This document shows, piece by piece, positions 1 through 64,000 of a DNA stretch of 64,000 nt. This DNA comes from Acetobacter conturbans (lineage in GTDB: Bacteria > Pseudomonadota > Alphaproteobacteria > Acetobacterales > Acetobacteraceae), in the NCBI RefSeq assembly GCF_011516755.1, contig NZ_WOSY01000005.1:186001-250000 (forward strand), in the 5' to 3' direction. The notes beneath the pieces were generated by a model. The model saw nothing but the letters and a program-made list of their open reading frames with translations, did not search any database and was not told the DNA's origin. Within the stretch, counting starts at the first letter, position 1, and each line of letters opens with the position of its first letter. The position numbers and the translations under genes are program-made.

Positions 1-126
1 ATCCTCAAACTGCTGAATGCGGAAAAGATCGGTGTGTCGCTGTCGGACGGTTACCAGCTTCACCCCGAGCAATCGACCTCGGCGCTGGTGGTTCTGAACC
101 CGAAGGCGAAATACTTCACGGTGTGA
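1..126 (+). CDS. 3' end of a MetH-like methionine synthase (activation domain)
   Basis: The window opens inside a reading frame of 41 codons that ends at TGA 124-126. The tail reads LLNAEKIGVSLSDGYQLHP, then EQSTSALVVLNPKAKYFTV. This has the layout of the extreme C-terminus of the SAM-binding reactivation domain of cobalamin-dependent methionine synthase, where an LL-x-x-E start leads to a P-x-x-S-x-S stretch and an NP-x-AKYF end. In that enzyme the domain reductively methylates oxidised B12. Only the last part is visible, so the length and the rest of the protein cannot be judged. A strong hairpin follows at once, so this is the last gene of its transcript. Confidence 0.55.
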   Translation: MLKLLNAEKIGVSLSDGYQLHPEQSTSALVVLNPKAKYFTV

Positions 127-137
127 GAGTTGTTTTC

Positions 138-183
138 GGACGTCGTTTCTCTCTCCGTGAACGGGAGACGACGTCCATTTTTG
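138..183 (+). terminator. Rho-independent terminator after the MetH-like gene
   Basis: GGACGTCGT (138-146) pairs with ACGACGTCC (168-176). The loop itself can fold further, and ATTTTTG follows. It sits 12 bases after the stop codon. Confidence 0.75.
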
Positions 184-335
184 AAAATATGACTGTCTGA
201 CAGGGTGGTTTGGTGAAGTCCGTCACAGGAGTATCATCGAACTGTCACCCTGCGTTGCAAATGACACCCCTAACACTGACGACCGGAAATCACCTCTGAA
301 AAGCAGAGTGATACGGGTGTTTTTGTGGATCTTCG

Positions 336-2564
336 ATGTCGTTGCGAACATTTTTGCTGACAGTTCCGCTTCTGGGAACTGCGCTTCTGGTTTCTCCATT
401 CGCATCTGCGCATGCAGGTGTTCTGTCCGAAGAGACAGACAGGGATAACCCCTCGGCCCGTCACAGGTTCAGGGAACCGGCACGTCCCGCCTTCTGGCTG
501 TCCCATCTGCAGGAGGCGGAGTCCGGTTGTGGGGCGGGGACTGTCCGGCGGTCCGGGACGAATGTCACAGCCGATCTGAGGCTTGCCTATTCGCGTAACC
601 GCATCTGGAACCCGGCAGAAAACAGGGACGATCCGGTAAGGCTGCGCTCTTACAACAGTTGCCTCGCGGCCCCCACGATTGTCGTCTCGCCCGGAGATGA
701 TCTCCGGATCAACCTGCGCAATGATCTTCCGATCGACCCGTCCGCCGACTGCCCGAAAACCATCAATACACCTGCCTGCTTCAATAAGCAGAACCTGCAT
801 CTTCACGGAATGCATGTCTCGCCGGAAGGGCATGCGGACAATGTGATGAACACGGTCCTGCCGAACGGGGGCGTATGGCATTACCGTTACGCCATTCCCT
901 CCGGTCATGCCGCCGGAACATTCTGGTATCACGCGCATCAGCACGGCGCGACGGCCATCGGCGTGGCCAGCGGCGAGGCAGGCGCCCTGATCGTGCGTGG
1001 CACCCGGCGCTATGCTGACCGGAAACGCAACAATGGCATCGTCGATATCGATACGGTGCTGCATGACAGGTCCGGCCAGCCGATCGTTGAGCGCATCATG
1101 CTGTTCGAGCAGATTCCATATGGCTGTTTCAGCGATTCCACCCACAACACGCTGTTGCAGGACAGCACCACGGGCGTGTGGCAGTGCCAGCAGGGCGCGG
1201 TTGGCGAGGTGGAGAATTTCCGCAGTCAGTTCATCAGCAGTCATACGACAGAAGATGGAACGGTGCGCGATGCGTGGGATCTGTCCCGACGCTATACGCT
1301 GATCAACGGGCAGACTCAGCCTGTGATGTCTTTCCGCGCGGGCGACGTGGAACGGTGGCGCATGATCGCGGGCGGCGTGCATGACACGCTGAATGTGCAG
1401 ATCGTGCGGGCGCGGACAGGGCAGGGCACCGCCAGACTGCGTGCGCCGGGCTATGCCGATCAGACGAACGCGGGCATGACCTGCGATGGTGAAACCGTGG
1501 CGCAATACGAGATCGCGGCAGACGGCCTCACCCGCCCCAGCATCTCGCGCAAGGACGTCAATTACCTCTATCCCGGTCAGCGCAGCGACGCGCTCGTCAC
1601 TTTCCGGCATCCGGGCCTGTATTGCGTGATCGATCAGGGTGGCGACACGCTCAACACGATCATTCCCTATAAATCACGCCCGCAGGGGAAATCCCCCTCT
1701 GTGATCGCCGTGGTGTCGGTGAGCGGGCGGGAAGACCCATCCCCTGTCAGCCGCAGTGACGATAGCCGCATCAGCCGTTTTCTGCGTGAGGGGTCGGAAG
1801 GACTGCCATCCTTTGTCCGGGCGCGTCTGACGCAGTTCGATCTCACCGATTTCGCCTATTTTCCTTCCGGAGGAGAGCCGGGCAGCGATTTGTCGAACCT
1901 GTCCGTGTCACATCGTCCGACAGCCTACTTCGCCGCTCTGACCATGCCTCTGGCTTCGGGTGCGGTGTTGCCCCCCGATCAGCCCATGCCGGATACAAGC
2001 ATCAACGGCATGATCGGCCTCGTGCAGAATGAACTGGTTTCCGTTGATGGCGTGACCGCGCTGCCGTTCAGCATGGACCCCACTCATACCTACCACGTCC
2101 AGCTCGGGGACGTTGATGAGTGGCGCATCGGCACGCGCACGATGGGCACTGGCACCACGACGGGGCAGCATGTGTTCCATATCCATGTCAATCCGGTGGA
2201 GGTCATGGATATCGTCGATGAAGGCACGGGAGAGTCGATCTTCAGGGAAAACGGCCGCTGCAAGATGAAATACAGTCTGGAGAGTGCCGATGGATCGGCC
2301 AGTTCCACCTACAGTCCGGAATTCTGCGACCAGTCACATGTTTTCAGGGACACGCTGTTTGTGAAACCCGGTTTCGCAACCGTGGTGCGGACCCGGTATG
2401 ATGATTTTCCGGGAGACGCGATGCTTCATTGCCACATTCTCGATCATGAGGATCAGGGCATGATGACCTTCGTGACCATCGGAAAGGGAGACGGGGAAAC
2501 GGGCGGCATGTCCATGGCCGGAGATGAGGCCGACAGCGCTGCTCAGGACCATTCCGCCATGTAA
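336..2564 (+). CDS. Secreted multicopper oxidase
   Basis: A 742-aa exported multicopper oxidase. Such enzymes couple one-electron oxidation of a substrate (Cu(I), phenols or similar) to reduction of O2 to water. An N-terminal signal peptide ends near ASA-HA at residue 26. All four copper motifs are present: HLHG (His155, His157), WYHAHQHG (His199, His201), HVFHIH (His612, His615, His617) and HCHILDHEDQGMM (His698, Cys699, His700, His704, Met709). The protein is longer than the usual 450-550 aa, with insertions between the cupredoxin domains. The C-terminal tail is Met/His-rich (GGMSMAG...DHSAM), as in several copper-tolerance oxidases. No clear ribosome binding site precedes the ATG, but the signal peptide supports this start. 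Copper detoxification in the periplasm is inferred; the substrate cannot be read from the sequence. Confidence 0.9.
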   Translation: MSLRTFLLTVPLLGTALLVSPFASAHAGVLSEETDRDNPSARHRFREPARPAFWLSHLQEAESGCGAGTVRRSGTNVTADLRLAYSRNRIWNPAENRDDPVRLRSYNSCLAAPTIVVSPGDDLRINLRNDLPIDPSADCPKTINTPACFNKQNLHLHGMHVSPEGHADNVMNTVLPNGGVWHYRYAIPSGHAAGTFWYHAHQHGATAIGVASGEAGALIVRGTRRYADRKRNNGIVDIDTVLHDRSGQPIVERIMLFEQIPYGCFSDSTHNTLLQDSTTGVWQCQQGAVGEVENFRSQFISSHTTEDGTVRDAWDLSRRYTLINGQTQPVMSFRAGDVERWRMIAGGVHDTLNVQIVRARTGQGTARLRAPGYADQTNAGMTCDGETVAQYEIAADGLTRPSISRKDVNYLYPGQRSDALVTFRHPGLYCVIDQGGDTLNTIIPYKSRPQGKSPSVIAVVSVSGREDPSPVSRSDDSRISRFLREGSEGLPSFVRARLTQFDLTDFAYFPSGGEPGSDLSNLSVSHRPTAYFAALTMPLASGAVLPPDQPMPDTSINGMIGLVQNELVSVDGVTALPFSMDPTHTYHVQLGDVDEWRIGTRTMGTGTTTGQHVFHIHVNPVEVMDIVDEGTGESIFRENGRCKMKYSLESADGSASSTYSPEFCDQSHVFRDTLFVKPGFATVVRTRYDDFPGDAMLHCHILDHEDQGMMTFVTIGKGDGETGGMSMAGDEADSAAQDHSAM

Positions 2565-2567
2565 AAC

Positions 2568-2595
2568 GAGTGACGGGGGCAGTGCCCCGTCACTC
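2568..2595. terminator. Bidirectional terminator between convergent genes
   Basis: GAGTGACGGGG (2568-2578) pairs perfectly with CCCCGTCACTC (2585-2595) around a 6-base loop. It lies between the convergent oxidase and DsbA-like genes. On the minus strand the hairpin is followed by GTTTTAC. Confidence 0.7.
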
Positions 2596-2630
2596 TCTGG
2601 CTTCGTTTCCATCCTGCCCCCAGGCAGGTG

Positions 2631-3398
2631 TTATTTCGCTTTCCGCGCTGCGGCGATGGCCGCGCGCAGATCGCTCTCGGACGCAGCGCCCGGAATGATC
2701 GTCTTCTCGCCGACGATGAAAGTGGGCGTGCCATCGACGCCGACCTTGCGGGCCAGTTCGAGGTTGCTCCGCAGGAGTGCCCCGACTTCCGCGCCCTTCA
2801 TGTCGGTCTCCAGTCGGGCGGCATCAAGACCGACGGAAGTGGCGACTGCCCGGATATGCTCGATGGACGGCGCCTCGCTGTTCGTCATGAGAGCATGCTG
2901 GAATTTCATGTAACCATTCTGGCGGGCAGCCGCGAGCAGGGCCTGCGCCTCAAGCTGGCTGTTGGGGCCAAGGACCGGGATGACCTTCTCGACCAGACGA
3001 AGATCGGGTTCGTCGGCGACCAGCTTGTCGATGATCGGCAGCACCTTGCGGCAGTAGGGGCAGCGTGGGTCGTAGAATTCCACGATCGTCACGGAGCCGT
3101 GGGGATTGCCGAGCACGACATCCGTGTCGCTTGTCTCGAGCTTCCCCGCATTGTCATGAATGGCCCGAAGGCTTGCCGCCTGCTGTGCGGCCTCTCCCTG
3201 CGCGCGCATCGCCGTGATGGCGTCTCCAAGAATGGTGGGGTCCTGTTTCAGCGCCGAGCGGACGATCTCGACGATTTCCTGCCGCTGGGCCGCGGTGAAA
3301 CCATCGTCCGCGCGCGCGGAAAAGCTGGCGAACAGGGAGGCGGAGGCCAGAGCAGCAAGAAGCGCGGCGCGGACCGGAAAGCGATGGGTGCGTGTCAT
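2631..3398 (-). CDS. Periplasmic DsbA/ScsC-like thiol oxidoreductase
   Basis: A 255-aa exported thioredoxin-fold protein of the DsbA family. The signal peptide runs MTRTHRFPVRAALLAAL... to a SARA cleavage site near residue 30. An N-terminal helical segment (EIVEIVRSALKQDP, about residues 41-54) is typical of ScsC/Com1-type disulfide isomerases, where it mediates oligomerisation. The active site is CPYC (Cys113, Cys116) and the cis-proline loop is GTPTF. The start at 3398 was chosen because it begins exactly at the signal peptide; the open frame extends 30 codons further to 3488, with no sign that those codons are used. It converges on the multicopper oxidase, and ScsC-type proteins are often linked to copper stress, so a shared role is possible but inferred. 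Confidence 0.85.
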   Translation of the reverse strand: MTRTHRFPVRAALLAALASASLFASFSARADDGFTAAQRQEIVEIVRSALKQDPTILGDAITAMRAQGEAAQQAASLRAIHDNAGKLETSDTDVVLGNPHGSVTIVEFYDPRCPYCRKVLPIIDKLVADEPDLRLVEKVIPVLGPNSQLEAQALLAAARQNGYMKFQHALMTNSEAPSIEHIRAVATSVGLDAARLETDMKGAEVGALLRSNLELARKVGVDGTPTFIVGEKTIIPGAASESDLRAAIAAARKAK

Positions 3399-4000
3399 GA
3401 CGGGAGTCTGTATCCCAGCCGGAGAGCGTTGTGAACGGCGCGACTGCCTGCCGAAAGCCACCCTGCGGCAGAAGAGGGGCTGGCTCATGCCATCTTTCCC
3501 GATGCTTCGTGGCTCACCTTTCGGGTGAATCTTTCCATTTTTGAAGATTCCTTATTTTTGAAGAGTTTTTCAGAACAATTTTGAATTGATAACGATGATG
3601 TTCCGGAAATATCCTGAAATCCGCAAGATTTTTTTACTTGCAGAGGATATGGAATTGATTTTTTAAATACAGTAAAAGGATAAAATAAAAACACGAAGGT
3701 ATTTGTGGTTTTAAAGAAAGAATATCTTGGTTTTGTTTGTATAAATGGGTTATTAAGTAAATAATAATTTTGTTTATTTGTAAAAAATATATTGAAGTTC
3801 ATATCGTGTTTCTATATGAAGGCCGAAGAAAGCTTCAATTCTACTTCAAGATAATGGCGCATGATTCTGTTTTCGTGTGTGCAGTCCAATGGCTCGTCTG
3901 CCGTCTGCGGAATCGCGCGTCATGCTCACCTGCTCCCGGCTTCGGTCGATTTCCACGCTTTCCGCAGGCTGCGATAAAAATTTCATAAGGAGAGAGCGTC
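3399..4000. other. Intergenic region with an AT-rich island
   Basis: No convincing gene. From about 3530 to 3850 the sequence is strikingly AT-rich, with long runs of A and T, unlike the GC-rich flanks. Open frames inside it (for example on the minus strand, 3485-3802) are low-complexity and have no recognisable domain. The end of the region holds the ribosome binding site of the permease gene (AAGGAGAG, 3987-3994). Confidence 0.6.
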
Positions 4001-5344
4001 TTGCCAGAGACAGGCCCTCAGACGACATCCACAGCACAACGTGGCCTGGCCGCGCTTCTGGGTATCCCCCGGCCCCTGCTTTTTGGCTTCATCGGCCTGC
4101 TGCTTTTCATGGTCGGTGACGGCGTGGAAGCTGGTTATCTCGACACCTACATGCTCCACCATGGCCACACCCAGGGCGATGTGAACCTCATGTTCACCAC
4201 CTATGGCGTGAGCGTCATGATTTCGGCATGGCTCGCCGGACCCCTTTCGGATCTGTATGGGCCACGCCGCACCATGTGGGCTGGTCTTGTCATGTGGGCC
4301 GTCCTGGAAGTCGGCTTTCTGTCGCTGGGGCTCGGACCTGACAACCTGACCATGACGCTGCTGTTCTACACGCTGCGCGGCTTTGCCTATCCGCTGTTTG
4401 CCTACGGTTTCCTCGTGTGGATCGCCGCCGTGACTCCCGCCCGGATGCTCGGGTCGGCCGCCGGCTGGTTCTGGTTCTCGTTCTCTGCGGGCCTGCCCAC
4501 GCTCGGTTCACAGTTTGCGCGCTACACCATTCCCTCTATCGGCGAACTCGCTACGTTCTGGTGCTCGCTGGGTCTCGTCATCCTCGGTGGTCTGGTGGCG
4601 CTGCTGCTCGTCCGGGAGCCTACCGGGTCGAAGTCTCTTCTGCCTGCCGGTACTGACAGGAAAAAAGCCTTCTTCGGGTCGATCAGCATCACATGGCGCG
4701 AGCCCAAGACGATGGCCGCAGGCATCATCCGGACGATCAACACGTCTTCGGAATATGCCTTCCTCGCCATCATGCCCGCCTTTTTTGTCGATGAACTGCA
4801 TTTCTCGCAGGCGCAGTGGCTCGATCTGCTGTCGCTGATCTTCCTCGGCAATATCCTGTTCAATCTTGTCGCGGGGATGCTGGCCGACAAGCTGGGTCAT
4901 CGTTTTGTCGTGGCGGTCGGTGGCTGCGTCGGATGCTGCGTGACCATTCCTCTCTTCTACTACGTGCCGCTGTGGTATCCGGGTAACTTCCCGCTCGCGG
5001 CCCTTGCCGGCTTTATCTACGGTGGAACGGTCGCAGCCTTCGTGCCGATGTCCGGCCTGATGCCGCTCATCTGCCCGAAGGAAAAAGCCGCAGCACTCTC
5101 CATCCTCGGTCTTGGCGCAGGTGCCAGCACGTGGGTGGGTCCAGCTGTCGTCGGGATCTGTGAATCCTGGTTCGGTATGGGGCTCGAGGGCGTGATCTGG
5201 AGCTTCTCCGGCCTGTATCTGGCCGCTGGTATCCTCACGCTCTGCCTCCGCATTTCGCCGGAAGCACGTCGTCACACCGAGATGCTGGAGAAGAAACACA
5301 CGCTCCGGGATCGCGAGGCCTATGCCATGGAACATGCCGTCTGA
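4001..5344 (+). CDS. Polyol permease-family MFS transporter (RbtT/DalT/CsbX type)
   Basis: A 447-aa major facilitator protein with about 12 hydrophobic segments. The first helix and loop (MVGDGVEAGYLDTYM) followed by GPLSDLYGPRRTM match the ribitol/D-arabinitol permease family, whose members carry sugar alcohols across the inner membrane with protons. The second half has the matching loop GMLADKLGHR. The start is TTG at 4001, chosen because AAGGAGAG lies 6 bases upstream and the N-terminus then reads MPETGPQTTSTAQRG. The gene stands alone: an AT-rich gap precedes it and a strong hairpin follows. Acetic acid bacteria oxidise and import many polyols, which fits; the actual substrate is not shown by the sequence. 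Confidence 0.85.
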   Translation: MPETGPQTTSTAQRGLAALLGIPRPLLFGFIGLLLFMVGDGVEAGYLDTYMLHHGHTQGDVNLMFTTYGVSVMISAWLAGPLSDLYGPRRTMWAGLVMWAVLEVGFLSLGLGPDNLTMTLLFYTLRGFAYPLFAYGFLVWIAAVTPARMLGSAAGWFWFSFSAGLPTLGSQFARYTIPSIGELATFWCSLGLVILGGLVALLLVREPTGSKSLLPAGTDRKKAFFGSISITWREPKTMAAGIIRTINTSSEYAFLAIMPAFFVDELHFSQAQWLDLLSLIFLGNILFNLVAGMLADKLGHRFVVAVGGCVGCCVTIPLFYYVPLWYPGNFPLAALAGFIYGGTVAAFVPMSGLMPLICPKEKAAALSILGLGAGASTWVGPAVVGICESWFGMGLEGVIWSFSGLYLAAGILTLCLRISPEARRHTEMLEKKHTLRDREAYAMEHAV

Positions 5345-5371
5345 CGCATTGAGTTCCGTGTGATGGTTGTT

Positions 5372-5403
5372 CAGGGCCGCGCCGGGTTTCCGGCGCGGCC
5401 CTG
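5372..5403. terminator. Strong hairpin between convergent genes
   Basis: CAGGGCCGCGCCGG (5372-5385) pairs with CCGGCGCGGCCCTG (5390-5403), a 14-bp perfect stem with a 4-base loop. No long T-run follows. The 233 bases between it and the peptidase stop codon hold nothing recognisable. Confidence 0.65.
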
Positions 5404-5636
5404 ACTGCGTACAGAGACTTTTTTCCCGCCAACCAAAGCGCGGGCAGGGAAGCAAACTGAACGTCCACTTTTTTGCCAGCAAGAATTTGCGACCCTCTTC
5501 ATCCCGGTTTTGACCCCGGGATATCAAAGAGATCGCAGGCCCATGAGGGGCAGGCCCGGACTCTCTCGCGCTCGATATGTGGCTGACGCCGATGCCCACC
5601 CCATACGGAGGGCGGAGGCAGTATTCTCTGTCCGGT

Positions 5637-7595
5637 TCAGGAAGGCTGCCGTGTCGCGACAACCTCATTGAGCAGCGTCGTGTCAGCATCCGATAGCGTC
5701 ACGTCCGCAGGCACGAACCCGAACACGCGCCCATAAAACGCCAGTTCGATCTGGAACGCCCGTTGCAGCGTTTCCTCTCCCCGAAAACCGTGGCCTTCCC
5801 CGGGAAATTCCACAAGCGGGCAGGTTACGCCGTTCTTTCGCAAGGCCGTGACCATCGAACGGGCCTGTGCCGGTGGCACCACGGTATCGTCGAGCCCTTG
5901 CAGGAACAGGACGGGCGCATGGATGCGGTCGGCCATGAAAAGCGGAGACCGCGCCCGATAGACGGCTTCGGCATCCGGCCACGGCCCCACGAGACTGTCG
6001 AGATACCGCGCCTCGAACTTGTGCGTTTCCTCGGCAAGCGTGCGCAGGTCGGTCACGCCGTAAAGACTGACGCCTGCCGCGAAAATATCCGAACTGGCGA
6101 GGGCGGAGAGAACCGTCAGTCCTCCCGCGCTGGAGCCACGGATGGCGATTCGTTGAGGATCGACACGGCCGCTCGTTGCCATGGATGTGGTGGCGGCGAT
6201 GCAATCCTCCACATCCCGCACCCCCCATTGCCCGTCCAGCCGTTCGCGATAGCTGCGACCAAAGCCGGTGGACCCGCTGTAATTCACGTCCAGCACCGCG
6301 AAGCCGCGACTGGTCCACCACTGCACCTTGAATGAGAACCCTTCATGGGCCCGCGCCGTGGGGCCGCCATGCGCCGTGACGATCATCGGTGGCAGTTCGC
6401 CATAGGGCATGCTGTAGCGACTGTTGGCGGGCGCATAGAAGAAGGCATGACCGGGCGTGCCATCGGCGAGCGGAAAAGGAATGCTTTCCGGCAGCGCAAT
6501 GTCGTCGCGCCCAAAGGGCAGCGTTGTCGCCGCGCGCAGAACGCGGGGCGGAGTGCCCGGCGTGCCGACCACCACGCGGGGGGCCGCATCGGCAGGGGCA
6601 TCAAGCCATGCGAACTGCTCGCCGAACGGGCACGGGCATTGCTCAGGCAATCCCAGAGCGAGGGGACTGACATTGTAGCCGTCGCTGTTCGGCGCGAGCA
6701 GGATGGTCTGGGTCTGTCCGTTCCGCACGGCGAGTGCCAGCACACGACCATCAGGCAGAAGCGCATAGCTGCGCTGGCCAAAAACCCAGTGAGGCTGGCC
6801 GATTTCGGCGTCCATCGGGCAGACGGGCGCGCACTCGCCATTCGTCAGGTCGAAGCGCCAGAGATTGCACCAGCCGCTGCGGTCCGAAATGGCGAGCAGG
6901 GAGTGAGGATCGGCCCAGTGCGGTTCGGTCAGGGACTCTTGCCGTGCGGTTCCTCCGAGGACGCGGCGGGAGGACGGATCCGCCAGATCCATCACGCAGA
7001 GGCGCGTGCTGGTCCAGGGCATGGCCGGATGATCCCATTCGATCCAGGCGAGACGGGTGCCGTCCGGGGACGGTGTCGGCGTGGAATAGAAGTCCGCACC
7101 TGCGGCGATGATGGTTTCCGAAGGGGGCGCCAGACCAAGCGCGACAAGGGTGTTCACCGGTTCCCCATCTGGGCGATGATCCTCTCGGACGGCAAAGATA
7201 GTCCTGCCATCGGGCGCGAAGGCGAAACTCGCGTAACGCAGCGCTGCCCCGCCCGCGAGGCGACGCTGGGGTGCACCCTCGAGATCCAGCAGATGGACGC
7301 TGCCGTCGATCCGGTTGCTGAACACGATGGCGTTGTCCTGCACGGCATAGGCGCCACCGCCATATTCATGGACCTTCGTGGCGACATCCACATCGGCTGG
7401 TGTCAGGTCACGGGGCTCTGTGCCGTCCTGCCACAGAACAAGGACTGTCCGCCCTTTCTCGGACGGACGGCGTTCAAGCCAGAGCACCCTGTCGCCACTC
7501 GTGCTGACGCCGGACAGCGTGACGGTTTTTCCACAGGCGAGCGATGGGGTGACGGGTGACGGCCATGTGCCGCATGGACGGGGCTGACGGGTCAT
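5637..7595 (-). CDS. S9 family prolyl oligopeptidase-like serine peptidase
   Basis: A 652-aa cytosolic-type peptidase. Residues 1 to about 370 form a beta-propeller of WD40/TolB-like repeats (for example FAPDGRTIF, SPDGTRLAW). The C-terminal alpha/beta hydrolase carries the nucleophile elbow RGSSAGG (Ser489), the acid in LQGLDDTVVPP (Asp569 or 570) and the histidine in GEGHGF. The family cleaves short peptides or acyl-peptides. The start at 7595 is supported by CAGGAGAGG just upstream; the frame stays open to 7676 but those codons have no family resemblance. No signal peptide. It is divergent from the DedA gene, and the two share a short promoter region with a GACAGG palindrome. Confidence 0.88.
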   Translation of the reverse strand: MTRQPRPCGTWPSPVTPSLACGKTVTLSGVSTSGDRVLWLERRPSEKGRTVLVLWQDGTEPRDLTPADVDVATKVHEYGGGAYAVQDNAIVFSNRIDGSVHLLDLEGAPQRRLAGGAALRYASFAFAPDGRTIFAVREDHRPDGEPVNTLVALGLAPPSETIIAAGADFYSTPTPSPDGTRLAWIEWDHPAMPWTSTRLCVMDLADPSSRRVLGGTARQESLTEPHWADPHSLLAISDRSGWCNLWRFDLTNGECAPVCPMDAEIGQPHWVFGQRSYALLPDGRVLALAVRNGQTQTILLAPNSDGYNVSPLALGLPEQCPCPFGEQFAWLDAPADAAPRVVVGTPGTPPRVLRAATTLPFGRDDIALPESIPFPLADGTPGHAFFYAPANSRYSMPYGELPPMIVTAHGGPTARAHEGFSFKVQWWTSRGFAVLDVNYSGSTGFGRSYRERLDGQWGVRDVEDCIAATTSMATSGRVDPQRIAIRGSSAGGLTVLSALASSDIFAAGVSLYGVTDLRTLAEETHKFEARYLDSLVGPWPDAEAVYRARSPLFMADRIHAPVLFLQGLDDTVVPPAQARSMVTALRKNGVTCPLVEFPGEGHGFRGEETLQRAFQIELAFYGRVFGFVPADVTLSDADTTLLNEVVATRQPS

Positions 7596-7612
7596 GAAAC
7601 CTCTCCTGACCG

Positions 7613-8371
7613 ATGACACCACGGGTTTGCAGGGTTGACAGGAGCCTGTCCAGACGGTTCCTGACAGGTTCCTCAAAGCTCTCGGGATATGTCACGCTGT
7701 TACATTATCTGGACACACTGATGACCCACTACGGCTACGGCGTCATCGGCGTGGTAGTGATGCTGGAGAGCATGGGGCTGCCCCTGCCGGCGGAAAGTAT
7801 CCTCATCAGTTCAGCCCTTTATGCCGCGACGACGCACAAGCTCCACATCTGGGGTATTGTTGGCGCGGGCGTGAGCGGTGCCATCATGGGCGACAATTTC
7901 GGCTATCTGATCGGCAAGGAATGCGGCTTCCGCCTGTTGCACCGTTACGGACGGCGCGTGGGGCTGACGCCGGACCGCCTGCTGCTGGGGCGATACATTT
8001 TTCGAAAACACGGCGGATCGGTGGTTTTCTTTGGCCGCTTCATCGCCGTTCTCCGCGTGTTCGTGGCGCTGCTGGCGGGTGCGAACCGGATGCCCTGGCA
8101 TACGTTTCTGACACATAATGCCCTTGGTGGTCTTTGCTGGGCCGGTGGTTATACGCTGGCTGCGTATTATCTCGGTCATGAAGCCATGCAGCTTTCCGGG
8201 CCGCTGGCATGGGTGGCCATTCCGCTGGCGCTGGTGGTCGGCGGGACGATCATGCTTTTCCTGAAGAAGAATGAGCGTCGTCTGACGGCCGAAGCGATGC
8301 AGGCTGCCAAGACAGATAAGAGACTGATCGCGGGCATGGAAAAGGAACTGGATGTTGACGGACAGAATTGA
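7613..8371 (+). CDS. DedA family membrane protein
   Basis: Up to 252 aa. DedA/SNARE-associated proteins are inner-membrane flippase-like proteins that affect membrane lipid balance and envelope stress. Family signatures are visible: ESMGLPLPAES, GDNFGYLIGKECG, FRKHGG-x-VVFFGRFIAVLR and AGANRMPW. About five hydrophobic segments and a charged cytoplasmic tail (KKNERRL...) are present. The start is uncertain: ATG 7613 has no ribosome binding site, and the next ATG (7721) would remove LLHYLDTL, which aligns with family N-termini. The coding region overlaps the following SDR gene by 20 bases, so the two are probably cotranscribed. Confidence 0.85.
   Translation: MTPRVCRVDRSLSRRFLTGSSKLSGYVTLLHYLDTLMTHYGYGVIGVVVMLESMGLPLPAESILISSALYAATTHKLHIWGIVGAGVSGAIMGDNFGYLIGKECGFRLLHRYGRRVGLTPDRLLLGRYIFRKHGGSVVFFGRFIAVLRVFVALLAGANRMPWHTFLTHNALGGLCWAGGYTLAAYYLGHEAMQLSGPLAWVAIPLALVVGGTIMLFLKKNERRLTAEAMQAAKTDKRLIAGMEKELDVDGQN
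7635..7668. promoter_or_regulatory. Palindromes near the peptidase/dedA divergence
   Basis: GACAGG-AG-CCTGTC (7637-7650) is a perfect dyad and CCTGACAGG (7660-7668) repeats the same words. TTGACA (7635-7640) overlaps the first. If dedA starts at 7613 these lie inside its first codons; if it starts later they are intergenic. Confidence 0.35.
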
Positions 8372-9314
8372 GCAGCACGCGGCATTTCTGCGCACGCTTA
8401 ACCGGCTTGATGGCCGCGTGGCCGTGGTCACGGGCGCGAACAGCGGTCTTGGGCTGGAAACCGCCTGCGGACTGGCGGCCCTCGGCGCGCGCGTGATTCT
8501 GGCGTCCCGCTCCGAGGAACGGAACGCCACTGCTCTTGCTGCCCTGAAAAACCGCGTGCCCGGCGCGGTGGCGGAGCCGATCCACCTCGATCTCGCATCG
8601 CTGGCGTCCATCGAAGCCTTTGCCCGCGTCCTGAGCGATCGGGTGCCCGCCGTCGATGTGCTGGTCAACAATGCCGGTGTCATGGCTCCTCCCGTCAGGC
8701 AGGAGACGGAGGATGGATTCGAGTTGCAGTTCGGCGTGAATCATCTGGGGCATTTTGCCCTGACAGGCCGGTTGAAACCGCTGCTGGAAGCCTCTTCCGG
8801 TGGTGGGGTGGTGATTGCGGTCGCCAGTCTCGCCGCATGGAAAGCACGCATCCGGTTTGACGATCTTCAGTTCAGGCAACGTTATTCCCCCTTCGATGCC
8901 TATCGCCAGAGCAAGCTTTCGGACCTGCTGTTTGGGGAGGAACTCGCACGTCGGGCAAAGCTCAACAACTGGAACCTGCATGCGCGCATCGCCCATCCGG
9001 GCTGGGCGCAGACGCAGATTGTCCAGAATGGGCTGGGTTCAGGCAGGGCGAAACTGAGTTCGTGGATTATGGAAGTCGGTTCCGCGCTGGCGTTTCGCTG
9101 GTTCGGACAATCGGCGGCCTGTGGGGCCGAGCCGTTCCTTTACGCCGCCGCATCCCCGCTGGCGCAGGATGGCGATTATTACGGACCAACAGGGGCAGGC
9201 GAACGGAAAGGCGTGCCGGGCCTGACGGTCGTGCCGCCTGCGGGGAAAGATTTGCGGGCCGCACGTCGCTTGTGGGAGATCTCGGAACGACTGACCGGGG
9301 TTTCGTTTGAGTGA
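8352..9314 (+). CDS. Short-chain dehydrogenase/reductase
   Basis: A 320-aa Rossmann-fold oxidoreductase. The NAD(P) motif TGANSGLG is near residue 28. NNAGVM is near residue 110, and the catalytic Tyr-x-x-x-Lys is YRQSK near residue 185. The overall form (VTGANSGLGLETA, FGVNHLGHFALT) is that of the retinol dehydrogenase/WW-domain oxidoreductase-like SDR branch. The substrate is unknown. AAAGGAA lies upstream of the ATG at 8352, and the gene overlaps the end of the DedA gene, which suggests translational coupling. Confidence 0.87.
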   Translation: MLTDRIEQHAAFLRTLNRLDGRVAVVTGANSGLGLETACGLAALGARVILASRSEERNATALAALKNRVPGAVAEPIHLDLASLASIEAFARVLSDRVPAVDVLVNNAGVMAPPVRQETEDGFELQFGVNHLGHFALTGRLKPLLEASSGGGVVIAVASLAAWKARIRFDDLQFRQRYSPFDAYRQSKLSDLLFGEELARRAKLNNWNLHARIAHPGWAQTQIVQNGLGSGRAKLSSWIMEVGSALAFRWFGQSAACGAEPFLYAAASPLAQDGDYYGPTGAGERKGVPGLTVVPPAGKDLRAARRLWEISERLTGVSFE

Positions 9315-9369
9315 CAGCCGAAAGAAGATAGGAAAGGCAGAAGCTTTTCCTGAGTAGATATTCTATCGA

Positions 9370-9393
9370 GTGCCCCGGCATTGTTCGGGGCAC
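9370..9393. terminator. Hairpin between convergent SDR and glycosyltransferase genes
   Basis: GTGCCCCG (9370-9377) pairs with CGGGGCAC (9386-9393). There is no T-run, but the position between two gene ends fits termination in both directions. Confidence 0.55.
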
Positions 9394-9436
9394 CCACTGT
9401 AATTCGTGGAAAATATGCCTGTCATAATCGGAAAGA

Positions 9437-10612
9437 TTACAGGCCTCCACTATTTGTATTGCTCTTTTTGCTGCGGGCGAGAAAACGCCTGATACGAACA
9501 CGGGTCTCTTCTGACAAAACGACGCGCAGAATTGTCCGCGGAACCAGTGATGGCCAGCGCTGCCATTCTGTTAAACTCAATGCATCTCCGATCCGGCCTT
9601 CAATCAATAACCTTGAAGAAGCAGCATGCATTGCGCGTTTGAGGAAATCGCCTTTTCCTGAATTGTATAGTTCTTTGTTGGCGTTGATTGTTTTTTTGAT
9701 GAAAATAATATCGGATCTGTCGGGTTCATACGGTCGGTAATAACAGACTTCGAGTAATTTGGCGCACACAGCCATTGAAAACCATGACCGTTCCTCAGTC
9801 ATGCACACGGGTAGCGCGACTTTCATCATGCCTTCCAGTGTGGATTCAGCATTTAATTTCTGCATCAGGTCTTCACTGAACGTGATGTCCGGCTTCCCAT
9901 GCCGTCTGCGCTGGGCGGAAAGTGCCGCCAGCTGAGACCAGATCGCTATCTGTCGACCGCGCATGACGGACGTTGTCGTGATACTGTTCGCATGGCGTCG
10001 GTATGATCCCAGAACCTCCGGGAGAATATGCAGTCGTCCAATCTCCTGTAGGCGCCAGCAAAGATCTGAATCCTCGGAGACGGTTAAATGGCGGTAGCCT
10101 CCGACAGATCTGACTGCCTCGCTTCTTGCCATGAGAAGGGGTTGCAGAAGATAAGGTTCATGCGCCGGAAGGGAATCATCGCAAGCCAGATTCAGATCCT
10201 TGACAGCGGTGACGACCCCCAGATCTGCGCTATCCGCATCGATATATCGTGCCTGCGCTGAGAGAGCGACACAATCGGGGTGAGTTTCCAGATAGGCAAG
10301 TTCACGCTCAAAACGAGTGGGATCGGATATGTCATCCGCATCGTGCCGTGCCAGAAAAGGCGCTTCGCAAAGCGTGAGGCCATTACACAACGCGGGCACA
10401 ATTCCCCTGTTTTCCTGCCTTACAACCTGAATCCGACTATCTTTTTTACAGAAATCCGACAGTATTTCGGGTGAATTGTCTGTGGAGCCATCATCGACAA
10501 TGATCAGTCTGAAGTCTTTGAACGTCTGGTTCAGAATGCTGTTCAAAGTCTGCGGTAAAAATTGCGCGCCGTTATAGGTCGTCATCAGAACGTCGATGCG
10601 ATGGGAAGGCAT
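9437..10612 (-). CDS. Family 2 glycosyltransferase
   Basis: A 391-aa GT-A fold glycosyltransferase, probably building cell-surface polysaccharide. The N-terminal catalytic domain shows DVLMTTYNGAQFLPQTLNS, IIVDDGSTDNS, the metal-binding region RHDADDISDPTRF, and SEDSDLCWRLQE in place of the usual acceptor-side ED motif. The C-terminal 150 residues are unassigned. The start at 10612 is preceded by AAGGA; a longer frame to 10675 lacks family resemblance. The gene stands alone, with no other polysaccharide genes beside it. Confidence 0.85.
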   Translation of the reverse strand: MPSHRIDVLMTTYNGAQFLPQTLNSILNQTFKDFRLIIVDDGSTDNSPEILSDFCKKDSRIQVVRQENRGIVPALCNGLTLCEAPFLARHDADDISDPTRFERELAYLETHPDCVALSAQARYIDADSADLGVVTAVKDLNLACDDSLPAHEPYLLQPLLMARSEAVRSVGGYRHLTVSEDSDLCWRLQEIGRLHILPEVLGSYRRHANSITTTSVMRGRQIAIWSQLAALSAQRRRHGKPDITFSEDLMQKLNAESTLEGMMKVALPVCMTEERSWFSMAVCAKLLEVCYYRPYEPDRSDIIFIKKTINANKELYNSGKGDFLKRAMHAASSRLLIEGRIGDALSLTEWQRWPSLVPRTILRVVLSEETRVRIRRFLARSKKSNTNSGGL

Positions 10613-11056
10613 TATAGAAATAATCCTTTTGATACGCAGGCTGTTTAAGTCTTTATGATTGGCCAAAAATATCAAGTCAATCCAGAGATCGGAAACTGAT
10701 TTTCAAGGGCTTCTGCCGGAAGCGGCCTTATGGTCGAGCCTGATGTTAGGCCAGTTTATGGCAGGTGGATAGAAAGCAGGGATGAAAAGCGGAGGCAGCC
10801 AGCTTTCCGTTGAATGCTTTGATCTTTGCAGGCTGGTTTATGCTCACGGCTTCTCATGCGTGACCATCGGGCTGCTCAGGACTGGGTGCGACGTGGGACA
10901 CTTTTTCAGACCCATGAACGGGGCCTCGGAAGGAAGGATGATCCTCGTGTTGTGGAAATTTTTTGGAAGTGGATGAGAGAACGCCGCTGCCTGTTCTCTC
11001 ATCCATTCGAAAGATTGGGTGCCTATGCGTTCGTACATGGCGGACGGAAGACTGAC
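10613..11056. other. Intergenic region with a perfect hairpin
   Basis: No recognisable gene. Short frames (for example 10782-10976 and 10826-11128, plus strand) have no domain. A perfect 12-bp inverted repeat is present: GGATGAGAGAAC (10971-10982) and GTTCTCTCATCC (10993-11004) with a 10-base loop. Neither side is followed by a T-run, so its role is open. Confidence 0.5.
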
Positions 11057-11215
11057 AGGCTGTTTCAAAAGTTCTCCGCTGGCGCAGCGACGCGCGTTTT
11101 CACGCTCCGATGCTCACGGCCCGTATGACCGTTTCGTTTAAGTGCTCAAAAACCACATCGGTCGCACACACCCTCAGGGGCAGTTGCGCTCAGTAGAGAG
11201 CTTTTGAAACAGCCT
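11057..11215. repeat. MITE-like repeat, copy 1
   Basis: About 157-159 bp bounded by inverted repeats. The left end AGGCTGTTTCAAAAGTTCTC matches the reverse complement of the right end (11196-11215) at 19 of 20 positions. The core contains CTCCGATGCTCACGG and AGTGCTCAAAA. A second copy lies at 33631-33787 in the opposite orientation with the same length. It encodes no transposase, so if mobile it would depend on an enzyme elsewhere. No clear target duplication flanks this copy. Confidence 0.7.
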
Positions 11216-11389
11216 TTGAACGAAAGCCGGTCCCGTCAACGCAGGCCATACAGTGTTCCCGAATAAAAGGGGCCCATTACCGGAAGTCAGAAACGGTCCA
11301 GTGCTGTCGGGGGAACAGGCTGCCTGTGACACGGAAAGACAGCCATGGAAAAGAAGGAACCCTGCACTTACGATCGAAGCGACCTCCAC
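11174..11389 (-). pseudogene. Small exported ORF that runs into the MITE-like repeat
   Basis: A GTG-started 71-codon frame with a signal-peptide-like N-terminus (SIVSAGFLLFHGCLSVSQA) followed by a short mature part. Its last codons (QRLFQKLSTERNCP) are encoded by the repeat end at 11057-11215. It lies 41 bases downstream of the MRJP-like gene on the same strand. It may be the 5' part of a gene cut by the repeat, or a chance frame; no homology is recognised. Confidence 0.25.
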
Positions 11390-11430
11390 CCTGAGAACAC
11401 CCCGGACCGCTGTTAGCGTAAGGGCCCGGT

Positions 11431-12687
11431 TCAGGGAGCGGAAATCGGCATACGTGCAACCAGGAAAGGCGGTTTGCGGAGATCGTGATTATCATGGAAG
11501 CGTGGCAGTCGAGACCACTGACCGAGAACGACATAGACGAAGTCATGATCAGCGAAAATTCCGTCCGGCCATACGAAGCGTGGGTCAGAGGCGATCAGAT
11601 CGAAACTACCGTCCGGGTTGCGTCGAAAGATAGCGTCATGATCGGCGGCGGTCGTGTAGATGCGATTCCACGGATCGGTGGCCAGACCATCCGCAGCCCC
11701 TTTCTCCCCTTCATCCACGACGAGCGATGCCAGTTCTGCGGATGTCACTGAGAAATCAGCCAGTTTCCCCGTTGGCAGCGTGTAAAGCCGACGACTGGCG
11801 AGTGGCGCGTAAAACAGCGTATCGGAACTGGCAGAAAGCGTGATTCCGTCCGCACCACCTGCCGGAAAACTCGGGTTTTTCGGATCATAGTGCAGAACGC
11901 GACCGTCCAGAACGGTCTGATAGCCTTTGTCAGGTAGAACTGAAACCGTGCCTTCGAGAACGCGTCTCTGCCTGCCAGTCGCAAGATCGACAACGACGAG
12001 AGCCGGATGGCCGTCGAACGAACTGTCAGCGATGAAGGCAGTGCCTTTTTCCCCATGCGTGAGGTCGATCCGCAAATCGTTCATGTGACTGCCGGGAAGA
12101 AGGGCATCCTTTAGAACGACACTGGCGATAATCGTGCCTGTAGCGGGATTGATGCCGACAACTTTAGCACCCCCCGGCGGGATCGGATGATTCTTGATCT
12201 TTCCATCATCAATAACCCAGATATTGCCTTTGCTATCAGTCGTCATTCCATGCGGTGACACCAGATGCTGATCGGGTGCGCCGTCCGTAGCAGCGGAAAA
12301 GGCTGCGGATGGAAAAGGGATGAGACGATCATTCTTCCACTCGGCAAGAACCGGACCGGTATGGTCGCCGTCATGCTTGGGAAAGGTCAGGAAAAGCCTG
12401 TTGTTCACCACCGCGATCCCTGACGGGCACGGTGACGGGATGCTGGCTATGATTTCGACTTTCCCTTGTTGTCCAAAAGCAGGGTCGTGATTGTTGGTGA
12501 TGGTGGGAGACGCCGCATGCGAGACAGATGTCAGGCAGAGTGGGATGAAACAGGCGGCGGCCTTGAACCAGACGCTGTGTTTTCGTTTTGAAATGGCGTT
12601 GTTCGGAAAAAATACCGACATGTTTCGAGGTGGGTCATCAGCATGTCTGATAAGGCGACCTGTGAGGAGAGTGTCTCGCATCGTCAC
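11431..12687 (-). CDS. Exported major royal jelly/yellow-like protein
   Basis: 418 aa, with a signal sequence (SVWFKAAACFIPLCLTSVSHA) preceded by an unusually long N-region. The mature part has the six-bladed propeller signatures of the MRJP/yellow family, a relative of SMP-30/gluconolactonase: VSPHGMTTDSKGNIWVIDDG, NDLRIDL-x-HG and DGLATDPWNRIYTT. Bacterial members are periplasmic and of unknown substrate. The start is GTG at 12687, chosen because AAGGAG lies 6 bases upstream and overlaps the stop codon of the aldo/keto reductase gene (TAAGGAG). A later ATG at 12621 would shorten the N-region but has no ribosome binding site. It is the last full gene of a four-gene operon. Confidence 0.82.
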   Translation of the reverse strand: MTMRDTLLTGRLIRHADDPPRNMSVFFPNNAISKRKHSVWFKAAACFIPLCLTSVSHAASPTITNNHDPAFGQQGKVEIIASIPSPCPSGIAVVNNRLFLTFPKHDGDHTGPVLAEWKNDRLIPFPSAAFSAATDGAPDQHLVSPHGMTTDSKGNIWVIDDGKIKNHPIPPGGAKVVGINPATGTIIASVVLKDALLPGSHMNDLRIDLTHGEKGTAFIADSSFDGHPALVVVDLATGRQRRVLEGTVSVLPDKGYQTVLDGRVLHYDPKNPSFPAGGADGITLSASSDTLFYAPLASRRLYTLPTGKLADFSVTSAELASLVVDEGEKGAADGLATDPWNRIYTTAADHDAIFRRNPDGSFDLIASDPRFVWPDGIFADHDFVYVVLGQWSRLPRFHDNHDLRKPPFLVARMPISAP

Positions 12688-12697
12688 GTCTGACTCC

Positions 12698-13762
12698 TTA
12701 TTTCTTCAGAAATGGCTTTAGAAGTGTCAAATCCGCTGCGGAAAGGCGATCGGATGCAGTGGAGCACTGGTGCCAGTAAGGATAGAGGAGGGGTGGGCGG
12801 CTGACGTCTTCCAGTTTCGCAATATCCTCCGCATTCAGCGTCAGGGATGCTGATTTGAGATTATCGGCAAGCTGTTCATTGTTGCGGGCACCGATGACTA
12901 CACTGGCGACGCCCGAGCGCCCAAGAAGCCATGCGAGCGCAACCTGTGCCGGAGTAGCGCCGTCATAATGCGTGGCGACTTCGATAAGAACCTCGACAAT
13001 GTCGTAAAGCGCTTCCACGTCGCGCACAGGCGGCTCGTCCCAGTGCGCCGCTTTGCGCGTGTCTTCCGGTTCCGGCTTGCCGCGCCGATATTTTCCGGTG
13101 AGCAGACCGCCTGCGAGGGGCGACCAGATGACCGCATCGACTCCCTGATCGACTGCAATGGGGAGCAGTTCATACTCCGCCTCGCGTGCCTGCAGAGTGT
13201 AGTGAATCTGCTGGGCGATGGGGCGCACCGTTCCATTTCGTTCTGCGGCATTCAGCATTTTCATGATGTGCCAGCCGGAGAAATTCGAAACACCGATATA
13301 GCCGATCTTGCCCGATTGTTGCAGGTGATCGAGAGCTGCCAGCATCTCCTCCACCGGTGTTTCACCGTCCCATTCATGGCACCAGTAAAGATCGATATGG
13401 TCGGTCTTCAGGCGTTTCAGGCTGGCTTCACAGGCCCGGATAAGATGATGACGCGACAGGCCGCGTTCGTTCGGTCCTTTGGAGCCGGTCGGGAAGCGTG
13501 CCTTCGTCGCCAGCAGGAGGCGATCCCGACGGGCCGCGTCGAGGGCTTCTCCAATAATTTCTTCTGACACGCCATCCGAATAAATGTCGGCGGTATCGAG
13601 CATGTTCACACCCGCATCCAGCGCCATGTCGATCTGGCGACGCGCGCCATCAAGATCGGTGTTGCCGGTCTTGGCGAACGCACCCTTGCCACCGAACGTC
13701 ATGGTTCCGAGAATGAGGGAGGAAACTTTCAGGCCGGATCGGCCGAGAAGACGATATTCCAT
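12698..13762 (-). CDS. Aldo/keto reductase
   Basis: A 354-aa NADPH-dependent (alpha/beta)8-barrel oxidoreductase. Visible signatures are GTMTFGG, the catalytic Asp/Tyr region LDTADIYSDGVSEEIIG, Lys in LLATKARF, His in DLYWCHEWD, IGVSNFSGW, and the cofactor loop SVVIGARNNEQLADNL. It resembles the YajO/Tas-like branch that reduces small aldehydes or ketones. The start at 13762 has AAGGAGAGAA upstream and shares its A with the stop codon of the amidohydrolase (TGATG). That overlap shows translational coupling inside the operon. Confidence 0.9.
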   Translation of the reverse strand: MEYRLLGRSGLKVSSLILGTMTFGGKGAFAKTGNTDLDGARRQIDMALDAGVNMLDTADIYSDGVSEEIIGEALDAARRDRLLLATKARFPTGSKGPNERGLSRHHLIRACEASLKRLKTDHIDLYWCHEWDGETPVEEMLAALDHLQQSGKIGYIGVSNFSGWHIMKMLNAAERNGTVRPIAQQIHYTLQAREAEYELLPIAVDQGVDAVIWSPLAGGLLTGKYRRGKPEPEDTRKAAHWDEPPVRDVEALYDIVEVLIEVATHYDGATPAQVALAWLLGRSGVASVVIGARNNEQLADNLKSASLTLNAEDIAKLEDVSRPPLLYPYWHQCSTASDRLSAADLTLLKPFLKK

Positions 13763-15120
13763 CAGTTCTCTCCTTTTGCTTTCAGTGGGAGGGGTCCGGA
13801 AACGGCCGTGCCGTTCTCCCATGTTTCAACGATCTGGTGGGCATCGGCGATATTGGTCGCCGGGTTGCCCGCGACGACGAGCAGGTCTGCTCTTTTGCCC
13901 GGTGCGATCACGCCCCGATCAGGCAGATTGAGTAATGCTGCAGCATTCTGCGTTGCGATATGAATTGTCTCCAGCGGTGTCAGTCCGGCCTGAACGGTCA
14001 GGTCCAGCTCCCGATGTTCCGCTACACCGGGAACCCGCAACGGCATGGCGCCACTATCCGTGCCAAAACCGATTTTTACGCCAGCGTCGTAAAGCGTTTT
14101 CAGATTTTGCAGGTTCATCGCAAGAGACGTACGGGCGAAATCGGCTAGCTTGCCGGTGGTGTGCTTCGCCTGCCATGCCGGATCTCTGACCTGATCCAGA
14201 AGAGGCATCGAAAGACCCGCAATCGTGAACGGCGTCTGTGTCCACGGGGCGCGATCTGCCCACGCCGTGCTGGCTTCATCGAGTTGCAGTGTGGCGATGT
14301 ACCAGATGCCGCGTGACTTCAGCGTTGCGACCAGATCTGGGGTCACGGGCTTGTCGCGTACACCATGCGCAAGGATATCGACACCGGCCGCGACCACATG
14401 CTCAGCGTCATGGAGATCGTGAATGTGGGCGGCGACACGCAGATTGCGCTTGTGGGATTCATCCACCACAGCGGCGATGATTTCGGGAGTCATCTTGACG
14501 TGCAGGGTGCCGTCAAAATTATCCACCCAGATCTTGACCAGATCGGTGCCCTCATCGGCCATCCGGTCAACGTCCTGCCGCGCTTCGTCGGCTGTTTTCG
14601 GACGGAAAAGCTGGTCAGGCTCAAGATCGACAGGAGGAGCGCCCCGCGGAACGCCAATTCCCTGATCGACACCGAAAAGATCGGCCGGCGTCTTTCCGGC
14701 ATGGGCATCCTTGCGGAGCGGATCGAACACGTCCGGCACGTTGTTGCCGAGTGCTGTAACGGTCGTCACGCCGTAGTGGCGATATTGGCTCAGAGCGGCG
14801 ATGATATTGTCGCGGGTGTAGAATCGGGATCCCGTGGTCACGCCATCATACTGGCCGACATGGCTGTGATCGGAGATGATGCCGGGCATGATGGTGTCGC
14901 CGGAGCGATCCAGAACCCGCGTGTGTTTCGGGAGGGCGACATGCTTCCCAGCGGCGAGAATATGGCCGTCCTGCATGACGACGGTGGCGTCCTCAATCGG
15001 AGCGGCCCCCGTTCCGTCGATGATGCGCACATGCGTCAGGGCAATCGGGACGGATGTCGGGGCCGCGAGAGCAGGCGCTCCCATGACAAGAGCGGCAGTG
15101 GTCAGAAGAATGCGGCGCAT
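13762..15120 (-). CDS. Exported amidohydrolase (imidazolonepropionase-like)
   Basis: A 452-aa metal-dependent hydrolase with a cleavable signal peptide (MRRILLTTAALVMGAPALA). Amidohydrolase-superfamily landmarks appear in order: MPGIISDHSHVG (metal His pair), LVKIWVD (candidate bridging Lys), AAHIHD and ILAHGV (metal His), GFGTDSGA (catalytic/metal Asp), and the C-terminal GVIAPGKRADLLVVAGNP. The family hydrolyses cyclic amides, imides or peptides; the substrate is not evident. GGAG precedes the ATG. It starts 15 bases after the MFS gene and overlaps the AKR gene by one base. Export together with the MRJP-like protein suggests a periplasmic first step. Confidence 0.87.
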   Translation of the reverse strand: MRRILLTTAALVMGAPALAAPTSVPIALTHVRIIDGTGAAPIEDATVVMQDGHILAAGKHVALPKHTRVLDRSGDTIMPGIISDHSHVGQYDGVTTGSRFYTRDNIIAALSQYRHYGVTTVTALGNNVPDVFDPLRKDAHAGKTPADLFGVDQGIGVPRGAPPVDLEPDQLFRPKTADEARQDVDRMADEGTDLVKIWVDNFDGTLHVKMTPEIIAAVVDESHKRNLRVAAHIHDLHDAEHVVAAGVDILAHGVRDKPVTPDLVATLKSRGIWYIATLQLDEASTAWADRAPWTQTPFTIAGLSMPLLDQVRDPAWQAKHTTGKLADFARTSLAMNLQNLKTLYDAGVKIGFGTDSGAMPLRVPGVAEHRELDLTVQAGLTPLETIHIATQNAAALLNLPDRGVIAPGKRADLLVVAGNPATNIADAHQIVETWENGTAVSGPLPLKAKGEN

Positions 15121-15135
15121 GACGATCTCCGTGAT

Positions 15136-16341
15136 TTATGAACTAACGGCAGCAAGATTACGTTCGTTCCATGCGAGGCGTGCCGCCAGCACCAGACCGC
15201 AGGCTCCGGCGAGACCGCCCACCAGAAAAACAGCGCTATCGCCAGCATGATCGGCCAGCAGACCGGTAAGGGGGCCAGTTGCGCCATAAGCCAGATCCTG
15301 AAAGGCGGCGAATCCTCCCATGGCGGTGCCGCGCATCTGCGGAGAGACGCGCCGAACGACTTCCACACCCATGGCAGGGAAAATCATTGAGCATCCCGCT
15401 CCAGTAAGAAAAGCGCCGATCAAAGCGACGGTGGAGCCGGAAGCCTGCCAGAGGAGGAACTGGCCGCTGGTTTCTATGGTCATGGAGGCCAGAGCCACGC
15501 GTGCGCCACCCAGCCGGTCTGGCAGGTGCCCGCACAGGAGGCGCACAAGAACAAAGGCCGTGCCGAAAAAAGTCAGGCCGAGGCTGGCGTGCGGCCAGTG
15601 ACGGTGAAGGAACATCAGCGGCATGAATGCTCCGATGGCGGCGAAGCCGATTCCTTGCAGAAATACGACAAACCCCAGATCGGAAATCTTTGCGATGACG
15701 GTGCTCAGTGGCTGGCGTTTGCCGGGCTGCGGCAGAACGGGTGCCACGGGGGCGGCCATGCCAAAACCGATGAGAGGCGTGACAAGGCAGGCGAGACTGA
15801 CCGTGACATAGCCCGCATGGTCGTAAAGACTCAGCCCGATGGGGCTACCGACGGCCAGCGCCCCGTACATCCCCATCCCCACCACCGAGAGCACGCGTCC
15901 GGAACGCTGATGCCCCATGAGGCCGATGGCCCATGCGAGTACCCCGACCACCGTCAGACTTTCGCCCAGCCCGAGCACCAGACGCCCGATCGCAAGGACC
16001 GCAAAGGCGGAAACGGGTGAGGTCATCTCTGTGGCCAGCATGCAGATGACGGCGCTGACGGCGTAAAATCCCAGTCCGGACACCATGCAGAACTTGCCAC
16101 CACGGTGGTCCGCGAGCTTTCCCGAGAGTCCGCGGGTCAGGATGGTCGAGACGAAGGCGATCCCCACAGCGAGGCCCGCCATCGCGTTGTTCATATGCAG
16201 CGCAGTGCTGACATAGACCGAGGTGGTCGGCATCGACATGGCGACGGCGAGGTAGGACAGGAACAGGGCCGCGGCCAGCCAGACAAGCAGCCGTGGTGCC
16301 TTGTCCTTTTCCATCAATATCTGGCTGTCGGATTCAGGCAC
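15136..16341 (-). CDS. MFS transporter, YhhS/arabinose efflux-like
   Basis: A 401-aa inner-membrane transporter of about 12 hydrophobic segments. It aligns well with the YhhS branch: RGLSGKLADHRGGK (loop 2-3), GRLVLGLGESLTVVG, MYGALAVGSPIG and GAGCSMIFPAMGVEVV. GTG at 16341 is preferred because GAAAGGAA lies 9 bases upstream; ATG at 16314 is the alternative, and the frame to 16500 has no family resemblance. It is the first gene of the operon with the amidohydrolase, AKR and MRJP-like genes, so it probably moves the substrate or product of that set. Confidence 0.82.
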   Translation of the reverse strand: MPESDSQILMEKDKAPRLLVWLAAALFLSYLAVAMSMPTTSVYVSTALHMNNAMAGLAVGIAFVSTILTRGLSGKLADHRGGKFCMVSGLGFYAVSAVICMLATEMTSPVSAFAVLAIGRLVLGLGESLTVVGVLAWAIGLMGHQRSGRVLSVVGMGMYGALAVGSPIGLSLYDHAGYVTVSLACLVTPLIGFGMAAPVAPVLPQPGKRQPLSTVIAKISDLGFVVFLQGIGFAAIGAFMPLMFLHRHWPHASLGLTFFGTAFVLVRLLCGHLPDRLGGARVALASMTIETSGQFLLWQASGSTVALIGAFLTGAGCSMIFPAMGVEVVRRVSPQMRGTAMGGFAAFQDLAYGATGPLTGLLADHAGDSAVFLVGGLAGACGLVLAARLAWNERNLAAVSS

Positions 16342-16869
16342 GCGACCAGCTTCCTTTCGGGACGCAGGCCGGTATCGGCCGTTGCTCCCCAGCCTGGAAA
16401 ACCCGCCGGGAAACGAGTCACGCCAGCGGCTGCGGATACGAGGGAGACGAGAAGCCCATGGTTTCGGCGACGAGGGCGATTTGCCAAGAGCCAGACCCAT
16501 GACGATTTCGTGATCAGGTCAGGGTCAGGGTCGCGACAATCCCGAAAAGGCGAGGGAGAGGATGGCCGTCGCCAATAGGACAGTTCGGAAGATTGGGGAT
16601 GTTTTTGAAGGGGTATGTCGCGAAGAACGTGTGGCCCGTTCGCTATCGGGTCAGCGGATACCCGCATGATTGAAACCGGCTGTCTTTGTTCAGATGGCAG
16701 GCGCGGTGCCCGAAGGTGTGGGGCAGATCTGTCGTGCCGTCTGTTGGGAGGGCTTTGCGGCCAGCAGGGAGGATGCGGGGTCCCGGTTTTGACTGCTGTG
16801 GCTTTGGTACAAATAAAAAGCCGCCCCGGAGGGCGGCTTTCTACACATCACAACTGTGAGTTCAAAGCC
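16342..16869. other. Intergenic region upstream of the MFS operon
   Basis: No gene recognised. It must hold the promoter of the minus-strand operon and the terminator of the cold-shock gene (16811-16840). A short direct repeat of TCAGG/GTCAGGG units is visible around 16515-16530. A plus-strand frame (16615-17082) is the shadow of the cold-shock gene plus non-coding sequence. Confidence 0.5.
16811..16840 (-). terminator. Rho-independent terminator of the cold-shock gene
   Basis: Read on the minus strand, AAAGCCGCCC pairs with GGGCGGCTTT around a 4-base loop and runs into TTTTTATTT. This is a textbook terminator, 30 bases after the stop codon. Confidence 0.9.
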
Positions 16870-17076
16870 TTAGATGGCTTTGAGGCCTACAGCAGATGCC
16901 TTGCCGTTGCGACCAGCTTCGAGCTCGTAAGAGACCTGCTGACCTTCGGTAAGGGTATGCATACCGGCGCGCTCAAGCTCAGAGATATGAACGAACGCAT
17001 CCTGACCCCCGTCGTCGGGCTGAATGAAACCAAAACCCTTGGTGGGGTTAAACCATTTTACGGTGCCTGTTGTCAT
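16870..17076 (-). CDS. Cold-shock domain protein (CspA family)
   Basis: A 68-aa single OB-fold cold-shock protein that binds single-stranded RNA/DNA and melts RNA structure. Both RNP motifs are visible: GTVKWFNPTKGFGFIQP (RNP1 KGFGFI) and DAFVHIS (RNP2). The start at 17076 has AAGGAG 8 bases upstream. An upstream extension to 17160 is excluded because it precedes that site and has no family similarity. Monocistronic, with its own terminator. Confidence 0.96.
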   Translation of the reverse strand: MTTGTVKWFNPTKGFGFIQPDDGGQDAFVHISELERAGMHTLTEGQQVSYELEAGRNGKASAVGLKAI

Positions 17077-17516
17077 AACTAGGCTCCTTTTTAACAATAG
17101 TAGTCGTGTACAAAACACACACGAAATCATAACTTTTAAGGAGAAGAACTGACACAACACGCGTCGAGGACTCGGATAAAAGCACCTACTCTGCGGTTAA
17201 ATGTACAGAAAGAAAGGAAAATGCAAGCAAAAATCTCTCTCCCGACGATTTGCGTTGTAACGCGTGCTCGGGAGCTTCGGCGGCCAAGCCGTTTCCACGG
17301 GCCTCATACATTGCTTTTTCGCCGCGCCATGCTCCCGCTGGATATGCGTTCGAGAGGGATATCGGACGTGCCGATCACGGTAACCCACCTCGGATTGGCG
17401 CGGGAACTTTTGGCAATGACTGATCTTCGGGCGTGTTCGTCTGAAAGGCGAATAAGGTCGTGACATTGGCAAGTCTGCTCTGGGAACGCTTAAAAATCGT
17501 CGGGAACACCTGCTTG
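17077..17516. other. Intergenic region between the cold-shock and MBL-fold genes
   Basis: The first about 130 bases are the leader and promoter of the minus-strand cold-shock gene. From 17200 to 17516 frames are open on both strands (17221-17463 plus, 17197-17535 minus), but neither has a recognisable domain or good start context. Nothing else is supported here. Confidence 0.45.
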
Positions 17517-18404
17517 TTAGAGGAAAGACCAGCAATCCCGGGGTGCGCCCGACTGAACCCGTCCCGCCGATGTGAGGGGAAAATGTGAGGTAAACAGTGT
17601 CGCATCATGGGTGCGGGCGTAGTCCAGTGCCCACTTGCGTGATTTCACGGCCGTCTCGGGATCGGCGTCGAAGACGGAGTTCCATTCGGGATACATGACC
17701 TGAACCGGGTGATGCATGACATCCCCTGTGAAGAGCACCTGTTCACTCCCGGACTGAAGGACGATGGACGCATGATGCGGCGTGTGACCCGGTGTGGGAT
17801 GAAAGGAAAAGCCCTCCAGGACATCCGTTCCATCGACTTCAACCGGATCGGCAAGACCTGCGTTGACGATCGGGTCCACGCTGTCCGCCCGTGTCATGAA
17901 GCTGGTATGATTGCGTTCGGTATCGTTGGCCGGATTACTGAAGAACTCAAACTCTTCCCGCGAGAAGAGGTAGCGGGCATTTGGGAAAGTAGGACACCAG
18001 ACGCCATCCTGCAGGCGTGTATTCCATCCGACATGATCAACATGAAGATGAGTCAGCAGGACAAAATCGATTTCTTCGGGCTGAATGCCCGTCTGTGAAA
18101 GATTTTCCAGATAGGTGGTGTGCAGGTGATCGAAATACGGGGCGGCAGGGCGTGCCTTGTCATTTCCCGCACCAGTGTCGATCAGAATTTTCCGGCCGCG
18201 ATCTTCGACCAGCCAGCTATGAACACTCAGCAGCGCGTGGGTCTGAGGCGCATCAAGCGTATCAGCCAGCCAGAGGCCAGCCTGTTGCGCCTGATCGTCG
18301 TTCCAGTCCGGAAGGAGGCGACTGGGAGGAAGCGCGGCGAGCATCATGTCCGGAACTTTTACGATGCGGGCCTCACCGACGGTGTGCCACTGGGGCTTGT
18401 CCAT
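17517..18404 (-). CDS. Metallo-beta-lactamase-fold hydrolase
   Basis: A 295-aa MBL-fold protein. Zinc ligands are in LLTHLHVDHVGW (HxHxDH), a His in PTPGHTPHHAS, the bridging Asp in VLFTGDVMHHP, and a late His in FTSHFPLT. The body resembles quorum-quenching lactonases and other broad MBL hydrolases; the substrate is unknown. No signal peptide. The start is given as ATG 18404 (GGAAC upstream); ATG 18428, eight codons earlier, is equally possible. Upstream DNA to the TonB receptor is non-coding. Confidence 0.85.
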   Translation of the reverse strand: MDKPQWHTVGEARIVKVPDMMLAALPPSRLLPDWNDDQAQQAGLWLADTLDAPQTHALLSVHSWLVEDRGRKILIDTGAGNDKARPAAPYFDHLHTTYLENLSQTGIQPEEIDFVLLTHLHVDHVGWNTRLQDGVWCPTFPNARYLFSREEFEFFSNPANDTERNHTSFMTRADSVDPIVNAGLADPVEVDGTDVLEGFSFHPTPGHTPHHASIVLQSGSEQVLFTGDVMHHPVQVMYPEWNSVFDADPETAVKSRKWALDYARTHDATLFTSHFPLTSAGRVQSGAPRDCWSFL

Positions 18405-19165
18405 GATCGTGTTCCGTTTCAGTCGCATGCTTCGAATGGCGTTAAACGGGGATAGGCCAGCATGGTTTGAGAATTCAATGATCAGAATAGCCCTTTATAG
18501 ACGCTGTCAACATCGGCTGGTCGCCCATATCGAGGTTTTTCATAGGTGAGACCGGGGGTAGCTTGATCGTCGTCGGTAGCGGCACAGCGTGAGTTGGCCC
18601 GAATGAGCCGGGGATGTGGAAGGTCTTCCTTCAACCGATATCTCGCAAACGCCGTAGATGAGGTCTTCTGAGATCCTTCAATGCGAGCATCGACTGGTAG
18701 TGTCGCCGCCGATCCGGCGCAGGGATGGTCAATGTGTGTGCTGTGTCATGCTCCGCAGGCCGGATGACAGAGGAACGACCCAAGGGAGGCCCTTGTGAAA
18801 GGGACCGGTACATGCCCCTCCTTATGTGGATAATCTCTACAAGCACTCATTCGGCATTATTTTCGGTCTTTGGCGTCCAGAAGTCATTTGCCGCGCTTCG
18901 CCCGCGCATTGTCAAACGGTCAGGACTATGTGCAGCGGTGCGCGGAATTGCTCCTTCACAGCCCACCTCTCCGGATTGATACGCAAAACAGCGTTTGCGC
19001 CCTGCATCCGGGATTCAACAGACCTGTATTATTTTGGCATCACTCTGTGATTATATTCACTCATATATAGGTTTATGCGCGGCGATATATGGACAGTCCT
19101 GCCTCAGGCACGGCAGAAGAGGAACACCTCTTGTTCTTTATTCATATTCCGGACCCGCCAGATCT
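18405..19165. other. Long intergenic region upstream of the TonB receptor
   Basis: About 760 bp with divergent promoters expected for the MBL-fold gene and the receptor gene. Short frames are present, but none has a domain or ribosome binding site. The last 150 bases become AT-rich (TTATATT, CATATATAGG), which suits a promoter. No convincing Fur box was found by eye. Confidence 0.45.
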
Positions 19166-21547
19166 ATGCACGATCGTTTTCATACCTTTTTCGTCACAGG
19201 AACGTTTGGCGCCCTTCTGCTGACAACCTCGGCGCTGGCAGCGACGCCTACTCCCGCATCGCAGGGCACTCCCGGCAAACAGATCGCCTTAAAAACGGCC
19301 GCTACCAAAACACCGACAACCAAAACGTCGGCAGCCAGGACACCGGTCGCCACAACTCCGATCGCCGGGATACTGGATGGTTCCAATGGCGAAACGGTGA
19401 ATGTTCATGGTCATCATGCCGCAGATGGCACCGGCGCCAAATATATGAACAAGACCGTCTATCTTGGGCCTCTGGGCAATAGAGACACACTGGACACGCC
19501 TTATTCCGTCATGGGTGTCACTCATGACGTCGTGGTCAACCAGCAGATCCGCAACCTCAACGACCTGGCACAGTATCTGCCATCGGTGCAGATGGAAGTT
19601 CGTGGTGATCCGAATACGTCTCGCCCGCAGTCCCGCGGGTTCGAGGCTGACGTGATCTCCAACTCCCGTCTTGACGGCCTGAATGTGGTTTCCACCACGC
19701 CTTATCCGGCTGAATGGATCGATAATCTGCAAGTCCTCAATGGTCTCGCAGGTGCGATGTATGGACCGGAAAACCCCGCTGGTGTTTTTGAATATACACT
19801 CAAACGCCCGACTGACCGGCGAACCGAACGCCTGTCAGTGGGCGTGGATTCCATCGGCACCCCCACGGTCAATGGTGATATTTCCGGTCGTGTGGGCAAA
19901 AATGGCTGGTTTGGTTACCGCCTGAACATGCTGCATGCCGATGGCACGGCCTATACACAGGGAAGCTCGGTCCGCCGGGAAATGGTCAGTGGTGATTTCG
20001 ATATCCATCTTGACGACAAGACGGTTATCGAAATTGACGCCAGCCATTATACATACGACCAGCGCGGCACAGCCCCCGCCTTTGGTATTCCGTCGACCGG
20101 GGTGGGAGGGAGTAAATTACCCGAAGCTCCGGATCTGAGTAAGCGTCTGGCTCCTGAGTGGAGCGGTTATAATATGGAAACCAATACTTTCCTTGCCAAG
20201 ATCAAACACCAGATCAACGAGGACTGGAGCTTTACACTGGGCGGCCTGTATCAGGATGCCGCCAGGCAATCCTTTGGTGTGGCCGATACGTTGTGCGACG
20301 GCAGCAAAACCTGTTCCGGGCTGAAAGGCAGTAATGGATGGTTTAGTTCCAAAGCAACAGCCACAACCACGGCGGATGATTTCCGTGTTGGTAGTAACAT
20401 GGCTTATTTCAATGGTCGTGTTTATACCGGGCCGATCAGGCATGATCTGGTCATCGGCACCAACGGTTACATGATGGGAAATTATAATCCGGTCGGGGCT
20501 GTAACGAGCGCGCAAAACCTGGGAACTTACAATCTCTACGGTGCCTCACCATCCAGTGGAACACAGCCTTATTATCACGGACGTTATAAATCCAGCAGTG
20601 TCACCAGTCAGTCGTTTATCGTGGGCGACACACTGAGAATAAACAAACACTGGTCGATCATGGGTACACTCGCCTGGAGCTGGATCAATCAGGAAGGCGC
20701 TCTCAACGCGACCACTCCACTCAGAAAAACCTTTGATACATCAGCGGCTTTCAGTCCGACAACCAGCCTGATGTATAAGCCGACCGATAATCAGACCATC
20801 TATTTTACCTATGGCCGGTCGGTTGAAGCTGGTCCGGTTACGCCCAACAGCACAAGTTATACCAATACAAACATTGCACTCCCTATTGCACACTCCGAAG
20901 AGTATGAAGTCGGCTACAAATTCCGTTATCAGAAAATGCAGTTCAACGTTGCGGGTTTTCGGATGACGTCGCCTTATGCCATGTATGTTGCCGCAACGGA
21001 CCCGACCGGTTGCGTGGCCAAGAGCAATTGTCAGACTTATCAATATGGCGGAACGCAGCGCAATTACGGTGTGGAGGCCCAAATTTCGGGCGAAGTTCTG
21101 CCTAACCTGTCTGTCCTCGCCGGCATGACCTGGCTGGATGCCGAACTGGTCCATGCCGCGTCGTCCACGTTGAACAAAAAGGAGATTGTTGGCGCAGCTC
21201 CGTTGCAGGCCAGTATATTGCTGGACTATCGCCTGCCGCTGTCATTTGGCTCTTTCGCATCTCGCTGGGCCTTCAATGCTGGTGTCCATTATATGGGGAA
21301 CCGCGCGGCTAACGTCACCAATACGCTGCATACCGGATCGTACACAACGCTGGAGCTGGGCACACGCTATGCTTTCCATGTCGCCCAGTTTCCGTGGGTG
21401 GCACGTTTTGGTGTCAGCAACGTTACGAACGAACGGTACTGGGCATCTGTTTATACAGGGTCGCCAAGTGGCACATCAGGTGCGGCATCAAGCTTGTATG
21501 CGGGATTGCCCCGTGTCTACCACTTCACGTTGTCAGCGGAGTTCTGA
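19166..21547 (+). CDS. TonB-dependent outer membrane receptor (siderophore type)
   Basis: A 793-aa 22-stranded barrel receptor for energised uptake of a ferric siderophore or similar ligand. A signal peptide (MHDRFHTFFVTGTFGALLLT...ALA) is followed by a Thr/Pro/Lys-rich linker. The candidate TonB box is ETVNVHG. The plug domain follows (DTPYSVMGVTHDVVVNQQ, LPSVQMEVRGDP, RGFEADVISNSRLDG). The barrel ends in aromatic Phe (FTLSAEF), as needed for outer-membrane insertion. Two small Cys pairs lie in predicted extracellular loops (CDGSKTC, CVAKSNC). ATG 19166 was chosen for the signal peptide; the frame is open back to 18995. No siderophore biosynthesis or FecR gene lies nearby. Confidence 0.9.
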   Translation: MHDRFHTFFVTGTFGALLLTTSALAATPTPASQGTPGKQIALKTAATKTPTTKTSAARTPVATTPIAGILDGSNGETVNVHGHHAADGTGAKYMNKTVYLGPLGNRDTLDTPYSVMGVTHDVVVNQQIRNLNDLAQYLPSVQMEVRGDPNTSRPQSRGFEADVISNSRLDGLNVVSTTPYPAEWIDNLQVLNGLAGAMYGPENPAGVFEYTLKRPTDRRTERLSVGVDSIGTPTVNGDISGRVGKNGWFGYRLNMLHADGTAYTQGSSVRREMVSGDFDIHLDDKTVIEIDASHYTYDQRGTAPAFGIPSTGVGGSKLPEAPDLSKRLAPEWSGYNMETNTFLAKIKHQINEDWSFTLGGLYQDAARQSFGVADTLCDGSKTCSGLKGSNGWFSSKATATTTADDFRVGSNMAYFNGRVYTGPIRHDLVIGTNGYMMGNYNPVGAVTSAQNLGTYNLYGASPSSGTQPYYHGRYKSSSVTSQSFIVGDTLRINKHWSIMGTLAWSWINQEGALNATTPLRKTFDTSAAFSPTTSLMYKPTDNQTIYFTYGRSVEAGPVTPNSTSYTNTNIALPIAHSEEYEVGYKFRYQKMQFNVAGFRMTSPYAMYVAATDPTGCVAKSNCQTYQYGGTQRNYGVEAQISGEVLPNLSVLAGMTWLDAELVHAASSTLNKKEIVGAAPLQASILLDYRLPLSFGSFASRWAFNAGVHYMGNRAANVTNTLHTGSYTTLELGTRYAFHVAQFPWVARFGVSNVTNERYWASVYTGSPSGTSGAASSLYAGLPRVYHFTLSAEF

Positions 21548-21577
21548 TAACCTTTCCCGGGAAATCAGACAGAAAAC

Positions 21578-21614
21578 GCAACAGGCTCATCACATTCCGT
21601 GGTGAGCCTGTTGC
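21578..21614 (+). terminator. Hairpin after the TonB receptor gene
   Basis: GCAACAGGCTCA (21578-21589) pairs with TGAGCCTGTTGC (21603-21614), and CAC/GTG can extend it inward. No T-run. Confidence 0.6.
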
Positions 21615-22074
21615 ATTGAATGGATGGCAAAAGCGCTTCCATTTTATTTCGGCTCCCATTCTGCTGCGATAAAGATGTTTGCACATTTTCCAACGGTGAA
21701 AGCATTGAGCATTCAACCGGCAGCGTCTCACAAGACGGTAACGGGTTCTGCTGTTCTGGTCCGTAGGAGAGCCCAGAATGGGGCTTGATACGACACATCT
21801 CTGCTCAGCGTTGGCATGCTGATCACTCGATACAGGGGTGGAATCCCTCTCCACTAACGGCACCGTCATTCCTGAAGGTGGATTGTCCCTCACTCATAGC
21901 AAGGTAAAAGCGACGGGAGCGATTGAAGCATCGCTAAATGAGAGTGCGAGGCCTGTAAAACGGCGGAATCGTTGTGGTTGCCTTGAGGCGCAAATACTAT
22001 GCCTCCTTACTCTCCCCGCTCCAGCATATCCCCCTGACAAGTAGCCAGAAAAACTCAACTCTCCGTCCAGTGCC
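21615..22074. other. Intergenic region without recognisable genes
   Basis: About 460 bp between the receptor terminator and the SelW-like gene. Short frames on both strands (for example 21838-22044) lack domains and start signals. Nothing supported. Confidence 0.4.
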
Positions 22075-22356
22075 CTACCGGTCCACATGCCCCAGATCGC
22101 GCTCCGGATCGATGACATCGCGGACCTTCTGTTTCAACTCCTTCGGACCGGGGAAACCGCCGTCGCGTTTCCTCTCCCATATCAGGGTATCATCGACGTG
22201 AATCTCGAACCGCCCGCCAGTGTCAGGGCAAAGCGCCACTTCGGAAAGCTGAGTGCCGAAGGTGGAGAGTAGTTCCTGCGCCATCCATGCGGAGCGGAGC
22301 AGCCAGTTGCACTGCGTGCAGTAACGGATCGAAACCCTGTGAGCTTTTTCGGTCAT
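22075..22356 (-). CDS. SelT/SelW/SelH (Rdx) family protein
   Basis: A 93-aa thioredoxin-like protein. The redox motif CTQC (RYCTQCNWLLRSAWMAQEL) sits near the N-terminus in the place of the Cys-x-x-Sec of eukaryotic selenoproteins W. The rest (LSEVALCPDTGGRFEI, WERKRDGGFPGPKELKQKVRD) is typical of bacterial Rdx proteins; their role in thiol redox is poorly known. The start at 22356 has AGGAAAG upstream. The longer open frame to 22572 is antisense to the amidase gene and is rejected. Divergent from the amidase gene. Confidence 0.88.
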   Translation of the reverse strand: MTEKAHRVSIRYCTQCNWLLRSAWMAQELLSTFGTQLSEVALCPDTGGRFEIHVDDTLIWERKRDGGFPGPKELKQKVRDVIDPERDLGHVDR

Positions 22357-22472
22357 GGCCCGACTTTCCTGCTGGATGGCATGGATCCGGTTTTGCGCCC
22401 GGACAGGGAAGCATCGTAGAAAGCATCCTGCGGCAACGCCACACCTCTGATCGCATCTGAAGGATCGCCCCG

Positions 22473-23264
22473 ATGAAAGTCGCCCTCGGACAGTTCGCCG
22501 TCGCTCCGGAATGGACCGCCAATCTCGCACAGTGCGTGTCGCTGATCGACAAGGCCGCGGCGGAAGGAGCAAAGCTTCTTATTCTTCCGGAGAGCATCAT
22601 CGCGGCGGACATGAACGATCCCCGCATCACCGTGCGCACAGCGCAGCCGCTCGACGGCCCCTTCGTCACCGGCCTGATCGACGCGCTGGCGGGAAAAGAC
22701 CTGACCATCATCTGCTGCATCGCTACCCCCGCCGAGCCGGTGCTGACCCATAACTGCCAGATCGTGCTCAACGCTGCGGGACTGGTCGCCAGCTACCGCA
22801 AGCTGCACCTGTACGACGCCTTCAACATGAAGGAATCGAACGAATACGTCCCCGGCACCGACCTGCCGCCCATCGTGCAGGTCGGGGACATCAGGGTCGG
22901 GCTGATGACCTGTTACGACGTGCGCTTTCCGGAAGTCGCCCGTTCGCTGGCTCTGCGGGGTGCGGACCTGCTGACCGTGCCCGCCGCATGGGTGCGCGGC
23001 CCCGGCAAGGAGTGGCACTGGGAAGTGATGGTCACGGCGCGAGCGCTGGAAAACACCTGCTATGTGGCCGCTGTCGGTGAGTGCGGCCCACGCAATATCG
23101 GGTGCAGCATGATGGTCGATCCGCTGGGTGTCGCCGTCGCCCGGACCGGCAGCAACCCGGACCTGATCTTCGCCAGCGTGGATCTCGAACGCATCCGAAC
23201 GACTCGTGCGGCGCTGCCCGTCCTCGCCAATCGCCGTTTCAAAGACCCCGAACTCGACACCTGA
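22473..23264 (+). CDS. Carbon-nitrogen hydrolase (nitrilase family amidase)
   Basis: A 263-aa amidase of the nitrilase superfamily with the Glu-Lys-Cys triad: Glu in LLILPES, Lys in YRKLHLYD and Cys in MTCYDVRFPE. The form resembles Nit1/YbeM, which repairs deaminated glutathione, but other small amides cannot be excluded. AAGGA precedes the ATG. It ends 20 bases before the UvrA2 gene, so the two are probably one transcript. Confidence 0.9.
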   Translation: MKVALGQFAVAPEWTANLAQCVSLIDKAAAEGAKLLILPESIIAADMNDPRITVRTAQPLDGPFVTGLIDALAGKDLTIICCIATPAEPVLTHNCQIVLNAAGLVASYRKLHLYDAFNMKESNEYVPGTDLPPIVQVGDIRVGLMTCYDVRFPEVARSLALRGADLLTVPAAWVRGPGKEWHWEVMVTARALENTCYVAAVGECGPRNIGCSMMVDPLGVAVARTGSNPDLIFASVDLERIRTTRAALPVLANRRFKDPELDT

Positions 23265-23284
23265 AAACCACAGCCGGAGCTATC

Positions 23285-25807
23285 ATGGACACCCTGAACG
23301 AGACGAAAAACCTGATCCAGAGCCGTGATGATGGCTTCGTTCATGTTCGGGGCGCACGCGAGCATAATCTCAAAAACGTCAGTGTGGACCTGCCACGTGA
23401 TAGTCTCGTGGTGTTCACAGGTGTTTCCGGCTCCGGAAAATCTTCACTCGCTTTCGGCACGCTCTACGCCGAGGCGCAGCGCCGCTACCTTGAATCCGTC
23501 TCGCCCTATGCCCGTCGCCTGTTTCAGCAGATGCCCGTGCCGGATGTGGACAGCGTGGACGGCCTGCCGCCCGCCATCGCACTCCAGCAGCAGCGCGGCG
23601 GCAGCTCCGGGCGCTCGTCCGTCGGCAGCATCACCACGCTCTCGAACCTGTTGCGGATGCTCTACTCCCGTGCCGGAACCTATCCCGAGGGATTGGCGCG
23701 GCTGGAAGCGGAATCCTTCTCGCCGAACACGCCGATGGGGGCCTGCAAACGCTGCCACGGGCTGGGCCGCATCCATGACGTGACGGAAGCGAACATGGTG
23801 CCGGACGACAGCCTTTCCATCCGTGATCGCGCTGTCGCGTCATGGCCGACCGCATGGCAGGGGCAGAACCTGCGTGACATCCTCGTCACCAGAGGTGTCG
23901 ATGTCGATTGTCCCTGGCATGATCTGCCGAAAAAGACACGTGACTGGATTCTCTTCACCGACGAGACGCCGACTTATCCGGTCTATCCCGGCTTCACGCA
24001 TGAGCAGGTGAAGCATGCCATTTCACGCGGGCTGGAACCCGGCTATCAGGGCACATTTACCGGTGCGCGGCGCTACATTCTTCAGACTTTCGCCAATTCG
24101 CAGAGTGCCATGATGCGCAAGCGGGTCGAGGCGTTCATGACCTCCACCGACTGCCCGGACTGTCACGGCCAACGCCTGAACGCCGATGCGCTGCGGGTGA
24201 CGTTCGGCAGTTACAACATCGCCGCCATGACGGCATTGCCGCTGGAAACCATCGCCGGGACATTGCGCGCTTCGGTGGACGCCAACCCGGCACAGGATGC
24301 GACCGCCATTGCCGCCGGGCGCATCGTCGAGGACATGATCGCGCGCATTGCCGTGCTGGAAGATCTCGGCCTCGGTTATCTCCAGATGGATCGCGGAGTG
24401 CAGACGCTTTCCCCCGGCGAATATCAGCGTCTGCGCCTCGGCACACAGATTCACTCCAACCTGTTCGGCGTGGTCTATGTGCTGGACGAGCCGTCCGCCG
24501 GTCTGCATCCCGCCGATACACAGGCCCTGCTTGCGGCGCTGGACCGGTTGCGCAACGCTGGAAATTCTCTTTTCCTCGTCGAGCACAATCTCGATATCGT
24601 GCGCAATGCAGAGTGGGTCGTGGATGTTGGGCCACAGGCGGGAACGCGCGGTGGCGAGGTGCTCTATTCCGGCCCGCTCGCAGGACTGAAGGCTGTCGAG
24701 AACTCCCGCACGCGGGACTATGTGTTTGCGGCCACGACAGCCGTTCACCACACACCGCGCAAACCCTCCGGCTGGCTGCGTCTTGAGGATATCAGTTGGA
24801 ATAACCTGAACAACCTGTCGGCTTCTTTTCCCCTTGGCACGTTCACGTCTGTGACCGGTGTCTCAGGTTCCGGAAAATCCTCTCTGGTCAGTCAGGTTCT
24901 CACAACTGTTATGGCTAAAGCCCTCGGTCAGGCGTTGCCGGAAGCAGAGGAAGAAGAGACATCTCTTGCTCCTTCTGCCCCCTCGGGAGATCCGGAAGGG
25001 CGGATTGTCGAAGGTCTGGGCACTATCAAACGTCTTGTGGTGATTGACCAGAAACCCATCGGACGCACGCCGCGCTCAAACCTTGCGACTTACACTGGGC
25101 TTTTCGATACCATTCGTAAACTCTACGCAGGAACCGATCTGGCGCGTTCCCGCAAATACGATGCTGGACATTTCTCGTTCAACCTTCCGAAAGGTCGTTG
25201 TCCAACTTGTGAAGGTGCGGGATCGACCATGGTGGAACTGCTGTTCCTGCCGAGTGTCTATGCGCCCTGTCCCGCCTGTCATGGCGCACGCTACAAACCC
25301 GAAATTCTCGACGTCACCTATAGGGGGCGCTCCATAGCCGAAGTTCTCGACATGAATGTCGATGAAGCCTGCGTGTTTTTTGTCGAAGACGCAGGCCCTG
25401 CGCAGGCCCTGACCACGCTTCAGCGCGGTGGCCTAGGCCATCTCAAACTTGGTCAGCCCGCGACGGAACTCTCTGGTGGTGAAGCGCAGCGGATCAAGCT
25501 GGCAACGGAACTGCAAAAGCAGCGTCGTGGTCACACACTCTACATTCTTGATGAGCCAACAACCGGATTGCATCCCGCTGATGCCGACCGGTTGATGGAT
25601 CATCTTCATGAACTGGTGGAGAGTGGGAACACCGTCATTGTGGCTGAGCACGACATGCGGCTTGTGGCGCGAGGCGACTGGGTGATTGATCTCGGGCCGG
25701 GTGCGGGCGGCAAGGGCGGAGGTATCGTGGCGGAAGGAACGCCTCGGGCTGTTGCTCATAGCGAAGGGAGTGTCACCGCACCGTTTCTGGCGCGCTACAC
25801 GGAGTAG
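23285..25807 (+). CDS. UvrA2-like (class II) excision nuclease ATPase subunit
   Basis: An 840-aa tandem ABC ATPase. Both halves have Walker A ([15 protein letters not shown] and [15 protein letters not shown]), signature motifs ([12 protein letters not shown] and [12 protein letters not shown]) and Walker B ([15 protein letters not shown] and [15 protein letters not shown]). Two zinc modules are visible: CKRCHGLG with CPDCHGQRL, and CPTCEGAG with CPACHGARY. It is about 100 residues shorter than UvrA and the UvrB-binding segment after the first Walker A appears absent, which defines the UvrA2 class. UvrA2 proteins are linked to tolerance of DNA-damaging agents or drugs. The signature of the first half is SPGE rather than SGGE. 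The start at 23285 has GGAG upstream. Confidence 0.9.
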
Positions 25808-25864
25808 GGCTTCCGGGGCAAAAACCCGGACCCTACAAAAGCAGCAGCCTTTCTTTGATACCTA

Positions 25865-26071
25865 TTATTCTGGTGTCAAAGCAGAAGCCTTGTGAAAAGC
25901 GATATGTCCTGTCCTGCTGCACCGGATTTCATACTGCGGCTCTTCCGGGGAAGCATGGTGCGTATAGCCGTTGACCTCGAACGGTGCCTTTCGGACAGAG
26001 ATGATCGTGCCGGATGTGCGGCCGCCTTCGTATTTCCATGAGACACCATCACCTGTTTTGAAATCAGTCAT
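25865..26071 (-). CDS. DUF2945 (HVA1 TUDOR-like) small protein
   Basis: A 68-aa protein beginning MTDFKTGDGVSWKYEGGRTSG, with PQYEIRCSRTGHIAFHK near its end. This is the compact beta-barrel layout of DUF2945/HVA1 proteins (KTGD-x-VSW, GR-x-x-G, K-x-G-x-x-AxHK). Function unknown. It follows the flavohaemoglobin gene on the same strand with a 68-base gap and may be cotranscribed. The longer frame to 26122 has no added support. Confidence 0.8.
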   Translation of the reverse strand: MTDFKTGDGVSWKYEGGRTSGTIISVRKAPFEVNGYTHHASPEEPQYEIRCSRTGHIAFHKASALTPE

Positions 26072-26139
26072 GATCCAGTTATCCCCTGACCAGAAGGCCG
26101 TGGCAGGTTTTGCACCTGCCACCGTTTACCTCATGCCCC

Positions 26140-27354
26140 TCAGATGGCGGCCAGAAGATCTGCATCGGCAGCCGAACCGAAGAATTCGTAGCGCAGCTGC
26201 GCAGCCGGAACGCCTGCTGCCTTCAGAGTTTCGACCATATCGCGCATGAACTGGTCCGGGCCGCAGATACGATAGATCGTGTCAGGATCAATCTGTGTTG
26301 CCAGCCATGCTTTCGAGATGCGGCCAGCATGATAGCGAACACCTGATTGCACCGCCGCACTCTCCGGCACTCCCGTGCTGAAGAAAATATCTGCCTGCAA
26401 CACGCCGGATTTAGCCAACTTCCGGACATCCGCTCCAAATGCCTCCGTCCCTGCTGTATGCGCACCATGAATGAAGCGAACCGACTTTTTCTCGTCGGAT
26501 GACAGCGCCTCAACAGCAGAGATAAATGGTGTCAGTCCAATGCCTGCACTGAGGAAAACCGTTTTCTGCTCTTTCGTCGGGTCATAGACAAAATCACCGG
26601 CAGGAGCGGACACCTGCAATTCCGTGCCTTCCTGCACCGTGTCATGGAACCATGAGGAGACAACGCCGCCGTCTTCCTTCCGCACGCTGATCCGGTAGTG
26701 CTCCGGCGAAGGGGCGGATGAGATGCTGTAATTGCGGCGCTCCGGACCATGTCCGGGAATCTCCAGTTTGAAACTCAGATACTGGCCAGGCAGGTGCTTC
26801 ATCACCGGATTGCCATTCGTCGGCACCAGTTCAAACGAGCGGATGATGCTGCTTTCCTGCTTCACGGACCGGACGCGGAATGTGCGCCAGCCGGTCCAGC
26901 CGCCGGGAGCCTCTTCGTGTTCGTCATAAATCTGCTTTTCACGACCGATCAGCACGTCAGCAAGAAACCAGTAGGCTTTGGCCCAGGCATCCATGATCTC
27001 CGGCGTCGCGGCATCGCCCAGCACATGCTCGATCGCGCCGAGCAGAGCCTTGCCGACATACGGGTAATGCTCCGGCAGGATGTTCAGGCCGACATGCTTT
27101 TGCGTGATGCGCTCGACCATGCCGCCGAGATTGCCCAGCGTGTCGATATTGCGGGCATAGGCCAACACCGCGAGCGCAAGCGCCTTAGGCTGCTCACCGT
27201 CTTTCTGATGCGACATGTTGAACAGGTCGCGGATCTCGGGATCGGCCAGCAGCCGCTGGTACATTTCCTTCGTGATATCCAGACCATGCGCCTCAAGAGC
27301 AGGAACGCAGGCTTTGACGATGGAGCGCGTTTTTTCGTCGAGAGGAGCAGTCAT
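26140..27354 (-). CDS. hmp: Flavohaemoglobin (nitric oxide dioxygenase)
   Basis: A 404-aa cytosolic enzyme that converts NO and O2 to nitrate with NAD(P)H. Residues 1 to about 140 form the globin with the proximal-His region ITQKHVGLNILPEHY. The FAD domain has RRNYSISSAP and the NAD domain has AGIGLTPFISAVE and YRICGPDQFM. AAGGA precedes ATG 27354. It is divergent from the NsrR-type regulator, and a candidate NsrR operator lies between, so induction by NO is the simple reading. Confidence 0.95.
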   Translation of the reverse strand: MTAPLDEKTRSIVKACVPALEAHGLDITKEMYQRLLADPEIRDLFNMSHQKDGEQPKALALAVLAYARNIDTLGNLGGMVERITQKHVGLNILPEHYPYVGKALLGAIEHVLGDAATPEIMDAWAKAYWFLADVLIGREKQIYDEHEEAPGGWTGWRTFRVRSVKQESSIIRSFELVPTNGNPVMKHLPGQYLSFKLEIPGHGPERRNYSISSAPSPEHYRISVRKEDGGVVSSWFHDTVQEGTELQVSAPAGDFVYDPTKEQKTVFLSAGIGLTPFISAVEALSSDEKKSVRFIHGAHTAGTEAFGADVRKLAKSGVLQADIFFSTGVPESAAVQSGVRYHAGRISKAWLATQIDPDTIYRICGPDQFMRDMVETLKAAGVPAAQLRYEFFGSAADADLLAAI

Positions 27355-27370
27355 CGGATTTCAATCCTTA

Positions 27371-27416
27371 AAGGTGTTTAACATAGTAACCTTAATGAGC
27401 GGCGACCCGTTAAGGT
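27371..27416. promoter_or_regulatory. Candidate NsrR operator between hmp and nsrR
   Basis: A dyad with the 11-1-11 geometry of NsrR sites: left arm AAGGTGTTTAA, right arm ATAGTAACCTT (27371-27393). The arms match 7 of 11. A second nested repeat is ACCTTAA (27389-27395) with TTAAGGT (27410-27416). Confidence 0.55.
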
Positions 27417-27475
27417 GTCAATGAGAGAAACCTTTTTGTGTGGTCATGGCCGCCATGCTGGTTTATCATTTTCCA

Positions 27476-27925
27476 ATGCGTCTTACTCTTCAGTCCGATT
27501 ATGCCCTGCGCGCTCTGGTCTTTCTGGCCAGTAATCCAGACCGGTTGTCTTCGATCCATGAAATTTCCGAGATCTACGGCATCTCCGAACATTACATGGT
27601 GAAGATCATCCATCGCCTCGGCGGCGGCGGGTTCATCGAGACGATCCGCGGACGGAAGGGCGGCCTGCGTCTGGGGCGTCCGGCGGAGCAGATACGCATC
27701 GGTGATGTCGTGCGCTTCACGGAAGAGGATTTCGCCGTGGTGAGCTGTATGCAGCGGGACAGGAAGGAAGGCGAAGGCTCCTGCCTCCTGATGCCCGATT
27801 GCAGCCTGCGTCATACGCTGGGTGAGGCGATGGATGCCTTTCTGAATGTTCTGGACAATCGGACACTGGCGGACGTTGCCGGGGCATGGGAGCGGCAAAA
27901 ACTGTCTGTGGCCCTCGTTCGCTGA
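27476..27925 (+). CDS. nsrR: Rrf2 family NO-sensing repressor (NsrR type)
   Basis: A 149-aa winged-helix regulator. The N-terminus (MRLTLQSDYALRALVFLA), ISEHYMVKIIHRLGGGGFIETIRGRKGGLRLG and three C-terminal cysteines (Cys91, Cys103, Cys109) define an iron-sulfur Rrf2 protein. In NsrR the cluster reacts with NO and releases DNA. The spacing Cys-x11-Cys-x5-Cys is wider between the first two than in the common NsrR forms. The start at 27476 was chosen by alignment with family N-termini; 12 more codons are open upstream (GTG 27440) and no clear ribosome binding site is seen. The divergent hmp is the obvious target. Confidence 0.88.
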   Translation: MRLTLQSDYALRALVFLASNPDRLSSIHEISEIYGISEHYMVKIIHRLGGGGFIETIRGRKGGLRLGRPAEQIRIGDVVRFTEEDFAVVSCMQRDRKEGEGSCLLMPDCSLRHTLGEAMDAFLNVLDNRTLADVAGAWERQKLSVALVR

Positions 27926-28023
27926 ACGCTCCCGCATAGCCCGAAAACGGTGGCAGACCCGACCTTGCGTCGGGATCAGAGCGACGTTTCCTTCCGACAG
28001 AGGTAACATCCACACAATCCCTA

Positions 28024-28040
28024 TTGATACAGTATAACAT
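28024..28040. promoter_or_regulatory. Zur box upstream of the zinc uptake operon
   Basis: TTGATACAGTATAACAT matches the classical Zur palindrome (ATGTTATA-N-TATAACAT), with the right half-site exact. It lies 20 bases before the start codon of the binding-protein gene, where a bound Zur would block transcription when zinc is plentiful. Confidence 0.65.
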
Positions 28041-28060
28041 AACCTTTAGGGGTTTTCGCC

Positions 28061-28921
28061 ATGCGTTCGTCCCGGCTCCCCTTTCTGCTTGTCGCTTTGT
28101 GTCTCGGTGTCGCCCCGGCCCGTGCGGCGGATCAGACACCCCAGCCTACGCGGATTGTGGCAGCCGAAAACGTATGGGGCGATATCGCCGCGCAGATCGG
28201 CGGGACGGATGTGGTGGTGGAGAGCATTCTCAGCGCTCCGGATATCGATCCGCATCTGTTTGAACCGGTGCCCACGACGGCCCGCGATGTGGCGAATTCA
28301 GACCTTGTCATCCTCAATGGCGCCGGTTTTGACCCCTGGATGAGTCGTCTGTCCGGTGTGCGTCCGGCGATCCGTGTGGCCGATATCGCGGGCTGGCATG
28401 ATGGCGACAATCCGCATCTGTGGTTCGACCCCGTGGTCGTCGGGAAAGTGGGCGAGGCCGTAGCGCACGCCCTGCGCGATGATCCTCGCAACACACCCGT
28501 CCTTCGTGCTTTCGAGCAGACCGTCACCCAACTGGAAGACCGCATCGCCGCGCTGCGGAAGCAGGTCGCCGGTATGAAGATTTCGGCTACGGAACCGCTG
28601 CTCGGTCGCCTGACCGACAGTCTTGGACTGGTGACTGAAAACACGGCTTTTCAGCTAGCCGTGATGAACGATGTTGAACCCGGGCCCGCCGAGGTGGCCC
28701 GGTTCGAGAACGATCTGCGCAATGGCACGCTCCGGCTGCTGATTTACAACAAACAGACGGTCACGCCGTCCGCTTCCCGACTGCTGGAGGTGGCGAAAGA
28801 GGCGGGGGTGCCCAGCATCGCCGTGACCGAAACATTGCCCCCGGGGATGCACTGGCAGGGCTGGATGAGTACGATTCTGGATGAGCTGGAAGCGGCGCTC
28901 CTGAAGCGTGGTCGAGCCTGA
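28061..28921 (+). CDS. znuA: Zinc ABC transporter periplasmic binding protein
   Basis: A 286-aa cluster A-I metal-binding protein with a signal peptide (MRSSRLPFLLVALCLGVAPARA). The metal-site landmarks are DPHLFEPVPTTARD and GDNPHLWFDPVVVG, and SIAVTETLPPG stands near the third ligand region. It lacks the long His-rich loop seen in many ZnuA proteins. AGGGG precedes the ATG. The Zur box upstream and the ATPase and permease genes downstream point to zinc rather than manganese, but specificity is inferred. Confidence 0.87.
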   Translation: MRSSRLPFLLVALCLGVAPARAADQTPQPTRIVAAENVWGDIAAQIGGTDVVVESILSAPDIDPHLFEPVPTTARDVANSDLVILNGAGFDPWMSRLSGVRPAIRVADIAGWHDGDNPHLWFDPVVVGKVGEAVAHALRDDPRNTPVLRAFEQTVTQLEDRIAALRKQVAGMKISATEPLLGRLTDSLGLVTENTAFQLAVMNDVEPGPAEVARFENDLRNGTLRLLIYNKQTVTPSASRLLEVAKEAGVPSIAVTETLPPGMHWQGWMSTILDELEAALLKRGRA

Positions 28922-29688
28922 TGGCGGAACCCGCCGTCACCTGCGAGAACGTGATGCTTAGTCGTGGGGAGCGTGACATCCTGTCGGGTGTTTCCTTGTC
29001 CGTGCCTGAGGGGTGTTTCGTCGGACTGTTCGGGCCGAATGGCGGCGGCAAGACGACATTGTTGCGGGCATTGCTGGGATTGCAGCCGGTGGCGAGAGGA
29101 CGGATCACCGTTCTCGGGGACGCTCCCGGCGCGTGTTCGGCGCAGATTGGCTACATGCCGCAGAGTCGCGGCGGGAATGGCGCATCCCTGACCGGCTGGG
29201 ACCTTCTGGGCTCCGGTATGTCCGGCAACCGTTGGGGAATTCCGTGGCGGTCGCGGGCCGACACGCTCGCCATTCGGGAAGCTCTGGACGCGGTGGACGC
29301 CACGGCTCTGGCCGACCGCCGACTGGGCGCGCTGTCCGGGGGCGAACGGCAGCGGCTCCTCATTGCGCAGGCCCTGATCGGCTGGCCCCGACTGCTGCTG
29401 CTCGATGAGCCGCTCGCCAGCCTTGATCCGGTTCGCATGCGGGATGTGGCCGAGCGTCTGGGACGGATCGCGAAACAGCGGGGCATGACGGTGATCTGCT
29501 CGGCGCACGACATCAATGCGCTGATGGGCGTCATGGATTCCGTGCTGTATGTGGCGCGCGGGCAGGCACGGCTCGGCACGGTGGATGAGGTGATGACGAC
29601 GGAAGGTCTTTCGGCGCTCTACGGCGCGCCGGTGGAAGTCTGCCGCGCTCCGTCCGGACGGCTTCTGGTCAGCGCGGACGCCCTGTGA
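28921..29688 (+). CDS. znuC: Zinc ABC transporter ATP-binding protein
   Basis: A 255-aa ABC ATPase: Walker A GPNGGGKTTLLRALLG, Q-loop GYMPQSRGG, signature LSGGERQRLLIAQAL, Walker B LLLLDEPLASLDP and switch His in ICSAHD. It powers import of the metal delivered by the binding protein. Its ATG overlaps the stop of the preceding gene, and its stop overlaps the start of the permease gene (GTGATG), so the three are translated as a unit. Confidence 0.9.
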   Translation: MAEPAVTCENVMLSRGERDILSGVSLSVPEGCFVGLFGPNGGGKTTLLRALLGLQPVARGRITVLGDAPGACSAQIGYMPQSRGGNGASLTGWDLLGSGMSGNRWGIPWRSRADTLAIREALDAVDATALADRRLGALSGGERQRLLIAQALIGWPRLLLLDEPLASLDPVRMRDVAERLGRIAKQRGMTVICSAHDINALMGVMDSVLYVARGQARLGTVDEVMTTEGLSALYGAPVEVCRAPSGRLLVSADAL

Positions 29689-30476
29689 TGTTCGCCTATG
29701 ACTTCATGCGGATGGCTTTCGGCGCGTCCGTTTTCGTGGCGCTGCTGGCTGGTCCGGTGGGCTGGTTCCTTGTGCTGCGCGGCCAGAGTTTCGCCGGTCA
29801 CGCCCTGTCTCATATCGCCTTTGCCGGAGCAGCGGGCGCGGCACTGGTGGGCTGGTCGCCGCTCACGGGCCTGTTTGCCGCCGCGATTCTGGCGGGAGGC
29901 GCGATGGGTGTGCTCGACCGGCAGACGGCGCAACGAGACGTGGCGATCGGACTGGTTCTGTCGCTGGCCATGGGCTGCGGCGTGCTGTTCCTGCATCTGA
30001 TGACGCGCTCGGCCTCCATCGCCAATGCGCTGCTGTTCGGCAACGTGCTGGGTGTCAGCCGTGCGATGCTGGCCTCTCTTGCGGGCTTCACCCTTATTGG
30101 CGGGGGGGCACTGGCATTGCTGGCACGCCCGCTGCTGTTCGCCAGTCTCCAGCCCGAACTGGCGGAGGCGCGTGGCGTCAATATTCGCCTGCTCTCCACG
30201 CTCTTCCTGATGCTGGTGGGCGCTGCGACCGCCGAGTCCTCGCAGATTACCGGCGTCTTGCTGGTCTTTACGCTGATGGTCGGGCCGGGTGCTTCTGCCC
30301 ACAGGCTGGGGCTGTCACCTCTGGCCGGAATCGGGGCGGCGGCCCTGCTGGCGGTCGCGGAAGCGTGGGGCGGACTGGCTTTGTCCTGGTGGACCGACGC
30401 GCCGGTGTCGTTCTGGATCGCCGTGCTGAGCGTGGGGGTGTTTTTGCTGGCGGGCGTGTTTAACCGGACGGCGTGA
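29688..30476 (+). CDS. znuB: Zinc ABC transporter permease
   Basis: A 262-aa inner-membrane permease of the ABC-3 family with about eight hydrophobic helices. Signatures are RGQSFAGHALSHIAFAGAAGAAL, the coupling region NALLFGNVLGV, and TGVLLVFTLMVGPGASA. Start ATG 29688 overlaps the ATPase stop (TGATG); GTG 29685 is one codon earlier. It closes the Zur-controlled operon. Confidence 0.9.
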   Translation: MFAYDFMRMAFGASVFVALLAGPVGWFLVLRGQSFAGHALSHIAFAGAAGAALVGWSPLTGLFAAAILAGGAMGVLDRQTAQRDVAIGLVLSLAMGCGVLFLHLMTRSASIANALLFGNVLGVSRAMLASLAGFTLIGGGALALLARPLLFASLQPELAEARGVNIRLLSTLFLMLVGAATAESSQITGVLLVFTLMVGPGASAHRLGLSPLAGIGAAALLAVAEAWGGLALSWWTDAPVSFWIAVLSVGVFLLAGVFNRTA

Positions 30477-30601
30477 TGTCCGGAGACGGCATTATGGCTT
30501 CGGTGCGCGCAGGACTCCCGTCAGTCGTGTGTCTTGCGGAAAGTCCCGAAAGTTGGGACAACCGGAAACAGGTTATCGGGTGTGCGGAAGGAACGGTCGG
30601 G

Positions 30602-30964
30602 ATGCGCGGAATCCTGCGGCGGGTATGGGGTGCGGCGGCTTTAGCTGGCGTTATGACGGTCGGACTGTCGGTTTCGGCGATGGCGCAGATGCCTTCCGAC
30701 GATGACGGCAAAAAAGACGGTCCCGACATGCACACGCTCGCCTCGCGTTTTAACGCGGTGCGGGTGAAGAAGGACTACGACTATATCCATCGTCCCGCAG
30801 GTGACAAAGTCATTGAGCAGCCGGATATCGACCGTCTGATGTTCTGGACAAAGGATGGTCAGCCGGATGGATATGCGCAGCGCCGTGGTGACAGCGTGAT
30901 TTATTATAATGCTGGCGGACAGGCAGTGCGGGTGCAGCGTCTCGCACCCGGCGAGGCTGACTGA
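30602..30964 (+). CDS. Small exported protein of unknown function
   Basis: 120 aa with a signal peptide (MRGILRRVWGAAALAGVMTVGLSVSAMA). The mature part is polar, with DYDYIHRPAGDKVIEQP and a C-terminal stretch that alternates charge and aromatics (GDSVIYYNAGGQAVRVQRL), suggesting a small beta-rich periplasmic protein. AAGGAA lies 8 bases before ATG 30602; the frame opens earlier at 30473 but overlaps znuB. No family recognised. Confidence 0.7.
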   Translation: MRGILRRVWGAAALAGVMTVGLSVSAMAQMPSDDDGKKDGPDMHTLASRFNAVRVKKDYDYIHRPAGDKVIEQPDIDRLMFWTKDGQPDGYAQRRGDSVIYYNAGGQAVRVQRLAPGEAD

Positions 30965-30985
30965 GGAAAGAGAAGCGGCCGTCCG

Positions 30986-32332
30986 TCAGAAGGACGTTGC
31001 GATATCCAGCGCGGCAGCCGTCCAGCCAGTAGGCCGGAACGTCCCGACAACGTGTCTTTCCGCTTCCGCCAGAGCAGCGGCGTCAAAAGCCATCTCCCTG
31101 ACTTTGTGAAGTGCATCTTCGAGATTGTCCGGATCGAACGGAATGGCCAGCCCCTGTCCGGCTTCCGAAAGCGCCCCGCGCTCGGAAGCAAGGCATATTT
31201 TTCCTCTGGCAAGACTTTCCGAGACGGGAAGTCCCCACCCTTCGTAAAGCGAGGGCACCATCGTGAAGAGTGCCTGTTGGTAAAGCGTGTTTAACTGCGC
31301 GTCGGACGGGGCGCGGGCGATGATGAGATGACCATCCAGAAAATTGCTGTTGCGGATCTGCTGGAGCAGGTCATCGGCCAGCCAGCCCGGCGAGCCTGCA
31401 AGAATGAGGGTCGGGATGGGCGCGCCCGTGTTGTTTTCCAGAAGGCGACGCCAGAGGCGGAAGAGGAAAAGATGATTCTTTCTCGCTTCGAACGTGCCGA
31501 CTGACAGCACATATCGGGATGGCAGCGGCACGGAGAAGCCTGTTGCAGTCAGCGTCGCGGGCAATGCCGTGCCTATGCGGATCGTGCGCGGGGCAAGTCC
31601 CGAAAACTGCCGTTCAAGATCCGCACGGGTCGCATCCGAGACGGCAAAGACCTGATCGCATTGCGGAAGAACGGAAGTCATCCAGCGTTTGAAGACACGG
31701 GGAAGGCCGGGCGAACACCATTCCGGAAAAAGCAGCGGAATAATATCGTGGATGAGCAGCCCGAACCGTATGTCATGATGGTCCCGGTAATGCTGGATCA
31801 GCCTGCCGTAATCGGGATGGGCCCAGGGCGCACCGAGCGCGAGAATGACATCCTGCGGTTGTGGCGAGAATGGAGATCCATCCGAGCCGGTGACATGCTG
31901 GCGCACAACCTGTCGTGCGATCGAGAGCGTGCCGGAGGTGAGTGCAGGGATCGCTTTCAAGGCGGCGGTCTGGTGAGCCAGAAACTGACCCAGAGGCACC
32001 CGCATGGCGGGCGGCAGACGGAGGGCCACTCGTCGCAGGGGAGAGGGTGACGCAGGGAGTGGCGCGGCGGTTTCGAGATGGCCCGACGCGGTGCTGGACG
32101 ACAGACGTTCGTAAATTTCCAGAACCTGCGACCAGGGAACGGTGAGAAAACGTTCGCCGTTCACCGCGTGCCGCAGAAACCCGACGCGCCCTTCCATCGC
32201 CTCAGACGACAGCATGGCGCGCTGGATTTCAAAGGCGACTCTCTGGATGCCGCTCGGTCGTGAATTCGTCCGGCTGTATTCGAACAAATCCTCGATATCG
32301 AACCAGAAACGTCGCGGAGAAGAAGGCTGCAT
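30986..32332 (-). CDS. Family 4 (GT-B) glycosyltransferase
   Basis: A 448-aa glycosyltransferase. The N-terminal half has FWFDIEDLFEYSRTNSRPSGIQRVAFE, common in acceptor-side domains of mannosyltransferase-like enzymes from polysaccharide clusters. The C-terminal half has YVLSVGTFEARKNH, the nucleotide-sugar site MVPSLYEGWGLPVSESLARG (EX7E) and IPFDPDNLEDAL. It probably adds a sugar to a surface glycan, in the cytoplasm. One arm of a 12-bp inverted repeat overlaps its start codon. It lies beside a lipoprotein gene on the same strand. Confidence 0.88.
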   Translation of the reverse strand: MQPSSPRRFWFDIEDLFEYSRTNSRPSGIQRVAFEIQRAMLSSEAMEGRVGFLRHAVNGERFLTVPWSQVLEIYERLSSSTASGHLETAAPLPASPSPLRRVALRLPPAMRVPLGQFLAHQTAALKAIPALTSGTLSIARQVVRQHVTGSDGSPFSPQPQDVILALGAPWAHPDYGRLIQHYRDHHDIRFGLLIHDIIPLLFPEWCSPGLPRVFKRWMTSVLPQCDQVFAVSDATRADLERQFSGLAPRTIRIGTALPATLTATGFSVPLPSRYVLSVGTFEARKNHLFLFRLWRRLLENNTGAPIPTLILAGSPGWLADDLLQQIRNSNFLDGHLIIARAPSDAQLNTLYQQALFTMVPSLYEGWGLPVSESLARGKICLASERGALSEAGQGLAIPFDPDNLEDALHKVREMAFDAAALAEAERHVVGTFRPTGWTAAALDIATSF

Positions 32333-32390
32333 CGTCGGATTGCCTGTGACTACGGAAGCGTCCTGAATAATGCAGACGATCCGACGATGC
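32329..32390. promoter_or_regulatory. 12-bp inverted repeat across the GT4 start codon
   Basis: GCATCGTCGGAT (32329-32340) and ATCCGACGATGC (32379-32390) are perfect reverse complements, 38 bases apart. The first contains the start codon (minus strand, 32332-32330). In RNA the arms could pair and hide the start. Confidence 0.5.
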
Positions 32391-32401
32391 CAGAAGGGGT
32401 G

Positions 32402-32944
32402 TCAGGCGTTCTGAAGGCCGTTGGCGATGATGGTCTGGGCTTCGGCAGGCGTAAGCGTGGTGGTGGCAGGAGCGGAGACCGCGCCGATCAGGGCTTCGAG
32501 CGCGGGGAGAAGGGCCGCCACGGCTGCGACGATGGTATTGACCGGAGACGGTAGGACGCTCTGAAAGTCCTGAAGAATAGCCAGCGCGGCGGAGGCGGCG
32601 CTTTCAGCGGTAGCGACCCAGTTCTGGGCAACGGTCAGTGTGACATCCGACGCCGCCGAAGCCGCGACCTGTGCCGTCACGGTGCTGATCCGGGTGATGG
32701 CGGCCGTGACGGTGGCAGCATTCGTCGTGCCGATCACGGTGGTGACGGCGGTGGCGTTCACCAGCTCCGTCAGACCCGATTCAATGCTGCTGATGATGGA
32801 GAGAAGTTTTGTCACATTGACGGAATAGGTCGTGCTGCCGCCGGATGTGGTGGTCGTGCAGGCACTGAGCGCCGCGGTGACGCCAAGGGCACCAAGCGAT
32901 GCGATGCCGGACCTGAGCAGGTTCCGACGAGAAAATGAAGGCAT
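32402..32944 (-). CDS. Tat-type lipoprotein, Thr/Ala/Val-rich
   Basis: 180 aa. The N-terminus MPSFSRRNLLRSGIASLGALGVTAALSAC combines a twin-arginine-like SRRNLLR with an LSAC lipobox, so it should be exported folded and lipid-anchored. The mature chain is highly biased: Thr-rich after the Cys (TTTTSGG), then long Ala/Thr/Val segments that look like amphipathic helices, with a short conserved-looking end (LTPAEAQTIIANGLQNA). AAGGA is 7 bases before ATG 32944. Function unknown; it reads in the same direction as the GT4 gene, with 69 bases between. Confidence 0.75.
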   Translation of the reverse strand: MPSFSRRNLLRSGIASLGALGVTAALSACTTTTSGGSTTYSVNVTKLLSIISSIESGLTELVNATAVTTVIGTTNAATVTAAITRISTVTAQVAASAASDVTLTVAQNWVATAESAASAALAILQDFQSVLPSPVNTIVAAVAALLPALEALIGAVSAPATTTLTPAEAQTIIANGLQNA

Positions 32945-33180
32945 GAAAATTCCTTGATTTAACGAATGAATATCAAATTGCAGATATAAAAAAGACGCGG
33001 AAAGGCGGTGTGCGTCGCGCGCGTTTCGCTCAGGCGCGCCGCACACATTATAAATGTCCTTAGAGCGGGCAAAGAGCCGCTATGCTGCCAGCGACCGGGA
33101 ATGGGGGAACTTCCCCCCCGCCGATCCTGCCGGTAGTGTCGCCGTGTTATCCCGTTTCAGCCCTGTCGTGAGGCCAGCAA

Positions 33181-33570
33181 GTGAAGACCGCTCTTTCCAT
33201 CTTTTGTCTGACGGCTTTCTGCCTCGCCTCTCCGGCCCGCGCCGATGAGTCCCTTTCTTCAGCCGCCGAGAGTTCGGTGCCGAACATACAGTTGCAGAAA
33301 GAGCTGGCGGTGCTGCAGACCGATCCGGAGCAGGCCAGTGAGGCCTGTGTCACGGCGATGAAGGAACTGCATGACACGCAGGCCAAGATCGCGCTGGCGG
33401 AGGAGCGGTCCTCTTCCCCTGATCTCACGGTTGCACATGATGTGCTCGAATCGGATTATGAGAGCGCCATCGAAATGTGTGGCCCGGACGCCCGGCGTCT
33501 CTGCGGAGAGCCCAATCTGTCAAACAAGCTGGCTCACGCGTGCCAGATACTGAGCGCCTCATCGGACTGA
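33181..33570 (+). CDS. Small exported cysteine-containing protein
   Basis: 129 aa beginning with GTG. Signal peptide MKTALSIFCLTAFCLASPARA, then a helical, Glu-rich mature protein with four cysteines (EACVTAM, EMCGPD, RLCGEP, HACQIL) that could form two disulfides. Upstream GAGGCC is a weak ribosome binding site. No family recognised. The second MITE-like copy follows directly. Confidence 0.65.
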   Translation: MKTALSIFCLTAFCLASPARADESLSSAAESSVPNIQLQKELAVLQTDPEQASEACVTAMKELHDTQAKIALAEERSSSPDLTVAHDVLESDYESAIEMCGPDARRLCGEPNLSNKLAHACQILSASSD

Positions 33571-33630
33571 CAGGCGGAATAAAAGGTTTTCCGGTCCCCG
33601 TGAGGTGTTGGATCTCCTGTTTCTTTTAGA

Positions 33631-33787
33631 GACTTTTTCAAAAGCTCTCCGCTAAGCGGGAACGTTCGTGAGGGCGCGCCCGACCAGTGTGTGTTTTGAG
33701 CACTGAAGCGAAGCGGCCATGCGGACCGTGAGCATCCGAGCGTGGAAACCGTGCGTCGGATCACCCGCAGAGAGCTTTTGAAACAGC
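33631..33787. repeat. MITE-like repeat, copy 2
   Basis: 157 bp, same length as copy 1 at 11058-11214 but inverted. Terminal repeats are TTTTTCAAAAGCTCTC on the left and GAGAGCTTTTGAAACAGCC on the right. The core, read on the minus strand, shares CACGCTCGGATGCTCACGG and AGTGCTCAAAA with copy 1. TTAGA occurs just outside each end (33626-33630 and 33791-33795) and may be a target duplication. It fills the gap between two convergent gene ends, 3 bases from the queD stop. Confidence 0.7.
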
Positions 33788-33790
33788 CGC

Positions 33791-34318
33791 TTAGACGTCC
33801 GCGATGCTCATGTCAGGGCGACGCCACCAGCATTGTGCGGCAGGGCGGGGCGCAGGCAGCATCGGCAGCGGATCGCCGGAAAACTCTACCGTATTGGTCG
33901 GTGTTTCCTGAACCGTGATGGTGGTGCAGCGCAGCACCCCGCCATCGGCCAGCAGCATCGCGTCCAGCTTCGCCTTCATCAGGCAGGCCATCATTTCCGT
34001 CGTCGGGTCGCCGGGTGTCACCACGATACGCTCGGCACGGTGAGGTTCATTGGCGCGGAACCAGCCCAGAAGCGGATCGTCCTCGGCCAGTTGGAGCGCA
34101 TGATCAAGCCGCTCATCGACAAACTGGTGCCAGGTGCTTTTGGCGCGCTGGAACGACACAGGCATGTTCGCCACGCCATCCAGCGGTTGCAGTGCCGTGG
34201 GGGCGAGACGAACGGTGACGAATTCATTGTGCCCATGCGGGAGAGCGCAGCTTTCGCTGGCACCGTGTATCAGCCGGTGGCCCATTGAGAAGCGGCGGGT
34301 GAAAATCAGATCAACCAT
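33791..34318 (-). CDS. queD: 6-carboxytetrahydropterin synthase (QueD)
   Basis: A 175-aa T-fold enzyme that converts 7,8-dihydroneopterin triphosphate to 6-carboxy-5,6,7,8-tetrahydropterin, the second step of preQ0/queuosine synthesis. The N-terminal [11 protein letters not shown] carries a zinc His, and CALPHGHN is the catalytic Cys-x3-His-Gly-His. It is longer than the 120-aa E. coli protein, with an insertion around residues 45-70. ATG 34318 overlaps the end of queC by 8 bases; the frame to 34405 lies inside queC and is not used. Confidence 0.9.
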
Positions 34319-35072
34319 GAGGGGCAGAGTCCTTGTGACGTGCTGCTTCGTAGGCGCTCCATCCCGCCTTGCGCAGTTCGCAGGCCGGACAGGTGCCGCA
34401 TCCATGCCCCCACGGATAAAGCGTGCCGCGGGTTCCGAGATAGCAACTGTGGCTTTCGTGGTTGATGAGCGTCACCAGAGCCTCTCCCCCCAGCGATTCC
34501 GCCAGTGACCATGTCTGCGCCTTGTCGATCCACATCAGGGGCGTGTGCAGCACGAAACGGGAGGCCATGCCGAGGTTGAGAGCCACCTGTAGCGCCTTGA
34601 TGGTGTCGTCACGGCAGTCCGGATAGCCGGAATAGTCCGTCTCGCAGACGCCCGTCACGATATGCCGAAGGCCGCGTCGATAGGCCAGTGCGGCGGCGAA
34701 GCTGAGGAAGATCAGGTTGCGGCCCGGAACGAAGGTGCTGGGCAGCCCGCTTTCCGTCAGGGTGATTGCGGTATCGCGGGTCAGCGCCGTGTCCGAGACC
34801 TTGCCGAGAGCATCCAGCGCCAGTGTGTGGTCCGGCCCGAGCCGTTCTTTCCAGTCTGGTTGCAGCAGCGCCATGCCATCGCGCAGCGTCTCCCGGCAGG
34901 AAAGCTCCACCGCGTGGCGCTGGCCATAATCGAAGCCCAGCGTTTCCACCCGGCTAAACCGGCTGAGCGCCCATGCGAGACATGTCGCCGAATCCTGACC
35001 GCCGGAAAACACGACGAGCGCGCTATCGGAGGAGGCGGGCATGGAAGCCTGAAATGTCTCGGTCATGGTCAT
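34311..35072 (-). CDS. queC: 7-cyano-7-deazaguanine synthase (QueC)
   Basis: A 253-aa ATP-dependent enzyme that converts 7-carboxy-7-deazaguanine to preQ0. The PP-loop is [14 protein letters not shown]. Substrate residues fall in [13 protein letters not shown] and [13 protein letters not shown], and the zinc site is SCYLGTRGT...[14 protein letters not shown]. Its ATG overlaps the queE stop (ATGA), and its end overlaps queD, so the operon is tightly coupled. Confidence 0.95.
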
Positions 35073-35704
35073 GGAATCCCGATCAGCTTGTGGGTCTGCA
35101 ACGAGAGGCGCCAGCGCGGATGCTCAAGGCAATAGCGGACAGCCGCAGCCGTGTTGGCCACACGGTCCGGGCCATCCATGGGCTGGAGCCAGAACTGCTC
35201 GAAATCGAGCGTCAGCATGTCAGCCGGGTCGAATTCAGGCTGCGGAAACACCAGCTTCAGTTCCTGCCCCCCCTTCTGGACCCACTGGGAACCGGCTTTG
35301 GGGCTGATGCACAGCCAGTCGATTCCATCCGGCGCTGGCATGGTGCCATTGCTTTCCACCGCAATGGTAAAGCCTTCCTCATGCACCGCATCAAGGAGCG
35401 CCGCGTCAAGCTGGAGCAGCGGTTCGCCGCCGGTAAAGACGACAAATCTCTGGTCACGGCCTGAGCCTGCCCATGTGTCGGCAATCGCACGGGCCAGTAT
35501 GCGGGCATCTGCGAAACGTCCGCCCCCCGGTCCATCGGTGCCGATGAAATCGGTATCGCAAAACTGGCAGATGGCCTGTTCCCTGTCCGCTTCCCGGCCA
35601 GTCCACAGATTGCAGCCCGCGAAACGGCAGAAGACCGCCGCGCGCCCGCTCTGGCCACCTTCGCCCTGAAGCGTGTGGAAAAGTTCCTTTACGGCGTAGC
35701 TCAT
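35069..35704 (-). CDS. queE: 7-carboxy-7-deazaguanine synthase (QueE)
   Basis: A 211-aa radical SAM enzyme that rearranges 6-carboxytetrahydropterin to 7-carboxy-7-deazaguanine. The cluster motif is the modified Cys-x14-Cys-x2-Cys (GCNLWTG...[10 protein letters not shown]) known from a subset of QueE proteins. FTGGEPLLQ is the SAM-binding GGEP, with [10 protein letters not shown] near the N-terminus. ATG 35704 gives the family N-terminus [16 protein letters not shown]; the open frame to 35833 adds nothing recognisable. First gene of queE-queC-queD. Confidence 0.93.
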
Positions 35705-36176
35705 GGCCGGTGATGTCGGACATGGCGACGCGGAAGGCAAGGGAAAATCGGCCTTCGTGAAATGGCGGCAAACCACATGCGCCATGTCGGGAGCCCGCGT
35801 TCTGACCTGTCGCTGCCGTTCCATCGTCTTCAATGATGAAGCGGGACAATCAATGGTCAGAATGCTCAGGCGGCAAGAAGATTAAGGTACGGGTCATCCC
35901 GGTTCGGGAAGCCGGTCCTCCTTGGCGGAAGGTGGGGACATGCTATTCCAACAAAATATGAAGAAGTCTCTCACACCGGTTTATTTAAAATAACTATTCA
36001 TATTTTGACGATATTTTATTGCTGAGTGTAACGATTTTATGGCGATCTCTTGATGAACTAATAACACCGTAAAGCAAAGATTAACGGCCTATTATCTGTG
36101 TGCTGTCAGCGAGGGCTGCTAAACCAGAATTCATCAAACACTTACAATAATACTTCGAAATAAAAAGGTAGAACAG
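35705..36176. other. Intergenic region with AT-rich promoter zone
   Basis: The part next to queE is its leader; no preQ1 riboswitch motif was found by eye. From about 35940 to 36176 the DNA is AT-rich and leads into the secreted peptide gene, with AAAAAGG 8 bases before its ATG. No other gene is seen. Confidence 0.5.
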
Positions 36177-36581
36177 ATGTCAGCGATGCGTGAACTGTCC
36201 ATTGCAGAACTCGAAACCGTCGCTGGCGGTTGCTGCTCTCATTCACAGCATGCATGCGGTGGTGGAGGGCAGTCTTCTGCTTCCCTTTCCGGCATGATCG
36301 GTGCTTACGCCGGATACCTGGCAGGCATGTACAATGTGAGTGCTGATTACTTCAACCACGCCAGCTGCTCGACCATCTCCAGCGCCTGGCAGAATGTCGC
36401 TTCCGATGAGAAAATCGGCTACTCCACGACACAGAACATGTCTGTCGGCGACGCCATGAAGTTCCTACAGCAGACCATCTCCACGATCAGGAGCGCGGTG
36501 ACGGTCTCGGGCTGTGGCTGCATCACCGGTGAAAACGCCATCGCTTTCCCGATCACCTCTTCCTCCAGCACGTTTGGCTGA
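36177..36581 (+). CDS. Double-glycine leader secreted peptide (bacteriocin-like)
   Basis: 134 aa. The first 18 residues, MSAMRELSIAELETVAGG, match the leader of class II bacteriocins and microcins (RELS-x-x-EL-x-x-V-x-GG), which a C39-peptidase ABC exporter removes after Gly-Gly. The predicted mature part starts CCSHSQHACGGGG and is rich in Gly, Ser and Thr. It has a small hydrophobic GMIGAYAGYLAGMY segment and cysteines at both ends (CC, C, C near the middle, CGC). It is longer than most bacteriocins. No immunity, modification or exporter gene lies in the window. Terminators on the downstream side make it monocistronic. The leader call is strong; killing activity is only inferred, and a structural or signalling role is possible. 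Confidence 0.7.
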   Translation: MSAMRELSIAELETVAGGCCSHSQHACGGGGQSSASLSGMIGAYAGYLAGMYNVSADYFNHASCSTISSAWQNVASDEKIGYSTTQNMSVGDAMKFLQQTISTIRSAVTVSGCGCITGENAIAFPITSSSSTFG

Positions 36582-36589
36582 TCCCCGGA

Positions 36590-36621
36590 GGGTGTCCTGT
36601 TCTCCCGAATCAGGGACACCC
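36590..36621 (+). terminator. Hairpin after the double-glycine peptide gene
   Basis: GGGTGTCC (36590-36597) pairs with GGACACCC (36614-36621), just after the stop codon. Confidence 0.6.
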
Positions 36622-36703
36622 ATCACCCGGCACTGTATCTTTCCGTTGCCTCATCATCCGACAGGACAGATCCGTCCCACCCGATGATGAACGGGCCGAA
36701 AGA

Positions 36704-36752
36704 AAAAAGACTGGCTCCCGTGCTTTGCAGCACCGGAGCCTTTTCCTGTTTT
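36704..36752. terminator. Bidirectional Rho-independent terminator
   Basis: GGCTCC-C-GTGC pairs with GCAC-C-GGAGCC (36713-36740). TTTTCCTGTTTT follows on the plus strand, and TTTTTTCTTT follows on the minus strand. It serves both the peptide gene and the convergent nitrate-reductase-associated gene. Confidence 0.88.
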
Positions 36753-36772
36753 GCCGTCTGGTCAGGCATGCC

Positions 36773-37225
36773 TCAGCGACCCAGAAATTCTCTCATGGCC
36801 GGGCGGAAGTTGGCGTTCTCATGGCTGCATCGAGACAGCTTCACCAGAGAAAATCGTTGTAGTGGTGTAAGATTTCTCCATTCCAGAAGCGTCGGCTCTC
36901 TGATGCCGTCTCTTATGGCCTGCGTGGCGACGATGTCTGGCACCGTGTGCGCCTTTTCCCATTCCTCAAAAGAATCCGTAGCCAGAAAACGCGCCGGTTC
37001 GTCCGTCCGGGTTTCGATCAGTGTGAGCAGCAGCGCACGATAGGCCTCTTTGTCCGCATCGTTTTCAAAGGGGAGATCGACAAGAGTGGCACGCTCTTCA
37101 TGGGAGAACCGGCTCCACTGACGCAGTGACAGCTTGATTCCGCACAGATCCAGCTTCATTCGCGCCAGCATGGGAATGCACCGCAGCGAACCGGCAAAAT
37201 CACGTTCGAACTCAAAAAGCGTCAT
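36773..37225 (-). CDS. Nitrate reductase-associated protein
   Basis: A 150-aa soluble protein. FEFERDFAGSLRCIPMLARMKLDLCGIKLSLRQW, read as two blocks (FEFERDFAGSLRCIPM and RMKLDLCGIKLSLRQW), matches the nitrate reductase-associated family, as does LTPLQRFSLVKLSR near the end. The biochemical role of the family is not established. It lies 59 bases after the YdeP-type oxidoreductase gene on the same strand. No assimilatory nitrate reductase gene is in the window, so its partner here may be that molybdoenzyme. Confidence 0.75.
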   Translation of the reverse strand: MTLFEFERDFAGSLRCIPMLARMKLDLCGIKLSLRQWSRFSHEERATLVDLPFENDADKEAYRALLLTLIETRTDEPARFLATDSFEEWEKAHTVPDIVATQAIRDGIREPTLLEWRNLTPLQRFSLVKLSRCSHENANFRPAMREFLGR

Positions 37226-37284
37226 GGGTGCGTTCCGATTTGACCGTCAGCGAAAAATGTATGGCCTCTGTGTCAGAGCCCCCC

Positions 37285-39588
37285 TTATGCGGCATCAGCC
37301 GTTTCTTTCCGCTCGGCGTCAAAGGGCAAAAGCCGCACGGGAATCGATTTGGCGGCAGGCGTGCCGCTGATGTCATCGAAGTGATTGAGCGGCAGAAGCG
37401 GATTGAGTTCCGGATAATAGCCGGCGACAGCACCGCGCGGCATGGGGTAGTCCACAAGTGTCAAACCTTCCACGCGTCGCAGAATCCCGTCCGTTGAAAC
37501 AGTCTCCAGCGTCACTTTCTGGTTGGACATAAGACCGTGCGCTTCACGTTCGGCGGCTGCAAGAAACAGAACCATCCGGTCGTTATAGATACCGCGATAA
37601 CGGTCGGAGTTGCTGTAAATGGTGGTGTTGAACTGGTCGTGTGAGCGGATCGTGGAGAGGCGAAGCATCGCCGGATCATCCACCGGACTGTCTATGTCCA
37701 GTCCGGGCATAATCAGGAAATTCGCCTTCCCGCTGGCTGTGGGCCACACACGCCGACGTGGCGGAATATCCAGATGGAAGCCTTTGGGGTCTTTGATTTT
37801 TTCTGGAAAATCCGCGTAAATTTCAGGATAGACCTCCGCGATCTTTCCCCGGATCAGTCCATAATCCTCACTATAGCTTTCCCACGGAATGACGCTGTCC
37901 GGCAGTGTAGCCCGCGCCATCCGGCAGACAATATCCACCTCCGAAAGCAGATCCGGACTCGCCGGTTCCAGCACCCCTTTCGAAGGGGTGACATTCGACA
38001 TGGCATCCTCGATCGTGACGAACTGTTCCCCCGTTTTCTGCCGGTCGATTTCGGAACGCGCGATGACCGGAAGGATCAGCGCATCCCTGCCGTGGACCAG
38101 ATGTCCCCTGTTGAGCTTCGTCGTAATGCCGACCGTCAGGTCCAGACGACGCATTGCCTCGTAGGTGATCGGAGTATCGGGGACGGCGTGGACGAAGTTG
38201 CCGCCCATGCCGATAAACACTTTCGCCGTGCCTGCGATCATGGCCTTGACGGAGTCGATCACGTGATGGCCGTGCTCACGAGGCGGTTCGAAGCCGAATA
38301 CGGCACGCAGCCGGTCGAGATAAGCGGGAGTCGGTTTCTCGTCGATGCCGACGGTGCGGTCGCCCTGCACGTTCGAATGGCCGCGAATGGGGGCGATCCC
38401 AGCTCCCGGTTTGCCGAAATTGCCATGCAGCATCAGCAGACTGGCAATCTGCTGGATCATCCGCGCGCCTTTCTGATGCTGGGTGATGCCCATGCCGTAG
38501 CAGATGACCGTGGCGTTCGATTTCGCATAAATATCGGCAATGCGGCGGATCTGTTCTTCGGAAATACCTGAAATTCGTACAATCGCAGCCCAGTCCTGCG
38601 TCATGACCTCATCGCGCATGGCCTCGAAACCAGCCGTGTGTTCGGCGATGAAGGCCCGGTCCAGAACCGTTTCTCCTGCCGCCTCCCGTTCGAACAGCGC
38701 CTTCATCATGCCTTTTACGAACGCGAGGTCGCCGCCGATACGGATATGCACGAACTCGCTGGCAATGGCCGTGGAACCGAGTGTCGCCATCTGGACGGGG
38801 TCCTGCGGCTCGGTGAAGCGGATCAGCGCCCGCTCCGGCATCGGGTTGACCACCACAACCGGCACACCGTGCTTTCTGGCATGAACCAGATTGCTCATCA
38901 TGCGGGGCGAATTGGTGCCGGTGTTCTGTCCGAAGACGAAGATCGCCTCGGCATCGTCAAAATCCGACATGACGATCGTGCCCTTGCCAACCCCGATGGA
39001 GAAGGGAAGGCCGCGCGAGGTCGGCTCGTGACACATGTTCGAGCAGTCGGGAAAATTGTTGGTGCCATAGGCCCGTACAAAGATCGAATAGAGAAAGGCC
39101 GCTTCGTTGGAGGTCCGGCCGGAGGTGTAGAACTCAGCTTCATCGGGAGAGTCGAGCGCCTGTAAATGGCTCCCGATCATGCTGAACGCATCCTCCCACG
39201 AAACGGGAACATAGCGGTCGGTTGCGCTCTCGTAGCGCATGGGTTCGGTCAGACGGCCCTGCTCCTCCAGCCAGTAATCGCTCCGCGCCATCAGTTCCGT
39301 GACGGTGTACTGTTCGAACAGGGCGCGGGTGACACGCTTTTTCGTGGCCTCCGTGGCCAGCGCCTTTGCGCCATTCTCGCAGAACTCAAGAAGCTTTTTC
39401 TTGCTTGGGTCGGGGAAGGCGCAACTTGGGCATTTGAAACCACCCGGCTGGTTCATGGCCAGGAGCGCCCGGGACCCCTTGCCGACCACACTCTGTTCCA
39501 GAAGAATTTTGGCGGTCGCCCTGGCAGCACCCCAACCGCCGGCTGGCGGTGTGTAGGGCGCGTAATGCGGCTTACCGTTTTCGTCCAT
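37285..39588 (-). CDS. Molybdopterin oxidoreductase, FdhF/YdeP family
   Basis: A 767-aa molybdopterin enzyme. Landmarks: KCPSCAFPDP near the N-terminus, SGRTSNEAAFLYSIFVRAYGTNNFPDCSNMCHEPTS around the metal centre (split here as SGRTSNEAAFLYSI and NNFPDCSNMCHEPTS), GQNTGTNSPRMM, GMGITQHQKG, RGHSNVQGDRT and a C-terminal cofactor domain (RSHDQFNTTIYSNSDRYRGI is the last strong block). YdeP relatives support acid resistance in enterics; the reaction is unknown. ATG 39588 starts the conserved region; 39 upstream codons to 39705 have no similarity. No signal peptide, so cytosolic. Confidence 0.87.
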   Translation of the reverse strand: MDENGKPHYAPYTPPAGGWGAARATAKILLEQSVVGKGSRALLAMNQPGGFKCPSCAFPDPSKKKLLEFCENGAKALATEATKKRVTRALFEQYTVTELMARSDYWLEEQGRLTEPMRYESATDRYVPVSWEDAFSMIGSHLQALDSPDEAEFYTSGRTSNEAAFLYSIFVRAYGTNNFPDCSNMCHEPTSRGLPFSIGVGKGTIVMSDFDDAEAIFVFGQNTGTNSPRMMSNLVHARKHGVPVVVVNPMPERALIRFTEPQDPVQMATLGSTAIASEFVHIRIGGDLAFVKGMMKALFEREAAGETVLDRAFIAEHTAGFEAMRDEVMTQDWAAIVRISGISEEQIRRIADIYAKSNATVICYGMGITQHQKGARMIQQIASLLMLHGNFGKPGAGIAPIRGHSNVQGDRTVGIDEKPTPAYLDRLRAVFGFEPPREHGHHVIDSVKAMIAGTAKVFIGMGGNFVHAVPDTPITYEAMRRLDLTVGITTKLNRGHLVHGRDALILPVIARSEIDRQKTGEQFVTIEDAMSNVTPSKGVLEPASPDLLSEVDIVCRMARATLPDSVIPWESYSEDYGLIRGKIAEVYPEIYADFPEKIKDPKGFHLDIPPRRRVWPTASGKANFLIMPGLDIDSPVDDPAMLRLSTIRSHDQFNTTIYSNSDRYRGIYNDRMVLFLAAAEREAHGLMSNQKVTLETVSTDGILRRVEGLTLVDYPMPRGAVAGYYPELNPLLPLNHFDDISGTPAAKSIPVRLLPFDAERKETADAA

Positions 39589-39811
39589 GGCGATGGCTCT
39601 TTTTGCTGTTTTGCGCCGTGCCCTGTCTGCCGCGCGGTGCGGAGCAGGTCTTGTAAACGAAAGGAAGCCGAGAAAGTTCGGTTTGCTGGCGTAAGACGAG
39701 TACACTTTTCCGCTAGTCTAAGTTTATCATCCTTTTAGAAACGGTATGTATCTTTTCATATATGTATGGCGTCGTGCATGAGAGCCCCACCACACTCTCC
39801 CGCGGTGTGTC

Positions 39812-40507
39812 TCACACGCGTTGCATCGTCCACGCGACCCGACCGATGATCGTCAGTGCCTGTCCTTCGGGATTGCCGAAACTGACCTGCTCCGCGGGAA
39901 AGGTTTCCGGTCGATAGGCGGGATTGTCCGACTGCACGATGAAATCGCCACTTGCCGTTCGGGAAACGCGTTTTACGAAAAGACCGGCATGCATCACAAC
40001 CGCATAGACACCTTCGATCCGCGATGAAGGCTGGGTGTCGATAAGCAGCCGGTCGCCACTGTGAATGGTCGGCAGCATGGAATCGCCATCGGCGGTGATG
40101 ATGATCAGTCCCGCCGGTTGCAGCCCCAGTTCATCGGTCAGGAAGGAGCGGGGGAACTGCACAGGGCGGGCATCGCTTTCCTCGCAGGTGCGCCCGAAAC
40201 CGGCTGACGCTTTGGCGTCGTAGTAGGAGACGGCGACGGAGGCGGGGAGCTTGGTCTCCCCTGTCCACAGCCAGTCAGCCGCGACGCCAAGTTCTGCGGC
40301 CATATCGGCGATTTTCGAAGGTTTCCAGTCCGCTCCGGGGCGCTGGTATTTGCCGATCATGGATTCGGAAATGCCAGTGGCGAGATGAAGCTGACGTGCC
40401 GAACCGTAGCGCTGGATAGCCTGTGCCAGACGTCCCTCGCGGGTGGCTGAGTCGGCAATCTGCCGGGATGGCGGTCCGCGTCGCCGACGGGAAGGTATGG
40501 TTTCCAC
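39812..40507 (-). CDS. CI/LexA-like repressor with S24 peptidase domain
   Basis: A 231-aa phage-type repressor. An N-terminal helix-turn-helix (ATREGRLAQAIQRYGSARQL, then ATGISESMIGKYQ) binds DNA. The C-terminal S24 domain has the nucleophile DGDSMLPTIHSGDRLLID and the general base Lys in GLFVKRVSR, which give RecA-stimulated self-cleavage in this family. It is divergent from a pair of small genes, and two dyads lie between. This looks like a prophage-derived or stand-alone SOS-type switch. No phage structural genes are nearby. Confidence 0.85.
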   Translation of the reverse strand: METIPSRRRRGPPSRQIADSATREGRLAQAIQRYGSARQLHLATGISESMIGKYQRPGADWKPSKIADMAAELGVAADWLWTGETKLPASVAVSYYDAKASAGFGRTCEESDARPVQFPRSFLTDELGLQPAGLIIITADGDSMLPTIHSGDRLLIDTQPSSRIEGVYAVVMHAGLFVKRVSRTASGDFIVQSDNPAYRPETFPAEQVSFGNPEGQALTIIGRVAWTMQRV

Positions 40508-40552
40508 AGCGATTACAACGGATTGTGTGGGAAAAGAGAGTGTCCATATAAT

Positions 40553-40573
40553 AATACAATCTGAAAGTGTATT
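40553..40573. promoter_or_regulatory. Candidate repressor operator 1
   Basis: AATACA (40553-40558) and TGTATT (40568-40573) form a perfect dyad with a 9-base spacer, 46 bases upstream of the repressor start and in AT-rich promoter-like DNA. Confidence 0.45.
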
Positions 40574-40659
40574 TTCTGCTTGTTTATATGATCTAAATGA
40601 CTCATATTTATCTCCGTTGTCTCGCAGACCTCAGGACGGGACGCGGAACCTAATCGCCA

Positions 40660-40677
40660 TAAGCGTCAAAATGCTTA
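40660..40677. promoter_or_regulatory. Candidate repressor operator 2
   Basis: TAAGC (40660-40664) and GCTTA (40673-40677) with an 8-base spacer, just upstream of the start codon of the first divergent small gene. Confidence 0.35.
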
Positions 40678-40692
40678 CGGAATGGATTAAAT

Positions 40693-41010
40693 ATGACACA
40701 TATGAATTATAAAGAGCAAGCGCGGTCGATGCCGTATGATGGCCCCAATCCCATTCGGATGAGCGAGAGATCATGGCGTCTCATGATGGCCCCCCTCACG
40801 CCTGAGCAACGCAGTGAACTCACGCAGTTGTGGGAACAGGCCCGTTACACAAGCCGGATAGCGATCTCCTCGGTGAGTCCCTCTGGGGATGCTTCATCAG
40901 GCGCACTGGAAAATGCCGAAACCGCCATGACGATGCTTCTCGACAAACTGTCTGAACTGAATGTCCGGCACCCTGTCGAGGGGCTCGTTCTGGTGGGGAG
41001 CGCGGTCTGA
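40693..41010 (+). CDS. Small hypothetical protein next to the repressor
   Basis: 105 aa, soluble, with a helical central part (LTPEQRSELTQLWEQARYTSRIA) and GALENAETAMTMLLDKLSEL. No family recognised. ATG 40693 or ATG 40702 could be the start; both have weak ribosome binding sites. Its stop overlaps the start of the next gene (TGATG). The last third of its sequence is repeated in the tandem duplication downstream. Confidence 0.6.
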   Translation: MTHMNYKEQARSMPYDGPNPIRMSERSWRLMMAPLTPEQRSELTQLWEQARYTSRIAISSVSPSGDASSGALENAETAMTMLLDKLSELNVRHPVEGLVLVGSAV

Positions 41011-41279
41011 TGGTGAAAAAATTCGAATCTGCCCGCGCCGAGAGCGTGGAGAAAGCCGCCCTTGATCTGTATGGGAAGGGCAAGAGTATCCGGGCGATTT
41101 CCGATCAGATCGGTGCTTCGCGTTCCTATGTCCACCGACTGCTGATGCGCCGCCGCACGGAAGAACTGACCGCCATGGTGAGCCGCCGTCGGGTCGCGCA
41201 TGGCAACGAGCCGCTCGCGCCGGGAAACGCGATCAGCATGGGCGCCATCTCGTTCCATAACCGGCGGTATGTGAATTGA
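41010..41279 (+). CDS. Small helix-turn-helix protein, copy A
   Basis: An 89-aa basic protein. Residues about 12-45 (VEKAALDLYGKGKSIRAIS, then DQIGASRSYVHRLLMRRR) form a resolvase/MarR-like helix-turn-helix suited to DNA binding. The rest is short and basic. It is translationally coupled to the 105-aa gene. An identical copy lies 570 bp downstream. Function unknown; the divergent repressor may control it. Confidence 0.65.
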   Translation: MVKKFESARAESVEKAALDLYGKGKSIRAISDQIGASRSYVHRLLMRRRTEELTAMVSRRRVAHGNEPLAPGNAISMGAISFHNRRYVN

Positions 41280-41393
41280 AGCAGACATGTTCACATGATT
41301 TGAGAACGCTATTTCAACCGGAAGCGATTTCGGCACTCACCTCCTGTGCTCCGACAGGAGGCAATCTGCCTGTTGTTCGCTCCGGCGTCCGCA

Positions 41394-41465
41394 TCACTGC
41401 CCTTTTTTAGCCGCGTCGAACGCATCCATGATTCGGGTCGAATAGACCAGCGCCGCGCCCGCATT
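41394..41465 (-). pseudogene. 3' fragment of the AhpD-like gene in unit A
   Basis: The last 24 codons of the AhpD-like gene, including its stop (ending MDAFDAAKKGQ), left upstream by the tandem duplication. It has no start of its own and is fused in frame to antisense sequence of unit B. Confidence 0.85.
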
Positions 41466-41580
41466 ATCAGGCGCACTGGAAAATGCCGAAACCGCCATGA
41501 CGATGCTTCTCGACAAACTGTCTGAACTGAATGTCCGGCACCCTGTCGAGGGGCTCGTTCTGGTGGGGAGCGCGGTCTGA
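41466..41580 (+). pseudogene. 3' fragment of the 105-aa gene in unit B
   Basis: The last 37 codons and stop of the 105-aa gene, without a start codon or ribosome binding site. It ends overlapping the second helix-turn-helix gene. Confidence 0.8.
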
Positions 41581-41849
41581 TGGTGAAAAAATTCGAATCT
41601 GCCCGCGCCGAGAGCGTGGAGAAAGCCGCCCTTGATCTGTATGGGAAGGGCAAGAGTATCCGGGCGATTTCCGATCAGATCGGTGCTTCGCGTTCCTATG
41701 TCCACCGACTGCTGATGCGCCGCCGCACGGAAGAACTGACCGCCATGGTGAGCCGCCGTCGGGTCGCGCATGGCAACGAGCCGCTCGCGCCGGGAAACGC
41801 GATCAGCATGGGCGCCATCTCGTTCCATAACCGGCGGTATGTGAATTGA
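41580..41849 (+). CDS. Small helix-turn-helix protein, copy B
   Basis: Same 89-aa sequence as the gene at 41010-41279. Its upstream coupled gene is reduced to a fragment, so its translation may depend on transcription from unit A or be lost. Confidence 0.55.
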   Translation: MVKKFESARAESVEKAALDLYGKGKSIRAISDQIGASRSYVHRLLMRRRTEELTAMVSRRRVAHGNEPLAPGNAISMGAISFHNRRYVN

Positions 41850-41963
41850 AGCAGACATGTTCACATGATTTGAGAACGCTATTTCAACCGGAAGCGATTT
41901 CGGCACTCACCTCCTGTGCTCCGACAGGAGGCAATCTGCCTGTTGTTCGCTCCGGCGTCCGCA

Positions 41964-42317
41964 TCACTGCCCTTTTTTAGCCGCGTCGAACGCATCCATG
42001 ATTCGGGTCGAATAGACCAGCGCCGCGCCCGCATTCAGCGCAATGGCGACGCTCAGTGCCTCTCCGATCTCGTCCCGCGTTGCCCCCGCCTTGACGGCTT
42101 CGGCGGCATGAATGGTGATGCAGCCGTCGCAGCGTGTGGTCGCCGCGACTGCAAGAGCGATCAGCTCGCGCGTTTTGGCGTCGAGATGCCCGGTCTTCTC
42201 GCCCGCGCCGTTGAGGGCCAGGATGCTCGAGACCGTGTCGGGGGAGACGGTGGCATAGGCGCCGATCGCCTTGCCGAGATGTTCGCGCCGTTCGTTCCAG
42301 TCAGACCAGTCACTCAT
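41964..42317 (-). CDS. AhpD-like carboxymuconolactone decarboxylase-family protein
   Basis: A 117-aa alkylhydroperoxidase-like protein. ATTRCDGCITIHAAEAVKAGAT carries the CxxC pair and the following His of the AhpD active site. Family members reduce peroxides with CxxC chemistry. Read as TTRCDGCITIHAAEA for the motif proper. The 3' end lies inside duplication unit B. It is divergent from zapE, and two TGACGTCA palindromes lie between. Confidence 0.88.
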   Translation of the reverse strand: MSDWSDWNERREHLGKAIGAYATVSPDTVSSILALNGAGEKTGHLDAKTRELIALAVAATTRCDGCITIHAAEAVKAGATRDEIGEALSVAIALNAGAALVYSTRIMDAFDAAKKGQ

Positions 42318-42398
42318 GCCAAGACTCCTGAAAAATGAAGGAAGAAGCGGGCACGGTAGGACAACGGAGGCGCGTTCGTATCTTCACCACCGCGTGAA

Positions 42399-42450
42399 CG
42401 TGACGTCACGACCCGGTGTGGCCTGTGACGTGAGTCTTGCTGACGTCAGC
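42399..42450. promoter_or_regulatory. Paired TGACGTCA palindromes
   Basis: CGTGACGTCACG (42399-42410) and GCTGACGTCAGC (42439-42450) are perfect 12-bp palindromes with the same 8-base centre. Their centres are exactly 40 bp apart. A half-match, GTGACGTGAG, lies between (42425-42434). They sit in the divergent promoter region of the AhpD-like gene and zapE. Confidence 0.6.
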
Positions 42451-42472
42451 CGGTCTCGCTATCGGCAGAAGG

Positions 42473-43696
42473 ATGAACGTCCTGAACACACAGCCCCCTT
42501 CGTCCGTTTCGCCCCCGCCGTCCGGACCCTTCGCTCTTTATGAGGAACGGGTGGCGGACGGGAAGCTGCGGCGTGACCCTGATCAGGAACGGGTGGCCAG
42601 ACGGCTCGACCGACTCTGGACCGATCTGAATGGTTATCGCCCCGCTCCGCCCCGGCAGGCGGTGGAACGGAAAGGCCTGCTGGCCAGAATGGCCGACCGG
42701 CTTCCGACGCTCCTTCATCGCGGGGAGAATGACCCCGCTGCGCAGGTCCCCAGAGGCGTCTACATCGTCGGGCGTGTCGGGCGTGGCAAGACAATGCTCA
42801 TGGACCTGTTTTTCTCTTGCGTCCCGGTGGAGAAGAAGCAGCGCATCCACTTCCTGACGTTCATGCAGGAAATCCATCAGCGGATCAGAGCCCTGAAGGA
42901 AGCCAGCCCAGGCATATCGGACCCGATTCCGCCTCTGGCCCAGACCATCGCCCGTGATGCCACGCTGCTCTGTTTCGACGAGTTCCAGATCAACGATATC
43001 GCGGACGCCATGATCCTCGGGCGTCTGTTCGAGGCGCTGTTCCTGGCCAACGTGGTCATCGTGGCGACCTCGAACACTGTGCCGGGCGACCTGTTCCAGA
43101 ATCGTCCGGGCGCGGATGCGTTCAAGCCGTTCATCGCCGTCATCCAGCGTCATCTCGACACCGAGGTTCTGGATTCGGAAACCGATTATCGCCGGGGACG
43201 CGAGCAGGACGATACGACATGGATCGTTCCTGCCGACGAAACCGCCCGTCGCAGGCTCGACAGGATCGTCGCGCGGTATGGCGACGGACACCCCATCGAG
43301 AAAGTGACGCTGGAATTCAGTGGGCGCACGCTACCGGTGGACCATGCACAGGGTCCGGTTGCACGTTTCGATTTCACTTCTCTGTGTAGCCGCCCCTTGG
43401 GACCAAACGATTATTTGGCGATTGCCCGAAGGTTTCCCGTTATTGTGATCGACGATATTCCGACGCTCGGACCAGACGACGCGAACGTGGCGCGACGCTT
43501 CATCACTTTGATCGACGCCTTGTACGACAACGGCAATTTGCTGTTCGTGTCGGCGGACGACTCGCCGGATGACCTGTTCCCGGCGGGGGAGGGAGCCGAT
43601 GCCTTCGCCCGCACGGCATCGCGTCTGGTGGAGATGAGCAGTGAAAGCTGGCTCGCCCGGGCCCATGCCCCCGGCGGTGTCCTCTCCAGACCGTGA
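42473..43696 (+). CDS. zapE: ZapE/AFG1-like ATPase
   Basis: A 407-aa AFG1-family P-loop ATPase; bacterial ZapE acts at the division ring under oxygen stress, and mitochondrial Afg1 relates to protein quality control. Walker A is GRVGRGKTMLMDLFF and Walker B is LLCFDEFQINDIADAM. Later blocks are ATSNTVPGDLFQN, HLDTEVLDSETDYR, PVIVIDDIPTLG and RRFITLIDALYDN. ATG 42473 was chosen; TTG 42437 is an alternative that would place the second palindrome inside the gene. It precedes the 2-oxoglutarate dehydrogenase genes, a common alphaproteobacterial neighbourhood. Confidence 0.92.
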   Translation: MNVLNTQPPSSVSPPPSGPFALYEERVADGKLRRDPDQERVARRLDRLWTDLNGYRPAPPRQAVERKGLLARMADRLPTLLHRGENDPAAQVPRGVYIVGRVGRGKTMLMDLFFSCVPVEKKQRIHFLTFMQEIHQRIRALKEASPGISDPIPPLAQTIARDATLLCFDEFQINDIADAMILGRLFEALFLANVVIVATSNTVPGDLFQNRPGADAFKPFIAVIQRHLDTEVLDSETDYRRGREQDDTTWIVPADETARRRLDRIVARYGDGHPIEKVTLEFSGRTLPVDHAQGPVARFDFTSLCSRPLGPNDYLAIARRFPVIVIDDIPTLGPDDANVARRFITLIDALYDNGNLLFVSADDSPDDLFPAGEGADAFARTASRLVEMSSESWLARAHAPGGVLSRP

Positions 43697-43980
43697 CAGC
43701 CGGATGTCTTGTCGCGTCTTTTGCCGGGGTCTAGCAAAATTCACAACGACCCGGCCGGGACCGGGCAAGGTCGGATCATCTGGCCGCACGAGGGAAAGGA
43801 CCATGAGGATGCAGAAAGACACGCAATCCTGTCAGGCGTTTCAGTCATGCGATCGGGTGATCGGTTCTTCAGGCTTTGCGCGTAAAAGTCTTCTGGAGAC
43901 GACGGCCTATGGATCGGCTTGGGGTGGTGGCGCACACGCCTCTTCCGCAGGCTTGAGAAGAGACACAGGAGTGTTTTGAA

Positions 43981-46851
43981 ATGGCGGGCAGCGATCTTCT
44001 TACGGCGGCATTGAGCGGTAGCAATATCGCCTATGTGGCCGACCTGTATGCACGGTGGGCCGAAGACCCGAAGAGTGTCGATCCGTCCTTCGCCGACCTG
44101 TTCGGCTCGCTGGACGATGAGGCTACGTCGATCCTTCAGGACGCCTCGGGCGCATCCTGGGCACCGCGCAAATCCATCATCACGGGCGACGAACCTGCGC
44201 CCGCTCCCACGGGAAAAGTCGCGGCTGGCAAGGGCACGGGTCTGGCTGCCTCTGACAGTCTTGCGGTGGCTCAGCTCATCCGGGCCTTTCGCGAGTTCGG
44301 GCATCTGGAAGCAAACACCGATCCGCTCGGGCTGAAGGTGCCCGCTCCGACTGCCGAACTTGATCCCACGACCTATGGCTTCGGTCCGAAAGACCTCGAC
44401 CGTCCGGTTTATATCGGCACGCTCCTGTCCCCCCTTCTGCAGGGTCGCGACACGGCGACGGTCCGGGAAATCGCCGGCGCGTTGCGGCAGATCTATTGCG
44501 GCTCCATCGGCGCGGAATACATGTATGCCCGCAACGAAGAGCAGCGCGAATGGATACGCTCCCGGCTGGAAGGGGATAACTGGCACAGCAGCGTCACGGT
44601 CGAGGAACAGAAGTCGATCCTCAGCAACCTGACGGAAGCGGAAGGTTTCGAATCCTTCTGCCAGAAGCGCTATGTCGGTGCGAAACGCTTCGGACTTGAG
44701 GGCGGCGAAGTCTCCATTCCGGCGCTGCATGCGGTCATCGATCAGGTGGCGCAGCAGGGCGTGAAGTCGGTCGCCATCGGCATGGCCCACCGTGGTCGCC
44801 TGAACACGCTGGTCAACGTCGTCCGCAAGCCTTACGTCGCGATCTTCAACGAGTTCGGCGGCGGCTCCTTCAAGCCCGATAATGTGGCGGGTTCCGGCGA
44901 CGTGAAATACCATCTCGGCTCCTCCACGGATGTTGAGATCGGTGGTCACGCGGTCCACATCTCGCTGCAGCCGAACCCGTCGCATCTCGAAGCTGTTGAT
45001 CCGGTTGTCTGCGGCAAGGTCCGGGCCGCGCAGGATGATGACGGCGATACCGAGACGCGTCTCTCGCACATGGCGATCCAGATCCACGGCGACGCGGCTT
45101 TTGCCGGTCAGGGCGTGGTCTATGAGACGATTTCCATGTCGCAGCTCAAGGGTTACCGCACGGGTGGCTCGGTCCATATCATCGTGAACAATCAGGTCGG
45201 TTTCACAACCAATCCCGAGAACGGTCATTCCGGCATCTACGGTTCCGACATGGCGAAGGCCATTGAGGCGCCTGTGCTGCACATCAACGGTGATGACGCG
45301 GAAGCCGTGGTCTATGCCGCACGTCTGGCCGCCGATTATCGGCAGAAATTCGCAAGCGATGTGATGCTCGATATCGTCTGCTATCGCCGGAACGGGCACA
45401 ATGAAACGGATGAGCCCAGTTTCACCCAGCCGATAATGTACAAGGCCATCGCGGCGCATGAGACGCCTCATACGGTGTATGCCAACCGTCTGATCAAGGC
45501 GGGCGTCCTGACGGAAGACGAGGTGAAAGCCCAGTGGGATGCTTTCCACGCCCGTCTGGACGAGGATTTCAAGGCGGCCCAGTCCTATAAGGTTAATAAG
45601 GCCGACTGGCTGGAGAGCCACTGGTCCGGTCTGCAGGCTCCCCCGAAGGCTGGCGAAGTCACGAAGGTCGAGACCGGCATCCCGAATGATATGCTGACAA
45701 AAATCGGCTCGGCGATCACGCAGGTTCCGGAAAATTTCGATCTCAACAGCAAGATCGCCCGTCAGTTCAAGGCGAAGGCCAAGGCGATCGAGACCGGCGA
45801 AGGCATCGACTGGGCAACCGGCGAGGCGCTGGGCTTTGGCTCCCTGCTCATGGAAAAGCACCGCGTCCGTCTGTCGGGCGAGGACGTGCAGCGTGGCACA
45901 TTCAGCCAGCGCCATGCCGTGGTCTTCGATCAGGCCAATCAGCAGCCCTACACGATGCTGAACCACATCGAAGGCGATCAGGCGCAGATCGACATCTGGA
46001 ACTCGCACCTGTCAGAATTTGGCGTGCTCGGGTTCGAGTATGGCTACACCATGCACAACCCAAATACCCTCGTGTTGTGGGAAGCGCAGTTCGGTGACTT
46101 CGCCAACGGTGCGCAGGTCATCATCGACCAGTTTATCGCGTCGGGCGAGACGAAATGGCTGCGGATGTCCGGCCTCGTGCTGCTGCTGCCGCACGGTTAC
46201 GAAGGGCAGGGACCGGAACATTCCTCGGCCCGTCTGGAGCGCTACCTCCAGCTTTGTGCCGAAGACAACATGTTCGTGTGCAACATCACGTCTCCGGCCA
46301 ATTACTTCCACGCCCTGCGTCGCCAGCTGAAGCTGCCATATCGCAAGCCCCTCGTGCTGATGGAGCCGAAGTCCCTGCTGCGTCACAAGCTGGCGGTCTC
46401 CCCTCTGGCCGAGTTCGAGACGGGCACGAGTTTCCGTCCGGTGATCGGTGAGAGCGATCCTCTGACTGACAGTGCCGTCGAGCGTGTGGTTCTGTGCTCG
46501 GGCAAGGTTTATTACGATCTGCTGGAAGCCCGGCGCGCCCAGAGTCTGGATAAAGTGGCGATCATTCGCCTCGAACAGCTTTATCCGTTCCCGGAGGCCG
46601 AACTGGCTGCCGAACTGAAGCGCTATCCGAACGCGAAAGACATCGTGTGGTGTCAGGAAGAGACGCGCAACGCCGGTGCCTGGCATTTTGTCGATCGTCT
46701 GATCGAGGGTGCCCTTGGGGTTGCGGGGCATAAGGTCGGGCGACCGGCTTATGTGGGCCGTGCTCCCGGTGCGAGCCCGGCGACGGGTCTTGCCAAGACG
46801 CATGCCGCGGAACAGGCGGCTCTGGTCCGGAACGCTCTGGGACTGGCCTGA
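43981..46851 (+). CDS. sucA: 2-oxoglutarate dehydrogenase E1 component
   Basis: A 956-aa thiamine diphosphate enzyme that decarboxylates 2-oxoglutarate and passes the succinyl group to the lipoyl arm of E2. The N-terminal E2-binding segment includes YVADLYARWAEDPKSVDPSF (at 20 residues, the typical start). ThDP-site blocks are GMAHRGRLNTLVNV, KYHLGSS, HGDAAFAGQGVVYET and NNQVGFTT. The C-terminal half has RGTFSQRHAV and LPHGYEGQGPEHSSAR. AGGAG lies upstream. First gene of sucA-sucB-lpd. Confidence 0.97.
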   Translation: MAGSDLLTAALSGSNIAYVADLYARWAEDPKSVDPSFADLFGSLDDEATSILQDASGASWAPRKSIITGDEPAPAPTGKVAAGKGTGLAASDSLAVAQLIRAFREFGHLEANTDPLGLKVPAPTAELDPTTYGFGPKDLDRPVYIGTLLSPLLQGRDTATVREIAGALRQIYCGSIGAEYMYARNEEQREWIRSRLEGDNWHSSVTVEEQKSILSNLTEAEGFESFCQKRYVGAKRFGLEGGEVSIPALHAVIDQVAQQGVKSVAIGMAHRGRLNTLVNVVRKPYVAIFNEFGGGSFKPDNVAGSGDVKYHLGSSTDVEIGGHAVHISLQPNPSHLEAVDPVVCGKVRAAQDDDGDTETRLSHMAIQIHGDAAFAGQGVVYETISMSQLKGYRTGGSVHIIVNNQVGFTTNPENGHSGIYGSDMAKAIEAPVLHINGDDAEAVVYAARLAADYRQKFASDVMLDIVCYRRNGHNETDEPSFTQPIMYKAIAAHETPHTVYANRLIKAGVLTEDEVKAQWDAFHARLDEDFKAAQSYKVNKADWLESHWSGLQAPPKAGEVTKVETGIPNDMLTKIGSAITQVPENFDLNSKIARQFKAKAKAIETGEGIDWATGEALGFGSLLMEKHRVRLSGEDVQRGTFSQRHAVVFDQANQQPYTMLNHIEGDQAQIDIWNSHLSEFGVLGFEYGYTMHNPNTLVLWEAQFGDFANGAQVIIDQFIASGETKWLRMSGLVLLLPHGYEGQGPEHSSARLERYLQLCAEDNMFVCNITSPANYFHALRRQLKLPYRKPLVLMEPKSLLRHKLAVSPLAEFETGTSFRPVIGESDPLTDSAVERVVLCSGKVYYDLLEARRAQSLDKVAIIRLEQLYPFPEAELAAELKRYPNAKDIVWCQEETRNAGAWHFVDRLIEGALGVAGHKVGRPAYVGRAPGASPATGLAKTHAAEQAALVRNALGLA

Positions 46852-46862
46852 ACGTGTGAGAA

Positions 46863-46890
46863 AGCCGGGCTGCCATGAGGTGGCCCGGTT
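46863..46890 (+). promoter_or_regulatory. Intercistronic hairpin between sucA and sucB
   Basis: CCGGGC (46865-46870) pairs with GCCCGG (46883-46888), extended by A-T and G-T pairs, followed by TTCTGTTTGT. It could be a weak terminator or a processing site in the 199-base gap. Confidence 0.4.
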
Positions 46891-47050
46891 CTGTTTGTAT
46901 GCCCTGATGCCTGTCTGTCTCGCAGACGTGATGGTCAGGTGTCGGGGCCGTGAATTCCGAAGCTCCTCTATTAGGGGCATAACGCGATGAGACGGGATTG
47001 TGGGTCATTGACCGCAAGCCGTCGATTCGAAAAGGAAAGTGGGAAGCGAG

Positions 47051-48274
47051 ATGTCAGTCGAGATCAAGGTGCCGACGCTGGGCGAGAGTGTCACGACGGC
47101 GACTGTTGCGAAATGGCTGAAAAAAGCCGGAGAGCAGGTGGCGGCTGACGAACCCGTTGCCGAACTGGAGACCGACAAGGTGACGGTCGAGGTTCCGGCC
47201 CCGCAGGCTGGTGTGCTGGGTCAGCCAGCCGTGAAGGAAGGCGATGAAGTCGAGGTCGGGGCGCTCCTGACCACGATCGATCCCAGCGGTTCAGCCAAAC
47301 CGACTCCAAAGGCAGAAGCTCCCAAAGCTCAAGCGCCAAAAGCGGAAGTCGCGAAGGCGGCACCTGCTCCGGCGGTGAAGTCGGTAACGCCGGTGGATGC
47401 GGCTGCTGCTTTTCCTGCAGCGCGCAAGCTGATGGCGGAGAGCGGTGTGTCCTCGCAGCAGGTGGGCTCGGGGTCGGGCAAGGACGGTCGTATCACCAAA
47501 GGCGACGTGCAGACCTTCCTGACGCAGCCGCCGGTGACAGCGCCGGTTGCAGCCCGACCGCCACGCAAGGACGATCCGCGCGAGGAGCGGGTGAAGATGA
47601 CGCGCCTGCGTCGGACCATCGCCCGTCGCCTGAAGGACGCGCAGAATACGGCAGCGATGCTGACCACGTTCAACGAGATCGACATGACCGCCGCGAAGGA
47701 AATGCGCGTCGAGTTTCAGGATCTCTTCGTGAAGAAATACGGTGTGAAGCTCGGCTTCATGTCCATCTTCTCGAAAGCGGTGATCGCGGCGCTCAACGAG
47801 TTTCCGGCCATCAATGCCGAAATCGACGGCGAGGACGTGATCTACCGTCACTTCGTCAATCTCGGCATCGCGGTCGGAGGCCCGAACGGGCTGGTCGTGC
47901 CGGTGATCCGGGACGCCGAAAAGCTGTCACATGCCGAGATCGAGAAGAAGATCGCAGGGTTCGGCAAGGCCGCTCGGGAAGGCACGCTGAAGATCGACGA
48001 TCTGGCGGGTGGCAGTTTCTCCATCACCAATGGCGGTATCTACGGCTCGATGCTGTCCACGCCGATCCTGAACGCACCGCAGTCAGGCATTCTCGGTATG
48101 CACAATATCGTGGATCGCCCGATGGCGGTGAACGGCAAGGTCGAGATCCGTCCGATCATGTATGTGGCGCTGTCCTATGATCATCGGATCGTTGACGGCA
48201 AGGAAGCCGTAAGCTTCCTTGTTTCGGTCAAGAAATATGTCGAGGACCCGCGCAGTTTGCTGCTCGGGCTCTGA
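47051..48274 (+). CDS. sucB: Dihydrolipoamide succinyltransferase (E2)
   Basis: A 407-aa core of the 2-oxoglutarate dehydrogenase complex. An N-terminal lipoyl domain ([14 protein letters not shown], lipoylated Lys) is followed by an Ala/Pro/Lys-rich linker. Next is the peripheral subunit-binding domain ([24 protein letters not shown]) and then the catalytic domain ending in [16 protein letters not shown] with the active His. ATG 47051 gives the family start [16 protein letters not shown] 47039 is possible. Confidence 0.97.
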
Positions 48275-48284
48275 GAAATGCTGA

Positions 48285-48324
48285 AAGGCCCTTCTGTCGC
48301 AGGACCGAAGGGCCTTCTGATTTT
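48285..48324 (+). terminator. Terminator after sucB
   Basis: AAGGCCCTTC (48285-48294) pairs with GAAGGGCCTT (48307-48316), followed by CTGATTTT. It may lower transcription into lpd or mark the end of the sucAB unit. Confidence 0.7.
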
Positions 48325-48445
48325 GGGGGCTGTCGTCTGACGAGGCTCCCGTGCCTCCGTGAGTGAGGAGGCGGACACAGGGCGATGGGCGTGCGGATGT
48401 GGGACACCACGGGCGTCGATCGGCTTTCAATCGGGACGGGGAAAT

Positions 48446-50188
48446 ATGGCTATCGAAATCAAGGTTCCGGCTCTGGGCGAGAGTGTGACGACGGCCACGG
48501 TCGGCAAGTGGCTCAAGCAGCCGGGCGATGCGGTCGCTGTCGATGAGCCTGTGGTCGAGCTTGAGACGGACAAGGTGAGTGTCGAGGTTCCTGCTCCGGC
48601 TACGGGTGTGCTGGAAAGCCATGCTGCGAAGGAAGGTGACGAGGTTGAGGTCGGCGCAGTGCTGGCTATTCTGGCCGAAGGCGCGAAGGCTGCCGCGAAA
48701 CCCGCTTCAGCCTCAAAAGCCGCGCCGGAGCCGAAAGCCGCCGCTCCTGCTGCTGAGAAAAAGCCTGTTCCAGCGGCCGCTTCCGCCGCCCCGCCTTCCG
48801 AGACCGACTATGATGTGGTGGTCATCGGTGCCGGGCCTGGCGGTTATGTCTGCGCCATCCGCGCCGCTCAGTTGGGCTTCAAGGTCGCCTGTGTCGAGAA
48901 GCGCGCCACGCTTGGCGGCACCTGCCTGAATGTGGGCTGTATTCCGTCGAAGGCGCTGCTCCAGTCGTCCGAGAACTACCACGCCGCCAAGGAAGATTTC
49001 GCGGTCCACGGGATCGACATCGCGGGCGTCAAGCTGAACCTCGCCCAGATGCAGAAGCGCAAGGCCGGCATTGTCGAGGCGAACGTCAAGGGCGTCGAAT
49101 ATCTCTTCAAGAAGAACGGCATCACCTGGCTGAAGGGCGAAGGCAAGGTGCAGTCCACCGGTCGTCTGACCGTTGACGGTAAGCCGGTGACGGCGAAGCA
49201 CATCGTCATTGCCGCAGGCAGCGACAGCGCCGGGCTGAAGGGTGTGGAGGTCGATGAGAAGGTGATCGTCACCTCGACTGGCGCGCTGGAACTGGCCGCT
49301 GTGCCGAAAAAGCTGGTGGTCATCGGTGGTGGCGTGATCGGGCTTGAGCTGGGCAGCGTCTGGCACCGTCTGGGCGCCGAAGTGACAGTCATCGAGTTTC
49401 TTGATCGTCTTGTTCCCGGCACCGACAACGAAGTCGAAGCCGCTTTCCGCAAGGTCCTGGTTAAGCAGGGCCTTCAGCTTAAGCTGGGCCACAAGGTGAC
49501 GAAGGCGGAAAAGACCGGTAAGGGCGTGAAGCTGACAGTTGAGCCATCACAGGGTGGCGCAGCGGAGACAGTGGAAGCTGACATCGTGCTGCTGGCGATC
49601 GGTCGCACCGCAGCAAGCAAGAACATGGGGCTTGCGGAAGCGGGCATCGCGCTGGACAACCGTGGTCGTATCGAGGTGGATGACCATTTTGCGACCAGTG
49701 TGCCGGGTGTGTATGCCATCGGCGACGTGATCCGTGGCCCGATGCTGGCGCACAAGGCCGAGGAAGAAGGCGTTGCCCTCGCTGAGATTCTGGCCGGTCA
49801 GGCTGGTCATGTGAATTACGATGCGATCCCCGGTGTGGTCTACACATGGCCGGAAGTCGCGACTGTCGGCTTCACGGAAGAGCAGCTCAAGGAAAAAGGC
49901 GTCTCTTACAAGGTCGGCAAGTTCCCCTTCATGGCGAACGGTCGTGCGCGTGCGATCGGCATGACGGATGGTTTCGTGAAGGTCATCGCCGACGCGACCA
50001 CCGACCGGGTTCTCGGTGTGCACATCCTTGGACCGGTGGCGGGCGAACTGATCGCCGAATGCACCATGGCGATCGAATTCGGGGCATCGTCCGAAGATAT
50101 CGGGCGTGTCTGCCACGCTCACCCGACGCTGAGCGAAGCGGTCAAAGAAGCGGCGCTCGGTGTGAACGGGATGTCTTTGAATATTTGA
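48446..50188 (+). CDS. lpd: Dihydrolipoamide dehydrogenase with N-terminal lipoyl domain (E3)
   Basis: A 580-aa fusion. Residues 1-80 are a lipoyl domain ([17 protein letters not shown]) very close to that of SucB. A long Ala/Pro/Lys linker follows (about residues 80-120). Then comes a full flavoenzyme: FAD site [20 protein letters not shown], redox disulfide [16 protein letters not shown] site [16 protein letters not shown] and C-terminal [16 protein letters not shown] with the catalytic His. It reoxidises dihydrolipoamide. ATG 48446 follows GGGGAAAT. Lipoyl-E3 fusions are known in several proteobacteria. Confidence 0.95.
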
Positions 50189-50219
50189 TCGGGTGTCAGT
50201 GTAATACTGGCTGTTGTTG

Positions 50220-50259
50220 AAAAAGCGCATCGGATTTATATCCGGTGCGCTTTTTTTTT
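50220..50259 (+). terminator. Strong Rho-independent terminator after lpd
   Basis: GCGCATCGGAT (50225-50235) pairs with ATCCGGTGCGC (50240-50250) with one G-T pair, followed by nine T residues. The next 210 bases to the glycosyltransferase gene are AT-rich and hold nothing recognisable. Confidence 0.92.
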
Positions 50260-50471
50260 GGCCCCATTGTTTTGGAGTTTTTTTGGCGATTTCAAATGCA
50301 GAACAGGAACAAGGAACCTCATAGAGACATCTGTTAATGAACGGTTTTCATCGGTCTTTCCGAAAACTTATACATCCCGGAATACTACCTCTTTCAGGGG
50401 TAGAGGTTTTTTCAAGAAAGGCTCTGAGTATCCAAAAAATAGCTAGTGGCTAAAGTGCAAAGAGCAAGAGC

Positions 50472-51827
50472 CTACGGAACGGCACTCTCCAGTTCATGAA
50501 TGCGTTTGTTCACATAAGTATGGATGACATCGAGGCGTTCATTTGAGTGTGTGGCCCAGAAATGAAGCAAAACCGGCGTGTGTGTCGCATTCGTAAACAA
50601 GCCAAGACCGGTGCCTGTTCCGACGCCGATCAGGGCGGATATGGAGTGTTCATCGACACAGGCAAGCTTGTGTAAAACGTAATTCAACGCTGCCTGATCC
50701 ACCCAGCCGGTTGTTTCGGACAGAGCGATCATTCTGTTGATCATGGAGACGACGCACGCAAAAGCTTTCGCTGCCACATGTATGGTGGAAAAGCCGATGA
50801 TTCCTGAATTGAAACCATATTTTGAGGTGGGAAAGAACTGGTCTTTTTCGAAAAAATGCTTTCCCACCGATTCCATTTCTGAATAAATGGATGGATACAT
50901 AATAATGTTTTGATGATCTTCCGTTCCGACCGAGATGTTTGGCGAGAACAGAATGGGAAGGAGAATATCGTCTATTCTGTCATTACAGACGATATCGGTA
51001 TCCAGATAAAGAATAGGCTGATAGCGGTCTATTCCGTGTAAGTTTTTTACCGTATAGCGGGCTCTCCACATTTCGATTCTGGAATGCGCTGTTTCTTTCA
51101 GGATATGTAATTTTCCCGAAAAACTATCAGGAATGAAAGATCGCATATCCTCTCTGTCGGTGACGATACAAAGGTCGCCCTTGAACTGACCGATAGTGAG
51201 CAGAGATCTAAGGCTTTCCTGCAGCAGTTTTACCTGTGTATCGGACCCGAATACGACAAAATAAATAAGAGGATCATATCTTATATAACGATCAACCTGC
51301 ATGCCGCGTTGAAGAACGATCTCGCTGCAATTCAAAGAAAGAGTATTGAGGGCAGTCTGATTTTCAAGCCGGTCGTAATACAATCCATCAATATAAAATC
51401 CATCATTCGATATTCTGGTGTTTTGTGGAAGATGAATCTTCCTGTCATGGGCTGATACCCAACTATGACGAGCAATATCCAGAAACGAGGTTTCAAAAAA
51501 AGTTTTGGTTGCTGAATATGTTTCCCATCCGGATACAATCTCCCGGTTGAACATGATTTCCCAGCTATGCGGTTGGGCCGCACCAAAAAATCCGTCTTTT
51601 GATAGGTTTATTGTAAGGCTTTCTTCTGACAAACGTTCAGCCGTTACTTTGAAATCCGGCAGAGAGATGATCTTTCCCTCAACGATGATGCAAAGAATAG
51701 TGTTCGTATAATACACCGGTGTTGTGGTCGGGGTGGAGATGTACCCTGTTCCCCGAACAAGAGTTTTGGTTTCCCTGTTATAGTAAATGATCGTATCTGT
51801 ATGGTCTTTTAAAATATAGGCATGCAT
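50472..51827 (-). CDS. GT8-like glycosyltransferase with unassigned N-terminal domain
   Basis: 451 aa. The C-terminal 260 residues look like a GT-A fold family 8-type transferase: FVVFGSDTQVKLLQESLRSL, a DxD metal site in ILYLDTDIV, FNSGIIGFS, VDQAALNYVL, and HFW near the end (LLHFWATH). The N-terminal 190 residues are beta-rich with no recognised domain. The gene is more AT-rich than the surrounding chromosome. It lies 15 bases after the GT2 gene on the same strand, so the pair is probably one acquired glycan module. Confidence 0.72.
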   Translation of the reverse strand: MHAYILKDHTDTIIYYNRETKTLVRGTGYISTPTTTPVYYTNTILCIIVEGKIISLPDFKVTAERLSEESLTINLSKDGFFGAAQPHSWEIMFNREIVSGWETYSATKTFFETSFLDIARHSWVSAHDRKIHLPQNTRISNDGFYIDGLYYDRLENQTALNTLSLNCSEIVLQRGMQVDRYIRYDPLIYFVVFGSDTQVKLLQESLRSLLTIGQFKGDLCIVTDREDMRSFIPDSFSGKLHILKETAHSRIEMWRARYTVKNLHGIDRYQPILYLDTDIVCNDRIDDILLPILFSPNISVGTEDHQNIIMYPSIYSEMESVGKHFFEKDQFFPTSKYGFNSGIIGFSTIHVAAKAFACVVSMINRMIALSETTGWVDQAALNYVLHKLACVDEHSISALIGVGTGTGLGLFTNATHTPVLLHFWATHSNERLDVIHTYVNKRIHELESAVP

Positions 51828-51842
51828 TTCTGTTCTCTGGCC

Positions 51843-52979
51843 TTATTGCGGATTGAATGTAATTTTTTCCATTTCGGATCGCAGGGTTTTCATCTGCTCA
51901 TCCGTTCGCCATGCCTGCCGGTAAATACTTTCATTCCATATTGCATCAAATATGATTCCATTTTCGCGAATGGCTTCCGGATTTCCGGATGATTCGGAAT
52001 CAAGAACAGTCAGGCCATTGTTAATTGAAAGAAAACGGCAGTCGCGTGTGCCTTCTTTAAGAAGCGTGCCACCATACCCCGCCCGTATCATCCGCATCGT
52101 GTGCTCGACGTGTTCATGACCATACTGGCGGAACCGACTATCAAGATATCCAACATAATTCAGGGCCGTTCGTGTAAATCCTGAACACTGGCCCGTCAGA
52201 ATTTCACTCTCCAGCGGATGATTCCATACGGCCTGTCCCGGAAATGTGGAAGGATACCAGTCCGGTGCATAATTGATGTGGTGATGGATGAGGGTCGCCA
52301 GAACCCAGCCTATATCCCAGTCGGGCCCTGTGGCCCTTACATCGTCCTCAATAAGAAGAATGACATCGCATTGCGCTATCTGCTGAAGATAAAATAATGT
52401 TCTGTTCTTGTTCCAGGCGATTCCCCGATTTTGTTCACTGAGCCAGCATATGTTTTTGATGCCTGCCAGTACGTCCGGGGTGCCATCAGTGGAGCCGTCG
52501 TCAGAAATAAAGATTTCCAAAGGAAGAAAAGCATTTGAACGGAGATTTTCAATGGTTTCTGCAATGACAGAAGATCTATTATAAGTCGTTATCCCGACGC
52601 CAACTTTGATATTCTGAAAATTATTTCCGTGGAATTGAAGGGTCCGGGGGAAGAGGTCGACAGATACATGTTTAACATCATTGAAAACAAGGATCAGCTT
52701 GCTGGAAAGAATGGTCGCCAGATTGGAACGTGAGTTCAAGGGAATATCCACAGAAAAGCGTGCATACGACGCTTCCGCTCCCCATGCCTGCTCCACATCA
52801 GGGCTCGCAACCCTCAAATGGATGGTGGGGCTTGCTTCCAGTTCATTGTCTGAGGCGATGATGATATTCTGAATGGGAGTGAGCGTCTCGCGGTCAAAAG
52901 CCCACCCGCGGATCTGGAAAAAGCCGTTCCGAAAAGTTTTTTCGTCTATCGTATAAATATCATGGCGATCAAAAGACAT
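51843..52979 (-). CDS. Family 2 glycosyltransferase with N-terminal beta domain
   Basis: 378 aa. Residues 1-120 form a beta-sandwich-like domain (NGFFQIRGWAFDRETLTPI, ARFSVDIPL) of the type found on surface-glycan transferases. The catalytic domain then shows VGVGITTYNRSSVIAETIEN, IFISDDGSTDGTPDV, the metal motif LLIEDDVRATGPDWD, and GHEHVEHTMRMIRAG. AT-rich like its partner. It probably modifies a surface polysaccharide; the sugar is unknown. Confidence 0.82.
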   Translation of the reverse strand: MSFDRHDIYTIDEKTFRNGFFQIRGWAFDRETLTPIQNIIIASDNELEASPTIHLRVASPDVEQAWGAEASYARFSVDIPLNSRSNLATILSSKLILVFNDVKHVSVDLFPRTLQFHGNNFQNIKVGVGITTYNRSSVIAETIENLRSNAFLPLEIFISDDGSTDGTPDVLAGIKNICWLSEQNRGIAWNKNRTLFYLQQIAQCDVILLIEDDVRATGPDWDIGWVLATLIHHHINYAPDWYPSTFPGQAVWNHPLESEILTGQCSGFTRTALNYVGYLDSRFRQYGHEHVEHTMRMIRAGYGGTLLKEGTRDCRFLSINNGLTVLDSESSGNPEAIRENGIIFDAIWNESIYRQAWRTDEQMKTLRSEMEKITFNPQ

Positions 52980-53232
52980 TTATTTCTTCCAATGGGCAAT
53001 ATTCTTAGAAAACATTTAACGAGCGTCTGGTGTCTATCCTAACCACGTTGCGATTCAATGCGATCTTCCGGTCACTGTTTCTATCGGTTTTCCTGCAAAA
53101 TTCTAATGGTGATAGAGTTTCTCAAGTCTTAACAATTGCTTTCATTTGCTTTTGGGTTCCCATCATGCTTCATCCTTCGATAAAATTTGCAAAGTATGTA
53201 ACCCAGTGAGCACTCAGAAGGAGATGAGCCGG

Positions 53233-54192
53233 ATGCGGGGGTGGAGAACAGCATTGGGTATTATGGGAATGGCGGCTGTTGTCTGTTCTTCTCCTGCCAA
53301 ATGTGAAGCATTGATGAATGAGCCGGATGGACAAGCAGCATCCAGTTCTCCCGCTCCCTCTTCAAACGGGACGAACGGACTTCCTTCACCCGTCGAGCCA
53401 TCACCTGCTGTCGTCATTCCTCCATTGCCCTCTTTGGACGACAAGGCGGCCCGCGCCGAAGCGGTAAAACTCTCTGTTTCCTTGCATAAGGAGGTGGGAG
53501 GTGTCCAGCCACTCACGCCGACGCAAAAAGCGCACTGGATAAAACTGGCTCAGGACACGATCGCAGGCTCGGACTTCCGCATAACGCGGGCTCAGGTCAT
53601 CACGGTCGTCGACCGCAATCCCAAGGTCCAGCGGCTCGCGCTGATCCTGGCGCTTCCTGATTCACCGGACTGGCAGGTGATCGGCAGTGTGAAGGTTTCA
53701 ACCGGAAACACGGGCAGAAAATACTATTACATTACCCCCACTGGTGTTTTCCCGAATACGCCTGACCGGCTCGGCTACCGTGCTGAAGGCACGAAGAATG
53801 AGAACGGGATTCGCGGCATCGGTGCCAAAGGAATGCGCGTCTGGGATTTCGGATGGCATAATGCCGTCAAGGGATGGCTTGTCTCCGGAGAGACGGGGGA
53901 CATCCGGCTGGAGATGCATGCGACGGACCCGGATTTCCTCGAAAGCCGTCTCGGACGCCCCGCTTCTGAAGGGTGTGTCCGCATCCCAGCCAAATTTAAC
54001 GTATTTCTGGATCGTCACGGTCTGCTCGATGTCGAATATGAACAGGCCGCCAGCTATGATGATCGCTTCAAGGCTTTGCTGAGGAAGGACAGAACCCCTT
54101 CTCCGATTGCAGGAGAGGCGCTTGTCGTTGTGGATTCAGGCGGCGAGACGAAACCTGTTCCTCTACCAGCCCTGGCGTCTCAGAAATCCTGA
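53233..54192 (+). CDS. L,D-transpeptidase (YkuD domain)
   Basis: 319 aa. A signal peptide (MRGWRTALGIMGMAAVVCSSPAKCEA) is followed by a Pro/Ser-rich linker. The catalytic domain has HATDPDFLESRLG and RPASEGCVRIPAKF, the His and Cys of the S-x-G-C-V-R motif. Such enzymes form 3-3 peptidoglycan cross-links or attach proteins to the wall; 1-3 links are known in acetic acid bacteria. ATG 53233 is preferred because AAGGAG lies 9 bases upstream; ATG 53224 would leave no spacing. Convergent with leuA. Confidence 0.88.
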   Translation: MRGWRTALGIMGMAAVVCSSPAKCEALMNEPDGQAASSSPAPSSNGTNGLPSPVEPSPAVVIPPLPSLDDKAARAEAVKLSVSLHKEVGGVQPLTPTQKAHWIKLAQDTIAGSDFRITRAQVITVVDRNPKVQRLALILALPDSPDWQVIGSVKVSTGNTGRKYYYITPTGVFPNTPDRLGYRAEGTKNENGIRGIGAKGMRVWDFGWHNAVKGWLVSGETGDIRLEMHATDPDFLESRLGRPASEGCVRIPAKFNVFLDRHGLLDVEYEQAASYDDRFKALLRKDRTPSPIAGEALVVVDSGGETKPVPLPALASQKS

Positions 54193-54217
54193 TTTTCCAG
54201 CCTGTCTGAGCGCCAAA

Positions 54218-54269
54218 GTTGATAAAGAAAGCCTTTCCCGTGATGCATGAGCCGGCATCACGGGAAAGG
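54218..54269. terminator. Bidirectional terminator between LDT gene and leuA
   Basis: CCTTTCCCGTGATGC (54232-54246) pairs perfectly with GCATCACGGGAAAGG (54255-54269). On the minus strand CTTTCTTTATC follows. Confidence 0.85.
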
Positions 54270-54272
54270 TCC

Positions 54273-55847
54273 TTAATCCGCCAGCAGGGCTTCCGGCTCG
54301 CTGCGGGTCCGCTTGACCAGCAGCTTGTTCAGCGCGTGGATATAGGAGCGTACCGCCGACACAACCGTGTCCGCATCCGCGCCCTGACCGTCCACCATCT
54401 TGCCGTTTTCTTCCAGACGAACCGTTGTGCGGGCTTGCGCGTCCGTTCCCTCCGTCACGGCGCCGACGGAGAACAGCGCCAGCCGGGCATCATGCGGGAA
54501 GGCGCTGCGGATGGCGTTGAACGCCGCATCCACCGGACCATTGCCATTGGCCGTTGTTTCCACGGCTTCGCCGTCGATCTCGAGATCCAGCGTCGCTTCG
54601 GCGGCACGGCGTGAACCAGACGCCACGTCCAGCGACAGGAAACGGATGCGGGCATGGTCCCGCACTTCGTCATCGACCAGCGCGACAATGTCCTCGTCGT
54701 AGACGACCTTCTTGCTGTCGGCCAGATCCTTGAAGCGCTGGAACGCCTCGTTCATCTTGTCATCGGCAATCGTGTAGCCGAGCGCTGCCAGCTTGTCGCG
54801 GAAGGCCGCGCGACCGGAATGCTTGCCCAGCACCAGCGATGATTTCGACCAGCCGACGCTTTCCGGCGTCATGATCTCGTAGGTCGCGGCGTTTTTCAGC
54901 ACGCCATCCTGATGGATGCCGCTTTCATGCGCGAAGGCATTGCGTCCGACGATGGCCTTGTTCGGCTGTACGTCGAAGCCCGTCGTCGTGGACAGCATCT
55001 TCGACAGCTTCAGCAGCTTCGTGGTCTCGATGCGGTTTGTGTAGGGATACTGGTCGTGGCGTGTGCGGATCGCCATGATGATCTCTTCCAGCGCCGCGTT
55101 GCCCGCACGCTCGCCGATACCATTGATCGTGCACTCGATCTGCCGTGCGCCACCACGCAGTGAGGCCAGCGTATTGGCCACGCCCAGCCCCAGATCATTG
55201 TGGTTGTGAGCCGAGAAGATCACCTGATCCGCACCCGGCACCCGCTCCTGCAGCATGGAGAAAATGCGCTCCATGTCCTCAGGCGTGGCATAGCCGACCG
55301 TATCGGGGATGTTGATGGTCGTCGCACCGGCCTTGATAGCGGCCTCGACACAGCGGCACAGGAAATCCGGTTCCGTGCGCGAGCCGTCTTCCGCCGACCA
55401 TTCGACGTCATTCGTCAGGTTGCGGGCGGCCTTGTTGCCCGCCGTGACGATGTCCAGAACGGTTTCCGGCTCCATTCGCAGCTTGTATTTCATGTGCAGC
55501 GGCGACGTGGAGATGAAGTTGTGGATACGGCCGCGCTCGGCATGGGCGATGGCGTCGCCTGCGGCCTGAATGTCGTTCTTGCCGCCGGAGCGGGCCAGCG
55601 CGCAGACGACGGCACCTTTTACCACGCGGGCGATTTCAGCGACGGACTGGAAGTCCCCTTTCGAGGCGACCGGGAAACCGGCCTCGATTACATCCACGCC
55701 AAGATCCGCCAGAGCCTCGGCCATACGCAGCTTTTCCTCCAGATTCATGGAGAATCCGGGGGACTGCTCGCCGTCACGCAGCGTGGTGTCGAAAATGAAA
55801 ACGCGATCGTTGGTGATGCGGCCGAAGGAAGGATGGTCGAAGGTCAT
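54273..55847 (-). CDS. leuA: 2-isopropylmalate synthase
   Basis: A 524-aa enzyme for the first committed step of leucine synthesis (acetyl-CoA plus 2-oxoisovalerate). The TIM-barrel domain has FDTTLRDGEQSPGFSMN, VIEAGFPVAS, HNHNDLGLGVAN (metal His pair), GIGERAGNAALEE and FAHESGIHQDG. The C-terminal 120 residues are the LeuA allosteric domain (LDLEIDGEAVETTANGNGPVD as two blocks LDLEIDGEAV and GNGPVDAAFNAIR) for leucine feedback. Monocistronic. A structured leader lies upstream. Confidence 0.97.
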   Translation of the reverse strand: MTFDHPSFGRITNDRVFIFDTTLRDGEQSPGFSMNLEEKLRMAEALADLGVDVIEAGFPVASKGDFQSVAEIARVVKGAVVCALARSGGKNDIQAAGDAIAHAERGRIHNFISTSPLHMKYKLRMEPETVLDIVTAGNKAARNLTNDVEWSAEDGSRTEPDFLCRCVEAAIKAGATTINIPDTVGYATPEDMERIFSMLQERVPGADQVIFSAHNHNDLGLGVANTLASLRGGARQIECTINGIGERAGNAALEEIIMAIRTRHDQYPYTNRIETTKLLKLSKMLSTTTGFDVQPNKAIVGRNAFAHESGIHQDGVLKNAATYEIMTPESVGWSKSSLVLGKHSGRAAFRDKLAALGYTIADDKMNEAFQRFKDLADSKKVVYDEDIVALVDDEVRDHARIRFLSLDVASGSRRAAEATLDLEIDGEAVETTANGNGPVDAAFNAIRSAFPHDARLALFSVGAVTEGTDAQARTTVRLEENGKMVDGQGADADTVVSAVRSYIHALNKLLVKRTRSEPEALLAD

Positions 55848-56247
55848 GAAAGCCTCGGAATGACGTGTCTGTGTCCCTGTTTCGCCCCGATATCAGGCAC
55901 GAAACGCTCTTCTTACGATATCCCCTAAACGTACCGACATACGTCGGTATACTCGCTCAGGGGCGAATAAGTCGAAGGAGAAGAAGCTGGGAAAGGCCGC
56001 ACGCGGTCGTGGCGCGAATGCGCTTCATCGACTCGGAAGGGGTGCGGACAATGGTCATATGGAACAAAATACCGGAACAGCGCGGAGATGCAACCAAAAG
56101 ACACACACAACCTGCACAGGTGTCCTCACCTACAGGTCACTTGGTCAGATCAGGCCGGTGCACACGCTTACCTCCTGGCGCCTGAAAACGGGAGTGAAGA
56201 GCGTCCTGCCGACATTGGTTCGGCCGGCTTGCTTCCCGACGCAGCGC
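55848..56247. other. leuA leader and intergenic region
   Basis: No gene recognised. Near leuA a compact hairpin is visible: TACCGAC (55932-55938) with GTCGGTA (55943-55949), enclosed by CCCCT (55922-55926) and AGGGG (55959-55963). A minus-strand frame (55925-56110) is not leucine-rich, so classical leucine attenuation is not supported. Confidence 0.4.
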
Positions 56248-56277
56248 AGCCTGACGCCCTGAGACGTCAGGCTGTTT
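56248..56277. terminator. Hairpin downstream of the small exported protein gene
   Basis: AGCCTGACG (56248-56256) pairs with CGTCAGGCT (56265-56273). TTTT follows on the plus strand; on the minus strand it stands 18 bases after the gene end. Confidence 0.6.
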
Positions 56278-56290
56278 TGGGAGAAAAATG

Positions 56291-56719
56291 TCAGTCCTGC
56301 AGCGGAAGGATGAACGTGCCGTCATCCAGTTCGATCCCGCGCTGAGCCGCGTGGGCACAGGTCGCGGTGCGAATGTCGCTGTCTGCCGTATTCAGGTCCA
56401 CCATCTGGCCGGGACCGACCATCAGCTGACCGACACCACCCGCGCCATAGGCGGGGTCCGCTTTGACATCGGAGCGCTTGGCAAGCGAGCGTCCGAGCGA
56501 ACGCACCGTCGTGTCATCGTCGATATCGTGGGCGTAACAGTAGTACATCAGTCCGGCGATATTGCCGACAGAGGCATTATCCACGGTCGGCCCGGGACCC
56601 ACTGGTGCCTGTGCGACAGACGCAGGTGCCACAGTGGCTGCGTGAGCACCTGCCATGGCAGAGGTCAGTGTCAGACCGCATACAGCGGCAATGGCCGCAG
56701 CTTTGGACAGTGATTTCAT
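56291..56719 (-). CDS. Small exported protein of unknown function
   Basis: 142 aa with a signal peptide (MKSLSKAAAIAAVCGLTLTSAMAGAHA). The mature part contains NIAGLMYYCYAHDIDDD and a second Cys in RTATCAHAAQRG, so one disulfide is possible. The block around VGNIAGLMYYC faintly recalls DUF2501 (YjjA) proteins, but this is not firm. A strong AGGAGG lies 6 bases before the ATG. Monocistronic. Confidence 0.7.
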   Translation of the reverse strand: MKSLSKAAAIAAVCGLTLTSAMAGAHAATVAPASVAQAPVGPGPTVDNASVGNIAGLMYYCYAHDIDDDTTVRSLGRSLAKRSDVKADPAYGAGGVGQLMVGPGQMVDLNTADSDIRTATCAHAAQRGIELDDGTFILPLQD

Positions 56720-57177
56720 GGAAAACCTCCTGAAAGCGAAGTGATGCGTGCAATGTTCGCTTCACTCAGGCAGCGAGCAAGAGGTGTGGATGCTGGTCTG
56801 TTATGCGGGAGTTGTTTTGCATTCTGGAGAAATGCTTCTTAGGTATAATTATTTACCATGAAACTGAACCGGAATGGTCTCCATTATTCACTTATATGTA
56901 ATTTCTGAGTATAATACTCTTCCATATAATGTATGGATTCTGAATGTTCCTGATCAGATCTCGTGCGGTATGAGCACACAGTCCGAATGACTGTATCTCA
57001 TAGGATCAGGCGATCTTTATGGGAGCATTCGTGTCAGCGCAGGTCAGACGGGAGGAGTGCGAGCGTGCATCGCACCGCATGGGTCAGCCCTCCACATTCT
57101 CCGAAGGCGCTGGTCTGTCTGCCAGGCTGGCGATGCCCAAAACCCGACAGACAGATAAAGATGTGCAGTAAAATGCC
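56720..57177. other. Intergenic region between trxA and the small exported protein gene
   Basis: About 460 bp. The first 250 bases (56780-56960) are AT-rich with several TATAAT-like words (GTATAATT, AGTATAATA, CATATAATG), suiting promoters of the minus-strand gene. CTGTCTG (57115-57121) and CAGACAG (57148-57154) could form a weak hairpin after trxA. No gene seen. Confidence 0.45.
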
Positions 57178-57504
<327 letters not shown>

Positions 57505-57646
57505 GTGCGTCGTCCTTACTCTGTAGGTCTGGCTGAACAGTTGGTGGGAGTTTGTTTCAGGTCAAGCCCCCGGGTGAGAAACGCCGGAGCCTAGCCCCTC
57601 AAACCGGCCAAAAGCAGCAGCTTTGTTCGTCTTTATATCCGACGAC

Positions 57647-60600
57647 TCATTTCTGTCCCGGCCCGTAAACATCCAGCAAGGCTCCTGGCAGCACTGTAAC
57701 GGTCGGAACTTCGGTCCAGACCAGACTGCATTCCACGTCCCGTCCCGGATACAGCGCCTGAAGCAGGGCGCGGTAGGCCGCCATCTGCCGCAGATAAAGC
57801 ACCGGTGTCCGCTCTATGGATGATGGCGGTCGCCGGTTGGTCTTGAAGTCGCAGACCAGAACGCGGTCAGGCAACACCGCCATCCGGTCGACCTGTCCGA
57901 CGATCACGCTTTCGCCCACTACGCCTGCCAGCCGCTGTTCCGCGCGGCTTCCTGTAGCGAACAGGGGAGCCAGTGCCGGGTCTTCCATCACTCTGAGCAC
58001 ACGGGTGATAAGCCGGAGTGCCTCCTGCTCGTCCAGACCATTGCCGGGCCGAAGCAGCCAGTTGTAACCGACATCCGTCCGGTCCGCTTCCGGGCGGTCG
58101 GGCAGGAACTGGAGCAGCGCATGGACCAGCGTTCCCCTTCGGAAAGCGGCTTCACGGGCCGCGTTCGGCGTCAAAATAGCCAGATCGAGCGGCGAGCGGG
58201 TGGAAGGTTGCTCACCGAGCGCCACGTCATCAGGACGGCTTGGGGAGAGAGGGCGTGCGAGTGCCGGTTCCATCGGCGGCGGCGCAGGTATCCAGTCCGG
58301 TGCGCGTCCGGTCCATGATGGCAGAGGTGCTGGGGGCGGCAAGCCAGCCTTTGTCGATGCCGTCCGGCTTGTCGTCGGACGTTCCTGAAGAACCAGCCGC
58401 TCCCCTTCCCACCCGAGATCGAACGGTTCGGATGTGGCCTCGGCAGCCGTGAAGCCGTCCACGCAGCGGGCATACCAGCTTTCCTCGCTGAGCGTTCTGC
58501 CCGCCTCCCATCCGCACACCACCAGACGGTCGCTGGCACGGGTCAGGGCGACATAGAGCAGACGGTTATATTCCTCAGCCGCCTGCTCGCGCAGCGTCTC
58601 CCGGACAGCTTTCGTGGTTTCCGTCGCGGTGTCGGTGCGCGGCACGAAAACCGGGAGTGCCAGCTGACCCGCCTGCGATGGCAGCCAGAGCAGGCGGCTG
58701 TCCGAGCGCGGTGTGCCGATCGTGTCAGGCAGGATCACCAGCCGCGCCTGCAAGCCCTTCGACCCATGCGCCGTCATCACGCGCACGGCGTTGCCACTGG
58801 CCTCCGCCTCGCGCTTCACGCTCTCGTTGGAGTTGCGGAGCCAGTGCAGGAACCCCTGAAGCGAATGGGCATGGGCCTCCTCATAGCGGAGTGCGGCCGA
58901 GAGCAGTTCATCGATTGGTTCGGCGGCTTCCGGTCCAAGGCGCGCAAGGATGCGGGCACGGCCGCCATGAACGCCCAGAGCCTCCGACAGCAGCGTGTAG
59001 GGCGAAGCATAATCCACGCGTCGGAACAGCGCCGACAGGTAGGACCATGCCGCCGACCAGTCCGGGCGCTGGGCATGACGCTCACGCAGCACGGTCCAGA
59101 GCGGTTCGCCGTCGCGATCCATGGCGAGGGCCATCAGGCTGTCATCACTGAGACCACCGAGCGGCGAGGTCAGCACGCAGGCCAGCGTCAGATTGTCCTG
59201 CGGCAGAAGCAGCGCGTCGCACAGCGCCATCAGATCCTGCACCACCGTCTGGTCGGCAAGCCCCGTACGCACGAGTGTCGCGACCGGCACGTCGGCGGTC
59301 TTGAGCGCGCGGATCAGCGCCCGCACAAAGGCCGAGCGGCGCGGCACGAGGATCAGCACGTCGCCGGGCGTGAGCTGTGTTTCACCCGGTGCGGGAGGTG
59401 CCAGCAGTTGCGCGGCAATCCAGCGCGCCAGCGTGTCAGCAAGGCGCTGCTGCGCCGAGATCTGGCCGACATTCTTTCTGGTTGCAGCCCACGGGTTCAG
59501 GTCTTCGGTCTCTTCCTCGCCTTCGCCAGTGCGCGGCACCAGCGGCCAGAGTTCGACACAGCCTCCCTGTCCGGGACGGGCGGACTCATGACGCGGCATC
59601 GTCTTGCCCGGTTCGCTGACCCCACGGGCGGCCAGTGGATTGCTGAACACGGCATCCACCAGCGACAGCACCGGCGTCGTGGAGCGGAACGAGACGGTCA
59701 GTTGCGGCTCCTGCCAGAGAGCCCCGGCGTTTTTCGCCCGCTTCTCGAAGGTCTGCCGCCATTCGCGGAAAGCTTCCGGGTCTGCGCCCTGAAACCCGTA
59801 GATCGACTGCTTGTAGTCACCCACCGCAAAGACGGTGCGGGGACCGGCGTTTTCATCATGCACGCCCGCACCGGAGAAAAACTCCTCAGTCAGATCTCCG
59901 GCGATGCGCCACTGCTCACGGGACGTGTCCTGCACTTCGTCGAGCAGGAGATGGTCGATGCCGCCGTCGAGCTTGTAGAGCACCCACGCTGCACCGGGTT
60001 CATGCAGCAGGCTGAGGGTGCGGAGAATGAGATCGTCATATTCCACCTGCCCACGCAGGCTCTTGCCGGTGCTGTAGGTCTCCAGAATCGGCGCGGCCGT
60101 GCGGAGAAGGGCGAGAGTCAGATTGACGAGGGTGATGGCGCGCCGGTTTTCCTCGATGTCGAGGATACGTCGGGCCTCCGCCTCGATCCGTTGGACAGTC
60201 TTCTCGTTGTTTTTGGCGTATTTTTCGCTTGTGCCTGCATGCTTGCGCGGCTCGCCTTTGGCTGTGAGAAAGAACTCCTGCCATTCCACCCACGCCGCCG
60301 CGCGTTCCGGTGGATGCTTCGCCAGCCAGTCCAGCATGGCGGTGGCCCGGCGTTGCGCGGTGGCCGGAGCCGTCTCCTGCATCGTTTTTAGGGCTTCCCG
60401 CAGCGTGCCCTCTTCCGGGATATTCGCGCAGGCCGCCAGCAACGGATCTTCGTCAGAGACTGCTTTTATCCCCAGCGCCCTGAACAGCATCGTCCGCAAT
60501 GTCGCCGCATCGGTGCGTGCCAGAGTCAGTGCCTCTCCGCTTTGTCCACTGAACCGCAGTTCGGTGAGCAGGCTGAGCAGGTCCACAAGCGGGATCTGTG

Positions 60601-61171
60601 CTGCGAGAAGGGCCACGAGACCGGAGGGAAGGCGTGCCAGTTCTGTTTCCGTCGCATCCGACAGCGCCAGCGAGGCATCCGTGTCCTCCATCAGCGTGAA
60701 ATGCGGATTGGTGGCGGCCTCCAGCGGAAAGCGACGCAGGAGGGACTGACAGAAGGCGTGGATCGTGCCGATGCGCATCCCGCCCGGCAGGTCGAGCACA
60801 CGGGCGAACAGCGCGCGGGCTTCCGGACCCGCAGAAGTGGGGACGCTCAGCTTGCGAAGGGCCTTGTCCAGCGTCTCATCCGGCATCGTCACCCATTCGC
60901 CCAGCGTCCGCTGGAGCCGGATGGCCATTTCCGCCGCCGCCGCCTTGGTGAAGGTCAGGCAGAGGATACGTCCCGGATAGGTGCCGGGAATCAGTGGTCC
61001 GGTCGGATCGTGCGGGTTCTGGCGCGGCAGCATCAGACGCAGCAGACGGTCGATGAGCAGCTTGGTCTTGCCACTGCCCGCCGAGGCCGAGACGAAGACC
61101 GAAGCGTTCGGGTCCGAGGCCACGTTCTGCTGCTCATTGGCGAGGTCGATGGCGGTGATGGGTGCGGTCAT
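57647..61171 (-). CDS. addA: Helicase-nuclease AddA
   Basis: A 1174-aa subunit of the AddAB double-strand break repair machine. UvrD-like helicase motifs: Walker A SASAGSGKTKLLIDRLL, LCLTFTKAAAAEMA, LLLDEVQDTSREQWRI, VGDYKQSIYGFQGADP, VMTAHGSKGLQARLV and YVALTRASDRLVVCG. The C-terminal RecB-like nuclease has GQVDRMAVLPDRVLVCDFKTN. It unwinds and resects DNA ends for RecA loading. ATG 61171 was chosen for alignment and AGAGG upstream; ten more codons are open. A 295-base gap separates it from addB. Confidence 0.95.
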   Translation of the reverse strand: MTAPITAIDLANEQQNVASDPNASVFVSASAGSGKTKLLIDRLLRLMLPRQNPHDPTGPLIPGTYPGRILCLTFTKAAAAEMAIRLQRTLGEWVTMPDETLDKALRKLSVPTSAGPEARALFARVLDLPGGMRIGTIHAFCQSLLRRFPLEAATNPHFTLMEDTDASLALSDATETELARLPSGLVALLAAQIPLVDLLSLLTELRFSGQSGEALTLARTDAATLRTMLFRALGIKAVSDEDPLLAACANIPEEGTLREALKTMQETAPATAQRRATAMLDWLAKHPPERAAAWVEWQEFFLTAKGEPRKHAGTSEKYAKNNEKTVQRIEAEARRILDIEENRRAITLVNLTLALLRTAAPILETYSTGKSLRGQVEYDDLILRTLSLLHEPGAAWVLYKLDGGIDHLLLDEVQDTSREQWRIAGDLTEEFFSGAGVHDENAGPRTVFAVGDYKQSIYGFQGADPEAFREWRQTFEKRAKNAGALWQEPQLTVSFRSTTPVLSLVDAVFSNPLAARGVSEPGKTMPRHESARPGQGGCVELWPLVPRTGEGEEETEDLNPWAATRKNVGQISAQQRLADTLARWIAAQLLAPPAPGETQLTPGDVLILVPRRSAFVRALIRALKTADVPVATLVRTGLADQTVVQDLMALCDALLLPQDNLTLACVLTSPLGGLSDDSLMALAMDRDGEPLWTVLRERHAQRPDWSAAWSYLSALFRRVDYASPYTLLSEALGVHGGRARILARLGPEAAEPIDELLSAALRYEEAHAHSLQGFLHWLRNSNESVKREAEASGNAVRVMTAHGSKGLQARLVILPDTIGTPRSDSRLLWLPSQAGQLALPVFVPRTDTATETTKAVRETLREQAAEEYNRLLYVALTRASDRLVVCGWEAGRTLSEESWYARCVDGFTAAEATSEPFDLGWEGERLVLQERPTTSRTASTKAGLPPPAPLPSWTGRAPDWIPAPPPMEPALARPLSPSRPDDVALGEQPSTRSPLDLAILTPNAAREAAFRRGTLVHALLQFLPDRPEADRTDVGYNWLLRPGNGLDEQEALRLITRVLRVMEDPALAPLFATGSRAEQRLAGVVGESVIVGQVDRMAVLPDRVLVCDFKTNRRPPSSIERTPVLYLRQMAAYRALLQALYPGRDVECSLVWTEVPTVTVLPGALLDVYGPGQK

Positions 61172-61466
61172 GCCAACGGCCTCTTCTGTGTCTGCAAGCA
61201 CGCTATCGCTAACCCGCTGGAGGCAATGCCTCTGGACGCCAATGATTCATCGGGGGAGTGAGAGGACGGAGTCCATGATACTTGCGGGGTTCGGGCAAAA
61301 CCCGGCCTTTCTTCAGGACGGTCCATGACTATGTTTCCGGGCATCAAATGAAGCAGGAACCGTGGGCCGTCGTGTACAGCACGCGCATACAGGGTGGCTT
61401 GCGCAGCCCGACTGCGCGTGACAGCCCGTGCCGGAGTTTGGAGCAGAAACCAGTAACCGAGCCCGG
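61172..61466. other. Gap between addB and addA
   Basis: 295 bp without a recognised gene between two genes that often touch or overlap. It contains CGGGTT/AACCCG-type short repeats around 61290-61310. Frames on both strands are open but featureless. Confidence 0.45.
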
Positions 61467-64000
61467 TCATTCCCCACCATCCTCCCGCGCCGTGCTCCAC
61501 TCGGCGACGCGGGCAAGCTGGGCATAATCGGCAAAGCGCGGCGGCTTGCCGGGATGCGGATGCGAGAGATAGGGCTGAGCCTTGCTGTCATACTCCGCCA
61601 CGCGCAGGCGTAGGTTCTCCCATGCCTGCACGGCCAGTTCCCCGATGCTGATCTCCTTGCTCTTCACCACCGTCTCGGAGCCCGGTTCCGCTCCACCGGT
61701 CAGACGCCAGTAGATCAGGTCGCGGGTTTCAGGTTTCGTATCGGCGGAGATGTGCGGTGTTGCGTCAGGGAAGGCGCCGAGCGCCAGCATCGCCGCTTCA
61801 AGCGGTAACTGCGGACTCCAGCCGGCAATCACATCTTTCACAGAGGGCACCGTGCCGGTCTTGTAGTCGAGCAGGGTCATGGCGCCGTCCTCGAACAGGT
61901 CGATGCGATCCGCCCGGCCCGTCAGGGTGAACGGGCCACCCGGTGCGTCCGTGATCGTCGCACGCCCCTTGGCCTCGGTCAGGATCGCCCGTGGTGCCGT
62001 CGCTTCCCGGCGCGCCGCCTCTGCCTCAGCGACCCAGTCGGCGATGCGGAGCAGGCGCGGCCGCCACCATGAGGCGAGGGCAGGGCGTAAAGCGGCCTCG
62101 TCCAGACTGTCGAGAAATGCCCTGCGCAAAGACGATGCGGCATCGTGTGGCCAGTCTGTGCCATGTTTGTCGAACCATGCGTCGAGCGCGCCATGCACCA
62201 GCATGCCGTAATCCGAGGCATCGACCGATTGTTCCAGCGGATCGAGCGGGCGCAGCTTCAGCACATGCCGGGCGTAGATGGCATAGGGGTCGCGCATCCA
62301 TGTCTCGATCTCGGTCACGCTCAGCCTGCGCGGGCGATTGCTGACCGGTGGGCGAGGTTCCGGCGCCGCAACCGGTTTGGCCGCGCCATCCGGACGGTCG
62401 ATCTGCGACAGCCATGACTGGGCGGGATGTTCCACCAGCTTCTGTCCGCGTCCGGCGAGAAAAGCATCCAGTCGTACCAGCCAGCGGGCCGGAACGGCGG
62501 GCGCACCCTCCCGGCGACCCGGCGTGGACAGCACGATATCCCCGGCGGAAGACAGACAGGACGCGAAATCATGTGCGGCCTGTCCGATGGCCTGTTCCGG
62601 GGATGGCAAACCCACCCGCGCCCTCATCGGACGGCTGAGCCACGGGCCCGGATCGGTTGCTGGTGGCCACACCCCTTCGACCAGTCCGCCGAGCACCATG
62701 AGATCGACCGTCTGGAGCCGCGCTTCTGTCAGACCCCAGATGAACACGCGCGGATGGAGGGTTACGGTCGTGTCGCCGCGTCCCCTGAGCGCCCGGCGTC
62801 CCTGCACACGCTCTTCAGTGAAGACGGCGGCCAGCAAACCGTCGAGAACCGTCCAGGGCTGGGGAGGCAGGACATCCGTGGCGGTCAGCAGATCGGAGAA
62901 ACGATGCGCCAGCGCGTTGCCATCCTCGCCGCGCCACAGTTTCTCGGCACCCGGCATGTCGTCCGTCGTCGTCAGGGCTTCGGCTGCCGTCAGAAGAGCC
63001 GTGAGTTGCTCCGGCAGGATACGATCCTTGCGGGCGGCTTCCAGAGCCGGGGCAAGGCAACGCTCCAGTGCGGTCAGAAACAGGGCAAGCGGCTGCGGTT
63101 CGTCGGGCCGGTCGGCAGATGCTCCGTCCAGCGAGGCTCCTTCTTTCTCCTGTTTGTCCTGCAGATGCCTGCGCAGCCCCTCGATCCCCGGCGTGGGAGC
63201 GGGACCGCGCAGAAGCTGACGTTCCAGCAGACGGGCGGAGGCGCGACAGGTGCCTGGCGACATGCCGCACGCGACGAGCGGATGCTTGAGCAGCGCCAGC
63301 AGCGCAACGGGAGCAAGCTGCTGGTCCACGGCCTGCGCCAGAAGACGCAGAAGCACGGCGGCGGGCGTAGTGATGAGCAACTCGCCAGCACTGTCATCGG
63401 CCAGAATCCCCCAGCGGGCGAGTTCGGCGGCTACCCTTCCGGCCAGCACCCGGTCAGGCGTGACCAGCGCGACACGCCTGTCTTTCTGTTCGATGCCCGA
63501 GCGAAGGATCAGCGCAATGGCGGCGGCTTCTTCCTGCTGATCCGCAGGCGTGAGGCGAAAGAGCCCGGTGCAGTCGGCACGCTCAGGATTGGTGGCCCAG
63601 TCGGAGAGGGCACTGGCAGGGAGTAGCGCTCGCGCGATGGTGCCGGTGCGTGTTGCGAGAACCGCACGACTTTCGTCATGCGACAGAACGGAGGGCCACA
63701 CATCCACATCTTCGCGTCGGGCATCCAGACTGGTGAGCAACCGCGAAAGTCCCGCCTGCGGATGGCCGTCCGGGAGCAGGGTGAAGGTCTCCGCATCCAT
63801 GTCCCGGTCGAGACCCGGCACGATCAGCCGTCCGTTTGGATGACGCAGCACGCCCCGCAGCGCATTGACGGTGGAGGGCAGCGCGTCCGTGAATCCGACG
63901 GCCCAGAGCCGTGACGAGGCTTCCGCCTGTTCCGCCCAGTAATCCGACTGCGCTTCAAGCAGGGCGAGCTGGCGCGCGACGGGGTTCATCAGCCCCTGTT
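61467..64000 (-). CDS. addB: Helicase-nuclease AddB (5' end beyond the window)
   Basis: At least 843 codons of the second AddAB subunit; the frame stays open through the window edge, so the true start may lie outside even though an ATG occurs at 63989. The visible part has the AddB layout: a degenerate helicase-like N-terminal half (ALVTPDRVLAGRVAAEL, FIWGLTEARLQTVDLMVLGGLVEGVWP as landmarks FIWGLTEARL and LGGLVEGVWP) and a C-terminal nuclease (LSVTEIETWMRDPYAIYARHVLKL as LSVTEIETWMRDPYAIY, GMLVHGALDAWF, GRADRIDL and LLDYKTGTVPS). AddB guards the break, recognises regulatory sequences and cuts the 5' strand. Confidence 0.93.
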   Translation of the reverse strand, partial: QGLMNPVARQLALLEAQSDYWAEQAEASSRLWAVGFTDALPSTVNALRGVLRHPNGRLIVPGLDRDMDAETFTLLPDGHPQAGLSRLLTSLDARREDVDVWPSVLSHDESRAVLATRTGTIARALLPASALSDWATNPERADCTGLFRLTPADQQEEAAAIALILRSGIEQKDRRVALVTPDRVLAGRVAAELARWGILADDSAGELLITTPAAVLLRLLAQAVDQQLAPVALLALLKHPLVACGMSPGTCRASARLLERQLLRGPAPTPGIEGLRRHLQDKQEKEGASLDGASADRPDEPQPLALFLTALERCLAPALEAARKDRILPEQLTALLTAAEALTTTDDMPGAEKLWRGEDGNALAHRFSDLLTATDVLPPQPWTVLDGLLAAVFTEERVQGRRALRGRGDTTVTLHPRVFIWGLTEARLQTVDLMVLGGLVEGVWPPATDPGPWLSRPMRARVGLPSPEQAIGQAAHDFASCLSSAGDIVLSTPGRREGAPAVPARWLVRLDAFLAGRGQKLVEHPAQSWLSQIDRPDGAAKPVAAPEPRPPVSNRPRRLSVTEIETWMRDPYAIYARHVLKLRPLDPLEQSVDASDYGMLVHGALDAWFDKHGTDWPHDAASSLRRAFLDSLDEAALRPALASWWRPRLLRIADWVAEAEAARREATAPRAILTEAKGRATITDAPGGPFTLTGRADRIDLFEDGAMTLLDYKTGTVPSVKDVIAGWSPQLPLEAAMLALGAFPDATPHISADTKPETRDLIYWRLTGGAEPGSETVVKSKEISIGELAVQAWENLRLRVAEYDSKAQPYLSHPHPGKPPRFADYAQLARVAEWSTAREDGGE

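Follow-up and report, generated by a model that had tools for sequence, protein, structure and literature searches.

Which exporter, if any, could serve a gene that encodes a double-glycine leader and has no transporter beside it, and what would its product do outside the cell? The question is raised by a 64,000-nucleotide stretch of an Acetobacter conturbans genome (C5:186001-250000, in an assembly of 88 contigs and 3.88 Mb), referred to here as the window. A preliminary description, made from the letters of the window alone, had read one of its open reading frames as an orphan double-glycine leader peptide with an unusually long core. Translation agrees with that reading of the frame (Table 1). 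The leader has the sequence MSAMRELSIAELETVAGG, in which E6, L7, G17 and G18 do not vary across any of the 20 homologues aligned. The core of 116 residues (computed pI 5.8) carries 3 basic and 5 acidic residues, contains Cys and Ser and, by eye, has a Ser/Thr-rich, uncharged C-terminal end. Hydropathy analysis of the core revealed no strongly hydrophobic stretch or membrane-spanning segment (highest 19-residue mean, 1.12).

Table 1. Features of the precursor gene and its upstream region (window positions; +, forward strand).
Feature	Position	Strand	Basis
Precursor gene, 134 aa	36177..36581	+	Translation, homologues, dN < dS
Double-glycine leader, residues 1-18, predicted C39 cleavage after Gly18	36177..36230	+	G17/G18 invariance; leader profile
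Core, residues 19-134, 11.8 kDa, net charge ~ -2	36231..36578	+	Alignment, model, composition
Glycine-zipper-like stretch GAYAGYLAG (residues 42-50), first predicted helix	36300..36326	+	Motif; AlphaFold2 helix 37-59
Conserved promoter-like motif (putative) TTAACG-N3-TATTATCTG, 79 bp before ATG	36081..36098	+	Motif comparison

The CC at the start of the core and the CGC near its end, which had been singled out earlier, are present as residues 19-20 and 113-115; both vary across the family, and the number of core cysteines ranges from 0 to 8 in the 20 homologues. Conservation lies elsewhere. Beyond a variable region (residues 19-36), core positions including G46, G50, Y52, N53, N60, F124 and P125 are invariant in all 20 sequences, and a [GAS]xxxGxxxG stretch is found in 19 of them, the exception being L040. 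The rate of dN was below that of dS in 14 of 15 homologue pairs (dS was not computable in the 15th), with dN of 0.04-0.10 and dS of 0.22-1.0 in close pairs. Judged by these rates, the gene is under purifying selection. The invariant leader residues together with dN < dS signify that the frame is a real gene, and a chance open reading frame was ruled out by the homologues and the selection.

The preliminary description had noted that no exporter lies in the window and that one encoded elsewhere would be needed; a genome lacking any C39-type exporter would have spoken against its reading. The window indeed holds no C39 exporter, and a single C39 domain was found in the genome, at C5:95814-96200. 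It belongs to a 746-aa ABC protein (C5:95769-98009, ~124 kb from the window gene) comprising Peptidase_C39 (PF03412, 131 bits, residues 16-144), ABC membrane and ATPase domains, in which Cys27, His100 and Asp116 have the same spacing as the catalytic Cys32, His105 and Asp121 of CvaB. The exporter gene follows that of a 437-aa HlyD-family protein, which in turn follows a paralogue of the window protein (C5:93884-94276, 52% identity, on the window's contig and 128 kb upstream). A genome-wide search for other genes with this leader, also suggested earlier, used a profile of 16 leaders and returned only the window gene and the paralogue at E < 1; three other matches, at E 1.3-1.4, were at chance level, and one of them was inspected and dropped. 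The gene is therefore an orphan in one sense only, standing alone at its own locus while its paralogue lies beside an exporter in the same genome. Because this paralogue adjoins the one C39 exporter found, there is good support both for the reading of the leader and for dependence on an exporter elsewhere. From these comparisons, the window gene is an old duplicate of the exporter's cargo gene, and support that is strong, though indirect, makes it very probable that the leader-bearing protein is a cargo of this distant exporter. For the outer membrane, many sites of the genome scored above the cut-off of the OEP family, providing candidate OEP/TolC-type partners only.

We surveyed 49 Acetobacter genomes at a family match threshold of E <= 0.001. 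Matches were found in 15 genomes: 13 had strong ones, G020 a distant one (8e-24) and G024 a marginal one (8e-4). A C39 domain was detected in 20 of the 49, including all 13 with strong members, each of which has exactly one C39 exporter; these and the other counts are not independent, since many of the species are closely related. Among the 29 genomes with no detected C39 domain, one (G020) has the distant family relative. Seven further Acetobacter genomes have C39 exporters and no strong family member (loci L088-L094, L107 and L108), G024 with its marginal member being one of the seven. The order peptide-HlyD-C39 ABC occurs in 13/13 strong-member genomes, a count in which the G007 contig begins inside the peptide gene and three of the 13 are named loci matched by coordinates, and also at three Gluconobacter loci. 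A copy linked to queE, as in the window, is present in 11 of the 13, with A. nitrogenifigens (G011) and A. sacchari (G069) having the cassette copy only. Named homologues come from A. sicerae, A. estunensis, A. musti, A. fallax, A. oeni, A. sacchari and A. nitrogenifigens, and more distant ones from Gluconobacter frateurii, G. thailandicus and G. japonicus. In G013 a third, more divergent copy was observed (L033:9895-10302), with no match to the HlyD or C39 protein of the A. conturbans genome within the surrounding 20 kb.

A search of relatives gave matches in 12 of 61 at E <= 0.01, one of which (G051, E 0.0037) was outside the genus and was not recovered by the profile search. At least 11 of 397 genomes matched in a family-level sample, weak leader-only matches included, and at least 1 of 385, the source genome itself, in a class-level sample; scoring was confined to the best 10 or 11 candidates from a first look at each genome, which makes both figures lower bounds. 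Scanning contigs with the single sequence found nothing, and scanning with the alignment found 18 loci. In a tree of the family, 6 of 22 inner branches were well supported, among them a clade of nine Acetobacter cassette copies; the order of duplication was not resolved, and G013x, G020 and the Gluconobacter sequences sat on long branches. A phage or plasmid origin was rejected after no match was found among phage, plasmid or viral-contig collections.

All 11 queE-linked copies adjoin queE, queC and a queD-like gene, with a variable downstream flank. The QueE-like enzyme encoded next to the window gene is a radical-SAM protein (its Radical_SAM score falls just below the cut-off, and the name QueE is based on its place with queC and on homology). 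Such a neighbour, beside a core that has Cys and Ser, could suggest a RiPP, with Cys, Ser or Thr residues modified before export. We consider this most unlikely, as the enzyme sits in what is a queuosine set, no modification gene was recognised beside the window gene or the paralogue, and some homologues have no core cysteine at all.

The region upstream of the gene had been described as an AT-rich promoter zone. The AT-richness was confirmed, with a GC content of 0.375-0.395 against 0.60-0.64 in the preceding gene, but a scan of the gene's flanks found no sigma-70-like consensus promoter. The two terminators claimed alongside it were not confirmed: one terminator-like site was found (36722-36739, +), where 0.9 would be expected by chance. 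The two cargo loci share a motif, TTAACG-N3-TATTATCT. In the form TTAACG-N3-TATT[AG]TCT it is present in 11/11 queE-linked copies, 79-82 bp upstream of the start codon. Ten of these copies served to build a matrix, which was run on 1.58 million bases (both strands counted); the top 22 matches, some of which are one genome under two locus numbers, all lie upstream of family genes, the lowest scoring 20.5 bits and the next match 13.9. They include the cassettes of Gluconobacter, A. nitrogenifigens and A. sacchari, none of which was in the training set. With a shorter matrix, trained on queE-linked copies only, the cassette copy outscored all background windows at its locus in 11 of 15 cases. The matrix failed in the other four, where windows as good or better numbered 6/740 (G026), 119/740 (G015), 18/756 (A. 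fallax) and 3/758 (A. estunensis AV380); a 16th row, the extra copy G013x, rose above background through a different, partial match and was left uncounted. A degenerate pattern of the motif has two occurrences in the genome, upstream of the window gene and of its paralogue (backward control, 0), although it was designed after both upstream regions were known, and the queE-trained matrix is the more independent test. The motif common to the queE-linked and exporter-linked copies appears promoter-like.

Could the window gene be a degenerate left-over of duplication, its export and use lost? Its position, 128 kb away from the paralogue, ~124 kb from where the exporter gene ends and without another cassette gene alongside, would fit such a fate. 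The gene is, however, intact in 11 genomes, with dN < dS and with the motif kept in every one of them, and we regard its decay as highly improbable.

Two other features of the window were recorded. An exact 570-bp tandem duplication (40896-42035; copies 40896-41465 and 41466-42035) gives two identical 89-aa open reading frames (41010-41279 and 41580-41849) and also repeats the end of a neighbouring 117-aa gene. A frame at 32402-33046 (-) has, by eye, a twin-arginine and lipoprotein-like start (SRRNLLRSG...SAC) and an Ala/Thr/Ser-rich low-complexity body.

The structures of the window protein and its G. frateurii homologue were predicted with AlphaFold2. The two models, which are not independent because their input alignments have many rows in common, both consist of a low-confidence leader and linker (residues 19-36 in the window protein) followed by three longer helices (residues 37-107 in the window protein), with block pLDDT values of 77-92 from residue 41 on. 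A small C-terminal hairpin is present in the window protein model and absent from that of G. frateurii. Neither model matched a PDB structure at E <= 0.001, and the best PDB sequence match had E 0.35. The earlier statement that the core matches no bacteriocin family holds for the window protein at curated cut-offs: its Pfam and NCBIfam matches were all under threshold, Bacteriocin_IIc (PF10439) reaching 14 bits against a cut-off of 27.1. Across the family, weak matches to MccV and to Bacteriocin_IIc were each found in 9 of 20 members (best E 8.9e-4 and 0.0037, respectively; limit 0.1). DUF2157 (5/20 members, best E 0.017) and two single weak Pfam matches were treated as chance.

To look for an immunity gene, frames of at least 25 aa were compared from -700 to +1500 at 10 queE-linked copies and from -400 to +700 at 11 cassette copies. 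This small-frame comparison yielded no candidate for a dedicated immunity gene beside the window gene or the paralogue. The small frames conserved in several genomes were parts of queE, of hlyD or shadow frames of the cargo genes; one antisense shadow frame in the cassette (50 aa, hydrophobic) was matched in 6/10, and a 27-aa frame in the upstream zone in 2/9. At the queE loci of at least 8 of 10 relatives, eight being an indirect count since the query was an out-of-frame reading of the gene, a UPF0060 gene lies between queE and the cargo gene. It encodes a YnfA-type membrane protein (107 aa in L024:9527-9850 (-)) of a size fitting an immunity protein. This gene is absent from the window, two UPF0060 genes lie elsewhere in the genome, and members of the family also turned up in control genomes, among them those of E. 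coli and B. subtilis, so it was not taken as a dedicated immunity gene. The cargo may have a hidden one. According to the available text of a review (PMC10233263), there are double-glycine peptides in Bacteroides that lack an immunity protein, so that a missing immunity gene is not fatal to the bacteriocin reading.

Beside the exporter cassette, a divergent gene encodes a 578-aa Hint_2-domain protein (e.g. L023:7736-9472 (-)). It is present at 12/12 Acetobacter loci whose contig extends that far and in G. frateurii; a BTAD-type regulator follows at 10/13 loci and is absent there in A. nitrogenifigens, A. sacchari and G. frateurii. The same export route could carry a non-toxic cargo, a conserved cell-surface, pellicle or signalling protein of these acetic acid bacteria acting with the Hint-domain protein. 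We treat this as a tentative but serious alternative, to which the recurrent Hint_2 gene, the lack of a detected immunity gene, the conserved core with dN < dS, its predicted three-helix domain and the locus beside queE, fixed in 11/11 genomes, all lend weight. A well-conserved helical domain and a fixed locus are unlike what is expected of a typical bacteriocin. Against the non-toxic reading, the glycine zipper and the weak MccV matches favour microcins. To our knowledge, few cargoes of such Gram-negative exporters are known beyond class II microcins. The described cargoes in the available text of the review are class II microcins (PMC10233263). A broader form of the idea, possible though rather unlikely in our view, is that of a vertically inherited secreted family of acetic acid bacteria that borrows microcin export machinery without being a conventional bacteriocin: two co-regulated cargoes from separate loci, served by one C39 exporter, would do their work in the absence of an immunity gene, perhaps with the Hint-domain protein at the cell surface.

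On balance, we think it somewhat probable that the product of the window gene is a precursor from which a secreted protein like the class II microcins is made, exported in trans and most likely a bacteriocin. The C39 ABC exporter of the genome would recognise the 18-residue leader through its peptidase domain and cut after Gly18, and the 116-residue core would leave the cell via this exporter, the HlyD-type protein that goes with it and an outer membrane channel of TolC type. The window gene would be an old cargo duplicate settled beside queE with a related promoter motif, and since that motif is kept, the two cargoes are probably produced at the same time. The mature protein would most likely act as a short-range bacteriocin against neighbouring bacteria, perhaps paired with the paralogue in the manner of CdzC and CdzD. 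The leader, the paralogue, the exporter cassette, their co-occurrence, the motif and the selection can be read from the sequences, and from them we infer cleavage, export in trans and co-expression. Antibacterial action is probable but the least certain part; the class II microcin precedent, the Cdz-like glycine zipper, the near-uncharged core and the weak MccV and Bacteriocin_IIc matches speak for it. The explanation as a whole has to accommodate the failure to find a dedicated immunity gene, a core above the usual microcin size with no strongly hydrophobic stretch, the strong conservation and fixed locus, the G020 relative in a genome with no detected C39 domain and the 4 of 15 cassettes with no convincing motif.

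The locus shows that a likely C39 exporter cargo can sit far from its exporter, with no partner gene nearby. Such cargoes would be missed by screens of exporter surroundings, for example under the 10 kb rule in the available text of PMC5380434. Through a shared promoter-like motif, cargo genes at scattered loci can be tied to their exporter by simple means. Vinegar making, cocoa fermentation and the fly gut are settings in which Acetobacter and Gluconobacter are important, and there a secreted factor for competition or for the cell surface could be put directly to the test.

Among open-licence papers, we found none on an Acetobacter double-glycine bacteriocin or on an Acetobacter C39 peptidase or HlyD protein, and none of the titles and abstract openings listed dealt with the family of the window protein. 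The word Acetobacter is absent from the main text of PMC9746304, PMC11494933, PMC13174018 and PMC5380434; in the available text of PMC3751514 the relevant mention is confined to the reference list, and that of PMC2765452 concerns a lysozyme-like bacteriocin of Gluconacetobacter.

Among known systems, class II microcins such as MccV (CvaC, CvaA, CvaB) share the 18-aa double-glycine leader (15-18 aa in the available text of PMC10233263), a cargo gene accompanied by an HlyD-type fusion protein and a C39 ABC exporter, here in the paralogue's cassette, and a Gly/Ser-rich, nearly uncharged core. They differ from the Acetobacter protein in size, with mature proteins of ~5-10 kDa (PMC10233263, available text) against a core of 11.8 kDa, and in their setting, the window copy lying ~124 kb from the exporter gene. 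The 15 characterised microcins in that text all come from Enterobacteriaceae, whereas the present host belongs to the Alphaproteobacteria and the family of the window protein matches the MccV profile weakly. Class II microcins were also defined here by an adjacent immunity gene of 51-216 aa, usually with membrane helices, whereas no dedicated one was detected for the Acetobacter cargo. For want of such a gene and because of its oversize core, the window protein was not filed as a class II microcin, although it appears microcin-like in leader and export. Bacteriocin_IIc resembles it in the leader, but the score is below the cut-off.

The other close parallel is Cdz, the glycine-zipper bacteriocin system of Caulobacter, which forms cell-surface aggregates and kills on contact and for which the available text of PMC5380434 specifies proteins of 60-151 residues with a leader ending in G[G/A/S], a type I exporter within 10 kb and a glycine zipper uninterrupted by Pro or charge. 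The Acetobacter cargo genes differ in lying at two loci, the exporter being within 10 kb of the paralogue but ~124 kb from the window gene, and the window protein has 134 aa against the 86 and 84 aa of CdzC and CdzD (PMC5380434, available text). No CdzI-like membrane immunity protein was recognised near the Acetobacter cargo genes; CdzI is itself without obvious homologues in that text, so a CdzI-like gene may lie elsewhere in the genome. The likeness, drawn from described features, is that both systems are alphaproteobacterial, with a GG leader, a length within 60-151 residues, an uninterrupted glycine zipper (GAYAGYLAG here), a type I exporter and two cargo proteins per genome (PMC5380434, available text).
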